A model generated the notes under the pieces. It did no database searches and was not told the DNA's origin. It was given only the letters and a program-made list of their open reading frames with translations. A program made the translations under genes and the position numbers. This document shows positions 1 through 64,000 of a stretch of DNA of 64,000 nt, piece by piece. Numbering within the stretch: the stretch's first letter is position 1; each line of letters opens with the position of its first letter. Location of the stretch: assembly GCF_022512515.1 (NCBI RefSeq), contig NZ_JAKWBK010000001.1, positions 1,550,001 through 1,614,000 on the forward strand, written 5' to 3'. Source of the stretch: Paraniabella hibiscisoli (GTDB lineage: Bacteria; Bacteroidota; Bacteroidia; Chitinophagales; Chitinophagaceae).

Positions 1-119
1 GGGGTAGGGCTTGGCTAAAGCACTAAATAGGCTTCAGCAACTTAGGTAGTAGTACATTATTTACAGATCTTTTCACTTTGCGAATGAGATGGTATTCTTC
101 GCGGTAATATGATATTTAA

Positions 120-848
120 TTGAGTTTTAAATTAAAAGACATTATTGTATTTGAAGACGAAAGCATCATAGGCCTGAACAAGCCGCCTGGTATGCTTTCC
201 ATTCCGGACCGGGAAGCCTCTGAGCCCAGTTTAAAGGATTTGCTGCAGCAACAATATTCCGAAATCTACACCGTGCACCGGCTGGATAAAGACACCAGCG
301 GCCTGATTATTTTTGCAAAAACCGCCGCAGCGCATAAACATTTTAGCCGCCAGTTCGAAGAAAGAAAGACCGTTAAGATCTATTTGGGATTATTGATAGG
401 GTCGGTGCAGCCTCCTGAAGGCACTATTGATCAGCCCATCGCCGAAAATATGACCAAGCGGGGCAGCATGCTGATCCATAAACGTGGTAAATCTGCGATC
501 ACCGATTACCAGGTATTGAAAGACTTTAAACAATATAGCTGGGTACAGTTTCGCATACACACCGGCAGAACCCACCAGATACGCGTGCACGCCAAATTTT
601 TGGGCAATCCTTTAGTGGGAGATCCTATTTATGGAGATGGCCGAACTATATTACTGTCGTCCTTCAAAAATAAATTCAAGCTGAATAAAGATACGTTGGA
701 AGAAAAGCCCCTGCTCAGCCGCCTGGCCCTGCATGCTTTTCAGTTAAGTATAACTGATGAAAATGGAAAGCTACTGGAGCTGGAAGCGCCGCTGTACAAG
801 GATATGAAAGTGACTATGATGCAGCTGGAGAAGTTTTTGAAGAGGTAG
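120..848 (+). CDS. RluA-family pseudouridine synthase
   Basis: A 242-residue protein of the RluA/RsuA superfamily, which isomerises specific uridines of rRNA or tRNA to pseudouridine. The catalytic loop HRLDKDTSG (about residues 53-61) holds the expected Asp, and the conserved RTHQIRVHAKFLGNPLVGD block lies near residue 150. There is no S4 RNA-binding domain at the N-terminus; the protein opens directly with the catalytic fold (VFEDESIIGLNKPPG). This resembles the short RluA/RluC-like and TruC-type members. The reading frame starts at a TTG, because no in-frame ATG precedes the conserved region. It is one of the few genes here without a frameshift. The exact RNA target cannot be assigned. Confidence 0.93.
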   Translation: MSFKLKDIIVFEDESIIGLNKPPGMLSIPDREASEPSLKDLLQQQYSEIYTVHRLDKDTSGLIIFAKTAAAHKHFSRQFEERKTVKIYLGLLIGSVQPPEGTIDQPIAENMTKRGSMLIHKRGKSAITDYQVLKDFKQYSWVQFRIHTGRTHQIRVHAKFLGNPLVGDPIYGDGRTILLSSFKNKFKLNKDTLEEKPLLSRLALHAFQLSITDENGKLLELEAPLYKDMKVTMMQLEKFLKR

Positions 849-1085
849 TTGTTAATCAAAACACCATCTGCTTAGATTTGATACACCAGTTAAGGCAATG
901 AATTGTATTGCAATTCACCGTAGTACAAAGTTTTTAATTACAAGAGACTGTTTAGGAGATTAGAGTTAGCTTAATCAGCCATATTTAAAATGCAAGAAGG
1001 AACAAGATTTTCATCTCATTCCTTCTTGAAAGTTTTTAAGGTTAAGAAATGTAATAGCAGCTCTTAAAATTGTCGATTCTCTAGG

Positions 1086-2344
1086 TTACATTGCATCCCC
1101 ATTCGTTAGTGAGAAAGTGGCCTCCCCTCCATTATGAGGAGCCGGTCCATTTGTACTAGTTATGTCAATTGAAAGCGGTTGTGTTATCAAGCTCGAGTAA
1201 GCATTGTTGGTTAACGCGTATCCCCACCATCCGGTGTAATTATTTAAAACATTATCATTAAGTACTTGTGCCTGGCCAAGATACGATTGATTATTATATG
1301 GTATTCCGGGAATGTTATTCAACTCTGAAGGGTTAGAAACTAAATAATCAGATCCTAACACCACACCCTGATAATCGTAAACGTTACTGCCAATTGCCCC
1401 CTTAGGGTATAGAGGACCGTTCACCAGATTATGTGTCCCCATTGGCATGAAAACTATATCAAGTTGACCAAATAGGACTACTGCTTCAACACCTCTCTTG
1501 ATCCATGTACCTAAAAGATTTCTCGATTGAAAATTTGCTTCTACCGTGATGAATCCCCTAACTCCGTTGCTTATAGTGCTAACGTTAAATAGACGTAGTC
1601 TCGCATATCCCCTACCATCAGAAGGATGAGGAATGCCAGAAGTTTCATTTCCCTGATTCCAAAGCTGATTTCTCAATGACCATCTTAAACCAGGACCCAT
1701 AGCTGTCGATGATATGTTTCTGGCCGTTGTTTTACCCACATTTGCTGGGATTGAATACTTATGTAGAGTAGGATCAGAATTAATTAAAAGACTATTATCA
1801 GAGCTAAAATGTTTCTTTGACTTTAGAATATCAAGTACTTCATTAGGTCTTTTATTTAAAAATGTTACGGCTTGATTAGCTCCAAAATATATAACATCAT
1901 TTTCAACCTTTACAATTCCATCTTTGTTTATCAAACAGGCTTCTAGTGAGCCAGAAGAATTGATTTCATATGAGGTATCTGTTGGTAGAACAATTCCTTT
2001 ATACTTTGCAACATAATGATTGATTCTATTTTTGTACTCTGTGATGGAGGTAATGCTTTCTAATTGGTTAACGTCATCTAAGAAATTATCATACTGAGTT
2101 TTCATCGATTTAAATCCTATTTGTTTCTCCCAATTTAGCCGCTGTTCGCGTGTTATAGATGCTTGACCCATTATTGCATTGAAAAAGCTTGGTAATTGCT
2201 AAAATGCAAAATTCCATTTTCAACAGTGGTCGGAGACTCAACATTTTTTTCTTCTGATAGATTAGCTGTATTGAAATCTTTGGAACATGATAATAAGTAA
2301 GAGACTAGGATTAAAAAAATCCATAACAGGCTTTGTTTTTTCAT
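1086..2344 (-). CDS. Lipoprotein of unknown function (one frameshift near the N-terminus)
   Basis: A protein of about 419 residues once a one-base loss is repaired. The ATG at 2344 begins a lipoprotein signal peptide (MKKQSLLWIFL, ending in LLSC), followed by a segment with LHFSNYQAFSMQ. A T6 run read as T5 near 2186 then breaks the frame. The rest runs from about 2171 to the stop at 1086. The N-terminal block (repaired LHFSNYQAFFNAI, then TREQRLNWEKQIGFKS) resembles a short module seen at the start of many Bacteroidota surface lipoproteins. The C-terminal half is rich in Asn, Gly and Ser and looks extracellular. I recognise no enzymatic motif. The gene stands alone between the pseudouridine synthase and the glycosyltransferase cluster, on the opposite strand to both neighbours. 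Confidence 0.7.
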
Positions 2345-2731
2345 AGTAATTGATGTTTTTACTTGGTGAGCAGCGAATATATTAGCTTTTGTTTAGAAAC
2401 CAAAAAATTATGTAGAAATAAATACAGTATAGTAGTATCAAATCTATAATTCACTTAAGCGAATAGTCTGTATGCGTAACGTTTTCGCTATTGTAAGCAA
2501 TTTAACTAAATGCTAATATGCCTTAATTATGGATATCATTATTACTAGTCGACTTGCAAAAGTTTAGAAAAAATGATCGTTACTGTTACGTCTTTCTTTT
2601 TAGCGAAAATTTTTTTGTTGCATTCTTGTGAGGTTTCTCGTTTGAAAAGCATCGTTATCTTTGAAAGAATGAAGGACACTTAATACTTTTGCTGCTGAGG
2701 GCGTATGTTGGCAGATTTAAAAATATAATTG
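2345..2731. other. AT-rich intergenic region between divergent genes
   Basis: 387 bases without a gene, separating the minus-strand lipoprotein from the plus-strand GT17 gene. A TATCTTTG at 2656-2663 matches the Bacteroidota -7 element TAnnTTTG and is suitably placed for the GT17 gene. The nearest upstream TTTG (2641-2644) is too close to be a normal -33 element. I see nothing else that I can support. Confidence 0.4.
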
Positions 2732-3600
2732 ATGAAGGTTTACGACTGTTTCACTTTTTTTAACGAGTTAGATCTTTTAGAATTCAGATTACGACTTCTG
2801 GAAGATTATGTTGATTATTTTGTTATTGCAGAATCCAATCTGACACATGCAGGGCATTCTAAAGAATATTTGTATGAAGGAAATAAAGATCGATTTACGA
2901 AATGGCACCATAAAATAATATATCTACCAATATCCCAGACTACGGAAGGCTTGCTCTTTAATGAAAATGAAACTTCATACAATGTTGAAAACGGGTCATG
3001 GAAACTCGAAAATGAACATCGTAATGCATTACTTAAAATAGTTAGCCGTTTGAATCCTGAAGATCTAATAATACTGAGTGATTTAGACGAGATCCCCGAC
3101 CCGGCAATTCTTAAAACATTCAGAGCTCCTGAGTCTCCAATGGTTTTATCAATGCTATTCCACTATTACTTCATGAACTGTCAGCATTCTGGCCATGAAA
3201 GGTGGTGGAATGGTTCAATTGTGTGCTCCGGGAAGGACTTTAAGCAGCATACACCGCAGTCTTTAAGAGATAAACGTGACGGTGGACTGCCTTTAATTAG
3301 AAAAGCTGGGTGGCATTTTTCTTATTTGGGAGGGCTTGAGAAAATTAAATATAAGCTACAATCTTTTGCTCATACTGAATTTAATAAACCGGAATACTTA
3401 GATGATAAGAATATTCTTTCCTCATTGAAAAAGGCAAAGATGTTTTAAAAAGAAAAGGAACGCATTTCCGATTTGTACCGATAAATAAATACCCTAAGGA
3501 TTTAGCTGATCTGATGGTTCAATACCCCGCATTCATCTCATCTGTGCCTTTAAAAAATAAGATTAAAGAATTGTTCCGCAGATATGATGCTACACAATAG
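2732..3600 (+). CDS. Glycosyltransferase family 17 protein (one frameshift)
   Basis: About 289 residues after repair. It resembles GT17 (beta-1,4-mannosyl-glycoprotein N-acetylglucosaminyltransferase-like): it opens with KVYDCFTFFNELDLLEFRL, has FVIAESNLTHAG near residue 40, and an acidic ILSDLDEIPD motif near residue 125 typical of the nucleotide-sugar/metal site. The ATG at 2732 is preferred over the TTG one codon earlier. The frame breaks at about 3430, where A6 is read as A5. The continuation (KGKDVLKRKGTHFRFVP) runs to the TAG at 3598-3600. GT17 is best known from animal N-glycan processing, and bacterial members occur in surface-glycan clusters, as here. The acceptor is unknown. Confidence 0.8.
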
Positions 3601-3716
3601 TACTGTAACAAGCGGTGACTTTAGCCTTGCCTAATATAGCAGTATTTCAATCTCACTGGCCTTATTATGAATAGGCAGGCTTAAAAAGATGCTTTAATTT
3701 ATAACGATACTGGCAT

Positions 3717-4610
3717 TTAGTTCTGTAAAATTTGATGAAGGACCTTTGACAAAAGCTGCCCGAAACGCTTTTGCAACTCCTGTTTAAATTCATCTTTAAC
3801 TTCCTGAGAAAAACTGGAGCGGGCTCTATAATATGCTCTTATGAACCGGCAAAGTCCTTTACGATACATCTTATCTGAGATATAGTCTTCATTTATCATT
3901 ATATGTAAAACCCGCACTTCTTCTACAATTCCTTTCCCTGTTTTATACATCTTGCCACTAACATCATTGTCATGCTTTCTAAAGTAGTTAAGCACGCGGC
4001 CGCTGATATGTACTTTACCTATGGTTGCAAGTTGTACCCAAAACAGCCAATCACCACACATCTTAAAATCCATAAACCGCTTTGATATCAGATCATAATA
4101 ACTCTTTTTCCATATAGCCATACTGGCATTAAAAATGGAGGTCTTTTCTATCATAAAGTCCCGGATAAATGCAGGTCCATCTTTGATCTCAGATAGAAGT
4201 GTATGATGTGAAGTAAAACGAATTTTGTTGTAGCCATCAACACAATAAGCCTGGCAGTAACTCACCGCACAATCAGGATCAGATTCTATTCCATCGACCA
4301 GGTATTTCAGCATGCTGGGTTCACACCAGTCGTCGCTCTCTGCAAACCAGATATATTCCCCTTTTGCTAGCCCAACACCCTTGTCCCACTGCTTAAATGT
4401 GCTACCAGAGTTTTTTTCGTTGTATATAATACCGGATATCTTTGGATTCCCTCGATATTTTTCAATGACATTCCTGCTATTATCAATAGAAACGTCGTCT
4501 AGTATAATTAATTCAAAATCCTGGAAAGTTTGATTTAGAATGCTGTCGATTCTTTCCTGTAAATAAATTCCGTGGTTGTAGTTAGGTAGTATAACTGATA
4601 CTTTGGGCAT
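3717..4610 (-). CDS. GT2 glycosyltransferase
   Basis: A 297-residue GT-A fold family 2 glycosyltransferase. I place the start at 4610 (MPKVSVILPNYNHGIYL), since the frame's 37 upstream residues lack family similarity. The N-terminal nucleotide-binding strand is followed by LIILDDVSIDNS (about residues 33-44) and WFAESDDWCEP near residue 88, which carries the DXD-like acidic cluster. No membrane segment is visible, so it probably acts at the cytoplasmic face on a lipid-linked or LPS-core acceptor. It lies 119 bases upstream of another GT2 gene on the same strand; the two are probably cotranscribed. The frame is intact. Confidence 0.88.
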   Translation of the reverse strand: MPKVSVILPNYNHGIYLQERIDSILNQTFQDFELIILDDVSIDNSRNVIEKYRGNPKISGIIYNEKNSGSTFKQWDKGVGLAKGEYIWFAESDDWCEPSMLKYLVDGIESDPDCAVSYCQAYCVDGYNKIRFTSHHTLLSEIKDGPAFIRDFMIEKTSIFNASMAIWKKSYYDLISKRFMDFKMCGDWLFWVQLATIGKVHISGRVLNYFRKHDNDVSGKMYKTGKGIVEEVRVLHIMINEDYISDKMYRKGLCRFIRAYYRARSSFSQEVKDEFKQELQKRFGQLLSKVLHQILQN

Positions 4611-4728
4611 TGAGAATATAAGCTTTATTAATAGGAGGCTTTTGCCATTTTTAATACATGTTTTAAAGCGCGGGGTATCGGTCTGCCTGTGGCCTGGTAG
4701 GCTCCCGCACGCATGCTGCAATAGGATA

Positions 4729-5628
4729 TTAAGTGTATGATTTTCCCTGTGTTATTTGATAGAATTGCTTTTGCCATCTTTTTGTAAATCTTTGCTGAAC
4801 GCCACAGGCTTTTTTCAAAGGGTTGCCGAAATTGGCTTTATACTCAGGCATTACTTGTGTCATAATCAAGTCATAATCGATGTGTCCGCCGTACGCCAAT
4901 CGTTTCATGTAATTTAAGTTAGCCCGGCTCGCTGGGATAACGTGGTTCATTTTTAAGTCTGGCGATCGGCCGGCTGCATAGCCACTTATAATACAACATA
5001 ACACCATTTGAGTGTCTTCTCCGCTGCTTAATCTATTCCCCTCTCTCCCTTTAAGCGTGAAATTTCCGCTTTCAAACATATTGACGTATAATAAAGCATG
5101 TTCGGTTTTTATGCACAAGCCCGTGCCGAAGGGGTAGCAATCTTGCCAGGATCTAAGACATGCAAAAACTGTGAAGTCATCATGTCTCTCCTGGAAAAGT
5201 TCCATCGCTTTAATTTTCAAATCGTCATCAACTCCATCAATAAAATTCACCCAAACGTTTCCGGGTCCCCATGCTCCAACGGATGAGTGTTGTTCGATCA
5301 ATTTTGAAAGTACCTGCAAATAGTCAGAATGAGGATCATTGTCTCCGTCAAATATAACAATATATTTACCCCTGGCAGCCTTTATACCTGCGACCCTGGC
5401 ATGACTGATCCCCTGTTTGGGTTCGACTAATGTAATCAGGTTAGGGATTATTTTCTGTGCATTCTGAACGATGGGATAGGTGTTTAGTGACGGGTTGCTA
5501 TTATTATCGACTAAAATTACCTCTAGCGATATATTTGATGTATCCAAACCATTTACCGCATATATACATTTTGATAAAAGGCGCTCATCGGGGTTATACA
5601 CACAAATAAGGATAGAAAAATCAATCAT
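4729..5628 (-). CDS. GT2 glycosyltransferase
   Basis: A 299-residue family 2 glycosyltransferase. Visible features are the opening FSILICVYNPDERLLSKC, the strand EVILVDNNSNPS (about residues 37-48), EPKQGISHARVAGIKAARG near residue 68 and the acidic motif IVIFDGDNDPHSDYL near residue 92, which should bind the metal/nucleotide-sugar. A later GREGNRLSSGEDTQM segment holds the ED pair typical of the acceptor-side motif. The EPKQGISHARNxG-type sequence is common in polysaccharide-cluster GT2 enzymes. The gene is in the same orientation as both neighbours. The frame is intact. Sugar and acceptor specificity cannot be read from the sequence. Confidence 0.88.
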   Translation of the reverse strand: MIDFSILICVYNPDERLLSKCIYAVNGLDTSNISLEVILVDNNSNPSLNTYPIVQNAQKIIPNLITLVEPKQGISHARVAGIKAARGKYIVIFDGDNDPHSDYLQVLSKLIEQHSSVGAWGPGNVWVNFIDGVDDDLKIKAMELFQERHDDFTVFACLRSWQDCYPFGTGLCIKTEHALLYVNMFESGNFTLKGREGNRLSSGEDTQMVLCCIISGYAAGRSPDLKMNHVIPASRANLNYMKRLAYGGHIDYDLIMTQVMPEYKANFGNPLKKACGVQQRFTKRWQKQFYQITQGKSYT

Positions 5629-5712
5629 AAGTTTACTGAATACAAATAAAAATCTGGTCGAAGCATATAGCGTCGCTAAAATGTCAACCTTAATACATAC
5701 ACGATAGGTTAC

Positions 5713-6510
5713 TTAAGCCTCCATATACCCGTTAGCTCTGTAAGTATATTTAAACAAAACGGTTTCCCGGTAGATCATTTCGTTGGGTACATAGTTCGCC
5801 CTGGAACTTCTTGGATGAAAAATATGATATCCTATAGCAGCCATTTTAAGCCGCTTCTTTTTAATTCCCAGGTTAATTAAGCGCTCTCCAAACTCATAAT
5901 CTTCCCATCCCCAACCTTCGAAACCGCTATAATAACCATTAACTCTTATATAATCTTCACGCCAGAAAGCCAGGTTACAACCTTTTATATTGTAAGATTT
6001 TTTCGGATTTACCCAAAAAAGATTGGAAAAAGAGGTATCCTGAAAGAGTTGAAGCGGCTATATATGCCTCTTGCAAACGGATGCAAACCTTCTATATTTT
6101 TATCATCTAACAGGTCCTGACTTTTCCATTCTGTAAGCATGGTCCGGCTGCCCTGTATAAAAATCCTTTTTAGCGGCTTTGATATGATCGGCAATGAACT
6201 CGCGATGCATTATTATGTCACCGTCAATTTCTACCACATAGTCTGACTCAATTTCTTTAAAGGCTTTGTTTAAAATAAGGCTCTTCCTGAAACCAAGATC
6301 CTCGTGAGATACATGTTTCACTGGTATACCGTAGGCTCGTTTAAATCTTTCAATGCTATAAACGGTGCGTAAATCATCCCCATCCTCGGCAATGATAATT
6401 TCATCGGGCATCCGACTTTGATATACCACACTTTTTAATACAACTTCCAATGCCTCCGGCCATTTATAGGTCGAAATAAGTAAGGCTACTGTAAAAGGAG
6501 TTTTAATCAT
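5713..6510 (-). CDS. GT2/galactosyltransferase-like glycosyltransferase (three frameshifts)
   Basis: About 266 residues after repair. The first part (from 6510) has the family 2 opening VALLISTYKWPEALEVVL, the strand DEIIIAEDGDD and the acidic motif VVEIDGDIIMHREF. Two nearby losses at about 6165-6180 (A6 to A5 and T6 to T5) break the frame before FIQGSRTMLTE. A third (T6 to T5, about 6025) comes before NLFWVNPKKSYNIKGCNLAF. The C-terminal part carries FEGWGWEDYEFGERL, the hallmark of the galactosyltransferase-like C-terminal domain (GWGxED), and runs to the TAA at 5713. These enzymes often add a sugar to surface or LPS-core glycans. All the fragments are consistent with one gene. Confidence 0.8.
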
Positions 6511-6909
6511 AAATTCATCTCGGTTTTCTATTTTTGAACCGGCCTCTCCGATTCTTCGTTTTTATACAACGAAAAGAAATATAAAAACGCAACTCGCCCC
6601 GGCCGGTAACAAAAAAATAATTTAATCTTTCACAATTTTCGTACCAGTGCAGCTTTTTTATAATACAATAAGAAAATGAGCACTTCACAAAAACAATTAT
6701 CTGAAAATCAATTTTTTGGCGAAAGATTATTTGCAGTTTAGTTATCGATGGGGCAAAATTAATTTTTTTAATGAAAACCATGCAATAAAAAAGAACGATG
6801 GCTGTTATACTACTCTTAAACTCAGGTTTATATGTCGAATAAATTCTTTGAAGGATCGATTCTGTTGCCTAATAGGGTCTGTTGAAGTGTTTGAGCGCAA
6901 AGGCTGATC
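6511..6909. other. AT-rich intergenic stretch within the glycosyltransferase cluster
   Basis: 399 bases between two minus-strand glycosyltransferase genes. It is AT-rich with several poly-A/T runs. The open frames in it are short, have Lys/Arg/Phe-rich composition and show no family features. I see no convincing hairpin or promoter pair. Confidence 0.4.
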
Positions 6910-7988
6910 TCAGCCTAAAACCTCTTGGTATAAACTCCAGTATTTATCAGCAGCATTATTCCAGTCAAATTGCATAGCCCAATTTATCAGGTTTGTTCTT
7001 GTTTCAGTATTTATGTCGCTATTAAGGAATTCAGCAGCAGTTTGGCTTATAGCTTCTGCGCTGAAATCGGTGAAATATCGGGCATATGGACCACCAATTT
7101 CAGGTAAAGAAGTTGCATTTGACAAAATGACGGGTGTACCAAATTGCATTGCTTCCAGAACCGGGGCGCCAAAACCTTCGGCTAAAGATGGCAGGCAGAA
7201 CGCTGCACAATTCTTATAAAGCCAGTACTTTTCGCTTTCAGTAATAGCGCCAAGAATATGAACCCGGTCAGCTACGCCAAGCTTTTGGGCGGTTTCCATT
7301 ATATATGTTTTATAATCTTCTTCACCAACGACTCCTGCAATTACAAGTGTGTAGTCATTTTTCAAAAGCATTGCCGGCAATACATGAAAATTTTTTTCCG
7401 GTTAATAGTGCCTAGTGCAAAAAAGAATGTTGTATTAAAACTGCCGGTTGGTTTGTCAAAGTTTTGGTAGAGCGGTTTATTATGCCCATGATAGATGACT
7501 TCTATCTTATCACTATCTACGTTAAAAGCTTCAATAATATCCTTTTTTACAAAATTCGAAATTGCCACAATTTTGTCGGCCCTTGTCACCAATTTTTGGA
7601 TTTTTTGGTGATGCTTATGCTGCATTTCTGCCGGGATGCCCTCGTGCAAGAAATTCAGATCGTGAATGGTTGCCACTATTTTAGCATGCATTCTTTTGGC
7701 TGGAAAATAGTTGCTTCCCTGGAAGGTGCAATGCCAGATATTGCAATTGGGCACATTTTTAGGCAAAAATTTATGAAGGTGATTTTGGATGACATAGTTA
7801 CTATCCTTGCCAAAAACGCCTTTCTTATTTTCGGGGACGTAAAATGCGAGATCGCTATTTGGGGGTTGTTGATGAAGCAGGGCGTCGCCCAATTGTTTGC
7901 AGTAAGAATACAGGCCGTTATACGCAAACCGCATTCTTTCACAATCGAGTACTACATGTCTGTTATTGTTCAATTTCAAGGAAGGCAT
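6910..7988 (-). CDS. GT4 glycosyltransferase, paralogue 2 (one frameshift)
   Basis: About 359 residues after repair. It is a GT-B fold, GT4-type transferase. The N-terminal half has IVATIHDLNFLHEG and IVAISNFVKKDI. The C-terminal half has RVHILGAITESEKYWLYKN, then FCLPSLAEGFGAPVLEAM, the classical E-x7-E nucleotide-sugar site, and GTPVILSNATSLPEIGG. The frame breaks at about 7385-7391, where A8 is read as A7. It is closely related to the gene just upstream at 8043-9097, with the same opening (CERMRFAYNGLYSYCKQLG) and the same order of motifs, so the pair arose by tandem duplication. The 54-base gap and shared strand suggest one transcript. Confidence 0.85.
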
Positions 7989-8042
7989 GATAATAAATGG
8001 TCAAAAGGTAGAGTTCTGAAAATGGATTTAACGAGCTGATGA

Positions 8043-9097
8043 TTACTCCGTATATAGTTTCCAATACTTTTTGGCAGCAATATCCCAGTCAAACTGCATG
8101 GCCCAGTTAATGAGATCCTGGCGTGTGGCTCCTTTTATACCTGTTTTTATGAAGGTGTCAGCAGCTTGTGTAACAGATTCTGTATTCATGCTATTAAAGT
8201 AAACAGCACAGGGTCCGCCCACTTCAGGCAGCGAAGTAGATTTTGATAATATTACAGGCGTCCCTAATTGCATCGCTTCTATTACAGGCAAACCAAAGCC
8301 CTCAGCCAGTGAGGGAAAGCAGAAGGCCGCACAATGTTTAAAGAGCCAAAATTTTTCTTCTTCTGAAACGGCCCCGATCAGATGCACTCTTTTCTCTACC
8401 CCCAGCGCTTTGGCTGCTTCAATTATTCTATTATAATAGGTGGGGCTTTGGGTAATGCCGGCTATAATGAGGTTGTAATCATTATTCAGCAACATCGCGG
8501 GCAAAACGTGAAAATTTTTTTTATCTGTAATCGTTCCGATGCTAAAGAAAAAGGGCGCGTCACTAACCAGAGATGCTGGCCTTTTGAACGACCTGCAAGT
8601 GGGAACGTTTCTCCCATTATAAATAACGCTTAATCGTTCTGCATCTACCTGAAGATACTCAAGAACCTGTTGTCTTACAAAATTGGATATGGTAACAATA
8701 TGCGCCGACCGGTCTGCCAGGCGCTGCAGCTTTTCCAGGTATTTGGTCTGCTTTGCGGATGATTTACCCTGTGCAAAAAGTTGAGATCATGAATGGTCGA
8801 TATGATCTTGATCTGGCTGCTTTTGGGAGGCAAATAATTACTGCCCTGGTAGGTACAATGCCATATATCGTAACGGGACACTTTTCTTGGGAAAAATTTA
8901 TGTAAATGGTTCTGAATCAGGTATTTTTGATGATTCCCGAATACACCCACCTCTTTTTCCGGCACATAAAAAGAAAGCTGATTGACCTGATCGTTGTTCT
9001 GCCTTACCAATGCTGATCCCAGCTCTTTGCAAAAGGAATAAAGACCCGTATACGCGTACTTCATTCTTTCACAATCGAATATAATAAGTCTGTTCAC
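8043..9097 (-). CDS. GT4 glycosyltransferase, paralogue 1 (one frameshift)
   Basis: About 351 residues after repair. The start is a GTG at 9097, giving MNRLIIFDCERMKYAYTGLY. The GT-B fold is shown by IISTIHDLNFLH, IVTISNFVRQQV, SIGTITDKKNFHVLPAM and FCFPSLAEGFGLPVIEAM with the E-x7-E motif. The frame breaks at about 8770, where a C of the doublet in a repaired LHQGKSS segment is missing. It is a tandem paralogue of the next gene on the same strand (6910-7988). Conserved start-proximal residues (CERM..AY.GLYS.CK.LG) in both suggest a shared acceptor type, probably an LPS or O-glycan intermediate. Confidence 0.84.
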
Positions 9098-9391
9098 GTA
9101 TTGGTTTATTAATATAGACTAAGGCCAACCGGCAGTCGCAGCCTTGTTTTTTTATTAAAAATAGGAAAATTGTGCTGTACGTAGCTTTTATTTCAATAAT
9201 GTCGTTTGTCTGTATAAACAACTGTGATCACGATGTATGAAAACACTCATTGAGTTTCACCCCATGCAAAGTTGTTAAGCAAATTTTCGGTCTGCATTCA
9301 TGGGCTTTTTATACGCTTTGCTGGCGGCGTTAAAACTGTAAAGTAAAGGCGTTAGAGGTAGTATTGGCATCTTTTTCGCAAATTTGTATCC

Positions 9392-10028
9392 ATGACCAAT
9401 TTTATACCCATATTTCCCTTGCAGGTAGTGGTATTCCCTGGCGAGAACCTGAACCTTCATATTTTCGAACCCCGGTATAAACAACTGATATCCGAATGTT
9501 TTGAGCAAAAAAGCCGTTTGGAATACCTGCGGTGATCGGGAGTGAATTGAGAGATTATGGATCGCTGATTTATATTAAAGAAATTGCCGCCACTCATGCC
9601 AACGGGGAAATGGACATCAAGACAAAAGGAGATAAGGTATTCAGGATACTTGAATTGATTAAAACCATTCCCGACAAATTATACTCCGGTGCTATTGTAA
9701 ATTACCCTCATAATGAACTGAGAGGAGATCAGCAGGTGATGAAAATGCTGGTTGATAAAATGAAAGATCTGCATGCCAGCCTCCAGGTGAAAAAGACTTT
9801 CATAAGGACGAAGGGGATCTGACTTCCTACGATATCGCCCATCATGCAGGACTTACAATGGAGCAGGAGTACGAGTTTTTACAGCTAACCATGGAGCGGC
9901 AGCGACAGGAATATTTGAAAAGGCACTTCGAAGCTACGCTGCCGGCCGTTGACGAGATGAAAAAACTAAGAGAAAAGATACAGATGAACGGACACTTTAA
10001 AAACCTGTCTGGGTTCGATCTGAAATAG
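9392..10028 (+). CDS. LON substrate-binding-domain protein (two frameshifts)
   Basis: About 212 residues after repair. It starts at the ATG at 9392 (MTNFIPIFPLQVVVFPGENL) and shows the LON N-terminal domain signature FPLQ.VVFPGE..NLHIFEPRYKQLI. It lacks the AAA and protease domains of Lon, so it is a stand-alone LON-domain protein that may bind unfolded protein or adapt substrates. A7 read as A6 near 9508-9515 breaks the frame before FGIPAVIGSELRDYG, and A6 read as A5 near 9791 breaks it again before FHKDEGDLTSYDIAHHAG. The tail contains a charged helical segment (MERQRQEYLKRHFEATLP). The TAG is at 10026-10028, and coaX follows 100 bases later on the same strand. Confidence 0.8.
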
Positions 10029-10128
10029 ATTTTTTCTGCCGGGCTACGCAGGAATTCCCAGCACTTTTCCTACCTTTTTAACTGATCAACTTTTTAACTT
10101 TTCAACTATTCTGCCTACTTTCACACTC

Positions 10129-10856
10129 ATGTCCACAACCCTTTGTTTTGACTTTGGTAATACAAGGAGAAAAGTCGCTGTTTTTGTGAACGGGGAAATC
10201 ACAAAAGTGTTGACGTTAGAAGATGACGCCAGCGCCACCATTAATTCTTTAATAAATACTTATCGGCCCAACAGGTCGATACTGTCTTCTGTTATAGACC
10301 ATAACGCTGAATTAGAGGATTTGCTGAAAAAAACACCCGGTTTCATTTACTCAATCATGCGTCTAAACTTCCTATTACTACGCCTGTTGGTAAACCAGAG
10401 ACCATCGGAGCCGACCGTTTGGCAATAGCGGCGGGCGGAGTGCATTTTTTCCCGGGTAAAAACCTGCTGTTAATAGGTTTAGGAACCTGCATCACCCTCA
10501 ATTTTGTAAATAAGTATAAAGAATTCCTGGGTGGGTCTATTTCGCCTGGTTTGGAAATGCGGTTAAAATCCCTGCAATACTACACGGCAAAGCTCCCTTA
10601 TACGCCCGCCAGGGCTGACGTTCCACTAATTGGTTATGATACGGATACTAATATACTTTCGGGCGTAATTTTAGGAATGGCCTATGAATTAGATGGGTTT
10701 ATAGATGCATATAATGCTAAATTTGACAACTTTAACGTGGTATTAACCGGTGGTGATACACAACATTTGGCATCACACGTTAAAAACAGGATATTTGCCG
10801 ACCCTGATTTAATATTTAAAGGTCTTTATGCGATTAGTGAAATTAACAATGCTTAG
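10129..10856 (+). CDS. coaX: Type III pantothenate kinase (one frameshift)
   Basis: About 242 residues after repair. CoaX phosphorylates pantothenate in the first step of coenzyme A synthesis. Visible motifs of the ASKHA-fold type III family are LCFDFGNTRRKVAVF at the N-terminus (DxGNT phosphate loop), repaired GADRLAIAAGG at the centre, LIGLGTCITLNFV (phosphate 2-like region) and VVLTGGDTQHL (adenosine side). The frame breaks near 10349, where a C doublet is read as a single C. The short length and lack of a P-loop separate it from type I and II kinases. The 3' end overlaps the start of the next gene by 8 bases, suggesting translational coupling with the outer-membrane protein gene. Confidence 0.9.
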
Positions 10857-12243
10857 GAAAAGAGAACTAGCAGCACCCCTGGCATTAACTATACCTTCAA
10901 TTTTTTTATTCATTGGAGCGTCAGCGCAGGATAATTCTCCTATTCCAGGTATGGTTTGGGAAATCAGGCGCCAACAACCAATGTGGCCAACAGGGGAATG
11001 GGTGGTGTTGCAGCTGCATATAACGATCCTTATACGGTCAACTATGCCAATCCGGCATCTTATTCGTTTTTCCAGTCTTTACAGGAGGCTAATTCAAAAA
11101 AATTGAATTCCGGGAGAATCGTTTTCAATATTGGAGCAGACGGCCAGGGACGTACTCTTACCGACAAGTCAGAAACGAATAAATTTACCTCACCTAATCT
11201 ATTATTCAGCCATGTAATGATAGGTTTACCCTTGAGAAAAGATTGGGGTATTGCTTTTGGCGTACGTCCCATCACCAATATCAACTATAAAATTCAGAAT
11301 AACGGCAGAACCTTCGATCCCAACAGCGGGAAACTGATTGACTCCTCTTCTACATTGTATGAGGGACAGGGGGCGCTTACCTGGGTTCGCTGGGAACAGC
11401 AGTTAAGTTTAAAACCGGTAAATCGCAGTACCTGAGCCTTGGAGCCAGTGCGGTTATATGTTTGGAAGCCGGGATTATAATACCCGTTTATCGCTGTTCA
11501 ACGATTCTACCCGTTATGCCAATGCGCACTATGAAACTAAAACCAGTATCGGTGATTTTTATTTTGATGCAGGTTTGCAATATCATTTTAAGGCCAGCGA
11601 AAAAATTTATATGAGCCTGGGTGCTTATGGTAACTGGAAGCAGGACATCAGAACTAATGCGAATACAGTTGCTCAAACCTTTACTTATAGCACAGAAACA
11701 GGCTACATTCCAATAGATACGGCTACTTTTACAAAAGACGAACGTGGCAGTTTCATATATCCTTCGAGCATTACAGGAGGGTTTATTATTCAGAAAGTGG
11801 GCGGCGGACCGGAAAGAGAAGCCGGTTGGTTAATTGGTGCCGACTTTACGAGTAATAACTGGAAACAATACCGTGTTAACGGTTTACCCGACGCTGATGT
11901 AAGAAGCAACTGGCAGGCTAAAGTGGGAGCTGAATTTCACCCGGCCCCTAAAAATAATTTCTTCAGCAGAACTTCTTACAGGGTGGGTGCATTTACAGGT
12001 CCGGATTATATCTACACCCAACAAACGAAAATACCAGTACTGGGTATTACCGCCGGTCTTGGGTTACCCATTGCAAACTATAGCTTGATGAGCCGTCAGG
12101 CTAGTATGATCAACCTAAGCTTTGAGTATATTAAGCGGGGTAATAATAACAATATTCTGCGAGAGAATCTGTACAGGCTTTCAGTTGGATTCTCGCTTAC
12201 CGATCTGTGGTTTGGTGGAAAAACCAAGTACTACGAAGATTAA
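10849..12243 (+). CDS. Outer-membrane beta-barrel protein, SPYSRYG family (three frameshifts)
   Basis: About 465 residues after repair. An N-terminal signal peptide (residues 1 to about 29, ending GASAQD) precedes the repaired motif NSPYSRYGLGNQAP, characteristic of a family of Bacteroidota outer-membrane proteins that resemble FadL-type barrels. The remainder alternates short polar and aromatic strands (SIGDFYFDAGLQYHF, KIYMSLGAYGNW, MINLSFEYIKRG) as expected for a beta-barrel. Frame breaks lie near 10942 (T doublet), 11370 (G6 to G5) and 11450 (G triplet to doublet). The ATG lies within the coaX 3' end, and lptC follows. The substrate is unknown; the neighbourhood suggests a role in the outer membrane. 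Confidence 0.75.
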
Positions 12244-12286
12244 CCGTGTTTCATCGATATCTTCGCTTTTTATTCAACCATTAATT

Positions 12287-12852
12287 TTGAAAAGGTTTTT
12301 AATCGTCATAGCAGCTTTGGGTTGGTTCTCCTGCGAAAACAGCGAGAGCGAGATCAAAGCCTTGTCGGACAAGAACATTCAAAAAGATGAGTCCATTAAA
12401 GTGGAAAGCTTTCTTTCGCAAGGCGGTGTTGTAAAAGCAAGACTAACGGCCCCCGTAATGCTGCGCGTGATGGCTCAGCGTATGGTAGATACGCCCTATG
12501 TAGAGTTCCCTAAAAAATTACATGTAGATTTTTACAATGAGCAGAAAATTGTAGAAAGCGGCTAGACAGCAAATATGGTCGCTACTTCGAATCATTGCAA
12601 AAAGTGTACCTGCGGGATAGCGTAAGGGTGGTTAGTATTAAAGGCGATACGCTGACCTGTGATGATCTTTGGTGGGACCAGGGTCGGCAAAAGTTTTATA
12701 CAGATAAGCCAGCCAAACTCAGAAGACCGACGGGTCTTATAGATGCAAAATTGGGCCTTGAAGCAAATCAGGACTTCAGTGATATTCAATTCAAACAGGT
12801 AAAAGACAGCCGTATCTTAACGGAAGAAGGCGCTGTGCCTAACAGCCAATAA
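12287..12852 (+). CDS. lptC: LptC-like LPS export lipoprotein (one frameshift)
   Basis: About 188 residues after repair. The TTG start at 12287 gives KRFLIVIAALGWFSC, a short lipoprotein signal peptide. It continues with EGVV-type strands: SFLSQGGVVKARLTAPVML, YVEFPKKLHVDFYNE, repaired VESRLDSKYGRYF, TCDDLWWDQGRQKFYTDKPA. These match the LptC/OstA-like beta-jellyroll that passes lipopolysaccharide from the LptB2FG transporter towards LptA/LptD. The frame breaks near 12562 where a C doublet lost one base. The D-x-LWW-Q sequence is a common LptC feature. lptB lies 1.4 kb downstream on the other strand, so the two LPS-export genes are neighbours but not in one operon. Confidence 0.78.
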
Positions 12853-12966
12853 CGATTTAATCTTTGATTAATCACAGCTTTAATTTTGCTGGCAAGGCCA
12901 ATTGCTGTTGCTTTTTAGTATCTTAACCTGAGCAAACACTATTATTCCATTTTCAACCTGCGAGCC

Positions 12967-13787
12967 ATGTCATTAAAAAATAAGACCGCATTTATTACCG
13001 GAGCCAGCCGCGGTATTGGTAAAGCTATTGCCCTTCGCCTTGCTAAAGAAGGTGTAAATATTGTTGTTGCCGCAAAATCTGTCAGGGAGAACGAAAAACT
13101 GGGTGGCACTATATTTACTGCTGCAGCGGAGATTGAAGAAGTGGGAGGAAAAGCGCTGGCCGTACAATGTGATATCAGGGATGAAGTAATGATAGAGGAT
13201 GCCGTTGCTAAAACAGTAGCACAGTTTGGCGGGATTGACATTGTTATTAATAATGCGTCGGCCATAGCGCTTACAAAAACTGAGGAAACTAAAACCAACC
13301 GGTTCGACCTCATGCATGATATTAATGTGCGGGGTACTTTCCTGGTAGTGAAAACCACGCTTCCTTATTTAACTCAATCAGCACACGCACATATTCTTAC
13401 CTTATCGCCACCCGTTAATTTAAACCCCAAATGGCTGGGAAATCATATTGCTTATACCATGAGTAAATATAATATGACGATGATGGCTTTAGGCTGGGCG
13501 GAGGAATTTAAAAAGAATCCCATTGCCTCTAACTCCTTGTGGCCGCGCACCACTATAGATACTGCAGCGGTAAGAAATTTGTTAGGCGGAGAGACGCTGG
13601 CCAATATGAGTCGTACCACGGATATTATGGCCGATGCGGCGTATCATATTCTTAAAGAAGCTCCTGCCAATTGCACCGGTCACAGCTTTATTGACGAAGA
13701 TATTTTAAAGCAAAATGGTATCGAAAATTTCGAGCACTATGCCGTAAAAAAGGAGCGCCTTTATATACTGACTTATTTCTTGACTAA
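12967..13787 (+). CDS. SDR-family oxidoreductase, HSDL2-like (frameshift at the C-terminus)
   Basis: About 273 residues. A Rossmann-fold short-chain dehydrogenase: the cofactor motif TGASRGIGKAIALRL is at residues 10-24, NNAS at about residue 94 and the catalytic YTMSK near residue 162. Continuation patterns such as CDIRDEVMIEDAV and WAEEFKKNPIASNSLWP resemble the hydroxysteroid dehydrogenase-like 2 (SCP2-associated) group, so the substrate may be an acyl or lipid compound, but this is inference. As read, the frame continues past the natural end. An A6 run read as A5 near 13746-13750 shifts it; repaired, it ends KKGAPLYTDLFLD with a TAA at 13785-13787, the usual length for this group. Confidence 0.85.
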
Positions 13788-13930
13788 AAGCTTTACAGTT
13801 CTTTAAGAAAAAACAGGCTATTTTCTCAATAAATAGCTAAAACCGATGGTAAAAACCCTGTTTTGTACAGTATTTGATTAGGTAATGATTGAGCACAACG
13901 CTCCATTAATCTTAACCAAATTGAATTATT

Positions 13931-14209
13931 ATGGACAAAATGGAAAAACTGGAAGCAATGAATAAGGTTTTGCGGGAACTGGAAGATCTGAAAAATAGTG
14001 AAACCTCAGTGTTGAAAAAGGTGGCACAGGTAGAGGCCGAAAATATAAACCTGGGTATTGGTTTATTGGATAAAAAACTACCCGATATTCATGAGTATTC
14101 AGATAAGTCAATTGAAACTATAGATGGCCTGCTCAATGAATTTTTGGAGTACCGTGATAAATTTGTAAAAGACAATAACCTGACTCCAAGCGAAGAAGTT
14201 ATTTCATAA
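13931..14209 (+). CDS. Small helical hypothetical protein
   Basis: 92 residues, highly charged (MDKMEKLEAMNKVLRELEDL at the start) and predicted almost wholly alpha-helical, probably coiled coil in the first 40 residues. No signal peptide, Cys or catalytic motif is visible. It is preceded by a usual spacer and followed 27 bases later by a strong hairpin terminator shared with lptB on the other strand. The frame is intact. I do not recognise the family. Confidence 0.6.
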   Translation: MDKMEKLEAMNKVLRELEDLKNSETSVLKKVAQVEAENINLGIGLLDKKLPDIHEYSDKSIETIDGLLNEFLEYRDKFVKDNNLTPSEEVIS

Positions 14210-14236
14210 TTGGTTTTTTATTACTAGGGGTTTAGC

Positions 14237-14269
14237 AAACTGCCCGCAATTTTTAGTTGCGGGCAGTTT
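14237..14269. terminator. Bidirectional intrinsic terminator
   Basis: A perfect 13-base inverted repeat (AAACTGCCCGCAA and TTGCGGGCAGTTT) with a 7-base loop, between the convergent ends of the 92-residue gene and lptB. The T-rich outer ends on both strands suit termination in either direction. Confidence 0.9.
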
Positions 14270-14270
14270 C

Positions 14271-15068
14271 TTATTCTGTAGGTTGAGCGGGTTCAGATTG
14301 TTGTTGTTCTGAACTTCTGATGGCTTCCTCCAGTATATAGTCTTTACGTTTGAGCTCAAAGTTTCTACCCAGGTATAGTTTACGCACCTGCTCATTAGCA
14401 GCCAATGCCTCAGCTGTTCCCTGTTCAAAGATTTTTCCGTCAATCAGCAAATAAGCACGATCGCAAATAGACAGGGTTTCGTTTACATTGTGGTCGGTTA
14501 TTAAAATACCGATATTTTTAAACTTCAGCTTTGCCACAATACTTTGAATATCTTCCACCGCAATAGGGTCAATACCGGCAAAGGGTTCATCTAATAAAAT
14601 AAACTTAGGATTCACGGCTAACGCCCGCGCAATCTCTGTACGTCTGCGTTCACCTCCACTCAACACATCACCGTTACTTTTGCGTACGTGGCCCAATCTG
14701 AATTCGGCCAGTAAAGACTCCAGCTTTTCTTTCTGTTCGGTCTTATTCAGCTTCGTCATCTCCAGTACGGCAGAAATATTGTCTTCCACACTGAGTTTTC
14801 TAAATACAGAAGCCTCCTGTGGCAGGTAACCAATACCCATCTGGGCCCGTTTGTACATGGGTAGTTTGGTGATGTTCTGATCGTTCAGGAACACATTTCC
14901 CTCATCTGGTTTAATTAATCCTACTACCTGGTAAAAAGAGGTTGTTTTGCCCGCACCATTAGGTCCCAGCAATCCCACAATTTCGCCCTGGTTTACTTCA
15001 AACGAAACATTATTTACAACGGTACGTTGTCCGTAACGCTTCACCAGATTTTTTGTACGTATGGTCAT
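14271..15068 (-). CDS. lptB: LPS export ABC transporter ATP-binding protein
   Basis: The ABC ATPase that powers LPS extraction by LptFG. Walker [10 protein letters not shown] (about residue 33), the D-loop/Q region [18 protein letters not shown], signature LSGGERRR, Walker [13 protein letters not shown] and the switch histidine in TDHNVNET are all present. Length and the long tail ([11 protein letters not shown]) fit Bacteroidota LptB. I prefer the ATG at 15068 ([13 protein letters not shown]); an ATG two codons earlier at 15074 is also possible. A TACTTTTG element lies just upstream. It ends two bases before the terminator above. Confidence 0.93.
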
Positions 15069-15080
15069 TTCCATAAGGCA

Positions 15081-15088
15081 CAAAAGTA
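15081..15088 (-). promoter_or_regulatory. Putative -7 promoter element of lptB
   Basis: TACTTTTG on the minus strand matches the Bacteroidota -7 consensus TAnnTTTG, 12 bases before the lptB start. No clear -33 TTTG lies at the usual 17-22 base distance. Confidence 0.4.
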
Positions 15089-15342
15089 ACATGCTAATTC
15101 GATAATAGTGCTATGTGTTTCTGTTAAAAAGCAAATCAAAACATATAATGCCTGTACTTGACCAATGTTTGGGAGGGTTTGACTTTTATAATTAACAAAA
15201 GGGCCTGAAAGTACCCGGATAGGTGATAAGATTATTGGGCGTTTATACAATGTTGTGGCCCTCCTCCGAATGATATCTCAAAAAATATGGAATCTATAAA
15301 AGGCAGAGCGGGTGTTTGAATTACGGTAAACAAAAAATCAGA

Positions 15343-16855
15343 TCAGGTGTTTGCCGCTAAAATTTCCTCTACATATTTTCTTTCATTGCAAAGCCTTGGT
15401 ACTTTGTTTTGACCTCCGAGTTTGCCTTTTAGCTGCAGCCATTTATTAAAACTGCCTTTAGGCATATTGTGTACTTTGGGTAAGCTAAGCGCTATGTTCT
15501 TATACCGTTTTGCTTCATAGTCGCTGTTAATGCTTTGCAAGGCTGCATCAAGTTCGGTAACAAAAGCATCAAAATTGGCGGGTTCCTTTTCGAACTCAAT
15601 CAGCCATTCGTGAGCCCCGTTGTTATTGTCAGAAAAATAAACAGGGGCTGCTGTATAATCATTTACCACAGCACCGGTTTTCTTACAAGCTATACCAATT
15701 GCCTGATCGCTATTGTCCACAATTACTTCTTCACCAAAAGCGTTAATATAGTGTTTTACCCGGCCGCTTACGATTATTTTATAAGGCTCTTTCGATACAA
15801 ATTTGATGGTATCTCCCAGTAAATAACGCCATAAGCCACCGTTGGTGCTGATCACCAAAGCGTAATTGGTGTGGAGCTCTATATCTTTCAAACCAATTGT
15901 TTGTGGATTGGGGGTGCCATATTCGCTCATGGGCATGAACTCCATGAAAATGCCATGATCGGTAAACAAAGCCATACCCTCATCACCCGGTATGGCATTA
16001 GCTGCTGCAAAAAAATCCTTCGCTGGCATTATAGCTTTCCAGGTAATGAATGGGCTTGCCAATAATACTTTTAAATTGTTCGCGGTAAGGTGTAAACGAA
16101 ACGCCGCCATGCATATACAGCTCCAGATCGGGCCATATTTCAGCAATCGTTTTTTTACCCGTCATCTCCAGCAATCGCTTAAACAGTATCAGGGTCCAGG
16201 TGGGAACCCCACTGATAGAAGTTACATTTTCATTGACGGTTTGAAGCGCCATTTTCTCCAACTTATCCTCCCATTTATCCATCAGCGCAATCTCCAGGTC
16301 GGGCGTACGAAGCCAGTGACCCCAAAAAGGACTATTTTGTAAAAGCACAGCGCTTAAGTCTCCGTATTGCGCTTCGTTATTAACCGGGTTAATAGTATGG
16401 CTACCTCCCAGTACCAGCCCTTTCCCGGTGAGCATGGCGCTGTCCGGGTTATAGGTATAATACATCGTCAATACATCCTTGGCTGCCTTAAAATGACAAT
16501 CTTCCAGGCTTTCCTCGCTAATAGGTATAAACTTGCTTTTGTCGCTGGTTGTACCACTGCTTTTGGCAAACCAGAATATAGGACTATTCCATAGCAGGTT
16601 TTGCTCTCCCTTCATCATCCTTTCGATATAGGGCTTGAGGTCGTCATATTCACAAATAGGAACAGCCTTTTTAAAGTCTCTTATATTATCGATATTATGA
16701 AAATCGTGCTTGCGGCCATATTCTGTGTACTGGGCTGAAGTTACCAGGTTTTGAATAACCTCCCTTTGAGAATCTACAGGATGGCTACGCCAGGCATCAA
16801 TACGCCATTGACGCATACGGGCAAGAGATGATATGGCAGGACTTAATAGAGCCAT
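15343..16855 (-). CDS. GH3-family acyl-amido synthetase-like protein (one frameshift)
   Basis: About 503 residues after repair. It belongs to the GH3 auxin-responsive/acyl-adenylating superfamily, named after plant enzymes that join indole-acetate or jasmonate to amino acids. The family adenylation motif SSGTTSDKSKFIPIS is near residue 95, followed by YMHGGVSFTPYREQF, YLESYNASEGFF and RYLLGDTIKF. The frame breaks near 16004-16010, where T6 appears to be read as T7, one of only two apparent insertions in the window. Bacterial members are widespread in this phylum, but their substrates are unknown. The likely reaction is ATP-dependent acyl transfer to an amino acid or a lipid head group; this is family inference. 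It is not in an obvious operon. Confidence 0.8.
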
Positions 16856-17045
16856 GGTGAGTTGCGCAATATTAATACAAAAGCTTAATAAATAAATGGG
16901 TTATGATGGGAATCATCGGCAACTGTGAGCAATATCAACTGTAACCCAACAAAAGCGGTCAGATAGCGCCATGTTAAATTTTAATCAAAAAAATTAATAT
17001 AAAGAAAATGTAACAAATCGTAAATTTTAGAAATTTTTATTTTGT

Positions 17046-17074
17046 TTTGCTTTCTGAAACTTTTGTTATATTTG
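17046..17074 (+). promoter_or_regulatory. Promoter of glpD
   Basis: TTTG (17046-17049), 17 bases, then TATATTTG (17067-17074): a good match to the Bacteroidota sigma promoter TTTG-N17-22-TAnnTTTG, 38 bases ahead of the glpD ATG. Confidence 0.6.
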
Positions 17075-17112
17075 GTTTCATAAGTTTTCGTTTTAAATAA
17101 ATCGAAACTTCT

Positions 17113-18679
17113 ATGCAAAGTATTTTTAACCGCGATTATGTCTTGCAGCAACTGGCCTCCCAGGAGATCTGGGATGTGTTGGTTATTGGTGGTGGGGCTA
17201 CAGGGTTAGGTGTGGCGATGGATGCGGTATCGAGAGGGTATAAGACCCTTTTGGTAGAGCAGGCCGACTTTGCCAAGGAACATCCAGCCGTAGTACCAAG
17301 CTGGTACATGGCGGGGTACGCTACCTTGCACAAGGCGATATAAAGCTGGTGCGGGAAGCTTGCATAGAACGGGGGTTGCTTCAAAAAATGCACCTCACCT
17401 GGTGAAAAATCAAACCTTTGTCATTCCAGTTTATAATTTCTGGGATAAAATAAAATACACGCTGGGCTTAAAGGTTTATGACTGGATTGCCGGTAAGCTC
17501 TCGTTGGGCAGATCGGTATTTATAACAAGAGCCGAAACCCTGGAGCAGTTACCTGGTATTAAAGAAAAGGGACTGTTAGGAGGCGTTTTATATCACGACG
17601 GGCAATTTGACGATTCGAGATTAGCTATCAATATCGCGCAAAGCGTGGTTGAGAACGGCGGATTTGTACTAAATTATGCTAAGGTGACTGGCTTGCTCAA
17701 AAACGAAAATGGCAAGCTTAATGGCGCTACGGTTGTGGATGAAGAAAAGGCAGAAGCCTACCAGGTAAAAGCCAAAGCAATTGTAAATGCTACCGGCGTG
17801 TTTGTCGACGATATTTTAAAAATGGATAATGCCAAAGCCGGGCAAACAGTAGTGGCGAGCCAGGGGATTCACCTGGTGGTTAATAAAAAATTTTATCCTT
17901 CTGCGCATGCATTAATGATCCCGGAAACCAGTGATGGCCGCGTGCTGTTTGCAGTACCCTGGCATAACGAAGTGGTGCTGGGCACTACCGATACACCTGT
18001 GGGCAAGCCCAGCATGGAGCCTCGGGCATTGGAGCGGGAGATTGACTTTATATTACAAACGGCATCGGCTTACCTGCATGATGCGCCTACCCGTAAAGAT
18101 GTTTTAAGTGTGTTTGCCGGTTTACGACCCCTGGCGGCACCCCAAAATGATTCTCAGAAAACAAAGGAAATATCCCGGAGTCACAAGATCATTACCTCCT
18201 CATCTGATCTCTTTACTATTATTGGCGGTAAGTGGACCACTTTCAGGAAAATGGGGGAGGATATGATGAATATCATAGAAAGTCATTTGCAATGGCCGTC
18301 TCAAAAAACCAAAACCGAAACTAAAAGAATACACGGCTTCAGCGAAACAGTTAACTGGAGCGACCCTTTTTATTTTTATGGCAGCGATGCCCCGGCCATC
18401 AGGCAACAAATTAATGGAGCTCACCATACATGGTTAAGTGAAAGCCTGAAAATACACGAGATGCAGGTACGCTGGGCGGTACGGCATGAGATGGCCCGTA
18501 CAGTGGAAGATGTTTTAGCACGCAGAACAAGGGCACTACTCCTTGATGCAAAGGAGAGCTTGCGAATATGTTCTGATGTAGCGCATATTATAGCTACTGA
18601 ATTAGACCGGGATAATGACTGGATCGACGAGCAGATTGACAGTTATACGAAGCTTGCAGAGCAGTATCAATTAGCTTAA
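17113..18679 (+). CDS. glpD: FAD-dependent glycerol-3-phosphate dehydrogenase (two frameshifts)
   Basis: About 522 residues after repair. It oxidises sn-glycerol 3-phosphate to dihydroxyacetone phosphate, passing electrons to quinone at the membrane. The dinucleotide motif [17 protein letters not shown] is at residues 19-35. Repaired sequence reads [17 protein letters not shown], the [13 protein letters not shown] family signature. Further matches are [33 protein letters not shown] and [19 protein letters not shown]. The frame breaks near 17277 (G triplet to doublet) and near 17385 (A7 to A6). It heads a plus-strand series with SusC/SusD, a GDPD, glpK and glpF, and a TTTG-N17-TATATTTG promoter precedes it. 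The glycerol kinase and GDPD downstream make glycerol 3-phosphate for this enzyme. Confidence 0.93.
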
Positions 18680-18826
18680 AAGCCGCTACAGTACTGCGTT
18701 TGCTGCGGTATGACTATTTCGATATTATCTTTTTATTATCAAAAGTTGAAAAAATTATTACCATTTTTTTCGTGTGATTTGGAACGGTTATTAACACTTC
18801 TTTTGCAAACCAAAAAATAAGCTACA

Positions 18827-21800
18827 ATGTCCTTTTTAAACAAGATTCCTCATTTTCGGCAAAGAAAATTATTGGTTGTGCTGTTGTTAATGCTATCGGG
18901 CATGACAACATTTGCGCAGCAGCGTATGGTTACCGGTACGGTAAAAGATGCAAAAACAAAACAGCCTTTGGCGTTAATCAGTGTGCAGGTAGAGGCAAGT
19001 TCAAGAGGTACCATGACTGATAACAAAGGTGTGTTTACGATTCAGGTTGCTACTGGCGAAAGATTGACATTTTCAGGCGTAGGCTATGCTACAAACCAAA
19101 TAGTTATGGACAACAGAACAACACTAAATGTTGAGCTGGTGGCTGGTGAGGGTGAGCTGGAAAATGTGCAGATCACCACGGCCCTGGGTATCAAAAAGAA
19201 AGCCCAGGGAATTGGGCTTTGCAACCACTACTTTAGAAAACGAAGATTTAACCAATGCGTTGTCTAACAACTGGACAGATGCTCTTTCAGGTAAGGTTGC
19301 AGGTTTAAACCTGGTTCGCTCTAATAGTGGGCCTGATGGTTCAAATAAAATTATACTTAGAGGTGAAAATAACCTTACGGGTGAAAATGAGGCATTGATC
19401 GTTGTTGATGGTGTTGTAATTAACAACGGTAGCGCCCGGCGTTCTGCAAATGGCAGCGATCAGGTTTATGGTGTTGGTAGCGATAACATGCCTGCTGACT
19501 ACGGTAGCGGCTTGAATGATATCAACCCGGAAGACATCGAGTCGGTAACGGTTTTGAAAGGGCCGGGTGCAGCGGCTTTATATGGTTCCAGGGGTGCTAA
19601 TGGTGCTATTATCATTACTACAAAATCGGGATCCAACAGAGATAAAAAGAAATGGAAAGTATCTTTAAATTCCAACTACGCATGGGAGCAGGTAAATAAA
19701 TGGCCTGACTTGCAATATGAGTATGGTATTGGCTTAGATGGCCAGGCTGACTTATTAACCAACACCGGCACCTCATCGGCGTACGGACCAAAATTCGAGG
19801 GGCAACAGTTTACGAATCAATTTGGGCCAGGGCTGCAAACAAGAGATGCACAGAATGCAACACTTTGGCGCCCTTATCCGGGAAAACATGGTGTTAACGG
19901 TTATTTCGAAAACGGAGAAACATATACTAATTCTATAACACTGGCACGTAGCTGGCAAAAAACAAACCTTAGACTGTCTTACACCGACGTAAGGAATAGC
20001 TGGATTACCCCGAATACAGGCTACCAACGTGGAACTTTTGCGCTTTCGGGTGACACGAAGATTACTGATAAGCTTAAAGTTTCAGTAAAAGGCGGTTATA
20101 CCAACAAATCGAGTGATAATATTCCCGGTGCGGTTATGGTAACCAGTCCATTATGTATTGGTATATTTTCTGGCAGCCCAATGCGGATATTGATTGGCTG
20201 AAAAACTATTGGGTGAATGGGCAGGAAGGTCGAAAAATATTTTATCCGTATTCTACCTTTCCTGAAAACCCCTATGCTATAGCTTATGAGTTCTTAAACG
20301 AATATGAGCGGAATAATCTAACGGGAAACGTTCAGGTGAGTTACGATTTTACGAAGGACTTAAGCCTGATGGTGAGACAATCGGGTGATTATACCATGGA
20401 TGACCGCGCTCAAAAGCGACCATGGGATGCGGGATCTAAAATGATACGCGGCAGCTATCGCACCCAGGACATTACTTCGCAGGAATATACTTCAGATTTC
20501 TTGTTAGGCTACAAGAAGCAGCTAAACAGCAATTGGGATTTGAAAGGAACGCTTGGCGGGAGTATTACTAAAAACAGGTATAGCAGAGAAGACTTAAGGG
20601 CCGATGGGCTTTTATCTCCCGGCGCCTACACTCTTGATAGTGCCGAAACAGACGTGCAGTCCTATCCATACAGAAGTATGTTCGAATACAGTAGTTTGTA
20701 CGCGATAGTGAACGCCGGCTATAAAGATTATTTGTATTTAGAGCTGACCGGGCGCAGAGACTGGACCAGTACGCTCGCCAATCCTTATAGAAGCAACTCA
20801 GTTGGGTTCACGTATCCGTCTTTAAATATTAGCTATATCTTATCGGAAGCTGTCAAACTTCCTTCAAGTATCGACTATGCAAAATTAAGAGCGTCCTTTT
20901 CTAATGTGGGTAGCGGTGGTACAGTACCTTATCGTACTTCTTACGGATATGGCCCGCTTCCTATGTACGATTCATATGCGAATGGCGATTATTATTCTGC
21001 CCCATTGGTTTTGGTAAAGCCCGATTTAAGGCCGCTGCGAACCGTAACATACGAAGTAGGAGCCGAAATACAAATGCTTAAAAGGCGTCTTGGTTTAGAT
21101 ATTGCCGCGTATATGGGTAATACAAAGGACCAGATACTGCAATCCATTATAGACCGTTCGTCTGGTTACAGCGGCGAAATTATCAATGCAGGTAAGGTTC
21201 GCAATATAGGTTTAGAAATAGCGTTGAATGGTACACCTGTAAAAGTTAAAGCAAAAAATGGGTTTAAGTGGGATGTTAATGTTACTTTTTCCAGCAATAG
21301 AAACAGAATTATGGAAATTCCCGACTCCTCTGTAGTGTTAGGAACCGGAGCTGTAGGTAGTGGCCAGATTGTGGCAAGAGTTGGAGGTAGTATGGGTGAT
21401 ATGTATGGCCGGGGCTTTGTACGTTCTCCTGACGGACAGGTGGTTTTTGATCCCGTAACCGGCAACGCTAAAATTACCGAAGGGGTAGTGTTTATAGGTA
21501 ACACCATACCGAAAGGCAAATTGAGTATTCAAAACGCATTTTCATTCAGAAACTTCAGAGTCTCTGCCTTATTCGATGGACAGTGGGGTGCAGTAGGTCA
21601 CTCATTAATGCATTATAAAATGGTAGAGCAGGGTAAACTTAAGGTAACTGTACCTGGCCGCTATAATGGTATTATTGGCAATGGCGTATTAGAAGTGTTA
21701 GACGCCAAAGGAAATGTAACCGGATATAGGAAGAATGATGCAGTGGCAACAGATATAGATGAGTACTATCGATCGATGATGGGGGTAGATAATGCAGAAG

Positions 21801-22060
21801 GAAGTTCATTCAGCACTGACTTCATCAAATTTAGAGAAGCGCGCATAGACTATACGGTACCTGCCAGACATTTAAAAAGACTAGGTATTGATAGAGTAAC
21901 GCTTGGCCTTTATGGCAGGAACCTGTTTATCTGGTCGCCATGGCCCATGTTCGATCCCGAATTTGGTACTCTGAGCGGAACCGATATTACACAAGGATTT
22001 GAAATGGCTCAGTTCCCTTCCACACGTACTTTGGGAGCCAATTTAGTAATTACGTTCTAA
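18827..22060 (+). CDS. SusC/RagA-type TonB-dependent transporter (two frameshifts)
   Basis: About 1077 residues after repair. It has a signal peptide (FRQRKLLVVLLLMLSGMTTF, then AQQ), a carboxypeptidase-like/CNA-B domain (about residues 30-110, VTGTVKDAKTKQPLAL), a plug domain (DIESVTVLKGPGAAALYGSR with GANGAIIITTK) and a 22-strand barrel ending in ANLVITF. Frame breaks lie near 19202-19206 (one extra C in GIKKKARELGFATT) and about 20152 (an A doublet read as single). There is no STN domain, so it is probably not a sigma/anti-sigma-coupled receptor. The partner SusD follows 17 bases downstream. The surrounding glp and GDPD genes suggest a glycerol-phosphate-containing substrate. Confidence 0.9.
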
Positions 22061-22077
22061 ACATTAAAATATTTGAC

Positions 22078-23660
22078 ATGATAAAGAATATATTATTGGG
22101 AACTTTATTGCTGACATTTGTGCTGCAATCCTGTACCAAAAGATATGACGAAATTAATACAAACCCTAACCTTCAACCTGTCGTAAGTCCCGAGCAATTA
22201 TTTGCACCTGCGCTTGTAAATATTCTGAGCATCAATATGTCTCGTAACTACAGTTTCAATAATGAGCTGATGCAGGTTACGGTAAATATGGGTGATGGTG
22301 ACGGTAAGGTTTTTCGTTATGATATTCGCACTACCTGGGGTACACAGCCCTGGAACAATTTGTACTTGCAGCTTACTAATCTTAAAAATGTATACAGTAT
22401 CGCTGATACAAGCAGCAGGTATAAAAATGATAGCTATAAAGGGGTTTCTATAATTCTGCAGTCCTGGGTATACTCGATACTGACAGATACTTATGGTGAT
22501 ATACCTTATTCAGAATCGAACCTGGGCAGGCTGGAAGATGGTGCCAATCGCAGGCCGAAGTTCGATAAGCAAAAGGACATTTACATGGCTATCTATGATA
22601 GTCTTGAAGTGGCGAATAAAATTTTAGAGCAAAGTAAAGATACCATCACCAGTAACTCCGATCCTGTATTTAAAGGCGATATAACCAAGTGGCGCAAATT
22701 TGGCAACGCTTTATATATGCGCCTGTTGTTGCGTTTGTCTGGTAAAAGCGAGGTTGCTGCAGCGGTCGTTTCAAAATTTCAAAATATTATAAATAATCCT
22801 GTACAATATCCCATTATTTCAAGTAATAGTGAATCGGCCATTTTACGTTGGTCAGGCAGCGCAGTAGCAGCCGAGCCCATGTCTTCTCCGTTTAACTCGA
22901 TGCGTGTGCAGGATTTTCGTTCTCCGGGTCTGGGAGAATTTTTTATAGGCAATTTGCGTAACTGGAACTCTCCTCTTATACAAACTGCTGCGCGCACGGC
23001 ACCAACAGCATTAACCGTTTAGGTATTGCGCAGGGCTCTAACGCCTGGTCCGGTATACCTTCAGGTTATGCTCCCGGCCAGGATGTTTCAAAATCGTCTT
23101 ACTTTTTCAGTAGCGATCAAAATACAACCAACCAGGTTACAACTCCCAGAATTAACATGCAAACAGATCCACTCACGGGACAAATGCTGAATTACTCAGA
23201 GGTGCAATTTATGTTAGCTGAAGCGGCATTAAAAGGCTGGATTAGCGGAAACGATTCTCTTTATTATAATAAGGGAGTATTGGCTTACATGCAAATGTGG
23301 TTACCTACTTCATTCACTCAGGCCCTCCTTACTTCAGGCGGTACTACCGGCGGCGGATTTTTAGGCGACGCAGATATATCTTACCTGCCGCACCTTTCTT
23401 TCGACGAGAAAATGGATCTTATTCATCTGCAAAAATATTACGCTTTGTTATGGTGCGATATGCAACAGTGGATTGAATATCGACGTACCGGACATCCGGT
23501 TTTGCCTAAAGGTCCGGGCTTGAGAAACAATGGTGTTATGCCTGCAAGATTGAACTACCCGGTAGAGGTTCAATCTACCAACCCTACGTACTATAAAGAG
23601 GCGGTTGCATCGCAGGGACCAGACAATATAGCTACACAAGTGTGGTGGCAAAAACCATAA
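22078..23660 (+). CDS. SusD-like outer-membrane lipoprotein, SusD-like_2 type (one frameshift)
   Basis: About 527 residues after repair. It has a lipoprotein signal (LLGTLLLTFVLQSC) and the SusD/RagB helical-repeat scaffold: YDEINTNPNLQPVVSPEQLF, QSWVYSILTDTYGDIPYSES, LPHLSFDEKMDLIHLQKYYA. The FDEKMDLIHLQKY and QQWIEYRRTGHPVL ends are typical of the SusD-like_2 subfamily often paired with SusC proteins that import non-starch substrates. The frame breaks near 22994, where a C doublet lost one base. It should cap the SusC barrel encoded just upstream. Confidence 0.88.
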
Positions 23661-23707
23661 CCCATTTTATTAAAAGCAACATCAGAAAACGATAAAAAAA
23701 GAGATAG

Positions 23708-25329
23708 ATGAAAAAAATATTTTAAACAGCTTTTTTATAGCCTTGGTGCTTTTGGCTTTGGGTAGCTGTAAAAAAGGAGGCTTTGGCAACTATCCCGGAG
23801 GTGTACCCTACGAATATATTGCAATATTCGATATTCGAAATATATACAAAGGCCAGGATGTACAGTTAACCAGGGATGCTTTAGCCGGAGCAACATTCTT
23901 ACATGCGATAGTAACTTCAGATCACTCCGGAGGTAACCTGCCTGAAGGCTTGCTGGTTTTGCAGGATAATCGCCGCAATAACTGGCTGAGAGGGATTTGC
24001 GTAAACCTTGGTGCCGATGCAGCTAATTATCATCCGGGAGACTCCGTAAAAATAAAAATTGAAGGCGCTACGCTGACCCGTAAAGATGGGGTATTACAAA
24101 TTACTGATTTATCAGCCAGTGATGTGGTTAAGACTTCTTCAGGCAATGAAGTAACGGTTACAAAAATAGATGCAGGCGCCATTTTAGCCAATCCGCAGAC
24201 GTATGAAAGTATTTTTGTAATGGTCACCAAGGCTGGGTTTACGCCAGTCCCTCCAGAAGGTGCTTTAATGAAGGATGAAGAATATGTGAATGATGGTTTT
24301 GCTACTATACGGTTAATTACGAACCCTAACGCTGTTTTTGCCAATGACCCTGCCCCGGGGTTGGCTGTTTACAAAGGGATTACTTTTAACACTTTAGATG
24401 CGGCTGGCAAATTAATTCCACAACTAAGACCCAGAATTAAGAGCGATTTGATTTCTATGGGTAATATTTCTTTGGCTCAACCCCTTATTATTACCGGTTT
24501 GCAGCGCGACCCGCAAGGGGGCGACGGTAACTACGAGTATGTGCAGATGATGGCTACTAACAATGATATCGATTTTTCTGTAACGCCTTATTGTATTGTG
24601 TTTACCAATAATGCCGGAGCTTCCACACCGTTGGGTGCTCCTGCACATGGGTGGGCTACAGGAGGCCAGCGAACTATTAAGTGGAATATAACATCTGGCA
24701 TTGCCAAAAAAGGACAATTCTTCTATTTTGGAGGAACTACCAAAATGATTAACGGATCAGCATCTACTCCTTACACCGGGGATAGCTGGTATGCAAAACA
24801 ATTTATCACAACAACGGGCTATTTTAATGCGGGAGATGGAGGCGTTGTAACGCCTTCCGCTTTTGGTTCTGCTACAGGTACTCCATCGGGCCCTTTTGCT
24901 AACTCTGGTAACCCATGCGGTGTGGCTATATTTAAAGGTATCAACATCAATAAAGAATCGGTTCCGGCAGATGTGATTTTTGTGAGTTTAAAAGGTACAG
25001 GAGGCTCTTTGTACCAGCCGGCTACAGAAACAGCACAAGCGCTGGGGTATAGGGTAACTACAAACGATTGGTACGATGCCGTAAATCCTGATAACCTGGA
25101 GCCACAGCCGTTCGCAAGAATGACAACGGGTGCTTTGGGTATCAACACCAAAAGTGTTCCATACTACACAGCAGATTTGGGGTATTTCGATTTGTTAGGA
25201 GGCGTATATAATACAACATTAGGCAGGTGGACCAAAGCACGTTCCGAATCTACCTTTATAGACCTAGAAAAGACGTCTACCTGGGCTGAAATAGAAACAG
25301 GAGACAATGTTACCAGGCTGGAAGAGTAG
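23708..25329 (+). CDS. DUF5689-type surface lipoprotein (one frameshift near the start)
   Basis: About 540 residues. The true start is the ATG at 23708. After it an A8 run is read as A7; repaired, the protein begins MKKNILNSFFIALVLLALGSC, a lipoprotein signal peptide. The middle (about residues 35-250) matches the DUF5689 pattern of OB-like beta domains: YIAIFDIRNIYKGQDVQL, LPEGLLVLQDNRRNNWLRG, YHPGDSVKIKIEGATL. A second half (about residues 260-540) is Gly/Thr-rich with no clear family. Such proteins are usually found next to SusC/SusD pairs and are probably surface-exposed accessory binding proteins. No catalytic motif is visible. Confidence 0.7.
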
Positions 25330-25398
25330 TACATCAATGTTCTTTATTATTATCGGTTTCAGGTCATATTGCTTATTCAATAACTTAAAAATTTTAAA

Positions 25399-25914
25399 AT
25401 GAAAATCAAAAGCATTTACACCTTATTTGTTGTGTTTCTTATTATCGTAGGGAATATATTCCCTTCACAAGTTAACGCAACAATGCAGGCGACTACCGGC
25501 TTACCTAGTTGTCATACATCATTAATTGGCCGGCTCGGAAGTTTCAACTGTTCGGGTTATGGCGAATATCTATCTATAAAACCGCTTACACTTACTAAAA
25601 ATGATCCTACGAAACCCTATTTGAAATTAAATATACTGGATAGGGACACCGTAGTTGTAGAAGAGGATAATGAACAAAAAATTGTAGAAGTACGGGGAGA
25701 TATTGTTTTACACTTCTATACAGATGCAACGATGCAGTATTTTGGAAATGCGGCTTATGTAACGGCTAGTATAAGTATAACCGGAGCGTCAAGCCCGCTT
25801 ATAACTACTATTGAAGAAGTGGAGAACTACATTCTTTATGATGCAACATTAAGCAGGAGCCATTATTACAAGGATGGAAGTGGTAATTGGGTTTTTGGTT
25901 GCCCCGCCGGTTAA
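25399..25914 (+). CDS. Secreted hypothetical protein
   Basis: 171 residues with a clear N-terminal signal (KIKSIYTLFVVFLIIVGNIF then PSQVNA). Cleavage near residue 27 would leave an extracytoplasmic protein of about 144 residues. It holds three Cys residues in the mature part (LPSCHTS, SFNCSG, FGCPAG), so disulfides are possible. I recognise no domain. The frame is intact. It sits between the DUF5689 lipoprotein and the GDPD, so it may belong to the glycerol-locus transcript, but its role is unknown. Confidence 0.65.
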   Translation: MKIKSIYTLFVVFLIIVGNIFPSQVNATMQATTGLPSCHTSLIGRLGSFNCSGYGEYLSIKPLTLTKNDPTKPYLKLNILDRDTVVVEEDNEQKIVEVRGDIVLHFYTDATMQYFGNAAYVTASISITGASSPLITTIEEVENYILYDATLSRSHYYKDGSGNWVFGCPAG

Positions 25915-26019
25915 TACTTCATACATACTTAATTCCAGTAGTGAATATAATGTATTATAAAGTTTAACTTAAAAGCGAAAGGGTTGGTTAGCATTTTATC
26001 TTTTGTTGCAGTAAAGAAG

Positions 26020-26912
26020 ATGAGGGAAATGGCCTTATCCACGTGCTTCTTTATGCTATTGTCGTGTTTATGTACAGCAACTTGTCTCGGTCAAATAAAT
26101 TTTGATGCCCAGGCTCACCGGGGCGGTCGCGGACTGATGCCTGAGAATACTATTGCTGCAATGCGGGATGCGATTGACTGGGGAGTAACTACCCTGGAAA
26201 TGGACCTGCAGCTAACCCGGGACAAACAGGTAATTGTTTCGCATGACCCTACGTTCAATGCTAACTTCGCCATTACGCCACAAGGAGATACAATGACTGT
26301 CGCAGCCGCACGTAAAGTCATTCTTTATCAGCTGCCTTACGATTCGATTGCGAAGTATGATGTAGGGCTTAAGTTCAACCCTGAATTTCCCAGGCAAAAA
26401 AGATGCCTGCCATAAAACCACTTCTGGCTGTTTTGTTGGACAGCACGGAGGCCTATGCCAAAGCAAAGGGCAGGAAAATTCACTATAATATTGAAATCAA
26501 ATCTAAGCCGGCTGGAGATGGTATTTATTACCCGGACATCGCCACGTTTGTTGACCTGGCGATGCGTGTGATAGACAGCCGGAATATTACTGATAGAGTG
26601 GTGATTCAATCTTTTGATATCAGAGCTTTGCAACTGCTGCATCAAAGACATCCGCAATACGCTTTGTCTTACCTTATCGATGCAAAAGAAAACAGAACCT
26701 TAGCTGAATTGACCAGTGCTTTAGGATTTAAACCCGAAGTGTTAAGTCCGAATAGCGCTATAGTGAGTACTAAATTGATTAAAGATTGCCATAAACAGGG
26801 TATAAAAATAATACCCTGGACGGTTAACGATGCAGACGGTATACGAAAGTTGAAAAAGATGGGTGTGGATGGAATTATTACCGACTATCCGGATTTGTTT
26901 TCTCAATTGTAA
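26020..26912 (+). CDS. Secreted glycerophosphodiester phosphodiesterase (one frameshift)
   Basis: About 297 residues after repair. GDPDs split glycerophosphodiesters (deacylated phospholipids) to glycerol 3-phosphate plus an alcohol. Active-site motifs are AHRGGRGLMPENTIAAM (residues about 31-47, with catalytic His and the HRG block), EMDLQLTRDKQVIVSHDP (acid-base HD), KIHYNIEIKSKP, PWTVND and GIITDYPD near the C-terminus. I place the start at the ATG at 26020; the signal peptide (CFFMLLSCLCTATCLGQ) makes it periplasmic or surface-bound. The frame breaks near 26401, where A7 is read as A6. Its product would feed GlpD directly after uptake. Confidence 0.92.
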
Positions 26913-28708
<1,796 letters not shown>

Positions 28709-28762
28709 TTCAATGTTAAAACTGCGGTTGCTTATACACACGTAAACCTTAAACAGATTTCA

Positions 28763-29472
28763 ATGAACATATTTACAAGCGAATTAGTAGGTACGGCTAT
28801 TCTTATTCTATTAGGGAATGGCGTGGTAGCTAATGTTGTACTTAATAAGACGAAGGGTAATAACAGTGGCTGGATCGTTATTACGTTTGGTTGGGCCATG
28901 GCTGTTTTTGTCGGCGTATTTATTTCATCTAAAGCGAGCGGGGCACATTTAAATCCGGCGGTAACACTGGCTTTAGCTTACCTGGGTAAAGTCGAAGGGG
29001 CTCTGATCCCTTCTTATATCGGGGGCAAATGCTGGGCGCTATGTTGGGTTCCTTATTGGTTTGGCTTACTTACCGGCAGCATTATACCGCTACGGAAGAT
29101 ACAGCAGCTAAACTGGCTACCTTTAGTACAGGGCCGGCAATAAGAAATACTTTTCATAACCTGGTTACAGAAGCTATCGGCACTTTTGTGCTCATATTCG
29201 CAGTGTTATTTATTATTGCACCTGCCAATAGCTTAGGCGCTCTCGATGCTTTACCCGTTGCCTTTATAGTACTGGCTATAGGCTTAAGTTTAGGAGGGGC
29301 AACCGGCTATGCTATCAATCCTGCGAGAGACCTGGGCCCTCGTATCATGCATGCCCTGTTGCCCATTGGTAAAAAAGGCAGTAGTGATTGGGCTTACAGC
29401 TGGATACCTGTTGTAGGGCCAGTTCTAGGGGCTCTGGCAGCAGCAATGATTTTTAAACATTATATGATGTAG
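28763..29472 (+). CDS. glpF: Aquaglyceroporin, glycerol uptake facilitator (one frameshift)
   Basis: About 236 residues after repair. A major intrinsic protein channel of the inner membrane. The two half-helix pore motifs HLNPAVTLALAYLG (about residue 66) and GYAINPARDLGPRI (about residue 187) are visible; the Asp after NPAR is typical of glycerol-permeable members rather than strict water channels. Hydrophobic segments between them fit six transmembrane helices. The frame breaks near 29022 where G6 is read as G5 (repaired YIGGQMLGAMLGSLLVW). It lies directly downstream of glpK, the usual gene order. Confidence 0.93.
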
Positions 29473-29487
29473 TTTGCCTTTGCTTCT

Positions 29488-30005
29488 TTAGCTTTTAAGG
29501 CTCATTGTATCAATGATTATTTTGAACCAGGGTGTATATTTGTCTGGATGAGCTGAAATGTCCTGTTGAAGTGAATCCATTGATGTGAATTTCCAGTTGG
29601 CTACTTCATCTGTATTGATAACAGGGTTACCGCTAAATGTTCCAACAAATACATGATCATACTCATGCTCTGTGAGGCCATTGTCAAATTCGGCTTTGTA
29701 AATAAACTCAAATGACTTTTGCAGGTCGCATTCAATCCCCATTTCTTCCTTAAGTCTTCGAAAGGCTGCGTCTTTTACATCTTCATCAGGATATGGATGG
29801 CTGCAACAGGTATTGGTCCATAGTCCGCCACAGTGGTATTTGTCAAATGCCCGTTGCTGCAAAAGCAGTTCTTTTTATCATTAAATAAGAGTACTGAAAA
29901 CGCCCGATGGAGGACGCCTTTTTGATGCGCTTCCAGCTTCTCCATTAATCCAATAGGTTTGTCATCTTTATCAACGAGTACTACCTGCTCATGTAATGAG
30001 TTCAT
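29488..30005 (-). CDS. idi: Isopentenyl-diphosphate delta-isomerase, type I (one frameshift)
   Basis: About 172 residues after repair. It interconverts isopentenyl and dimethylallyl diphosphate for isoprenoid synthesis. This is a Nudix-fold enzyme: the repaired segment FNDKKELLLQQRAFDKYH leads to GLWTNTCCSHPYPDED (catalytic Cys region) and RRLKEEMGI (Nudix glutamates), then LTEHEYDHVFVG (catalytic Glu region). I take the ATG at 30005 as start (MNSLHEQVVLVDKDD). A6 read as A5 near 29872-29876 breaks the frame. Convergent with glpF, with 15 bases between the stop codons. Confidence 0.92.
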
Positions 30006-30132
30006 GTAGCGAAGATAAGATTTCGTGAATGTAATTGGTGTCCGGCAAAGGACTAAGTACATTCCACATTATAATATAAGGCTTTGTTGCGTTCAGTTTC
30101 GATTGAACGTCATTCTAAATAAACCATAATTT

Positions 30133-30649
30133 ATGAGAAACACGTTTTTAATAACCCTGTTTTTAGCAACTGCTATGATATCTATTTTTACGGGTTGCAA
30201 TAAAAGAAGCGGCGGCAGGGGATGTGATGTCTCAAGAACCGTTTATTCAAGAGAAGTGGCGATGGTGTTATCTTTTATAAACAAAGACAGCATCAATCTT
30301 CTAACAACCAAAGAAGTGAACCCCAGGATATAACTGTGAAGTATGGTGGTGTGGATGTAGATACGCTATTGGTTTATGATGGAAACAACCCTCAAACTCT
30401 AAAGTATTTATCAGTTCTGAACTTCACTAAGACCGGTGAAAATACACTAACCATTTCCGTTAGGGGGATACCACACACCTAAGCTTCAACAGTAAATGGG
30501 TGCCGGGAGGCTGCGCCGGACCCAAAAAGGATCTTTCTGATTTTAAAGTGGATGGTAAAGTTGTGACATCAACATTGACATCCGAGCAGGTATATGCAAG
30601 GGGTACTAAAATGAATATGAATTTTATAAAGCTTTACTTTATTCTGTAA
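30133..30649 (+). CDS. Small lipoprotein of unknown function (two frameshifts)
   Basis: About 172 residues after repair. It has a lipoprotein signal (NTFLITLFLATAMISIFTGC). After the repaired C run near 30322 (C5 read as C4) it continues ITVKYGGVDVDTLLVYDGNN, and after G6 read as G5 near 30463-30467 it continues HLSFNSKWVPGGCAGPKKDL. The sequence is mostly beta and polar, with no recognised motif. It is alone between idi and carB; the terminator downstream is shared with carB. Confidence 0.6.
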
Positions 30650-30716
30650 GCGCTGTAGCAATTTGGACAACCTCAGAATGTTTATGCTATGAGCAGATAT
30701 GAGCAGAGCTAACAAA

Positions 30717-30743
30717 AAAGTCCCTGCCAGTGGCAAGGACTTT
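30717..30743. terminator. Intrinsic terminator between the lipoprotein and carB
   Basis: Stem AAAGTCC/GGACTTT around an inner TGCCA-G-TGGCA hairpin. It ends 22 bases beyond the carB stop and should work on both converging transcripts, given the T-rich flanks. Confidence 0.75.
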
Positions 30744-30764
30744 CTCGAGATAACTAGAAAGTTG

Positions 30765-33613
30765 TTATTTACTCAAAAACATGCTTCTGTCTTTATAAAG
30801 CTGTCTGAAATAGGGATCTTTTAAATCTTTAATAAAGCGGATGGCTTCACCTGTACTTTTCATTTCAGGGCCTAACTCCTTATTCACTCCCGGGAACTTA
30901 TTAAAGCTGAATACAGGCTCCTTTATAGCAAAGCCTTTTAGCTTCTTTTCAAACTTAAAATCTGTCAGTTTATTAGCCCCCAACATTACTTTAGTAGCGA
31001 TGTTCAGGTAAGGGATCTGGTAAGCTTTTGCAATAAATGGCGTAGTACGCGAAGCACGAGGATTCGCTTCGATTACAAACACGTTACCATCTTTAATAGC
31101 AAATTGTATGTTAATCAAGCCCTTAATGTTTAGCGCTCTTGCAATTTTCTCAGCATAATGCTCCATGGTCGTTACTTCCATTGGAGAAAGGTTGAAAGCG
31201 GCAGCATGGCGTGGCTGTCACCACTGTGAATACCAGCAGGCTCAATATGTTCCATCACACCCATTACGTGGAAGTTTTCACCATCAAAAATGGCATCCAC
31301 TTCTGCCTCCTGGCAACGATCCAGGAAATGATCGATCAGGATCTTATTACCAGGAATATGTTTCAGCAGGCTGATTACTGCTTTTTCCACTTCTTCATCA
31401 TTAATTACAATACGCATGCGCTGACCACCTAATACATAGGAAGGGCGAACGAGTACCGGATATCCCACGCGGTTGGCTACTTCCACGGCTTCATCCACCG
31501 TCCAGGCTGTTCCGTAGTCAGGGTAAGGGATCTTTAAGTCTTTCAGCATATCGCTAAAACGACCACGATCTTCGGCAATATCCATATTATCAAAAGAAGT
31601 ACCGATGATCTCCACGCCCAGGTTCTTGATCTTCTCAGCCAGCTTTAAGGCTGTTTGTCCACCCAGCTGAACAATTACACCTGCAGGTTTTTCGTATTCG
31701 ATCAGCTCACGTACATGCTCCCAGTATACCGGCTCGAAGTATAATTTGTCCGCCATGTCGAAGTCTGTACTTACCGTTTCGGGGTTACAGTTCATCATAA
31801 TGGCTTCGTATCCTGCTTCTTTAATCGCCAGAAGTCCATGCACGCAGCAGTAATCAAATTCAATACCCTGGCCGATGCGGTTAGGGCCACTACCTAAAAC
31901 AATGATTTTTTGCTTTTCGGTGATTTTTGATTCATTATGTGTTAGTCCGTCGCCTCCAAAAGAAATGCTCGGACTGTCAAACGTACTGTAGAAATAAGGC
32001 GTTTTTGCTTCAAATTCTGCGCTGCAGGTGTCTACCATTTTATAAACGCGGTTAATGCCTAAAGTTTTACGTTTAGCATATACCTCGTCTTCTTCAGCAC
32101 CTACCAAAGCCGCTATCTGTGCATCGCTAAAGCCGTTTACTTTCGCTTCGCGGATGATCTCAGTTGTCAGATCTTCCAGGCCCAGCTCAGTTAATTTTTT
32201 CTCTATTACGCAAAGTTTCTGTATCTCAGAAAGGAACCAACGATCGATACCATTAGTGGCTTTCGATATGGTACCTACTGATACACCAGCCATCAGAGCA
32301 TCCTTGATTCGGAAGATCCTGTCCCATTTCGGAGTTTTGATGTATTCCAGTAACTCCTCGCCATGCATCAGGCTTTTACCATAATAGCCCAACCCGATCG
32401 CATTATTCTCCAGGCTCTGGCAGGCTTTCTGTACCGCTTCGTTAAAGCTGCGGCCAATAGCCATTACCTCACCCACACTCTTCATCTGTAAGCCAAGGGT
32501 ATCGTCGGCTCCTTTAAATTTATCAAAGTTCCAGCGTGGAATTTTTACGATCACATAATCCAGCGCCGGCTCAAAATAAGCTGATGTAGTTTTGGTGATC
32601 TGGTTTTCCAATTCATCCAAATTATAACCGATAGCTAGTTTCGCAGCAATTTTTGCAATAGGATATCCTGTTGCTTTTGAAGCCAGGGCCGAAGAACGGC
32701 TTACCCGGGGGTTGATCTCGATAGCAATGATTTCTTCAGTAGTTGGGCTCATAGAGAACTGAACGTTGCAGCCTCCTGCAAAATTCCCCAGGTCGCGCAT
32801 CATTTTAATAGCGGTATTTCGCATCAATTGCATGCCGGTGTCGCTCAGGGTCATAGCCGGAGCTACGGTAATGGAGTCGCCGGTATGTACGCCCATTGGG
32901 TCAAAGTTTTCCACTGTACATATAATACATACGTTGTCGGCATTATCGCGTAAAAGTTCCAACTCAAACTCTTTCCAACCCAAAATAGCCTTTTCTACCA
33001 AAACCTCGTGAATGGGGGATGCCTGTAAGCCTCGGTTGAGGGCTTCATCCAATTCATCTTTATCATGAACAAATCCACCACCGGTACCACCAAGGGTAAA
33101 GGAGGGGCGAATTACCAGCGGAAATCCGATTTCCTGTGCAAATTCCTTTCCTTCAAGGAAGGAGTTGGCTGTTTTGGCAGTGGCCACGGGTACGCCCAGT
33201 TGAATCATCCACTGGCGGAACTTTTCGCGGTCTTCCGCTTTGTCGATCGCTTTAATGTCTACACCAATAAGCCGTACATTGTGGTGCTGCCAAATGCCCA
33301 GTTCCTCAGCTTCTTTAGCCAGGTTCAAAGCGGTTTGTCCGCCCATAGTAGGCAACACCGCATCAATGTCATTCTCCTGCAGTATCTGCTCAATGCTTTC
33401 TACTGTAAGGGGCAACAGGTACACCTTATCCGCCATCATAGGGTCTGTCATGATAGTGGCGGGGTTACTGTTGATCAGTATTACTTTAATACCTTCTTCG
33501 CGTAAACTTCGGGCGGCTTGCGTACCAGAGTAGTCAAATTCACAAGCTTGTCCGATAATAATGGGGCCGGAGCCGATAATCAAAACTGATTTTATAGAAG
33601 TATCCTTGGGCAT
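30765..33613 (-). CDS. carB: Carbamoyl-phosphate synthase large subunit (one frameshift)
   Basis: About 949 residues after repair. CarB makes carbamoyl phosphate for arginine and pyrimidine synthesis, together with the glutaminase subunit CarA, which is not in this window. The two homologous ATP-grasp halves are visible: VLIIGSGPIIIGQACEFDYS at the start and IVLGSGPNRIGQGIEFDYC near residue 555. The motifs PSFTLGGTGGGF and PSYVLGGQRM are the paired ATP-binding loops, and NPRVSRSSALASKATG the carbamate side. The frame breaks near 31187 in the second half, where a C doublet lost a base. The C-terminus stops soon after the second ATP-grasp module, so the allosteric MGS-like domain seen in E. coli CarB appears to be absent or very short. 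Confidence 0.93.
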
Positions 33614-33651
33614 TTTTTTATTTTCCTTTTTACCTAAAAAAACAAATTGCG

Positions 33652-33659
33652 CAAAAGTA
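33652..33659 (-). promoter_or_regulatory. Putative -7 promoter element of carB
   Basis: TACTTTTG on the minus strand, 38 bases upstream of the carB start, fits TAnnTTTG. No good -33 element was found, and no leader peptide or terminator-type hairpin lies between it and carB. Confidence 0.4.
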
Positions 33660-33758
33660 CGGGTTTGAAGGGAAAAGGGGGCTGGTTTTTTATTATTTTA
33701 TCATCAAATGTGAGCTCCCGTTTGGATTTTTGTTTGCTGTGGGTATTATCGGGGTCGA

Positions 33759-34820
33759 TCAGTCAAAATTTAATGCGTATAGTTTTTCTTTTTCCAAACG
33801 GCCTTTTAGTTCGATGGTCCCGATTTCCGTAATGATGTAAGAGAAGGGTTGATGAAAATTGTTCATAAATCCGCCCGAAACGATGAAAGGTTGCCCAAAT
33901 TCATGGCATTTTCCCCGCAGGCGGGCCGTGGTGTTTAATGTGTCGCCGCTATAAATCAGGTCCTTTTTTATAATACCAACAAAACCAGCGGTTACGGATC
34001 CACAGTGCACACCCGCCTTGAATGTAGGAACCGCCCCATATTTATCTCTATAAAATTTCTCTCTTCTTTTTAATATATAAAAAGCCTGGCGGATAAATCG
34101 TAATGCATAAATTTTATTTTCCGGCGATTCTTTCCACGATAACACAACTTCGTCACCTACGTACTGATAAATTTCGCCGCCATTAGCTAATACCGGTTGG
34201 GTGATATCCGAAAAGAAATCTCTCAATAGTAAGAAATACCGTTCATGCCCGATTTGTTCAGCAATGGAAGTGGCATCGTTAATGTCGAGGAAAATAAAAA
34301 TTCGGTTTTCTATTTTAGGTTGATGATACTCGCCACGCATCATACTCCAGAAACCACCTGGTCCGTATTTATCAGTAATTTCAAGCCATACCAGCGACAG
34401 TAGAGTGAGTAGCCCCATGTCCAGCATGAAAACCAAAAATCCCCTTGTATATAATATATCTTCAAAAAAGCGTTCTGAAAACCGGGTGATCGTTCCATTG
34501 TAGCTAAAAACAAAATAAGCCAGCAACATGAAGAAAGCTACAATGATAAACAGGCCCAATGCCAGGGCGAGTTTAAACAGGAAGGCCAGCCACAGGGCAT
34601 GTTTTCGAAATGCATTACGCAGGTAAAAGATCAACGTAGCCGAGACCGCAGTTCCCATAACAGCAAAAGACAGGCAGAATATAAACAGGGAGTGATTGCT
34701 TAATAACTGCTTTTCAATTTCCAGAATGTTGAACAGGAAGAGAATGCCAAATAGTATCCAGATCCCACAAAGGGTAAACAGCATTTTTAACCTGAAGTAT
34801 AGAATACGTTTGGAAATCAT
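33759..34820 (-). CDS. Membrane-anchored class III adenylate/guanylate cyclase
   Basis: 353 residues. The first 160 or so residues hold about four to five hydrophobic helices (for example MLFTLCGIWILFGILFLFNI, LFIFCLSFAVMGTAVSATLI, LALALGLFIIVAFFMLLAYF). The C-terminal part is a class III cyclase domain: FIFLDINDATSIAEQIG has the first metal Asp, YQYVGDEVVLSW the second, and SGDTLNTTARLRGKCHEF has the Asn/Arg pair for the transition state. The expected product is a cyclic nucleotide (cAMP or cGMP), which is family inference. No receptor domain outside the membrane part is visible, so the input signal is unknown. The frame is intact. Confidence 0.85.
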   Translation of the reverse strand: MISKRILYFRLKMLFTLCGIWILFGILFLFNILEIEKQLLSNHSLFIFCLSFAVMGTAVSATLIFYLRNAFRKHALWLAFLFKLALALGLFIIVAFFMLLAYFVFSYNGTITRFSERFFEDILYTRGFLVFMLDMGLLTLLSLVWLEITDKYGPGGFWSMMRGEYHQPKIENRIFIFLDINDATSIAEQIGHERYFLLLRDFFSDITQPVLANGGEIYQYVGDEVVLSWKESPENKIYALRFIRQAFYILKRREKFYRDKYGAVPTFKAGVHCGSVTAGFVGIIKKDLIYSGDTLNTTARLRGKCHEFGQPFIVSGGFMNNFHQPFSYIITEIGTIELKGRLEKEKLYALNFD

Positions 34821-35054
34821 TTTATGGTTTAAGCATCGTGCAGCAATTTAAAAACGGTAAAGCAAAAATAGAAGATCAGTTTGTATCTTAATTGCATTTT
34901 TAAAATGAACATCAGCAGTTTTTCCAGAGTTGTTGATGCTGTATTTCTATGGGTAAGAGATAATGATCTATTTATATCAAAAGGGGGTGGGAAGTTTCGC
35001 GTGTTTCTCAACCAGAGTATCTATTCGTTATAATTGATACAGATGGCTAATAGA

Positions 35055-35084
35055 GAGGCCCGGTTGAACGTTCAACCGGGCCTC
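35055..35084. terminator. Perfect 30-base palindrome, probable terminator
   Basis: A perfect palindrome with no spacer: a 15-base arm (GAGGCCCGGTTGAAC) followed directly by its reverse complement. It lies 26 bases beyond the stop of the collagen-like gene. GC-rich arms next to T-rich DNA support a terminator; the U tract on the minus side is weak. Confidence 0.7.
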
Positions 35085-35110
35085 TTGATGTGTTTTTATT
35101 GTATTTTTTA

Positions 35111-36228
35111 CTAATTGAGTATTTTAAAATACTGCCTGGCTGCTTCATAATTTTTTAAATCAACACCCTGCCTGGCCGCGGCAGCGGCAATGCCTCCGGG
35201 AATAATAACATATCGATATTCTAAAGATTGCGGGAGGTTTATCATAACCGGTTGTCCGGGAAAATCTTCAGGAACTGCACTTGTAAACCTGCATGAATTA
35301 AAAGTGTGCCTGTAAACAAATATCTTTCCTGGTTTATAAAAGCAATTAACCGAATTGGTAGCACCTCCGGCATCTGAAATATAGGGCATTTGGTATGGTC
35401 CAATACTTCCAATTCTAAAATAGGTAATTATGGTGCCTGCATTTAAAATTGTAGCAGTAAGCAATGGTGCATCAAGATGCCTTACTCTATAGCAGGTGCC
35501 ATCTACTGTAGTATCTCTGGACTCATACGGGCTGGTCATCCAGGCAGAATAAATAACATTTGTAGCGCCTGTTGCACCTGTTGGTCCTGTTGCTCCTGTA
35601 GGACCTTGTGGCCCCATTGGGCCTTGTAAGTTTACCGGTACCCCCAGGCACCTCCGGTTTTAGGACCGTATAACAAATAGGTTGTTTTGTCTAAGAAGTA
35701 ATCTCCCTCTGCACCTAATGCAGCATCAGGTGCACCAGTGCCGCTCAATATTTTTGATCCTGGCGTGCCAGCGGCACCTGCACCGGTAGCTCCGATGGCT
35801 CCAGCAACACCCGCAGCACCAGTAGCACCAATGGCTCCAGTATTTCCCTGTACCCCGGTAGCACCGGTAGCACCTTGTATCCCCGTGGCACCTGTCGCAC
35901 CGGTAGCACCTGTAAGGCTTAAAGGTGTACCCCAGCTTGCAGCTGTTTTGGGTCCGTATAATCTAGAGCTATTAATATCCAAATAAAAATCTCCATTAAC
36001 GCCAAGGCTGGCAGCAGGAGCGCCCGACCCGCTTAAAATCTGGCTTCCGCTGGGCCCCTGAATACCTTGTGCGCCGGCAGCGCCCTGTGGTCCTTGTGGT
36101 CCGGCAGGTCCCGTATCACCTTTTTTGCAGGAAATGATAAGTAACAGTAAAAAGAAAGCGTAAAAAACAGGCCGATATACCATTTGTATTTTTGTTTCCA
36201 GCGCTGTTAGACTTCTAGCATTTTTCAT
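35111..36228 (-). CDS. Collagen-like repeat lipoprotein (one frameshift)
   Basis: About 372 residues after repair. A lipoprotein signal (FYAFFLLLLIISC, about residues 23-35) is followed by a Gly-X-Y tract (GDTGPAGPQGPQGAAG...), a non-collagen module with GAPAASLGVNGDFYLDINSS and LYGPKT, a longer Gly-Ala-Thr tract, a second copy of the module (GAPDAALGAEGDYFLDKTT, LYGPKT), and a short third collagen tract. The C-terminal 150 residues are a globular, Gly-poor domain of unknown type. The frame breaks near 35634, where G6 is read as G5. Likely surface-exposed; binding partner unknown. Confidence 0.85.
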
Positions 36229-36368
36229 GTTTTAACTTTTTAAAATATTTAACTTTAGTTTATACAAATGTATTTTATTCGGAAACGCATGAAAATCACT
36301 AATAAAGGTGACCTGGGGGATTAACGGACCTAACCGCCTGTCAATTTTCAATTCCCTATTTTTGACCC

Positions 36369-38449
36369 ATGTCGAAGAAAATTTTATTGCCTTTTATATT
36401 ATTATTGACAGGATTTGTTTCTTTTGGCCAATTATATAAAAACCTGTATATCCGCAAGGCTATTTTAGGTGGGTGACCAACCTTAAGCCAGATATCGTGG
36501 CTAATATGGGAGAATTAAGGTCGAATCACTGGCACATGGGCCTTGATGTGCGTACTAATAGCGTGGTCAATCAAAATGTATATGCGGCGGCCGATGGGTA
36601 TATTTCTTTTGTAGGTATTGAGCCGCTAAGCTGGGGGAGATGGATCATTATAAATCACCCCAATGGCACTTCTACTTTATATGGGCATCTGAATGATTTT
36701 AGAGATGATCTGGAGCGTTATGTAACCGAACATCAATATGAGACAGAGTCCTGGAAAACTGCTTTAACCATTCCGCCGGGGCTTTTCCTGTAAAAAAGGT
36801 GATTTTATTTCTTTCAGCGGTACCACGGGCGGCTCCCAAGGCCCACATGTGCATTGGGAGGTTATTGATACCAGGTCTGACCGGCGGCTGAATCCAACTT
36901 TGTTTGGAACTCCGATTGCCGATAATATTCCTCCCACCGTAATTAAACTAGCTATGTACGACCGGAATAATTCCGTTTACGACCAGACCCCGGTTCAGTA
37001 CAAGTTATCAAAAGCTGGCGGTAATTACACGGTGCCTGGTGGTGTCATTACTACCAGTCTTGATAAGCTGAGTTTCTCTATACAGGCTTACGATACCAGG
37101 AATGGTACCGGAAATCAGGATGGAATTTACAGTGCGAGACTTTTTGTGGATGGGGTTGAAAAAAGCAGCTTTTATATTGATAGCATCGATTACCCGGATA
37201 GCAGGTATATGAACTGTCATGTAGATTATAAAATGATCAGCACAGGTGGTAGCTGGATGCAGCACACTTCTAAATTACCAGGTGATTTAAGCGGAGTATA
37301 CTATGATCTGGGACTGAATAACCTGATACATCTTAACGATACGCTATTGCATAGCGTGAGAATAGAGGTGGCTGATGCCAATGGAAACCAATCGGATATC
37401 AATTTCAATATCAGGAATAATGGTGCAATGGCGCCGGCAGTCAGATCTTACGAGTGGCAGGCAGCAAGGCCCAACCGGTTGAGCAAGGCTTCATTTGAAG
37501 TAAATATGCCATTGAATGCCATTTATGATAAAATGAATACAGGCTACTCCAGTTCTCCGTCAGCTGCATTGAATAGTGTTTCAGCAAGACATAAATTGGG
37601 CGAGACCTATATACCTGTTCACAGTAATTTTGAAGTGCGGATTAAGCCGGATAAATATATTAGTCCCGAAAACCGCAATAAGATCGTTATCAAAAGAGTA
37701 GGTAAGAATACAACAGTACGAAAAGCTGTATGGAATGGAGAATGGCTAACTGCCCAGTTTCGAGATTTTGGAGTTTTTGAGGCGTTTATCGATAATGCGC
37801 CACCTTCTGTTAATGCATTAGGCAGTGGTGAAGTGGTAAACTTAAATAAAGCAACCCGGATCACTTTCACACCGACGGATAACTATGGCATTGCCGATCT
37901 TAGGGTGGAAGTGGATGGGAGCTGGCTTCGATTTACCAATGATAAAGGGCGGAACTGGATCTATAATTTTTCGGATGGAAAAATAGCTACAGGCCAGCAC
38001 GAACTAGCCGTTATAATAACTGATATCGCCGGAAATACAACGCGCAGGAGCTGGCAGTTTGTGAGAGGCGTTAATCCTCCCGTAGCTACAAAGCCTGCTA
38101 CTACTAATCTTTTAGAAGAAAAAGAGCGGGCCCCGGTTATCAAAAAGACACCGGCAATTACAAAAACAACGAACAAGGCAAGCGCTAAAACTGCAGCTGC
38201 AAAAAAGCAGATAGAAAAGCAACATCAAAGTCTTCTTCTAAAGCATCCTCAAAAACATTAGTAAAAGCTCCGGCAAAGTCCACTGCAAAAACATCCTCAA
38301 CGACCAAAAAAAGCAGTACGGCGAAAAAAGAGAGCACAACCAAAACAGCAACAACAAAAAAGACGGCCATTTCTTCTAAAACAAGTGACAAGAAAACTAC
38401 TACAAAAAGCAGTTCGGCTAAAACAGGCACTACAACAAAGAAGAAATAG
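36369..38449 (+). CDS. M23-family peptidase with Lys/Ser/Thr-rich tail (four frameshifts)
   Basis: About 694 residues after repair. A signal peptide (ILLPFILLLTGFVSFG) leads to a LytM-type M23 domain: MGELRSNHWHMGLDVRTN (zinc-binding H and D), VYAAADGYISFV and repaired FSGTTGGSQGPHVHWEV (second HxH). This is a cell-wall endopeptidase fold. The middle (about residues 190-570) is Ig-like beta sequence. The last 125 or so residues are low complexity (AAAKKADRKATSKSSS...), Lys/Ser/Thr/Ala-rich like a histone H1 tail. Breaks are near 36443 (A6 to A5), 36783-36797 (one T and one A), and 38199-38204 (A7 to A6); the last conceals the tail. The TAG is at 38447-38449. Confidence 0.78.
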
Positions 38450-38483
38450 CATCTTCAGGAATTAAAAAATCGATAATCGCTTC

Positions 38484-38945
38484 ATGGCTACACATTTAAA
38501 AGAGGGGCAAAAAGCTCCGGCATTTACAGGAAAAGACCAGGACGGAAACAAGATTTCTTTATCACAGTACAAAGGGCAAAAAGTGGCGTTGTATTTTTAC
38601 CCGCAGGATCTTACACCCACCTGTACTATACAGGCCTGCAACCTCAGGGATAATTTTACATTGTTGCAACAGCAGGGAATTGCAGTGATAGGTGTTAGCC
38701 CGGATGATGAAGCCAAACACAAGCGGTTTGAACAACGCAATGCCCTTCCGTTTCCGTTAATTGCAGATACCAATCATAAAATACTGGAGAAGTATGGTGT
38801 TTGGGGCGAGAAGCAAATGTTTGGTCATAAATACATGGGTGTATACAGAACCACGTTTTTAATTGATGAAAAAGGAATCATCAAAAAGATCTTGCTGAAA
38901 CCTAAAAGCAAGCAGCATGCCGAAGAGATCATCGAAAACTTTTAG
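38484..38945 (+). CDS. bcp: Bcp-type thioredoxin-dependent thiol peroxidase
   Basis: A 153-residue peroxiredoxin of the Bcp/PrxQ group that reduces hydroperoxides using thioredoxin. The fold opening [14 protein letters not shown] and the catalytic stretch [20 protein letters not shown] contain the peroxidatic Cys and, five residues on, the resolving Cys, an atypical two-Cys arrangement typical of many Bcp proteins. [15 protein letters not shown] and [12 protein letters not shown] also match. The frame is intact, 34 bases after the M23 gene. Its stop codon overlaps the convergent Uma2 gene's stop. Confidence 0.94.
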
Positions 38946-39541
38946 TCAGTAAGATGTGTTCCATTGTATACGTCGTGAACCGGAATAGTTACATCAACAG
39001 ATGGGAGGATTAAATGATCGGCGAGCTTTTTATATTCTTCCAATTCCCAATGTCCGCCTGTGTTGATGCCGAATACTTCTATATTTACTGATTCTGAATC
39101 AATCAAAATATATTCTTTTAGTGAAGGAATATCGCGATACAATTTAAATTTTCCACCACGGTCATAATTTTTTGTAGATGGAGAAAGAATTTCTATCAAC
39201 ACAACAGGTAAGATCATCGTATCATCATCTTCCTGCGACGAAATAAAGTCACCGCAAAAAATAGAGATATCCGGGTAGGTATACAAGGTATTTTGCGGAA
39301 TATGTATGCGAAGATCACTTCCGTAGGGTTGACAGCGTTTACCTTTTAATGATATGTATAATTCACCTAATACATTTTTGGAAATCACATTGTGTTTTCC
39401 TCCAGCCCCGGCCATAGCAAAAATTTCTCCCTGGAAAAATTCGTGTTTGGTATCGGACTCCTTTTCCATAGCCAGGTATTCAGCTGCGGTGTAAATGGCT
39501 TTGCGATAGGCTGCTTCAGGTTCATTTAAGATGTTATCCAT
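38942..39541 (-). CDS. Uma2/DUF820-family putative restriction-like nuclease
   Basis: 199 residues. It matches the Uma2 family, a PD-(D/E)xK-type fold frequent in Bacteroidota and cyanobacteria. The pattern is [20 protein letters not shown], then [35 protein letters not shown] (the PD) and [18 protein letters not shown] (the E-x-K), with [14 protein letters not shown]. Biological role is unknown; nuclease activity is inferred from the fold. The last four bases are shared with the bcp gene on the opposite strand (a TTAG overlap of the two stop codons). The frame is intact. Confidence 0.88.
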
Positions 39542-39628
39542 ATCTGCAATTTACTTAATTTTTGGGGATGCTCTAGCTTTCAAAAGTTAAAACGGGAGAA
39601 TACAAGTGTTCTGATATTACTTTAAAAC

Positions 39629-39663
39629 AAAAGCCAGCAGTCTGTTTTAAACCACTGGCTTTT
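39629..39663 (-). terminator. Intrinsic terminator of asd
   Basis: Stem AAAAGCCAG/CTGGCTTTT with a 17-base loop, located 18 bases beyond the asd stop. On the minus strand the hairpin is followed by a T-rich stretch. Confidence 0.7.
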
Positions 39664-39680
39664 ATATGATTAATTAGAGA

Positions 39681-40673
39681 TTATATCAGGTTATTAGCCA
39701 CCAGGTATTCGGCTACCTGAACAGCATTAGTAGCAGCACCTTTACGCAGGTTGTCGCTTACGATCCACATATTTAATGTTTTAGGTTGTGTTTCATCGCG
39801 ACGGATGCGACCTACAAAAACCTCATCTTTTTCGTGCGCGTCCATTGGCATAGGATATTGCTGGTTAGCCAGGTCATCAACTACCACAACGCCTGGAGCC
39901 GATTCCAGCAGGTTTCTTACTTCTGTCAGTTCAAATTCATTTTCGAATTCAATATTTACGCTTTCGCTATGACCGCCCATAACCGGTATACGAACGGTAG
40001 TTGCAGTTACTTTAATATTGTCATCACGCATAATTTTTTTAGTCTCGTTCACCATTTTCATTTCTTCTTTGGTGTAACCATTATCTGTGAACACATCAAT
40101 CTGCGGAATAACATTTAAATCGATAGGGTATTTGTAAGCCATCGGGTATTCACTGGCATTGTTTCTTTCACCCATTAACTGATCTACTGCTTTAACGCCA
40201 GTACCTGTTACGCTCTGGTAAGTTGATACAACAACACGTTTAATTTTATATACTTTATGCAAAGGCTGAAGCGCTACTACCATTTGTATGGTGGAGCAGT
40301 TAGGATTTGCTATAATTTTATCGTTAGTCGTCAGTATATCTGCGTTGATCTCAGGAACGATCAATGGTTTTGACGGATCCATTCTCCAGGCAGATGAATT
40401 ATCTACCACGGTTATGCCTGCCGCTGCAAACTGAGGAGCCCATTCGGTTGACGTGCTTCCTCCAGCCGAAAATAAAGCCACAGCTGGTTTTGCTGCAATG
40501 CCGTCTGTCATGCTCACCACTTTATATTTTTTCCCCTTGAACTCAACTTCTTTACCCACACTTCTTTCAGATGCTACCGGAACCAGTTCCGTAACCGGAA
40601 AGTTTCTTTCAGCCAATACCTGCAACATTTTGGTGCCCACAAGGCCGGTGGCGCCCACTACTGCAACTTTCAT
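39681..40673 (-). CDS. asd: Aspartate-semialdehyde dehydrogenase
   Basis: 330 residues, intact. It converts beta-aspartyl phosphate to aspartate semialdehyde, the branch point to lysine (and diaminopimelate), threonine/isoleucine and methionine. The NADP-binding start VAVVGATGLVGTKMLQVL, the catalytic Cys in IIANPNCSTIQMV (near residue 129), the middle PQIDVFTDNGYTKEEMKM and the active-site His in VMGGHSESVNIEFE are all present. It is monocistronic in the visible sequence, with a terminator downstream. The leader (40698-40851) carries a Thr/Ile/Lys-rich peptide, a possible antiterminator and a terminator, described separately. Confidence 0.97.
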   Translation of the reverse strand: MKVAVVGATGLVGTKMLQVLAERNFPVTELVPVASERSVGKEVEFKGKKYKVVSMTDGIAAKPAVALFSAGGSTSTEWAPQFAAAGITVVDNSSAWRMDPSKPLIVPEINADILTTNDKIIANPNCSTIQMVVALQPLHKVYKIKRVVVSTYQSVTGTGVKAVDQLMGERNNASEYPMAYKYPIDLNVIPQIDVFTDNGYTKEEMKMVNETKKIMRDDNIKVTATTVRIPVMGGHSESVNIEFENEFELTEVRNLLESAPGVVVVDDLANQQYPMPMDAHEKDEVFVGRIRRDETQPKTLNMWIVSDNLRKGAATNAVQVAEYLVANNLI

Positions 40674-40697
40674 TTTTTATTTTTTGGTTTTAGATAT

Positions 40698-40726
40698 AAA
40701 AAAAGCCTTCCGTATTTACGGAAGGC
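40698..40726 (-). terminator. Leader terminator (attenuator) upstream of asd
   Basis: On the minus strand GCCTTCCGTA-AA-TACGGAAGGC forms a perfect 10-base-pair stem (40705-40726), followed by a run of seven T (40698-40704). This is a classical intrinsic terminator. It lies only 25-30 bases upstream of the asd start codon, between promoter and gene, so transcription must read through it. An upstream segment can pair with its 5' arm instead. Confidence 0.85.
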
Positions 40727-40764
40727 CTGTTAAAAAATTTATGTTCTGCACACAAAAACTACAA

Positions 40765-40772
40765 CCTTCCGT
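40765..40772 (-). promoter_or_regulatory. Candidate antiterminator segment of the asd leader
   Basis: ACGGAAGG (minus strand) is the exact complement of CCTTCCGT within the 5' arm of the terminator. Pairing would remove 8 of the 10 base pairs and prevent the terminator from folding. Its first base is the last base of the leader peptide's stop codon, so a ribosome at that stop would block it. Confidence 0.65.
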
Positions 40773-40813
40773 TACGGATGTTTCTTAATCTTTGTATGTT
40801 TCTTTATTGTCAT
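40772..40813 (-). CDS. Thr/Ile/Lys leader peptide of asd (candidate)
   Basis: A 14-codon frame giving 13 residues, MTIKKHTKIKKHP, then TAA. Nine of the twelve residues after Met are Thr, Ile or Lys, the end products of the pathway to which asd belongs; two His and one Pro complete it. It has the length and position expected of a transcription-attenuation leader peptide such as thrL. The ATG begins only 7 bases after the -7 promoter element, so the mRNA may be leaderless or nearly so, and translation would then not depend on a ribosome binding site. Confidence 0.65.
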   Translation of the reverse strand: MTIKKHTKIKKHP

Positions 40814-40820
40814 TGGGTTG

Positions 40821-40851
40821 CAAAAATAGATTGATGACTGAAATCAACAAA
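40821..40851 (-). promoter_or_regulatory. Promoter of the asd leader
   Basis: On the minus strand, TTTG (40848-40851), 19 bases, then TATTTTTG (40821-40828). Both elements and the spacing match the Bacteroidota promoter consensus TTTG-N19-TAnnTTTG. The transcript should begin within a few bases of the leader-peptide ATG. Confidence 0.75.
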
Positions 40852-40971
40852 ATATTTTTACCCGAACGGGTTTCTTTAACGTTCATTTGGCGAATTAAAA
40901 AGTAAAGGAAACCACAAACTCCCGCATACATTGCTGCTGCCTGGAGCTGGTTGAACCTAATCAACGACCCT

Positions 40972-41274
40972 TTATTTTGCCTTTACAGGAATGATTTGTG
41001 ATCTTTTACCTGCTCCTGACTTCTGGGCCAGGAACCACATAATGGTAAAGGATGGGATAATGTCCATGCCGGGCATAATCTCTTCAACAAAGTTGAAAAT
41101 ACCACCAAATACGCCTTTCGCACCACCGAAGGTTTTAGCAAAAATGATGGCCGAGATGGGAGCCCAGACTACATCTGAAAATTCTCCAACTCCGGGAATG
41201 GCGAAAGACAGGTAACCAATAGCATCCATAATAATACAAAACAACAGGGATGGCGATTTCTGAATATTTGTCAT
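40972..41274 (-). CDS. Small membrane protein of unknown function
   Basis: 100 residues when started at the ATG at 41274 (MTNIQKSPSLLFCIIMDAIG). Two hydrophobic stretches (SLLFCIIMDAIGYLSFAIPG and VWAPISAIIFAKTFGG) suggest a double-pass inner-membrane protein, with a C-terminal amphipathic segment (IIPSFTIMWFLAQK). I do not recognise the family by name, though similar small proteins are common in the phylum. The frame is intact. It lies downstream of the PfkB gene on the same strand. Confidence 0.65.
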   Translation of the reverse strand: MTNIQKSPSLLFCIIMDAIGYLSFAIPGVGEFSDVVWAPISAIIFAKTFGGAKGVFGGIFNFVEEIMPGMDIIPSFTIMWFLAQKSGAGKRSQIIPVKAK

Positions 41275-41373
41275 TTTTAAAGTTTGTTTCAAATAAGAGG
41301 TCAAATATTGAGCAAAAGTTGTACGGGGCATCGCTGTTCACCGATCTTTTAAATAGGTATACCGACAATTAAA

Positions 41374-41396
41374 AAGCGGACCTTTGGAGCCCGCTT
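41374..41396 (-). terminator. Intrinsic terminator downstream of the PfkB-family kinase
   Basis: On the minus strand AAGCGG...CCGCTT surrounds an 11-base loop, followed by further T residues. It is 24 bases beyond the kinase stop codon. Confidence 0.6.
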
Positions 41397-41419
41397 AATT
41401 AATATAATTGATTTTCAGC

Positions 41420-42341
41420 CTAAGACAATTCAGCCTGGTAGTTGGTTAATTCTCTAAACTGCTGAACTCTCTGGTTAATATCTTCTTTGGTAATTTCCTT
41501 GAGGCGTGTAGTTCCAAATTTTTCTACACAAAAGCTGGCTAAAGCGCTTCCTACGATAATAGCTGTTTTCATATTTTCGAAAGAAATATCGCCTGTTTTT
41601 GCCAGGTATCCGATAAATCCACCTGCAAAAGTATCACCCGCACCGGTAGGGTCAAATACCTCCTCTAATGGCAGGGCCGGTGCTACAAACACCTGGTTTT
41701 CGTGGAACAATAAAGCGCCATGCTCCCCTTTTTTAATGATCAGGTATTTAGGTCCCATTGTAAGGATTTTTTAGCTGCTTTTACCAGGGAAAACTCTGCC
41801 GTTAACTGCCGGGCTTCGCTATCGTTTACCAACAGCACATCTATCTTGCTGATCACTTCTTCTAATTCTGGCAGTGCTATGTCCATCCAGAAGTTCATGG
41901 TATCCAGCACAATCAGTTTCGGTCTTTGAGTAAGCTGGTTAATAACGCTCAACTGAACAGCGGGGGCCAGGTTGCCCAGCATTAAAAAGTCTGCACCCTG
42001 GTAACTTTCAGGAATTACCGGTTTAAAATCACCCAATACATTTAATTCTGTAACCAAAGTGTCACGGGTATTCATGTCCAGGTGATACTTACCTGCCCAA
42101 AAAACGATTTCCTGTCCGGCACTATTTCAACAGCCTCCGTTTCAACACCACGACGGCGTAAGTCTTCGAGTTCTTCTTCAGGGAAATCATATCCCACCAC
42201 CGATACCTGTTGTATCGGCTGTACAAAATTGGCCGCGGCGTAAGCGATATAGGTACCCGCTCCACCAATTATTTTATTCGACTTGCCAAAAGGCGTTTCA
42301 ATGTCATCAAAGGCCATGGAGCCTACTACTATAACAGACAT
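41420..42341 (-). CDS. PfkB-family carbohydrate/nucleoside kinase (two frameshifts)
   Basis: About 307 residues after repair. The ribokinase-like fold opens VIVVGSMAFDDIETPFG, has IIGGAGTYIAYAA and the C-terminal PfkB signature FDPTGAGDTFAGGFIGYL with the catalytic Asp. The repaired stretches read SFFWAGKYHLDMN and VKAAKKILTMGPKYL. The breaks are near 42103 (T7 to T6) and 41768-41773 (A7 to A6). Substrate could be a sugar or a nucleoside; no discriminating residue is clear to me. It lies between rpoN and the small membrane protein, with no pathway partner beside it. Confidence 0.87.
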
Positions 42342-42405
42342 ACTTCAATTATGATTTGCAACCTGTCTCTGCCGACAGGCAGGTTTACGATTGTAATAAC
42401 GGCGG

Positions 42406-42413
42406 CAAAAGTA
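42406..42413 (-). promoter_or_regulatory. Putative -7 promoter element of the PfkB kinase
   Basis: TACTTTTG on the minus strand, 64 bases before the kinase ATG. It matches TAnnTTTG; the -33 element is not clear. Confidence 0.35.
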
Positions 42414-42513
42414 AGATTAATGCAGAATGTTTAAGGTTTAAAGTTCTGGCGTTCAATTGTAACAATTCCAATCGTTAACCTTAAACCTTGAATTTTAAAC
42501 CGGGCGCGGTTCC

Positions 42514-44009
42514 CTATACTAATTCCTTCCTCAATCTGGCAACCGGTATATTTAATTGTTCGCGATATTTCGCTACGGTTCTGCGGGCAATATTATAACC
42601 TTTTTCCTGCAATAGTTCTGTTAGTTTCTCATCGCTTAAAGGGTGTCTTTTACTCTCAGATTCAATCATATCGCTCAGGATCTTTTTTACCTCACGTGTA
42701 GAAACCTCTTCACCACTATCGGTGCTGAGTGATTCGCTGAAAAAGAATTTTAGCCGGTAAGTACCAAACTCGGTTTGCACAAATTTACTGTTGGCCACGC
42801 GACTTACTGTAGAAATATCCAGGTGGGTTTTCTCCGCAATATCTTTCAATATCATTGGCCGGAGCGAGGTCTCATCGCCTGTAAGGAAAAACTCTTCCTG
42901 GTGACTCATGATAGCGCCCATGGTGTCGAGCAAAGTATGCTGCCGCTGTTTAATAGCGTCTATAAACCACTTGGCTGCATCTATTTTTTGTTTTATAAAA
43001 AGAACTGCCTCTTTTTGCTGTCTATCTTTTTTAGTACCACGACTGTACTCCTTCATCATATCCCGGTAGCCTTCGCTGATGCGCAATTCGGGCGCGTTAC
43101 GGCTATTGAGCGTTAACTCCAGTTTGCTGTTGTTGTTAAGAATGAAGAAGTCAGGTACTACATAACTCTCCGCCTTATTTACCGATCCGATATTACCTCC
43201 GGGTTTGGGATTTAACCGGATGATTTGCTGCATTACTTCTTTTAATTCGCCATCTTCCAGGCCAAGGCCACGCTGAATCTTTTCATAATGCTTCTTGGTA
43301 AACTCGTCAAAGTATTTTTCGATAGCTACAATGGCAATGTCTACATCTTTTCCTTCGGCTTTCTGCCTTCTCAATTGTAGTAAAAGGCATTCAGGTAAAT
43401 CTCTTGCACCCACTCCTGGTGGGTCAAATTGCTGAATTTTCGAAATAATATCATCCACTTCTTCTACAGAAGTCTCAATGTTTTGTCTGAAGGCCAGGTC
43501 ATCTACCAACGCGGGGTATCTCTTCTCAGATATCCGTCTTCGTCTATACTGCCTATGATGTGTTCAGCGATTCTCTTTTGCTGATCACTTAAGGAAAGTA
43601 AGCCCAGTTGGCTCACCATCAAATCATAAAAACTCGCTTCATTTTTAACAGGTAGCTGTCGGTTGTCTTCATCGTCTGCGTAATTGTCTTCCCGGGTTTT
43701 ATATTCTGCAATTTCGCCGTCGTCATCGTGCAGGTACTCGGTAACATCTATGTTCTCATAATCATCAACGCTTCCGTCCTGTTCTTCATAATTGTCGGAC
43801 TCCTCAGCATTATCACTGAACTCATCGGCATAGGGGTCTTCATCTTTATGCGCCTCCTCGTCTACTTCAAGGGCGGGGTTTGCTTCGAGCTCTTCTTTAA
43901 TACGCTCTTCCAGGTTAGCCGTAGGCACCTGCAGTAATTTCATTAATTGAATTTGCTGGGGAGAAAGCTTTTGTAAGAGTTTTTGTTGTAGAGATTGTCC
44001 TAGAGCCAC
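42514..44009 (-). CDS. rpoN: RNA polymerase sigma-54 factor (one frameshift)
   Basis: About 498 residues after repair. The N-terminal activator-interacting region LQQKLLQKLSPQQIQLMKLL has the Gln-rich sigma-54 pattern. It is followed by an acidic segment (EEAHKDEDPYADEFSDN...), the core-binding domain (SDQQKRIAEHIIGSIDEDG) and, at the C-terminus, the RpoN box ARRTVAKYR within YNIARRTVAKYREQLNIP. The frame breaks near 43519-43521 by loss of one A. Sigma-54 needs bacterial enhancer-binding proteins, none of which is encoded in this window. No sigma-54 promoter (GG-N10-GC) was sought systematically. Confidence 0.95.
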
Positions 44010-44520
44010 CGTTCAAAAATTTCATTATCAAAAATCGAGCCTAACTTTACAAAGATAGCTATCTGGGTTACTGAAAATATTTTTTATTGTAGTTTTATTG
44101 ACGTATATTTTTGGGTTTCTACCACTTATCCGAAAAACGAATACATTAAAGGCTTCCAATTAGGGATCATACTTCCGGGATTTTTCTTTTGTACAATTTG
44201 CTGTTTTTTTGCGGCACTATTCGTTGACCAGCCCTACAATGCGGTACTGTAGCGGCTTTGAGCATGTTGTGCTGGCTGGCGCTGTATTTTGTGGAACGAA
44301 GTTTTGCAAAATCGTTTTTAGCTCAATAGAGGTAAAAACGGTAAAAATTTTTCTACACTATCCGTCGACCGCTTATCAAATTATTAAAAATATTTTAACG
44401 TATTTTTTAATAATGTATTTAAAACACATTAACTTTGTGTTAACTAACGGTTGTTGTCTTGTTGCTTTGCTATAACCGTATTCGTGAAAACTGTATTCTT
44501 TATTAATTAAACGATCTTAA
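44010..44520. other. Intergenic region before the SusC2 gene
   Basis: 511 bases between divergent rpoN and SusC2. Besides the rpoN -7 element it contains TAACTTTG at 44430-44437 (plus strand), which matches TAnnTTTG but has no usual -33 partner. A short open frame here has no signal or family features. Nothing else I can support. Confidence 0.4.
44050..44057 (-). promoter_or_regulatory. Putative -7 promoter element of rpoN
   Basis: TATCTTTG on the minus strand, 40 bases before the rpoN start, fits TAnnTTTG. Confidence 0.45.
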
Positions 44521-47500
44521 ATGAAAGGCTTGCAATTCAGGAGGGAATCACCTCTGCGCATCCGTACCCATAATTGGGCCGGGTTGTTTCTGTTTTTTTT
44601 AGCAATCTTTTGTGGCAGCGTAGGTTTTGCTCAAACTATTACCGTTAAGGGTAATGTAATGAGCGATGCCGGTTCGGCACTACCCAATGTATCTGTACAG
44701 GTGAAAGGTTCTTCCGCAGGTACCGCGACTGACTCCTCTGGAAATTTTACTATTAATGTGCCTAATGCCAATGCTGTTCTTGTTTTTTCATCTGTAGGAT
44801 ACACAGAAAAGGAAGAAGCGGTAAATGGCAGGGAGGAAATAGCCGTAGTCTTAACAGCTTCGGCAGAAAACCTGGAGCAGGTAGTGGTGATTGGTTATGG
44901 TACGCAGAAAAAGGAAAATGTAACCGGAAGTATTGGCGTTATCTCTTCAAAAGACTTGCAGGATCGTCCCAACCCTAATCCGATAAGCTCTGTTCAGGGT
45001 AAAGTTTCGGGTGTGCAGATTCTAAACTCTGGTGCGCCAGGCGGCTCGCCCAGGGTTGACATTAGAGGTATTAGTTCAATTACAGGCAAAACAGTTTTTA
45101 TTGTAGATGGAATGATTACCGATGATATATCTTTCTTAAATCCTCAGGATATTGAATCGATGAGTATTTTGAAAGATGCGTCAAGTTTGGCGATTTTTGG
45201 TGCGCAGGCATCGAACGGAGCCGTAATTATAAAAACCAAAGCGGGAAGAGGAAAGCCTGTCTTCAATCTTAATTCTTATGTAGGTGTGTAAAAAAAGTAA
45301 CCAATATTCCCGAGATGGTTAATGCAGACCAATATATAGAGTTGTATAACGAAAAATTGAACAACGAAAAGGTTGCAAATCCTGTTTATCTTTCAAGAGT
45401 TGATACGACAGCTAATACCAATTGGTTTGACGAAGTTTTTAAATCGGGGATCATTCACGCTACGGATTTTTCTGTACAGGGAAAATGGAAACCATTGGGT
45501 TATTTTTTAAGCGTAGGTTATTTAGATGATGGCGGAACGCTCAATGCCGGCAAAGGTGTAAACTCCGGCAACAATTTTAGAAAGTTTACTGCTAGAGCCA
45601 ATTTGTCGTACAAAATTTCTAACAGTATTACAATTGGGAACAATTTTACCTGGAGTAAAATTAATACCAACAATGCCAACAATCCATTGCTCACGGCGTA
45701 CAGTGCACCTCCGGTTTATGCTCCATTTAATCCTACAACAAACGATTATACATTCTTTTCTTTGGTTTCTTTAGCAAACCCAAGAGCTACTCTGGATTTA
45801 TTTCGTTCCAAAAACGACGAAAACAGATTTTTAGAAAATATTTGGGGTGAAGTAAAATTCCTAAAAGACTTTACTTTCAAAATCAGCTATTCGATAGACA
45901 ATAGAAATGTAAGCCGTTATAATTACACTGCCATAAGTTCTTATCTGCCTACGCCTAACCGGGCTACTTTGGAAGATTGGGACGAAGACTATAAAAACTA
46001 CGTTTGGGATAATACGCTTAGCTGGAAAAAAGTTTTACCGAACATAATTTTGAAGTTCTTGCAGGTTATTCCCGATCTCAAAGCCATTACAACGGAATTT
46101 GGAGAAAGGCCTGGGATGTAGATTTCACCGGCGATGAGTCTTCGCTTGATATAGCAAAAGGTGTGGATCAAATTGAAAGCGACCATGTTCGATATCCTGA
46201 CAAATTAGACCCGTACAAAAACAGGATCGAATCTCAGTTTGGAAGAATTAACTACGATTATGCAGGTAAATATCTTATCAATGCTTCGGTAAGAAGAGAC
46301 GGTGCTACAGGTTTTTCTTCTGATGACAGATACAGAATATTTCCAGCAGTTAGTGCGGGTTGGGTAATCTCCAAAGAGAGCTTTATGAAAGACCAGGATC
46401 TTTTCAGCTTCTTAAAACTTAGAGGAAGTTGGGGTAGATTGGGTAATCCTAATGTTACCCGGGCTTATACCCTTGCAACTACAGTATTCAACGATGGCGC
46501 ATATTTTGGCGGTGTAGGTTTTCCTGCTGAAACCATCACCGAGGTAATAGATCCCACTATTGGCTGGGAAACTACAGAAGGTACTGATTTTGGTTTAGAA
46601 ATAGGGTTCTTACGCAACAAGCTTAAAATAGAAGCAACATTGTTCAACAAATTATCAAATGATGTAGTGTATAGAATTAATCAGCCTGTAGTTTCAGGGG
46701 CCAGCAACGCATCAAGTTTTATTACCAATGCGTATTCTTTTAGAAACAAAGGTTTTGAAGGCGCGGTAAACTATGATGGCAGATTGGGCAATGCCTTGAA
46801 ATTTGGTGTTTACGCAAACATTACCACTTTAAACAACAAAATTACCGAAGTTTACGGGGGCTCATTTAATGAACCCGGTCCTTTCCTTTTTGGTAATACT
46901 ATTGTAAGATTGCAGTTAGGACAACCTGTTGGCTCTTATTACGGCTATAAAGTTGCTGGTATTTTCCAAAACCAGGCAGAAGTAGATGCAGCACCTACCC
47001 AAAATGGTAAAACAGTGGGTGGTTTCAAATTTGCCGATTTAGATGACAATGGTTTGATAGACAACCGGGACAAAACTTTCTTAGGCAGCCCCGTTCCTAA
47101 ATTCACTTATGGTTTTGGTTTTAATCTAGCCTATTACAGTTTAGATTTTGGTATAGATTTTCAAGGTGTTCAGGGCAACGAAATTTACAACTATAATAGG
47201 GAGCAGCGCTTCGGAAATGAAAGCTGGGATTTGGATATGTACAATAAACGTTGGCATGGAGCGGGAACGTCAAATACCAATGCTATGATTACCAACAATC
47301 AGGCGATCATTGTACCAAACAGCTTTTATGTAGAGGATGGTAGCTATTTTAGAATCAGAAATGTAGTAATGGGATATACGCTTCCGCAGCGCACTTTACA
47401 ATCCCTGGGCATACAAAAAATAAGATTTTACCTAGGCGCACAAAATCCTCTAACAACATTTAAATACAACGGATTTTCTCCGGAAATCTTAAATAGTGAC

Positions 47501-47578
47501 AGGGTGCAAATGGGCGTAGATAATAATATCTATCCGCTTTCTGCGACTTATACTTTGGGCGTAAACGTAATATTTTAA
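44521..47578 (+). CDS. SusC/RagA-type TonB-dependent transporter (two frameshifts)
   Basis: About 1019 residues after repair. It begins with a basic/hydrophobic signal region (residues about 1-38, ending VGFAQT) and goes directly to the carboxypeptidase-like domain (KGNVMSDAGSALPNVSVQVK), with no STN domain. The plug carries PVDxI-type DIESMSILKDASSLAIFGAQ. The barrel ends in YTLGVNVIF. The frame breaks near 45283-45286 (G lost) and near 46028-46033 (A7 to A6, repaired WKKSFTEHNFEVLAGYSRSQ). Paired with the SusD gene 21 bases downstream. As it lacks STN it should not be the sensor for the ECF sigma/FecR pair encoded further on. Confidence 0.9.
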
Positions 47579-47599
47579 AACACTAGAAATCATTTTGAC

Positions 47600-49020
47600 A
47601 TGAAAAAATATTAATCATATCAGCTGCGTTTACATTGCTAATATCCGGTTGTAAGGGCGACTTTTTAGATATTCCTTTGGAAGGGCAAACAGAGGCTCCG
47701 GAATTCTTTCAAACGCAAGACGATGCGCTCAAAGCTGTAAGCGCCATTTATACTTTTTTAAGAAGCTGGGATAATTCGGCCTTCCCGTATCAATACCTGT
47801 TTGGTGTTCCGGCAGATGATGTAGAGAAAGGCTCTAACCCTGGAGACGCCTCATTTATAAATGCCTACAATAATTTTACTTTTACTGAAAGTGATGATGG
47901 TGTGAACGGTTATTGGAACGGGCAATGGCAGGCTATAGGCCGTACGAATCAGGTTATAACCAATGTTCCAAACATCAATATGGATGCAACATTAAAGAAT
48001 CGCCTTGTTGCGGAGAGCAAAATGTTGAGAGCCTACTTTTACTTTAACCTGGTAAGAATTTATGGTGGCGTACCTATCTTCGATGGGCTTCAGGAGAACT
48101 ATAATATACCCAGAAATACAGTAGAAGAAGTGTACGCATTCATTGCAAAAGATCTTACGGAAGCGGCAGATGTTTTGCCTCAAACATATTCAGCAGCCGA
48201 TTTGGGAAGAGTAACGAAAGGCGGTGCACTGGGGCTTTTATCAAAAGTATATTTATATCAAAAAAACTGGCAAAAAGCCTATGATGTTTCAAATCAGGTA
48301 ATAGCATTGGGTTATAGTTTAGATCCGGACTTCAATCATCTTTTTAGAGTTGCCGGGGAGTTTGGAACCGAATCGGTTTTTGAAGTAAATTGCGATTGTA
48401 AGCCCGGTTTTGGCGGTTCTCAATATGCCGAAGTGCAAGGTGTAAGAAACCTTTTTGGTTGGGGGTTCTTTGTTCCTACTACAAGTTTAGAAAGTGCTTT
48501 TGAAGCAGGAGATATTCGCAAAGAGCTCACAATTTTAAGGCAAGGAGAGACCACGCTTGAAGGCGATTTAATTCAAAAAGGAGATCCTTTGGCCGGAGAT
48601 ATGTGGAATCAAAAAATATATGTTCCTAAATCGGTTAATAATAATACCTGTGGATATGGTTCTGTACAAAACATCAGAATTTTGCGTTTTGCAGAAATAT
48701 TATTAATCAATGCTGAAGCAGCAAATGAATTAGGTAATTCTGCTGTTGCTGAAACTCAATTAAATAAAGTAAGAAAAAGAGCCAATTTGGGAAATACAAC
48801 AGCCACTACACAGCCGACTTTAAGAACGGCAATTTGGAAGGAAAGAAGAGTAGAATTGGCAATGGAGGGTGACCGTTTTGTGGATTTGGTAAGAACCGGT
48901 CAGGCTGCAACAGCATTGGCTTCCCTGGGATTTCAAGCCGGCAAAAACGAATTGTTTCCGATTCCTTTGCTTGCTATTAATCAAAGTAATGGAGTGCTTA
49001 CACAAAACCCTGGATACTAG
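47600..49020 (+). CDS. SusD/RagB-type lipoprotein (one frameshift at the start)
   Basis: About 473 residues. The ATG is at 47600. A7 read as A6 shortly after the start breaks the frame; repaired it begins MKKILIISAAFTLLISGC, a lipoprotein signal peptide. The SusD scaffold follows: GDFLDIPLEGQTEAPEFFQT, LVAESKMLRAYFYFNLVRIYG, and FAEILLINAEAANELG with VWKERRVELAMEGDRFVDLVR-like sequence near the end. This is the RagB/SusD (TPR) family rather than the SusD-like_2 type found at 22 kb. It is the glycan-binding partner of the SusC gene just upstream. Confidence 0.9.
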
Positions 49021-49155
49021 TGTCAAGAGCAAGCAATAAATATTCAATTCAATTTAATTGTTTGGTATTTGATGCTTTGCGGGAAATGGACTTGTGTGTT
49101 TTGTAACAGACACGCAAATGGTTAAACAACGAGCCAGGTCATTGTAAATAGCGTC

Positions 49156-49188
49156 AAAGGAGTTGCTGATATAATCAGTAGCTCCTTT
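49156..49188 (+). terminator. Hairpin terminator after the SusC2/SusD2 pair
   Basis: A 15-base stem (AAAGGAGTTGCTGAT against ATCAGTAGCTCCTTT, with two G-T pairs) and a 3-base loop, then AT-rich sequence. It lies between SusD2 and the first GH144 gene, so that gene may have its own promoter. Confidence 0.65.
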
Positions 49189-49247
49189 AAAATTGTATAA
49201 AAGCTGGTAGCTATAAAGACAATTTTGTCATAGAGTTTTTTAAGTCG

Positions 49248-50932
49248 ATGGAGTACTGCAAGTTGGTTATTTTATTTTCCTGTATACTACTACTTTCTTG
49301 TGGATCGAAAGAGGGGCAATGACCCAACCTGTTGATATGGTAAAAAATCCATCTTTGTATGCGGCAACGTTGAACAATACTTTATTAAGTGCAACTTTAT
49401 GGAACGCATCAGTAAGCCCGCTGATAAAGCTCACCTTTTCTCAGCCGCTCAAACCTGCTACAGTAATCACTTCTGTAACATTGAAGGGTAACACTGGTAA
49501 TGTCATTCCTGTATTAGCGACAGTTACGAATGGAGATTCCGCAATTCTTGTTCAAAGTATGGCTTCACTTGCTTATCTGACGCAGTATACTCTAACTGTA
49601 TCCAAGAACCTTCAATCTGCATCCGGCGGTAATTTACAAACCGCAGTTAATAATAGTTTTGTTACACATCTCGACTCTTCCCGAAAATTTCCCACACTTA
49701 CCAATGAGCAGCTTTTAGATAAAGTGCAGCAGCAAACATTGAAATATTTCTGGGATTTTGCGCATCCAACAAGTGGTATGATCAGGGAGGGTAGTAAACA
49801 TTCGCCTGATATTGTCACCAGTGGCGGCACTGGTTTTGGTGTAATGGCTTTACTGGCTGGAATGGAACGAGGGTTTGTTAATAGGACAGAGGGGCTTGCG
49901 CGCATACAAAATATTGTTACATTTTTGAAAGACAAGGCGCAGCGTTTTCATGGCGCCTTTCCGCATTGGATGAACGGGGCTTCGGGAGCGGTGATCCCTT
50001 TCAGTGCTAATGATAACGGCGCCGATCTGGTGGAGACCTCACTGCTGCTGATGGGGTTAATAACGGCTCGCCAGTACTTTACCGGTGCAGATGCTTTAGA
50101 GACGAACCTGCGAAACGATATCAATGGCTTATGGAATGCCGTAGAATGGGATTGGTTCCGGCAAAACAGTCAAAATGTTCTCTATTGGCATTGGAGTCCT
50201 TCGGCGGCCTGGACCATAAACCTTAAAGTGCAGGGATGGAATGAGTGCCTCATTACCTATGTGCTGGCGGCATCCTCCACCACACATACTATTACAAAGG
50301 ATGTTTATGACAATGGCTGGGCCAGGAGCGGAGCCTTCAAAAATGGCAATACTTACTATAACTACGTGCTGCCATTAGGTGAAAATATGGGTGGTCCGTT
50401 GTTCCTGGCACATTACTCTTTTATGGGTATTAATCCTAACGGGTTGAGTGATGCTTATGCTAATTATCAAACACAAACAAAAAATCATACACTCATCAAT
50501 TACGAATATTGTAAGGCAAATCCAAAAAGTTATTATGGTTATAGCGATTCGGTATGGGGATTAACAGCGAGTAATATCAAAGATGGTTATACTGCTTCTT
50601 CACCCACTAATGATCAGGGGTTTATAGCGCCTACTGCTGCTATTTCTTCTATGCCTTATACGCCTAATGAGTCGATGGCAGCACTGAAATTCTTTTATTA
50701 TGTTTTAGGAGATAAGCTGTTTAAGGATTATGGCTTTGTAGATGCTTTCTCTTTGGATGTCGTAAAGAATAATGGAGCCTGGTTTGCGGACACATATCTG
50801 GCTATTGACCAGGGACCTATTATCGTAATGATTGAAAATTATAGATCGGGCCTGCTATGGAATTTGTTTATGAGCGCACCGGAAGTAAAATCGGGAATGA
50901 GAAAACTGGGATTTAATGGACCCGCTTTGTAA
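49248..50932 (+). CDS. GH144-type endo-beta-1,2-glucanase-like lipoprotein with Ig-like domain (one frameshift)
   Basis: About 561 residues after repair. The start ATG at 49248 gives a lipoprotein signal (VILFSCILLLLSC). An SbsA-type Ig-like domain (about residues 30-140; TFSQPLKPATVITSVTLKGN) precedes the catalytic domain. The glucoamylase-like (PF10091) features are LKYFWDFAHPTSGMIREG, GGTGFGVMALLAGMERGF, GAFPHWMNGASGAVIPFS, DNGADLVETSLLLMGLLTAR and LYWHWSPSAAWTINLKVQG. This family is GH144, characterised as endo-beta-1,2-glucanases. The frame breaks near 49314 (G5 to G4). Lipidation suggests surface attack on polymeric glucan. Confidence 0.82.
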
Positions 50933-50977
50933 AAGAAATGCTTTTGAGTTTTAAGAAATTAATTTAATCCAATACTT

Positions 50978-51619
50978 TTGCAGAACTTGAGATCCGATAG
51001 TATCCATAACGATGACCTTATTGGAGACGAACTTCGCCAGCTTCAGCATCAAATACAAAAAGGAGATACGGCTGCCTTTACACGGCTATATAGCATCCTG
51101 TTTAAGCGATTGTATAGCTTTTCTTTTTCGATAGTAAAGGTGGCTGATCTTGCCCACGAAGTGGTAGAAGATGTTTTGCTGAAGCTTTGGATGCAGCGCG
51201 AAAAAATAGATGCGATCCAAAACCTGCCGGTATATCTATATGTAGCCGTTAAAAATCAATCACTAAATAAACTGGCACTAAAAGCCAACCAATGGCTAAC
51301 CGAGGACTTTGATGAGTTGACTCCTGAAGTAGCTACTATTCAAAATGATCCCCTCCGGTTAATGATTACCAGGGAGATGCTTGACAAGATCAATGAAGCC
51401 ATCGAAAACCTGCCTCCACGTTGTAAAATGATTTTCAAGCTGGTTCGGGAGGATGGACTTCGTTATAAGGAAGTGGCCGAAATTCTCAATATTTCTGTCA
51501 ATACCATCGATGTACAAATGGCCACTGCTGTAAAACGCATCTGTGAGTCGCTGGGTGTTTCGCCTAAACAGCCTTTTTCTCTTTTTCAGAAAAAAATAAA
51601 AAAATGCTATTTTTTATAG
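50978..51619 (+). CDS. ECF sigma factor, FecI-like
   Basis: 213 residues, intact. Sigma-70 region 2 is seen in AAFTRLYSILFKRLYSFSFS and VEDVLLKLWMQREKI; region 4 in IENLPPRCKMIFKLVREDGL followed by the helix-turn-helix RYKEVAEILNISVNTIDVQM. The start as read is a TTG; an in-frame TTG three codons later (50987) is also possible. It directly precedes a FecR anti-sigma gene and a SusC gene with an STN domain. This trio is the usual transmembrane signalling cassette in Bacteroidota: substrate binding at SusC-STN releases the sigma factor. It probably drives the SusC3/SusD3 genes. Confidence 0.93.
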   Translation: MQNLRSDSIHNDDLIGDELRQLQHQIQKGDTAAFTRLYSILFKRLYSFSFSIVKVADLAHEVVEDVLLKLWMQREKIDAIQNLPVYLYVAVKNQSLNKLALKANQWLTEDFDELTPEVATIQNDPLRLMITREMLDKINEAIENLPPRCKMIFKLVREDGLRYKEVAEILNISVNTIDVQMATAVKRICESLGVSPKQPFSLFQKKIKKCYFL

Positions 51620-51674
51620 TAGATGATTTTCATTCTACTGTCCTTTATGGTATAACGGTTGTCTGTTTGCTATA

Positions 51675-52749
51675 ATGAGGATTAACGAAGAGATATGGAA
51701 ATTAATGTCGCGCTGCGTTTTTAACGAAGCGACTGACGAAGAAATGCAACAGCTTCAGCAATTGCTGAATGATGATCCAGGCCTACAACAACAGTATGAC
51801 TTGATCAGCCAGGTATTTAAGAACGCAAGTGCTCCGAATTTACCAGATCCTTATAATTACGAGTTACAAGCTTTAAGCTTATTGGATAAGGCTGAGAAAA
51901 TGGAAGCTCTGGCAGGCCCAGAAACAGTAATCCGTCCCATAAAAAAATAAAATATTGGCTGGTGGCTGCCTCCATAGTTGCATTGATAGCGACAGCAGCC
52001 ACAGTCTTTTATAATACAGGAACTAAAAAAAAGAACCACAAATTGCCGGCGTTACCAGGGATGGAGAGCGAAAGCCATTGGTGCTGACGGATGGTACTAA
52101 AGTATGGTTAAATGCAGGATCGAGGTTAAGTTACCTTCCCGGGTTTAGTGCTGCCACGCGTGAGGTAATGTTGGAGGGCGAAGCTTTTTTTGATGTTACT
52201 GAAGATAAATCGAAGCCCTTTGTGGTACATGCCGGGCATGTATTGATCAGGGTACTGGGAACCGCGTTCAATGTAAAAGCTTACCATGAAGATCACTCGG
52301 TAACAACCTCCTTATACAGAGGGCTGGTTAGCATTACGCGGGAGCAGGATGGACAAACAAGTCAACCGATTTTGTTGTATCCCCACCAGAAAATAATACT
52401 GCCTGTAGATGCGCAAGCGTTGGGTGACCAGTCCGCTTCCCCGAAAGAGTTGGCTCCTGTTAAGATAGAATTTATGGATAGCTCGCAGGCAGAACCTAAG
52501 CGTATCGAAACCTCGTGGATCTACAATAGGCTTGAGTTCAGGGGAGATGATTTTATAACACTGGCTTATAAACTGCAGCACTGGTTCAACATTAAAGTCA
52601 ATTTCGGTGATGTGGCAGTACAGCGTTTAAGCTTTAATGGTTCTTTCGAAAAGGAAACCATCGATCAGGCAATGAAGGCGCTTCAACTCGCCAATCCCTT
52701 TTTGTATAAAATAGAAAATAATGAGGTATTTATTTATTCTGCTCCATAG
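51675..52749 (+). CDS. FecR-type anti-sigma factor (two frameshifts)
   Basis: About 358 residues after repair. The cytoplasmic N-terminal part (MRINEEIWKLMSRCVFNEAT) should bind the sigma factor. A transmembrane helix follows in the repaired stretch (YWLVAASIVALIATAATVFY), then the periplasmic FecR domain: LTDGTKVWLNAGSRLSYL, GEAFFDVTEDKSKPFVV, VRVLGTAFNVKAY-like IRVLGTAFNVKAYHED. A DUF4974-type C-terminus ends WFNIKVNFGDVAVQRLSFNG. Frame breaks are at 51941-51949 (A8 to A7) and 52025-52032 (A9 to A8), both long A runs. Confidence 0.9.
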
Positions 52750-52858
52750 GCTGCACCTGCATTAAAGCCGTGCAATAGTAATTATAAAAATAGTTAATCG
52801 TAATGCCTGTCACAAATGAAATGATCGACGGGCAATAATCAAAAAATCAACAATCGAA

Positions 52859-55800
52859 ATGAAATGCTTGCAAAAAGATGTTGCTTATCTGCACAAAACT
52901 AAAGTTGTACTTGCCATGAAATTGATGCTGATGTTATTGCTGTTTACTTTTAACCTGAATGCAACAGGTTTTAGTCAGCACCGCATCTCGCTAAAAATTA
53001 AAAAAACCGAGATTGCTGAAATTTTCCGCACATTGGAAAGCCAGTCTTCTTACCGGTTTTTGTACAACAACAATCTAAGGGATTTGAAAACCCGGGCGTC
53101 GGTTAATGTAAAAGATGCATCTATAGATGAAATACTTCCTGTTTTATTATTCCATACCAATATGACCTATCATAAAATGGAAAATAACCTGGTAGTGATT
53201 AAGGAAGACCCTTTGGCTAAGAAAGATGTAACAGTAACGGGCCAGGTTACCGATAGCTCCGGTGCTCCGCTCTCAGGGGTTTCGGTACAGGTAAAGAATA
53301 CCGATATAGGTACTGTTACAAATAACGAAGGACAGTTCAGTATTAGCGTTCCCGATGCCAATAGCATACTGGTTTTTTCCAGGGTGGGTTATGAAACCGT
53401 AGAACGTAGCCTGAATGGTTCGACTTCTGTCGATATTGTTTTACTGGCATCACAGGCTATATTAGACCAGGTGGTAGTGGTAGGGTACGGAACGCAAAGA
53501 AAAAGAGATTTAACGGGTGCTATTGCCTCTGTAAGTGGAGAGGAAATAGCGCGAATGCCTAATACTAATCCGATCAGCTCTTTACAAGGTAAAGTAGCCG
53601 GTTTAACTATTTCTAATTCTGGTTCACCTGGCGCTGCTCCGGTTGTGAGAATAAGAGGCGTCAATAGTACCAATAACAGCAATCCTATTTACGTGGTAGA
53701 TGGAATTATACAGGATAACATTGATTATTTAAACCCTGGCGATATTGAGAGCATTGATGTTTTACGCGACCCATCTTCCATAGCCATTTATGGTCTCGCC
53801 GGCGCTAATGGTGTTATTGCAGTTACTACTAAGGTAGCAGCACGCGGGCAAACAAGGATTAACCTGGTTAGTTCGGTAGGGATTAATAAAGTACAAAATA
53901 AAATTGGTGTTACTGATGCGGAAGGATTTAAAAAACTATATAATGCACAGCTTGCGAATTTGGGAGCTCAACCATTTGACTATAGTAAGTATACCGCTAA
54001 TACAGATTGGCAGGACGAAATTTTTAGAAATGCCATATTCACCAATCACAGTTTAAGTATTTCGAACAATGGTGAAAAAGCTACTACCTATTTAAATGTT
54101 GGCTACGCCAAGCAGGAAGGCGTGGTTAAAAACGGAGCTTATGAAAGATTTAATGCCCGGTTGAAAGAGGAACTGCGTGTTAATAAAAACATCAAAGTAG
54201 GTGGGGAGATTACAGGAACATACTGGAAGGCAGACCCTACAGAAGCATCGGTAACCAATGCGCAATGGGCGGCGCCCATTGTGCCTATACAAGCAGGTCC
54301 AGGCCTTTACTACGCCATGCCTTCGTTTCAAAAGGCACAGGTCGGAAATCCAATAGCCGCTATTGACAGGGGTGATGGTACCTCTTTAAATCGGGGGTAT
54401 AGATTTGTTGGAAGTCTTTTTGCGGAGATCAAATTTTTGAAAGATTTCACCTGGAAGTCTATCGTGTATGGTGACATGGGCTTCAATAATGCCCGTTCGT
54501 ATAGCCCATTACCTTACAGGTTTATCAACCTCGGTGAAAATGGCCCATCTGATACTGCTTACGACGACAGGGTTTTCACCAGTGTTTCGCAAAGCCAGAA
54601 TGAGTACAGGCGCTTTCAGCAAGATCACACTTTAAGCTGGGACAAAAATTTAGGGGGAGGACATAGGTTTAGTGCTGTAGGTGGATTTACATCGGTTTAT
54701 ACCGATAACACGCAATTAAGTGGAAACCGTAGAGATACTACCATCAATGTCCCTAATAGTCCGGATTTTTGGTATATCAATATTATCAATGTAGCTAACC
54801 CTGGAACGTATGGAGGCAGTGGTGGTAAGAATTCGTTGGTGGGTGCTTTTGCCAGGGCAAGTTATTCTTTTAAAAATAAATACCTGCTGAATGCAACAGT
54901 GCGCCGTGATGGTAGTTCAAAATTTGCAGCTTCTAACAGGTGGGCTACGGCAGGAAGTGTTGGTTTAGGATGGGTGTTAAGCGAGGAGGATTTTCTCAAA
55001 TCTGTGGAAAAAATCAATTTCCTGAAATTGCGGGGAGCTTGGGGTAAGCTAGGAAACTCGCAGGGCGTTCCCGATAATTTATACCAGCCAGGTATTAGTA
55101 ATGCAAGCACAGCTGTTTTTGGAGATAATGTATATACTGCTATACAGGCAGCCTATTTATTAAGTCCTGATGTGCGTTGGGAAATGGTGCGAGGTATAGA
55201 TTTAGGGTTAGATCTGAAAGCGTTTGATAACCGGTTCAACATGGAGGTTAATTTTTATGACAGAACTACAGATGGTATTTTAACCAGCCTTGAAATTCCC
55301 AATGATCAAAGAAGATTGTTTAAGAACCTGGGTAAAATTACCAACAAGGGTGTTGAAGTCACTGCTGGCTGGAGCGATCGTTTCGAAAGTGGGTTTAGTT
55401 ATGGCGTAAGCGGCAACTTTAGTTATAATAAAAACATTGTAAATTCTATAGGAGACAAAATTAATTTCCAGATCATAGGTAACGGTGGAGCCAATCTTAC
55501 CGAAACCGGCAAATCGATAGGATACTTTTATGGATATCGGCAGGAAGGTATTTATCAAACACCTACCCATATACAGAATAGTCCTTATTTTGCTAATGCT
55601 CTTCCGGGTGATATCAGGTATGCAGATATTAATGGCAATGATACGGTCACTACAGCGGATAGAACCTACCTGGGAACACCATTTCCACCTTACAGTTTTG
55701 CCTTTAGCTTTAATGTTGGCTATAAGGGCTTTGATCTGTTGGTAGACGGACAAGGCGTTGCAGGCAACAAAATTTATGCGCAGCGTAGAACATCCAACTT

Positions 55801-56167
55801 CGCAACATTAAATTATGAGGTAAACAGGCTGAATGCATGGACCGGTCCCGGCACATCTAATATCGAACCAATACTGGATGCTACCAGGGGAAATAATTAC
55901 CTGTTCAGTAGCTATTTCCTGGAGCCGGGAGACTATTTCCGCCTACGTACCGTTCAATTGGGCTATTCCTTTAATTCGACACTATTACAGAAAGCTTCCA
56001 TCAAAAATGCACGCATCTATGTTAGCGGCCAAAACGTAGTTACATGGACGAAGGCGACAGGGTACACTCCTGAAGCACAGATAGGAAGCATTACCGGTGG
56101 TGGTGCTGACAACGGCGTTTATCCGATTCCTTCCACCTACACTTTAGGTATTAATCTTACTTTTTAA
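52859..56167 (+). CDS. SusC/RagA-type TonB-dependent transporter with STN domain
   Basis: 1102 residues, intact; the only SusC gene here without a frameshift. After a signal region (residues about 18-39, LKLMLMLLLFTFNL-type) an STN domain spans about residues 40-115 (ISLKIKKTEIAEIFRTLESQ, ASIDEILPVLLFHTNMTYHK), the part that signals to FecR. The carboxypeptidase-like domain (GQVTDSSGAPLSGVSVQVKN), the plug (DIESIDVLRDPSSIAIYGLA) and a barrel ending TLGINLTF follow. It lies 109 bases after FecR, and is followed by SusD3. Presence of STN directly beside the ECF sigma and FecR genes supports substrate-induced expression. Confidence 0.95.
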   Translation: MKCLQKDVAYLHKTKVVLAMKLMLMLLLFTFNLNATGFSQHRISLKIKKTEIAEIFRTLESQSSYRFLYNNNLRDLKTRASVNVKDASIDEILPVLLFHTNMTYHKMENNLVVIKEDPLAKKDVTVTGQVTDSSGAPLSGVSVQVKNTDIGTVTNNEGQFSISVPDANSILVFSRVGYETVERSLNGSTSVDIVLLASQAILDQVVVVGYGTQRKRDLTGAIASVSGEEIARMPNTNPISSLQGKVAGLTISNSGSPGAAPVVRIRGVNSTNNSNPIYVVDGIIQDNIDYLNPGDIESIDVLRDPSSIAIYGLAGANGVIAVTTKVAARGQTRINLVSSVGINKVQNKIGVTDAEGFKKLYNAQLANLGAQPFDYSKYTANTDWQDEIFRNAIFTNHSLSISNNGEKATTYLNVGYAKQEGVVKNGAYERFNARLKEELRVNKNIKVGGEITGTYWKADPTEASVTNAQWAAPIVPIQAGPGLYYAMPSFQKAQVGNPIAAIDRGDGTSLNRGYRFVGSLFAEIKFLKDFTWKSIVYGDMGFNNARSYSPLPYRFINLGENGPSDTAYDDRVFTSVSQSQNEYRRFQQDHTLSWDKNLGGGHRFSAVGGFTSVYTDNTQLSGNRRDTTINVPNSPDFWYINIINVANPGTYGGSGGKNSLVGAFARASYSFKNKYLLNATVRRDGSSKFAASNRWATAGSVGLGWVLSEEDFLKSVEKINFLKLRGAWGKLGNSQGVPDNLYQPGISNASTAVFGDNVYTAIQAAYLLSPDVRWEMVRGIDLGLDLKAFDNRFNMEVNFYDRTTDGILTSLEIPNDQRRLFKNLGKITNKGVEVTAGWSDRFESGFSYGVSGNFSYNKNIVNSIGDKINFQIIGNGGANLTETGKSIGYFYGYRQEGIYQTPTHIQNSPYFANALPGDIRYADINGNDTVTTADRTYLGTPFPPYSFAFSFNVGYKGFDLLVDGQGVAGNKIYAQRRTSNFATLNYEVNRLNAWTGPGTSNIEPILDATRGNNYLFSSYFLEPGDYFRLRTVQLGYSFNSTLLQKASIKNARIYVSGQNVVTWTKATGYTPEAQIGSITGGGADNGVYPIPSTYTLGINLTF

Positions 56168-56177
56168 TAAAAAGACT

Positions 56178-57709
56178 ATGAAGATATTTAATTATAAAAT
56201 ACTAATTGTACTTGTATTTATCACTTCGCTCATGAGTTGTAAGAAATTTCTTACAACCGAAAGACAGGGGCTTACACCGCTGATAACTATCCTTATCCGG
56301 GTGGTTCGGGCCCTTATGATCAATATGTATTTGGCGCTTACAACGATTTAAGAAGTTATCATGTACATGTAGATGGATTTTTGAATGCAACCAGCATCAG
56401 GAGCGACGACGCAGATAAAGGTAGCACGCCAGCAGATGGCGGTGCTGACGTTGCACAGATGGAAAACTTCCCGGTGTTGCCAACTAATGGGCGTTGTAAT
56501 TCTCTTTGGACTGGCTACTACGGGTTGATCAATAAATGTAATAGTGCAATTGCTAATATTGACACCTTGAAAAATATAACGGCAGGAGAAGATGTAAAGC
56601 TGCAGACCAAAGCAGAAGTGCGGTTTATAAGGGGGTACGCCTACTTTATGCTGGTGCGTCTTTTTGGTAATGTACCTATTATAGATACTATTTATGCCGA
56701 TGTTTCTACCCAACCGGTAGTACCTCAAAGCACACCGGCACAGATTTATGCTTTTATAGAGAATGAGTTGAATTATGCTATTGAGTACCTGCCCTTAGAA
56801 TGGGATAAATCTAAATTTGCTGGGCGGGTTACAAAAGGCGCTGCCTATGGTATGCTAGCCAAAGTTTATCTTACGCAAAAGAAATGGGCACAGGCCTCAG
56901 CTGCTGCCCAGGCTGTTATGAGTTCAGGTATATATGATCTCTCTGTTCTTTACAGCGATATATTTAGCGAGCAGGGAGAAAACAGCAAAGAATCTGTTTT
57001 TGAAGTGCAAGCTACAGCAGATGCAACCGTAAGAGAGGCCCAGGGTACGCAGTACTCAAGTTTGCAAGGAGTTCGTGGATCTGGCATCTGGAACAATGGA
57101 TGGGGATGGAATGTGCCCAGCGATATTTTGGAAGCTCAATATGAGGCCGGAGATCCGCGTAAAGCAAGAACCATACTTTATTCAAGTACTGCTACCCAAC
57201 AAAATACCTCCATGTTTGGAGAAGTGATGCCACTGTATCCAAGCCAGGTGCCCAATCCGAAGTATAATCATAAGGTACTGGGAAATCCTACGCTCAGAAA
57301 TTCTATTAGTCGTGGTTGCTGGTGGATGAATATTCGTATACTCCGTTATGCCGATGTTGTATTGATGTACGCTGAAGCTCAGAATGAATTGGGCAATACA
57401 GGCGCAGCCCTTACTGCGGTTAATTCGGTGAGAGCGCGTGCAAGAAGAGGGGCAGCAGCAACTGTACTACCGGATTTGGTAATTACCGACCAGGGGTTGA
57501 TGCGTGAAGCGGTTTGGAAAGAAAGAAGAATTGAATTGGCAATGGAGCATGAGCGCTTTTTTGATATTGTACGCTGGGGAATTTCGCAACAGGCATTACA
57601 TGCAGCTGGTAAAACTAATTTCCTTGCCAGTAGAGATGTTTTGCTGCCTATTCCGCAAACGCAGATTGATCTGAGCAAACAGGTTTTAAAACAAAATCCG
57701 GGGTATTAG
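56178..57709 (+). CDS. SusD/RagB-type lipoprotein (one frameshift near the start)
   Basis: About 510 residues after repair. The ATG at 56178 gives a lipoprotein signal (YKILIVLVFITSLMSC). The frame breaks near 56265-56268 (G5 to G4), and the repaired sequence runs TERQGAYTADNYPYPGGSGP. RagB/SusD features: GAYNDLRSYHVHVDGFLNAT, AEVRFIRGYAYFMLVRLFGN, and ADVVLMYAEAQNELG. It ends with ERRIELAMEHERFFDIVRWG, a typical C-terminus. It pairs with the STN-type SusC gene 10 bases upstream. Confidence 0.91.
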
Positions 57710-57734
57710 TAAATAATAAGTCAAAAAGAAGATT

Positions 57735-59234
57735 ATGAATTTTAAGAAAAATATACTTCGTTTATGTACAGGCATGGTAGCCCTGATGCTGCTGTTTGTT
57801 GCCTGCACCAAAAACGGTAATCCGAATAATTTGCCTGAAAGTGTTCCTGAGGCAGAGTATACAGGCCAAACCGGCACTGATGTTATTAAAGTACTTGCGG
57901 TAGGCAATAGCTTTTCTGAAGATGCTATCGAGGCCCATCTCTATAATCTTGCTAAGGCCGATGGTAAAAAAATTATCATTGGTAACTTATATATAGGAGG
58001 AGCCTCACTGGAACTGCATGTAAAAAATGCCAACAGCAATGCCTCTATATATGAATATAGAAAGGTGGACACCGCCGGTGTACGTAGAAATTATACAAAA
58101 GCATCCATTGTCACTGCTTTGGCTGATGAGAAATGGGATTATATAAGCTTTCAGCAGGTAAGTCAGAACAGCGGTCAGTACAATACTTTCGAGGCGTCAT
58201 TGCCAACGCTTTACAATTATGTGAAAGCACATAGCAATAACGCTAATACAAAGTATATTTTGCATCAAACATGGGCTTATGCGCAGAACTCCACTCACGA
58301 CGGATTTGCTAATTATAACAAAAGCCAGGCTACAATGTATAGCGCTATCGTAGATGCGTATAGCAGGGCTAAGACGTTGATAGGAGCCAGTATGATCGTC
58401 CCTGCAGGAACCGCCATACAAAATGCCCGAACCAGTGTAGTTGGCGATAATTTTTGTCGAGATGGCTATCATCTTACCATTCCTATGGGAAGGTATGTGG
58501 CTGCATGCACCTGGTATGAATCTATTTTTGGAAAGAATGTAGTGGGTAATGCCTATAAGCCAATAGAGTTGTCCGATTTTGAGAAATCTATTTGTCAGAA
58601 TGCGGCACACCTGGCGCATCAGAAACCAGATGGTGTTACCGAGATGGTTGCTTTCCAGGGTGATGGTAATTTCACCGGGTCGATCTTTGTTAATTTTGGA
58701 TTAGCAGCTGCGCCAACAGGCTGGAATGGCGTTACCAGTTTTAATGCCGGAACCTCAGTGGCATTAAAGAACAATACGAATAATTATACGGGCATTGGTC
58801 TGACTATCACAGAAAGATTTAATGCAGAAAACACTGCAGGAGAAACAGGAACAACAACAGATTTTAATATGTCCAATGCGGTTTCTTCTACATCATTTTT
58901 TGGTAACTCCAAAGGCGCATTCAACGGTATCATAGTTGCTCAAAGTAAGGTGAAAATAACGGGTCTTAATAAAGATTTGAAATACAATTTCTGCTATTTC
59001 GGCTCCAGGTCTGCATCAAGCGATAATAGGGAAACTAAATTTACAACAACAGGTGCTAATGAATCTGTTGTAAGAGTAAACACATCTAATAATAAAACCC
59101 AGGTTGTCTGTGCCGAAAATATAACTCCTACTGCAGCGGGTGAAGTGGTAATTACTGTTACGTCAGGTGAAAACAATAATAACAGTAGTGGTTTTTATTA
59201 CCTCAACGCTATGCGTATAACAAAAGGACAATAA
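57735..59234 (+). CDS. SGNH-hydrolase-like lipoprotein, DUF4886 type
   Basis: 499 residues, intact. A lipoprotein signal (LCTGMVALMLLFVAC) precedes a DUF4886/SGNH-like domain. VLAVGNSFSEDAIEAHL (about residue 53) holds the candidate nucleophile Ser in GNS, and FCRDGYHLTIPMGRYVAA (about residue 240) holds the DxxH pair expected of a catalytic Asp/His. The C-terminal third (about residues 310-499, starting IFVNFGLAAAPTGWNGVTSF) is a separate beta-rich, Asn/Thr-rich domain, possibly glycan-binding. SGNH proteins usually remove acyl groups. In a beta-1,2-glucan locus this suggests removing succinyl or acetyl groups, which is inference. A strong terminator follows. Confidence 0.82.
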   Translation: MNFKKNILRLCTGMVALMLLFVACTKNGNPNNLPESVPEAEYTGQTGTDVIKVLAVGNSFSEDAIEAHLYNLAKADGKKIIIGNLYIGGASLELHVKNANSNASIYEYRKVDTAGVRRNYTKASIVTALADEKWDYISFQQVSQNSGQYNTFEASLPTLYNYVKAHSNNANTKYILHQTWAYAQNSTHDGFANYNKSQATMYSAIVDAYSRAKTLIGASMIVPAGTAIQNARTSVVGDNFCRDGYHLTIPMGRYVAACTWYESIFGKNVVGNAYKPIELSDFEKSICQNAAHLAHQKPDGVTEMVAFQGDGNFTGSIFVNFGLAAAPTGWNGVTSFNAGTSVALKNNTNNYTGIGLTITERFNAENTAGETGTTTDFNMSNAVSSTSFFGNSKGAFNGIIVAQSKVKITGLNKDLKYNFCYFGSRSASSDNRETKFTTTGANESVVRVNTSNNKTQVVCAENITPTAAGEVVITVTSGENNNNSSGFYYLNAMRITKGQ

Positions 59235-59252
59235 TAGACCAGATTTGTTTTC

Positions 59253-59286
59253 AAGATAGCTGCAAAAAACTGCAGCTATCTTTTTT
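59253..59286 (+). terminator. Strong intrinsic terminator after the SGNH gene
   Basis: GATAGCTGCA-AAAAAC-TGCAGCTATC followed by TTTTTT: a textbook hairpin with U tract (stem 59255-59280). It ends the FecR/SusC3/SusD3/SGNH series, so the downstream GH144 and GH43 genes need another promoter or read-through. Confidence 0.92.
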
Positions 59287-59424
59287 AGAAAGCGATTATA
59301 TTTAATAAGAAATAGCCTGTTTTTTACCATATTTGTATCCGGTTGTTGCTATGTTCTTCTGAAGAAATTATCGGGTATTATATACATAGCTTTCGCATTG
59401 CTTTGTTCAATTAAAAAAGTTCTC

Positions 59425-60787
59425 ATGAAAACAAAATTGATCCTTATCCAGGGATTTTTTTCCTGCTATTTTCGTCGTTGGCAATTGCACAAAAAACAGT
59501 TGCTACAAAACCGGCGGCAATACCCTACACCGTTAAGGTCGATAAAAACATTTCCGATTCGGCCCTGGTAGACCTGGTGCAGAAGCAAACCCTGCGTTAT
59601 TTCTGGGATTTTGCGCACCCGGTTAGCGGGTTGGCCCGTGAGCGTAGTAATATCTCTTTTAACTACGGTCCCGAAGTAACTACTACAGGCGGAACGGGTT
59701 TTGGTATTATGGCTCTGATCGTAGGCGTTAACAGGGGATGGATTGAACGGGATACCGCAGCCCGGTTTATGCTAAAAATGGTAAAGTTTCTTTCCAAAGC
59801 GGATGCCTACCACGGGGTATTCCCTCACTGGCTGGATGGGGCAACGGGTAAAACCATTCCTTTTAGCAGGAAGGACGATGGCGCCGACCTTGTTGAATCC
59901 TCTTTTTTGTTCCAGGGCCTTTTAACGGCCAGGCAATATTTTAATGGCAACAATAATGTTGAACGCGATTTACGTAACCGCATTAACTGGTTATGGAATG
60001 ACATAGAATGGAACTGGTTTACCAACGGGGGCAAAATGTATTATACTGGCACTGGAGCCCTAATAATGGCTGGGCAATGGATTTCCCGGTGCGTGGATTT
60101 AACGAATGCCTCATCATGTATGTGTTGGCTGCCTCTACCCCTAATGAAAAGTACCAGGTTCCGGCTTCCATCTATCACAGGGGCTGGGCACAAAGCGATT
60201 TCTTTATTAATAAGCGAAAGTTTTATAATTACACTTTACCGCTGGGTTTTGATTATGGCGGACCTTTATTCTTCTCTCATTACTCTTTTCTGGGACTTTC
60301 TCCCAAAGGTTTAAAAGACCGTTATGCAGACTACTGGGAGCAGAATCAAAACCATACATTGATCAATTACAGCTATTGCGTAGATAATCCCAAAGCTTTC
60401 AAAGGTTACGGGGAGAACTGCTGGGGACTCACTGCCAGCGATACTTACAATGGATACGACGCGCATTCTCCAACCAACGATCATGGAACCATAACGCCTA
60501 CAGCCGCACTTTCTGCATTTCCTTATTCGCCTGCGCAATCGATGAAGGCACTGAGACATTTCTATGTGGACCTCGGAGATAAGATATGGAGTCAATATGG
60601 CTTTACGGATGCCTTTAACCAAACGCAAAACTGGTATGCAACATCACACCTGGCAATAGATCAGGGCCCGATTGTTGTGATGATAGAGAATTACAGAACA
60701 GGCTTGTTGTGGAATCTTTTTATGAGTTGTCCTGAAGTGAAAAATGGTTTAAAAAAACTGGGTTTTACAAGTGAGTACCACCGGTAA
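59425..60787 (+). CDS. GH144-type endo-beta-1,2-glucanase-like secreted protein (two frameshifts)
   Basis: About 454 residues after repair. The start at 59425 with repaired LILIQGFFFLLFSSLAIAQK is a normal secretion signal, without a lipobox. The GH144 (PF10091-type) sequence follows: LRYFWDFAHPVSGLARERS, GGTGFGIMALIVGVNRGW, GVFPHWLDGATGKTIPFS, DDGADLVESSFLFQGLLTAR, and repaired NVLYWHWSPNNGWAMDF. It shares long motif strings with the gene at 49248 and the next gene. Breaks are at about 59455-59461 (T8 to T7) and near 60028-60032 (G6 to G5). It is likely periplasmic or secreted, and overlaps the next gene by 17 bases. Confidence 0.85.
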
Positions 60788-62041
60788 AAATACAATACAA
60801 AAAAGCCGGGTAGAGCGGTTAAGCGATGATGCTTTGCTGGAACTGGTGCAGCAACGCACGTTCCGCTATTTCTGGGAGTTTGCAGAGCCTCACTCAGGTA
60901 TGGCGCGCGAGCGCAACCGCGATGTATATCAGAATGTAGTTACCACCGGTGGTTCGGGCTTTGGAGTAATGGCCATTATAGTAGCAGTGGAACGGAAATG
61001 GATAACAAGAGTGGAGGCGGTTGCCCGCATAAGTAAGATCCTTGCTTTTTTGTCCCAAGCAGATCGATACCATGGTGCTTTTGCTCACTGGATAGATGGA
61101 AGCACAGGCAAAACAATTGCTTTTAGTAAAAAAGATAATGGAGCGGACATAGTAGAGACTTCATTCCTGTTCCAGGGACTTCTAACGGCGAGACAGTATT
61201 TTACGAAGAGAGATGGAGAGGAAAAAGAATACGCGAGGCAATTACCCGGTTGTGGGAGCAGGTGAACTGGGAATGGTTTACGAGAGGGCGCGATGTTTTA
61301 TATTGGCATTGGAGCCCCGAACATCGATGGAAAATGAACCTGAAGATCGAAGGGTATAACGAAGCGCTGATCACCTATATATTAGCCGCAGCTTCTCCCC
61401 AATATGCCATCTCTAAAAATGTATATGATAAGGGTTGGGCCCGAAACGGCGATATGAAAAATGGTCAGGTTTTTTATGATGTGAAACTACCTTTGGGACC
61501 CGATTTTGGTGGTCCATTGTTCTTTGCCCACTTTGGTTTTGCAGGGTTAGACCCACGCGGTTTAAAAGATGGTTTCGCTGATTATGGTAAACAGAACCTG
61601 GCGCACGTAAAGATCAATTACCGGTACTGTGTAAATAACCCTGGCGGTTTCAAAGGGTATGGCAAAGAAAGCTGGGGTCTCTCTGCCTGTGATTATAAAA
61701 AGAGATACCATGAGCAGTCTCCGCTAAATGATAATGGAACTATTTGTTGTTCGGCTGCCCTGGCCAGCATGCCTTATACACCCAAAGAGTCCCTGGCAGC
61801 GTTGCGTTATTTTTATGAATCATTAGGCGATAGGATTTTCGGGGAATATGGGTTTACCGACAGCTTTAATCAAACACATAACTGGTATGCCGGTTCTTAC
61901 CTGGCCATTAACCAGGGCATCACTATTTTAATGATAGAAAATTATCGGACCGGTTTGCTTTGGAACCTGTTTATGAAGGATCCTGATGTAAAAAACGGTT
62001 TATTGAAGCTGAACTTTAAAAGCCCCTGGCTAACAAAATAG
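60771..62041 (+). CDS. GH144-type protein without a signal peptide (one frameshift)
   Basis: About 423 residues after repair. It starts at a GTG inside the 3' end of the preceding GH144 gene (17-base overlap), so the two are probably translationally coupled. There is no signal peptide: the first 16 residues (MSTTGKNTIQKSRVER) are polar, followed directly by LSDDALLELVQQRTFRYFWE. The family pattern continues: GGSGFGVMAIIVAVERKW, GAFAHWIDGSTGKTIAFS, DNGADIVETSFLFQGLLTAR, VLYWHWSPEHRWKMNLKIEG. The break is near 61224-61228, where A6 is read as A5. It may act on imported oligosaccharides in the cytoplasm, or export may differ; the former is inference. Confidence 0.82.
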
Positions 62042-62046
62042 TTTTT

Positions 62047-63865
62047 ATGATACCCGCTTTAAGAATAAACAGCAGCAAATTTGCGACGCTCCATTTAACG
62101 GTGTTGCTACTATCATCTTTTTTGTGCTTAACACTTAATGCGCAGAAGGGGAATGCAAATAAAGCCAATACTTATTGTAATCCCATCAACATTGATTACG
62201 GCTACACTCCCATTCCCAACTTTAGTACCTGGGGAAGGCACCGGGCAACAGCCGATCCCGTGATCGTTAATTACAAGGGCGATTATTATTTGTTCAGCAC
62301 TAATCAGTGGGGTTATTGGTGGAGCAACGATATGTTGAACTGGAAATTTATATCTAAGAAATTTTTGCGCCCCTGGAACGCAGGTATTTATGATGAGCTA
62401 TGCGCACCAGCAGTAGGCATTATCGGAGATACCATGCTGGTTTTCGGATCTACGTATTCTCGTAATTTTACTATATGGATGAGCACCAATCCCAAAGCTA
62501 ACGAATGGAAACCCCTGGTAGATTCTTTTGACATCGGCGGTTGGGATCCTTCATTTTTTACGGACGATGACAAGCGATTGTATATGTATAATGGTAGCAG
62601 CAATAAGTTTCCCATGTATGGTGTAGAGTTGAACAGGAAGACAATGGAACCGCAGGGGACAAGAAAAGAAATGTACCTGCTGGAGCCCTGGCGTTTTGGC
62701 TGGCAACGTTTTGGCGAGCACATGGATAATACCTTTTTAGATCCGTTTATTGAAGGCAGCCACATGACAAAATATAAAGGGAAATATTACCTGCAATACG
62801 GAGCACCTGGTACTGAATTCAGCGGTTATGCTGATGGCTTACTGATAGGGTCCGGTCCGCTCGGCCCTTTCGAAGCACAGTCTGATCCGTTAAGTATCAA
62901 GTTAGGAGGCTTTGTACGTGGAGCAGGTCATGGAGCTACTTTTGAAGACAACTTTAACCGCTTCTGGCATGTATCCACTACGGTACTTTCTGTAAAGAAC
63001 ACCTTTGAACGTCGCCTGGGTATATGGCCAACCGGTTTTGATAGCGATGGAAATATGTGGTGCAATACAACTTTCGGAGACTATCCGCATTATATTCCCT
63101 CGGGAATTGTAAAAGATGGCTATGGAGCAAATGGACTTTCACCTTATTTTACGGGCTGGATGTTGCTTAATTACAATAAGCCGGTGCAGGCATCCTCAAC
63201 CTTAGGCGGCTATGTTCCTAATAATGCAGTGGATGAATTGATGAAAACCTACTGGAGCGCTAAAACAGATCGTAAGGGAGAATGGTTTCAAACAGACCTC
63301 GGCAATACCTCCACCGTCAACGCAATACAAATCAACTATGCAGACCAGGATGTAGCAGACGATCGGTTGGGTAAGTTTACTGATCAGTATCATCAGTATA
63401 AACTATATTATTCGGTGAACGGAAAAAATGGAACACCCTGGTTGACAAACGCGCTAATAAGACGGACATTCCACATGAATATGTACAGCTGGATAAGTCA
63501 GTACAGGCGCGTTATATCAAGCTGGAAAATATACACATGCCAACGGGCAAATTTGCGTTAAGTGGATTTAGGATATTTGGAAACGGAAACGGAGCCAAGC
63601 CTGTAGCTGTAAAGGATTTTGTAGTGCTTAGGACAGAGAAGGATAAACGTAGTGCCTTCATAAAATGGAACCCGGTAGATAATGCATTTGCCTATAATAT
63701 TTTTACGGCACACATCCGGATAAATTATATACCAGTATTATGGTACATAGTAATAACGAATACTGGATGAAGGCGATGGATTCTCAGAAGTCCTATTATT
63801 ATTGTATACAGTCTGTTAATGAAAACGGGGTGAGTGAAAGAAGTAAAGTGATTAAGGTGGATTAA
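62047..63865 (+). CDS. GH43-family glycoside hydrolase with F5/8-type C domain (two frameshifts)
   Basis: About 606 residues after repair. A signal peptide (residues about 1-33, LTVLLLSSFLCLTLNA) precedes a five-bladed propeller. GH43 catalytic acids are probably in HRATADPVIVNYKGDYY (base Asp), GGWDPSFFTDDDKRLY (second Asp) and DPFIEGSHMTKYKGKYYL (acid Glu). A discoidin-like F5/8-type C domain follows (about residues 385-530, WFQTDLGNTSTVNAIQINYA), and after repair a FN3-like tail (SAFIKWNPVDNAFAYNIFYG). Breaks are near 63424-63429 (A7 to A6) and 63699-63705 (T6 to T5). It lies 5 bases after the GH144 gene. Its linkage specificity is unknown; most GH43 proteins attack arabinose or xylose. 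Confidence 0.8.
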
Positions 63866-63920
63866 CTTATTCTCGCCCGGAGGCCTGCGTGACTTATATC
63901 AGGCAGGGGACAACATAATG

Positions 63921-63939
63921 ATTCGAGGGCGCCTCGAAT
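63921..63939. repeat. Inverted repeat (hairpin) near window end
   Basis: ATTCGAGG-GCG-CCTCGAAT: 8-base perfect arms with a 3-base loop, 56 bases after the GH43 stop codon. May be a terminator or an intergenic repeat element. Confidence 0.5.
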
Positions 63940-63964
63940 AGTTGAAATAGCAGGAGGGATTTCT

Positions 63965-63988
63965 GTTTGAGGCGTCCTCGCCTCAAAC
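63965..63988. repeat. Second inverted repeat near window end
   Basis: GTTTGAGGCG-TCCT-CGCCTCAAAC: perfect 10-base arms with a 4-base loop. Shares the GAGG/CCTC core with the hairpin just upstream, so the two could be parts of one repeat element. Confidence 0.5.
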
Positions 63989-64000
63989 CCTTAAGTTATC

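Follow-up and report, generated by a model that had tools for sequence, protein, structure and literature searches.

A candidate ribosome-mediated attenuator with a lysine-led leader peptide upstream of asd in Chitinophagaceae

Introduction

Ribosome-mediated attenuators are known, apart from the thr leader of enteric bacteria, from his, ilv, trp, phe and leu, and to our knowledge lysine is absent from the list of amino acids that act through leader-peptide regulators. The product of Asd, aspartate-semialdehyde dehydrogenase, is a precursor common to lysine, threonine, methionine and isoleucine, asparagine being an amino acid outside this route. The asd gene of E. coli reportedly lacks a typical attenuation signal, and comparative attenuator surveys, which may include Bacteroidetes, are said to exist.

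For Streptococcus mutans, an attenuator-like sequence before asd has been reported (cited in PMC2864571), and in E. coli lysC is placed under lysine control by the lysine riboswitch (PMC12925634), which binds lysine directly, unlike the leader that we propose. The asd motif of Lactobacillales (RF01732) is also a cis element before asd, but from a different phylum. In the same phylum as the element described here, clues to leader-peptide attenuation before amino-acid biosynthesis operons come from Flavobacterium psychrophilum, so that this mode of control has already been suggested for the phylum; one section of that paper names hisG and pheA among structured 5′ elements conserved in Flavobacteriaceae, asd not being among the elements named there (PMC9723704). 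Our literature search, which covered titles and abstract openings with subscription papers mostly outside, returned no Bacteroidota asd leader attenuator and no lysine-coded attenuator; within the literature searched, an asd attenuator in this phylum appears to be new.

Here we describe an element before asd in the Chitinophagaceae that is very probably a ribosome-mediated transcription attenuator, and that would sense mainly lysine and then threonine. It resembles the enteric thr leader in having a short frame of cognate codons, a 1:2 stem, a 2:3 antiterminator, a 3:4 terminator and a biosynthetic gene downstream, but that gene is asd and not thrABC, and its codons are mixed and led by lysine, with no run of threonine and isoleucine. 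What sets it apart from described attenuators is its target gene, its mixed codon content headed by lysine, and a frame that is nearly leaderless.

Results and Discussion

The element in the window

The stretch of DNA analysed, called the window throughout, comprises 64,000 nucleotides from Paraniabella hibiscisoli. An original prediction had listed a promoter, a short frame, ACGGAAGG, a hairpin and asd in order on the minus strand (40698–40851 for the elements before the gene), and direct reading found each of them in place:

40848..40851, minus strand: promoter −33 element TTTG (direct sequence reading)
40821..40828, minus strand: promoter −7 element TATTTTTG, 7 nt 5′ of the leader ATG (direct reading)
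40772..40813, minus strand: leader peptide frame MTIKKHTKIKKHP, 13 codons plus TAA (reading; homologous frames in 92 of 139 upstream regions; lysine and threonine enrichment)
40765..40772, minus strand: antiterminator strand (region 2) ACGGAAGG, exact complement of 40718–40725 (conserved, with moderate covariation)
40718..40726, minus strand: terminator 5′ arm (region 3) GCCTTCCGT (reading, fold, covariation)
40705..40713, minus strand: terminator 3′ arm (region 4) ACGGAAGGC (reading, fold, covariation)
40698..40704, minus strand: T7 tract of the intrinsic terminator (direct reading)
39681..40673, minus strand: asd, aspartate-semialdehyde dehydrogenase, 330 aa, proposed regulated gene (NCBIfam profiles)

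A spacer of 19 nt separates TTTG from TATTTTTG, and 7 nt more lead to the leader ATG at 40813 on the minus strand. The leader stop codon (TAA, 40774–40772) shares one base with ACGGAAGG, which has its exact complement within the terminator 5′ arm, both as predicted. The hairpin with its T7 tract was borne out as well, but not as a perfect 10-bp stem: it has 9 Watson-Crick pairs and a 4-nt loop, AAAT, between GCCTTCCGT and ACGGAAGGC, nine pairs being counted because a tenth palindromic pair would leave a loop of 2 nt. It does lie downstream of ACGGAAGG, at a distance of 38 nt and not the 33 or so first supposed. The gene itself is identified by the NCBIfam profile asd_B TIGR01296 (444.5 bits against a cut-off of 324.2), NF011456 also scoring above its cut-off, and its ATG (40673) follows the T tract by 24 nt.

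No Rfam family reached its gathering score in the window, and an Rfam identity for the element was rejected, since the 23 permissive matches (up to E 10) all lay below gathering scores. For instance, the enteric Thr_leader (RF00506) scored 14.5 bits against a gathering score of 55, which is at chance level, and RF01732 had no gathering-score match in the window and was not among the 23 matches to E 10. The lysine riboswitch (RF00168) had no window match at its gathering score, and was found in none of 60 family genomes compared to 4 of 14 control genomes, under stricter filters that can lose weak matches.

Conservation among relatives

A gene for Asd was found in 142 of 147 Chitinophagaceae genomes, the other 5 having no match, and exclusion of three bearers whose gene matches were partial (G046, G107 and G122) left a sample of 139 asd upstream regions from the one family. 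A script that required a CCTT-type terminator hairpin, a T tract and a leader frame annotated 93 of these, and one with an unrelated peptide (L124) was dropped before counting; a leader frame and terminator thus precede asd in 92 of the 139 regions, from 66 genera. L092 is a doubtful member that falls below the core-alignment threshold, so that core counts refer to 91 leaders, and for L011, L045, L085, L095 and L050 the leader start was set to a nearer in-frame ATG. The leaders have the consensus M..(M)KHTKRTKK and lengths of roughly 12–22 codons, and in the 28-sequence alignment described below that of the window is one whole codon shorter than the rest of the family.

An amino-acid attenuator of asd, as originally predicted, is also the best reading once relatives are compared: a CCTT-type hairpin, the only type searched for, occurs in 95 upstream regions, and 92 of these have the short frame. 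The remaining three comprise L066, whose frame begins with GTG, and two regions with hairpins that appear unrelated (L119 and L124). The apparent GTG of L066, which lies outside the 92, replaces ATG in a leader that retains the TKRTKK core and the terminator. Among the 47 regions lacking an annotated element, 42 are found with the weakest Asd scores (L097–L140) and five are scattered (L066, L071, L080, L088 and L089). In the last four of these Asd is 79–81% identical to that of the window and neither leader nor terminator was recognised, making them possible losses.

An order-wide search took in 119 genomes, 109 of them with asd, of which 22 upstream regions (L145–L166) were inspected by eye. 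The leader was absent from all 21 loci read from other Chitinophagales families, and none was seen in the one region of the same family among the 22 (L157, genome G014). The exact DNA pattern of the commonest form, searched in one genome per species over 84,980 species, gave 29 matches, all directly before asd (28 by script, L245 by reading). Their records are titled Chitinophagaceae, carry named genera, or are Chitinophagales, Sphingobacteriales/Sphingobacteriia or Bacteroidota bins; the genera Lacibacter, Terrimonas, Flavisolibacter, Pseudobacter and Segetibacter we take to be Chitinophagaceae.

These matches bear on a plainer explanation, in which the hairpin is an ordinary terminator, or belongs to a small RNA, and asd is read from a separate promoter. 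The distance from terminator to asd varies from 26 to 208 nt among relatives, enough in some genomes to accommodate a second promoter, but the window has just 24 nt between the T tract and asd, the antiterminator and the stem P1 (below) are kept despite having no role in such an arrangement, and the exact pattern matches solely before asd. A separate promoter is, on this evidence, highly improbable.

A stem over the leader codons

Folding of the 116-nt window leader with RNAfold gave a stem of 13 pairs, P1, that had previously been overlooked, in which CAUACAAAGAUUA in the leader codons pairs with UAGUUUUUGUGUG, 3′ of ACGGAAGG and so past the antiterminator:

40786..40798, minus strand: stem P1 5′ arm (region 1), spanning leader codon H6 through base 1 of K10 (RNAfold, covariation)
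40749..40761, minus strand: stem P1 3′ arm (RNAfold, covariation)

The original prediction had the ribosome switch the element by covering ACGGAAGG. We retain this masking as incomplete: the 1:2 stem P1 is also present and covaries, so the layout is the classical one and involves more than masking, and a model in which the ribosome masks GGAAGG only is rejected. P1 completes the classical attenuator layout, the locus holding a short frame with cognate codons, a terminator, an antiterminator exclusive with it, and a stem over the codons that competes with the antiterminator.

The window leader folds at −34.6 kcal/mol, compared to −17.1 (sd 3.1) for dinucleotide shuffles (z −5.6), and when no ribosome is present its most stable full-length fold is P1 plus terminator. 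The terminator by itself scores −15.7 kcal/mol, and −25.5 when P1 is added; for the 8-bp antiterminator the value is −10.2. A near-invariant ATA, often within ACATAA, follows the P1 3′ arm and precedes the terminator (about 40740–40742 in the window; columns of first-row positions A72, T73 and A74 in alignment A1, described below). It could pair with TATGT of the P1 3′ arm once P1 is open, or act as a pause site.

A first MAFFT alignment, A1, held all 92 leaders. Because it fails to register the P1 3′ arm, pairing was judged by swap tests and from a second alignment, A2, of 28 leaders. In A2, whose members were picked by hand for cleaner register, a choice that favours agreement, P1 and the terminator covary strongly: both sides change in 13 of 23 pairs, and the covariation score is 0.233 against 0.164 in shuffles, with none of 500 as high, though kinship among the leaders means that this and the other shuffle tests and z values overstate significance. 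Shifting the partners drops the score to 0.109 or less, and the further pair types seen were matched by 17 of 500 shuffles.

The antiterminator covaries moderately, less than P1 and the terminator. Of 500 shuffles, 11 reach its A2 score of 0.209 (0.173 shuffled), 98 its count of pairs altered on both sides, and 1 its number of paired cells. The flank test was confined to leaders with standard cores, 64 of the 92 (28 lacking them were left out); the base 5′ of GGRRGG pairs with that 3′ of CCTTCC in 39 of the 64, compared to a permutation mean of 25.9 and none of 2000 permutations as high. Eight flank positions were tested in all; beyond the core-adjacent one only the fifth inner position exceeds permutation (p 0.019) and six do not. 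Individual leaders provide examples of joint change: three (L042, L064 and L078) have both antiterminator strands altered, GGAGAAG with CTTCTCC, and two (L030 and L046) have GGAAAGG with CCTTTCC, the terminator 3′ arm being altered as well.

When arms were swapped between genomes, native P1 arms paired above the swapped median in 85 of 92 leaders, and the antiterminator was at or above it in 71. Against shuffles, the P1 pairing energy beats 95% in 69 leaders and fails to in 23, the corresponding numbers for antiterminator complementarity being 66 and 26.

Codon content of the leaders

Composition was taken from the 1309 residues between leader start and antiterminator. With starts selected by a score that favours K, T, I, N, R and H, and so biases the test, lysine accounts for 383 residues (shuffle mean 214, z 17), methionine for 65 (17, z 12), histidine for 93 (51, z 5.9), threonine for 189 (135, z 5.4) and isoleucine for 140 (121, z 1.9), and asparagine is depleted at 86 (137, z −4.7). 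Start choice is argued against as the cause of the enrichment because N, R and Q are not enriched. The internal methionines may partly be alternative starts. The codons match the end products of the pathway, with lysine, threonine and methionine enriched and isoleucine at z 1.9. Of the Thr/Ile/Lys coding first proposed, lysine and threonine therefore hold, lysine being the most conserved, but isoleucine is barely enriched, and the enrichment of methionine and depletion of asparagine come in addition.

The last core lysine codon is nearly unpaired (its bases pair in 7, 3 and 1 of 91 leaders) and is AAA in 56 and AAG in 24, with asparagine in none. The second core threonine, present in 50 of 91, is written ACC 15, ACA 14, ACG 12 and ACT 9 times. 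Two histidine codons had been left unexplained by the original prediction. The first is CAT in 53 leaders and CAC in 3, and otherwise mostly TAT, AAT or ATT with the P1 partner altered to match; where paired, its first base and partner are CG in 56, AT in 9, TA in 7 and TG in 3. Because these changes track the P1 partner, the first histidine is best taken as a constraint of RNA pairing, and P1 accounts for it; the second falls at a variable position.

The same attenuator might instead take threonine, with isoleucine, as its signal, as the enteric thr leader does, the lysines being A-rich filler. Such a signal would fit the enrichment of threonine (189 against 135 in shuffles), the keeping of a threonine codon through four synonymous forms, and the threonine-rich leaders before thrA at 14 of 30 family loci. 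Yet each of the 92 leaders has at least three lysines, and six (L019, L065, L081, L084, L092 and L094) have no threonine at all; lysine stands at z 17 whereas the equally A-rich asparagine is depleted at z −4.7; and the three best-kept core lysine columns are lysine in 82, 80 and 80 of 91 leaders and asparagine in 2, 1 and 0. We regard a threonine signal as unlikely.

Nascent-peptide arrest, whereby the basic peptide KHTKRTKK would itself stall the ribosome in response to a ligand, would be in keeping with a strongly basic core conserved over 66 genera. The arginine position and the flanks, however, vary widely, the second threonine occurs in just 50 of 91 leaders, the histidine changes follow RNA pairing, and leaders of roughly 12–22 codons are short for it; we find arrest scarcely credible.

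Folding with a modelled ribosome

The leaders were refolded with their RNA masked up to 13 nt beyond the first base of each A-site codon. For transcripts that stop short of region 4, with the ribosome stalled at the fourth core codon, normally the lysine of Thr-Lys, the antiterminator exceeds a probability of 0.5 in 90 of 91 leaders, compared to 2 of 91 with the ribosome on the stop codon. Ribosome-free RNA of this length also favours the antiterminator in 68 of 91 (>0.5), which makes the behaviour of the untranslated state ambiguous. Once the full terminator is included, the antiterminator is below 0.1 in 92 of 92 leaders with the ribosome on the stop codon, and rises above 0.5 with a stall at some codon in 50 of 92; the model therefore requires the co-transcriptional order of events. 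For the window leader with full terminator, the antiterminator exceeds 0.5 with stalls at codons 3–6 (I-K-K-H) and is about 0.5 at codons 7–8 (T-K).

Full-length RNA free of ribosomes forms the terminator (>0.5) in 90 of 92 leaders, the exceptions being L019 and L086, for the latter of which the script had picked a wrong stretch as region 3. That P1 and terminator fold and covary with no ribosome involved, and that P1 overlaps well-conserved leader codons, are what one would also expect of a metabolite- or protein-sensing RNA switch, with the short frame untranslated or incidental. Against such a switch, no Rfam family reached gathering and the 23 permissive matches were all below it, P1 is a plain A/U-rich hairpin in which no aptamer-like core was seen, a nearly unpaired codon is under amino-acid constraint, leaders differ in length by one whole codon, and hisG and thrA have cognate leaders of their own (below). 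We consider it very unlikely.

A proposed mechanism

For the ribosome-mediated attenuator, the following order of events is suggested by the layout and the modelled folds. Transcription would begin just 5′ of the leader ATG, and a ribosome would enter the short frame. When charged tRNA-Lys is scarce, or tRNA-Thr and probably those for methionine and isoleucine, the ribosome would stall on the P1 5′ arm and block P1, so that the emerging CCTTCC would be captured by GGAAGG, the terminator pre-empted and asd transcribed. With good supply the ribosome would reach the stop codon and cover GGAAGG, and the terminator would form and end transcription before asd. If, as we infer, the leader is translated, the hairpin terminates transcription and the codons report the amino acids named, probably with most weight on lysine and the next on threonine, then such a switch would most likely let the cell raise asd when lysine, threonine, methionine or isoleucine is short.

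More tentatively, the leader could be an integrator at the branch point, reading lysine first and then threonine, methionine and isoleucine, and not asparagine; it would then be the first lysine-led leader-peptide attenuator and would fill, in this family, the role that the lysine riboswitch has in other phyla, a possibility we advance with some reserve. For a family with no lysine riboswitch in the 60 genomes examined, the attenuator offers a concrete mechanism of control where the aspartate-family pathways branch, and lysine as the main signal, if true, would add an amino acid to the leader-peptide regulators. The element may also serve as a testbed for attenuators whose mixed codons report on more than one end product.

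Promoter spacing

The promoter class is one we take to be Bacteroidota-type, and with transcription presumably starting a few nt past the −7 element the leader RNA would be nearly leaderless. Of the 92 leaders, 84 have a TAnnTTTG-like −7 motif, sought with a permissive pattern, at most 30 nt from the ATG, compared to 58 of 719 control windows, and 78 of the 84 have TTTG or TTGn 5′ of it. The short distance from −7 element to ATG noted in the original prediction is real (7 nt in the window), but far from being unusual it is the rule among asd leaders, with 66 of the 84 at 7–9 nt. In published maps 5′ ends as short as this are few: in B. thetaiotaomicron, 5′ UTRs shorter than 10 nt make up about 3.7% of the total (PMC7366714), and 5.5% of the F. 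psychrophilum mRNAs examined are leaderless (PMC9723704).

Leaders before hisG and thrA

A similar picture emerges for other biosynthetic genes of the family. In the window genome hisG (L169) is preceded by the leader MTFNNIHIHHHFTNLQQ and thrA (L178/L179) by MYNIYTHISQVYIVATATTTTITTTR. Leaders with at least three histidines stand before hisG at 28 of 30 family loci (L209–L238), and leaders with at least four threonines before thrA at 14 of 30 (the window genome and L180–L208), with the caveats that these leaders were located by maximising histidine or threonine content, which biases the pick, and that the 30 thrA loci may include some other aspartokinases. As with asd, a −7-like element often lies, judged by eye, a short way 5′ of the ATG, and the codons are cognate (HIHHHH, TTTTITTTR), but these leaders are runs of a single amino acid, whereas asd leaders mix lysine, threonine and methionine or isoleucine. 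The classical attenuator layout, with frames starting near the promoter, serves asd in this family, and apparently his and thr genes too.

No leader was recognised by eye upstream of the aspartokinase-family genes L172–L174 and L177, of ilvD (L170), or of homoserine dehydrogenase (L167), whose frame looks broken. Of the two leaders in the window genome, that of hisG is predicted to form a terminator and a stem covering the codons, and for that of thrA the predicted fold shows no evident terminator. Both thrA (G000:C1, about 173.4–174.3 kb) and ilvD (2498.5–2499.5 kb) of the window genome are split across frames, possibly through assembly errors.
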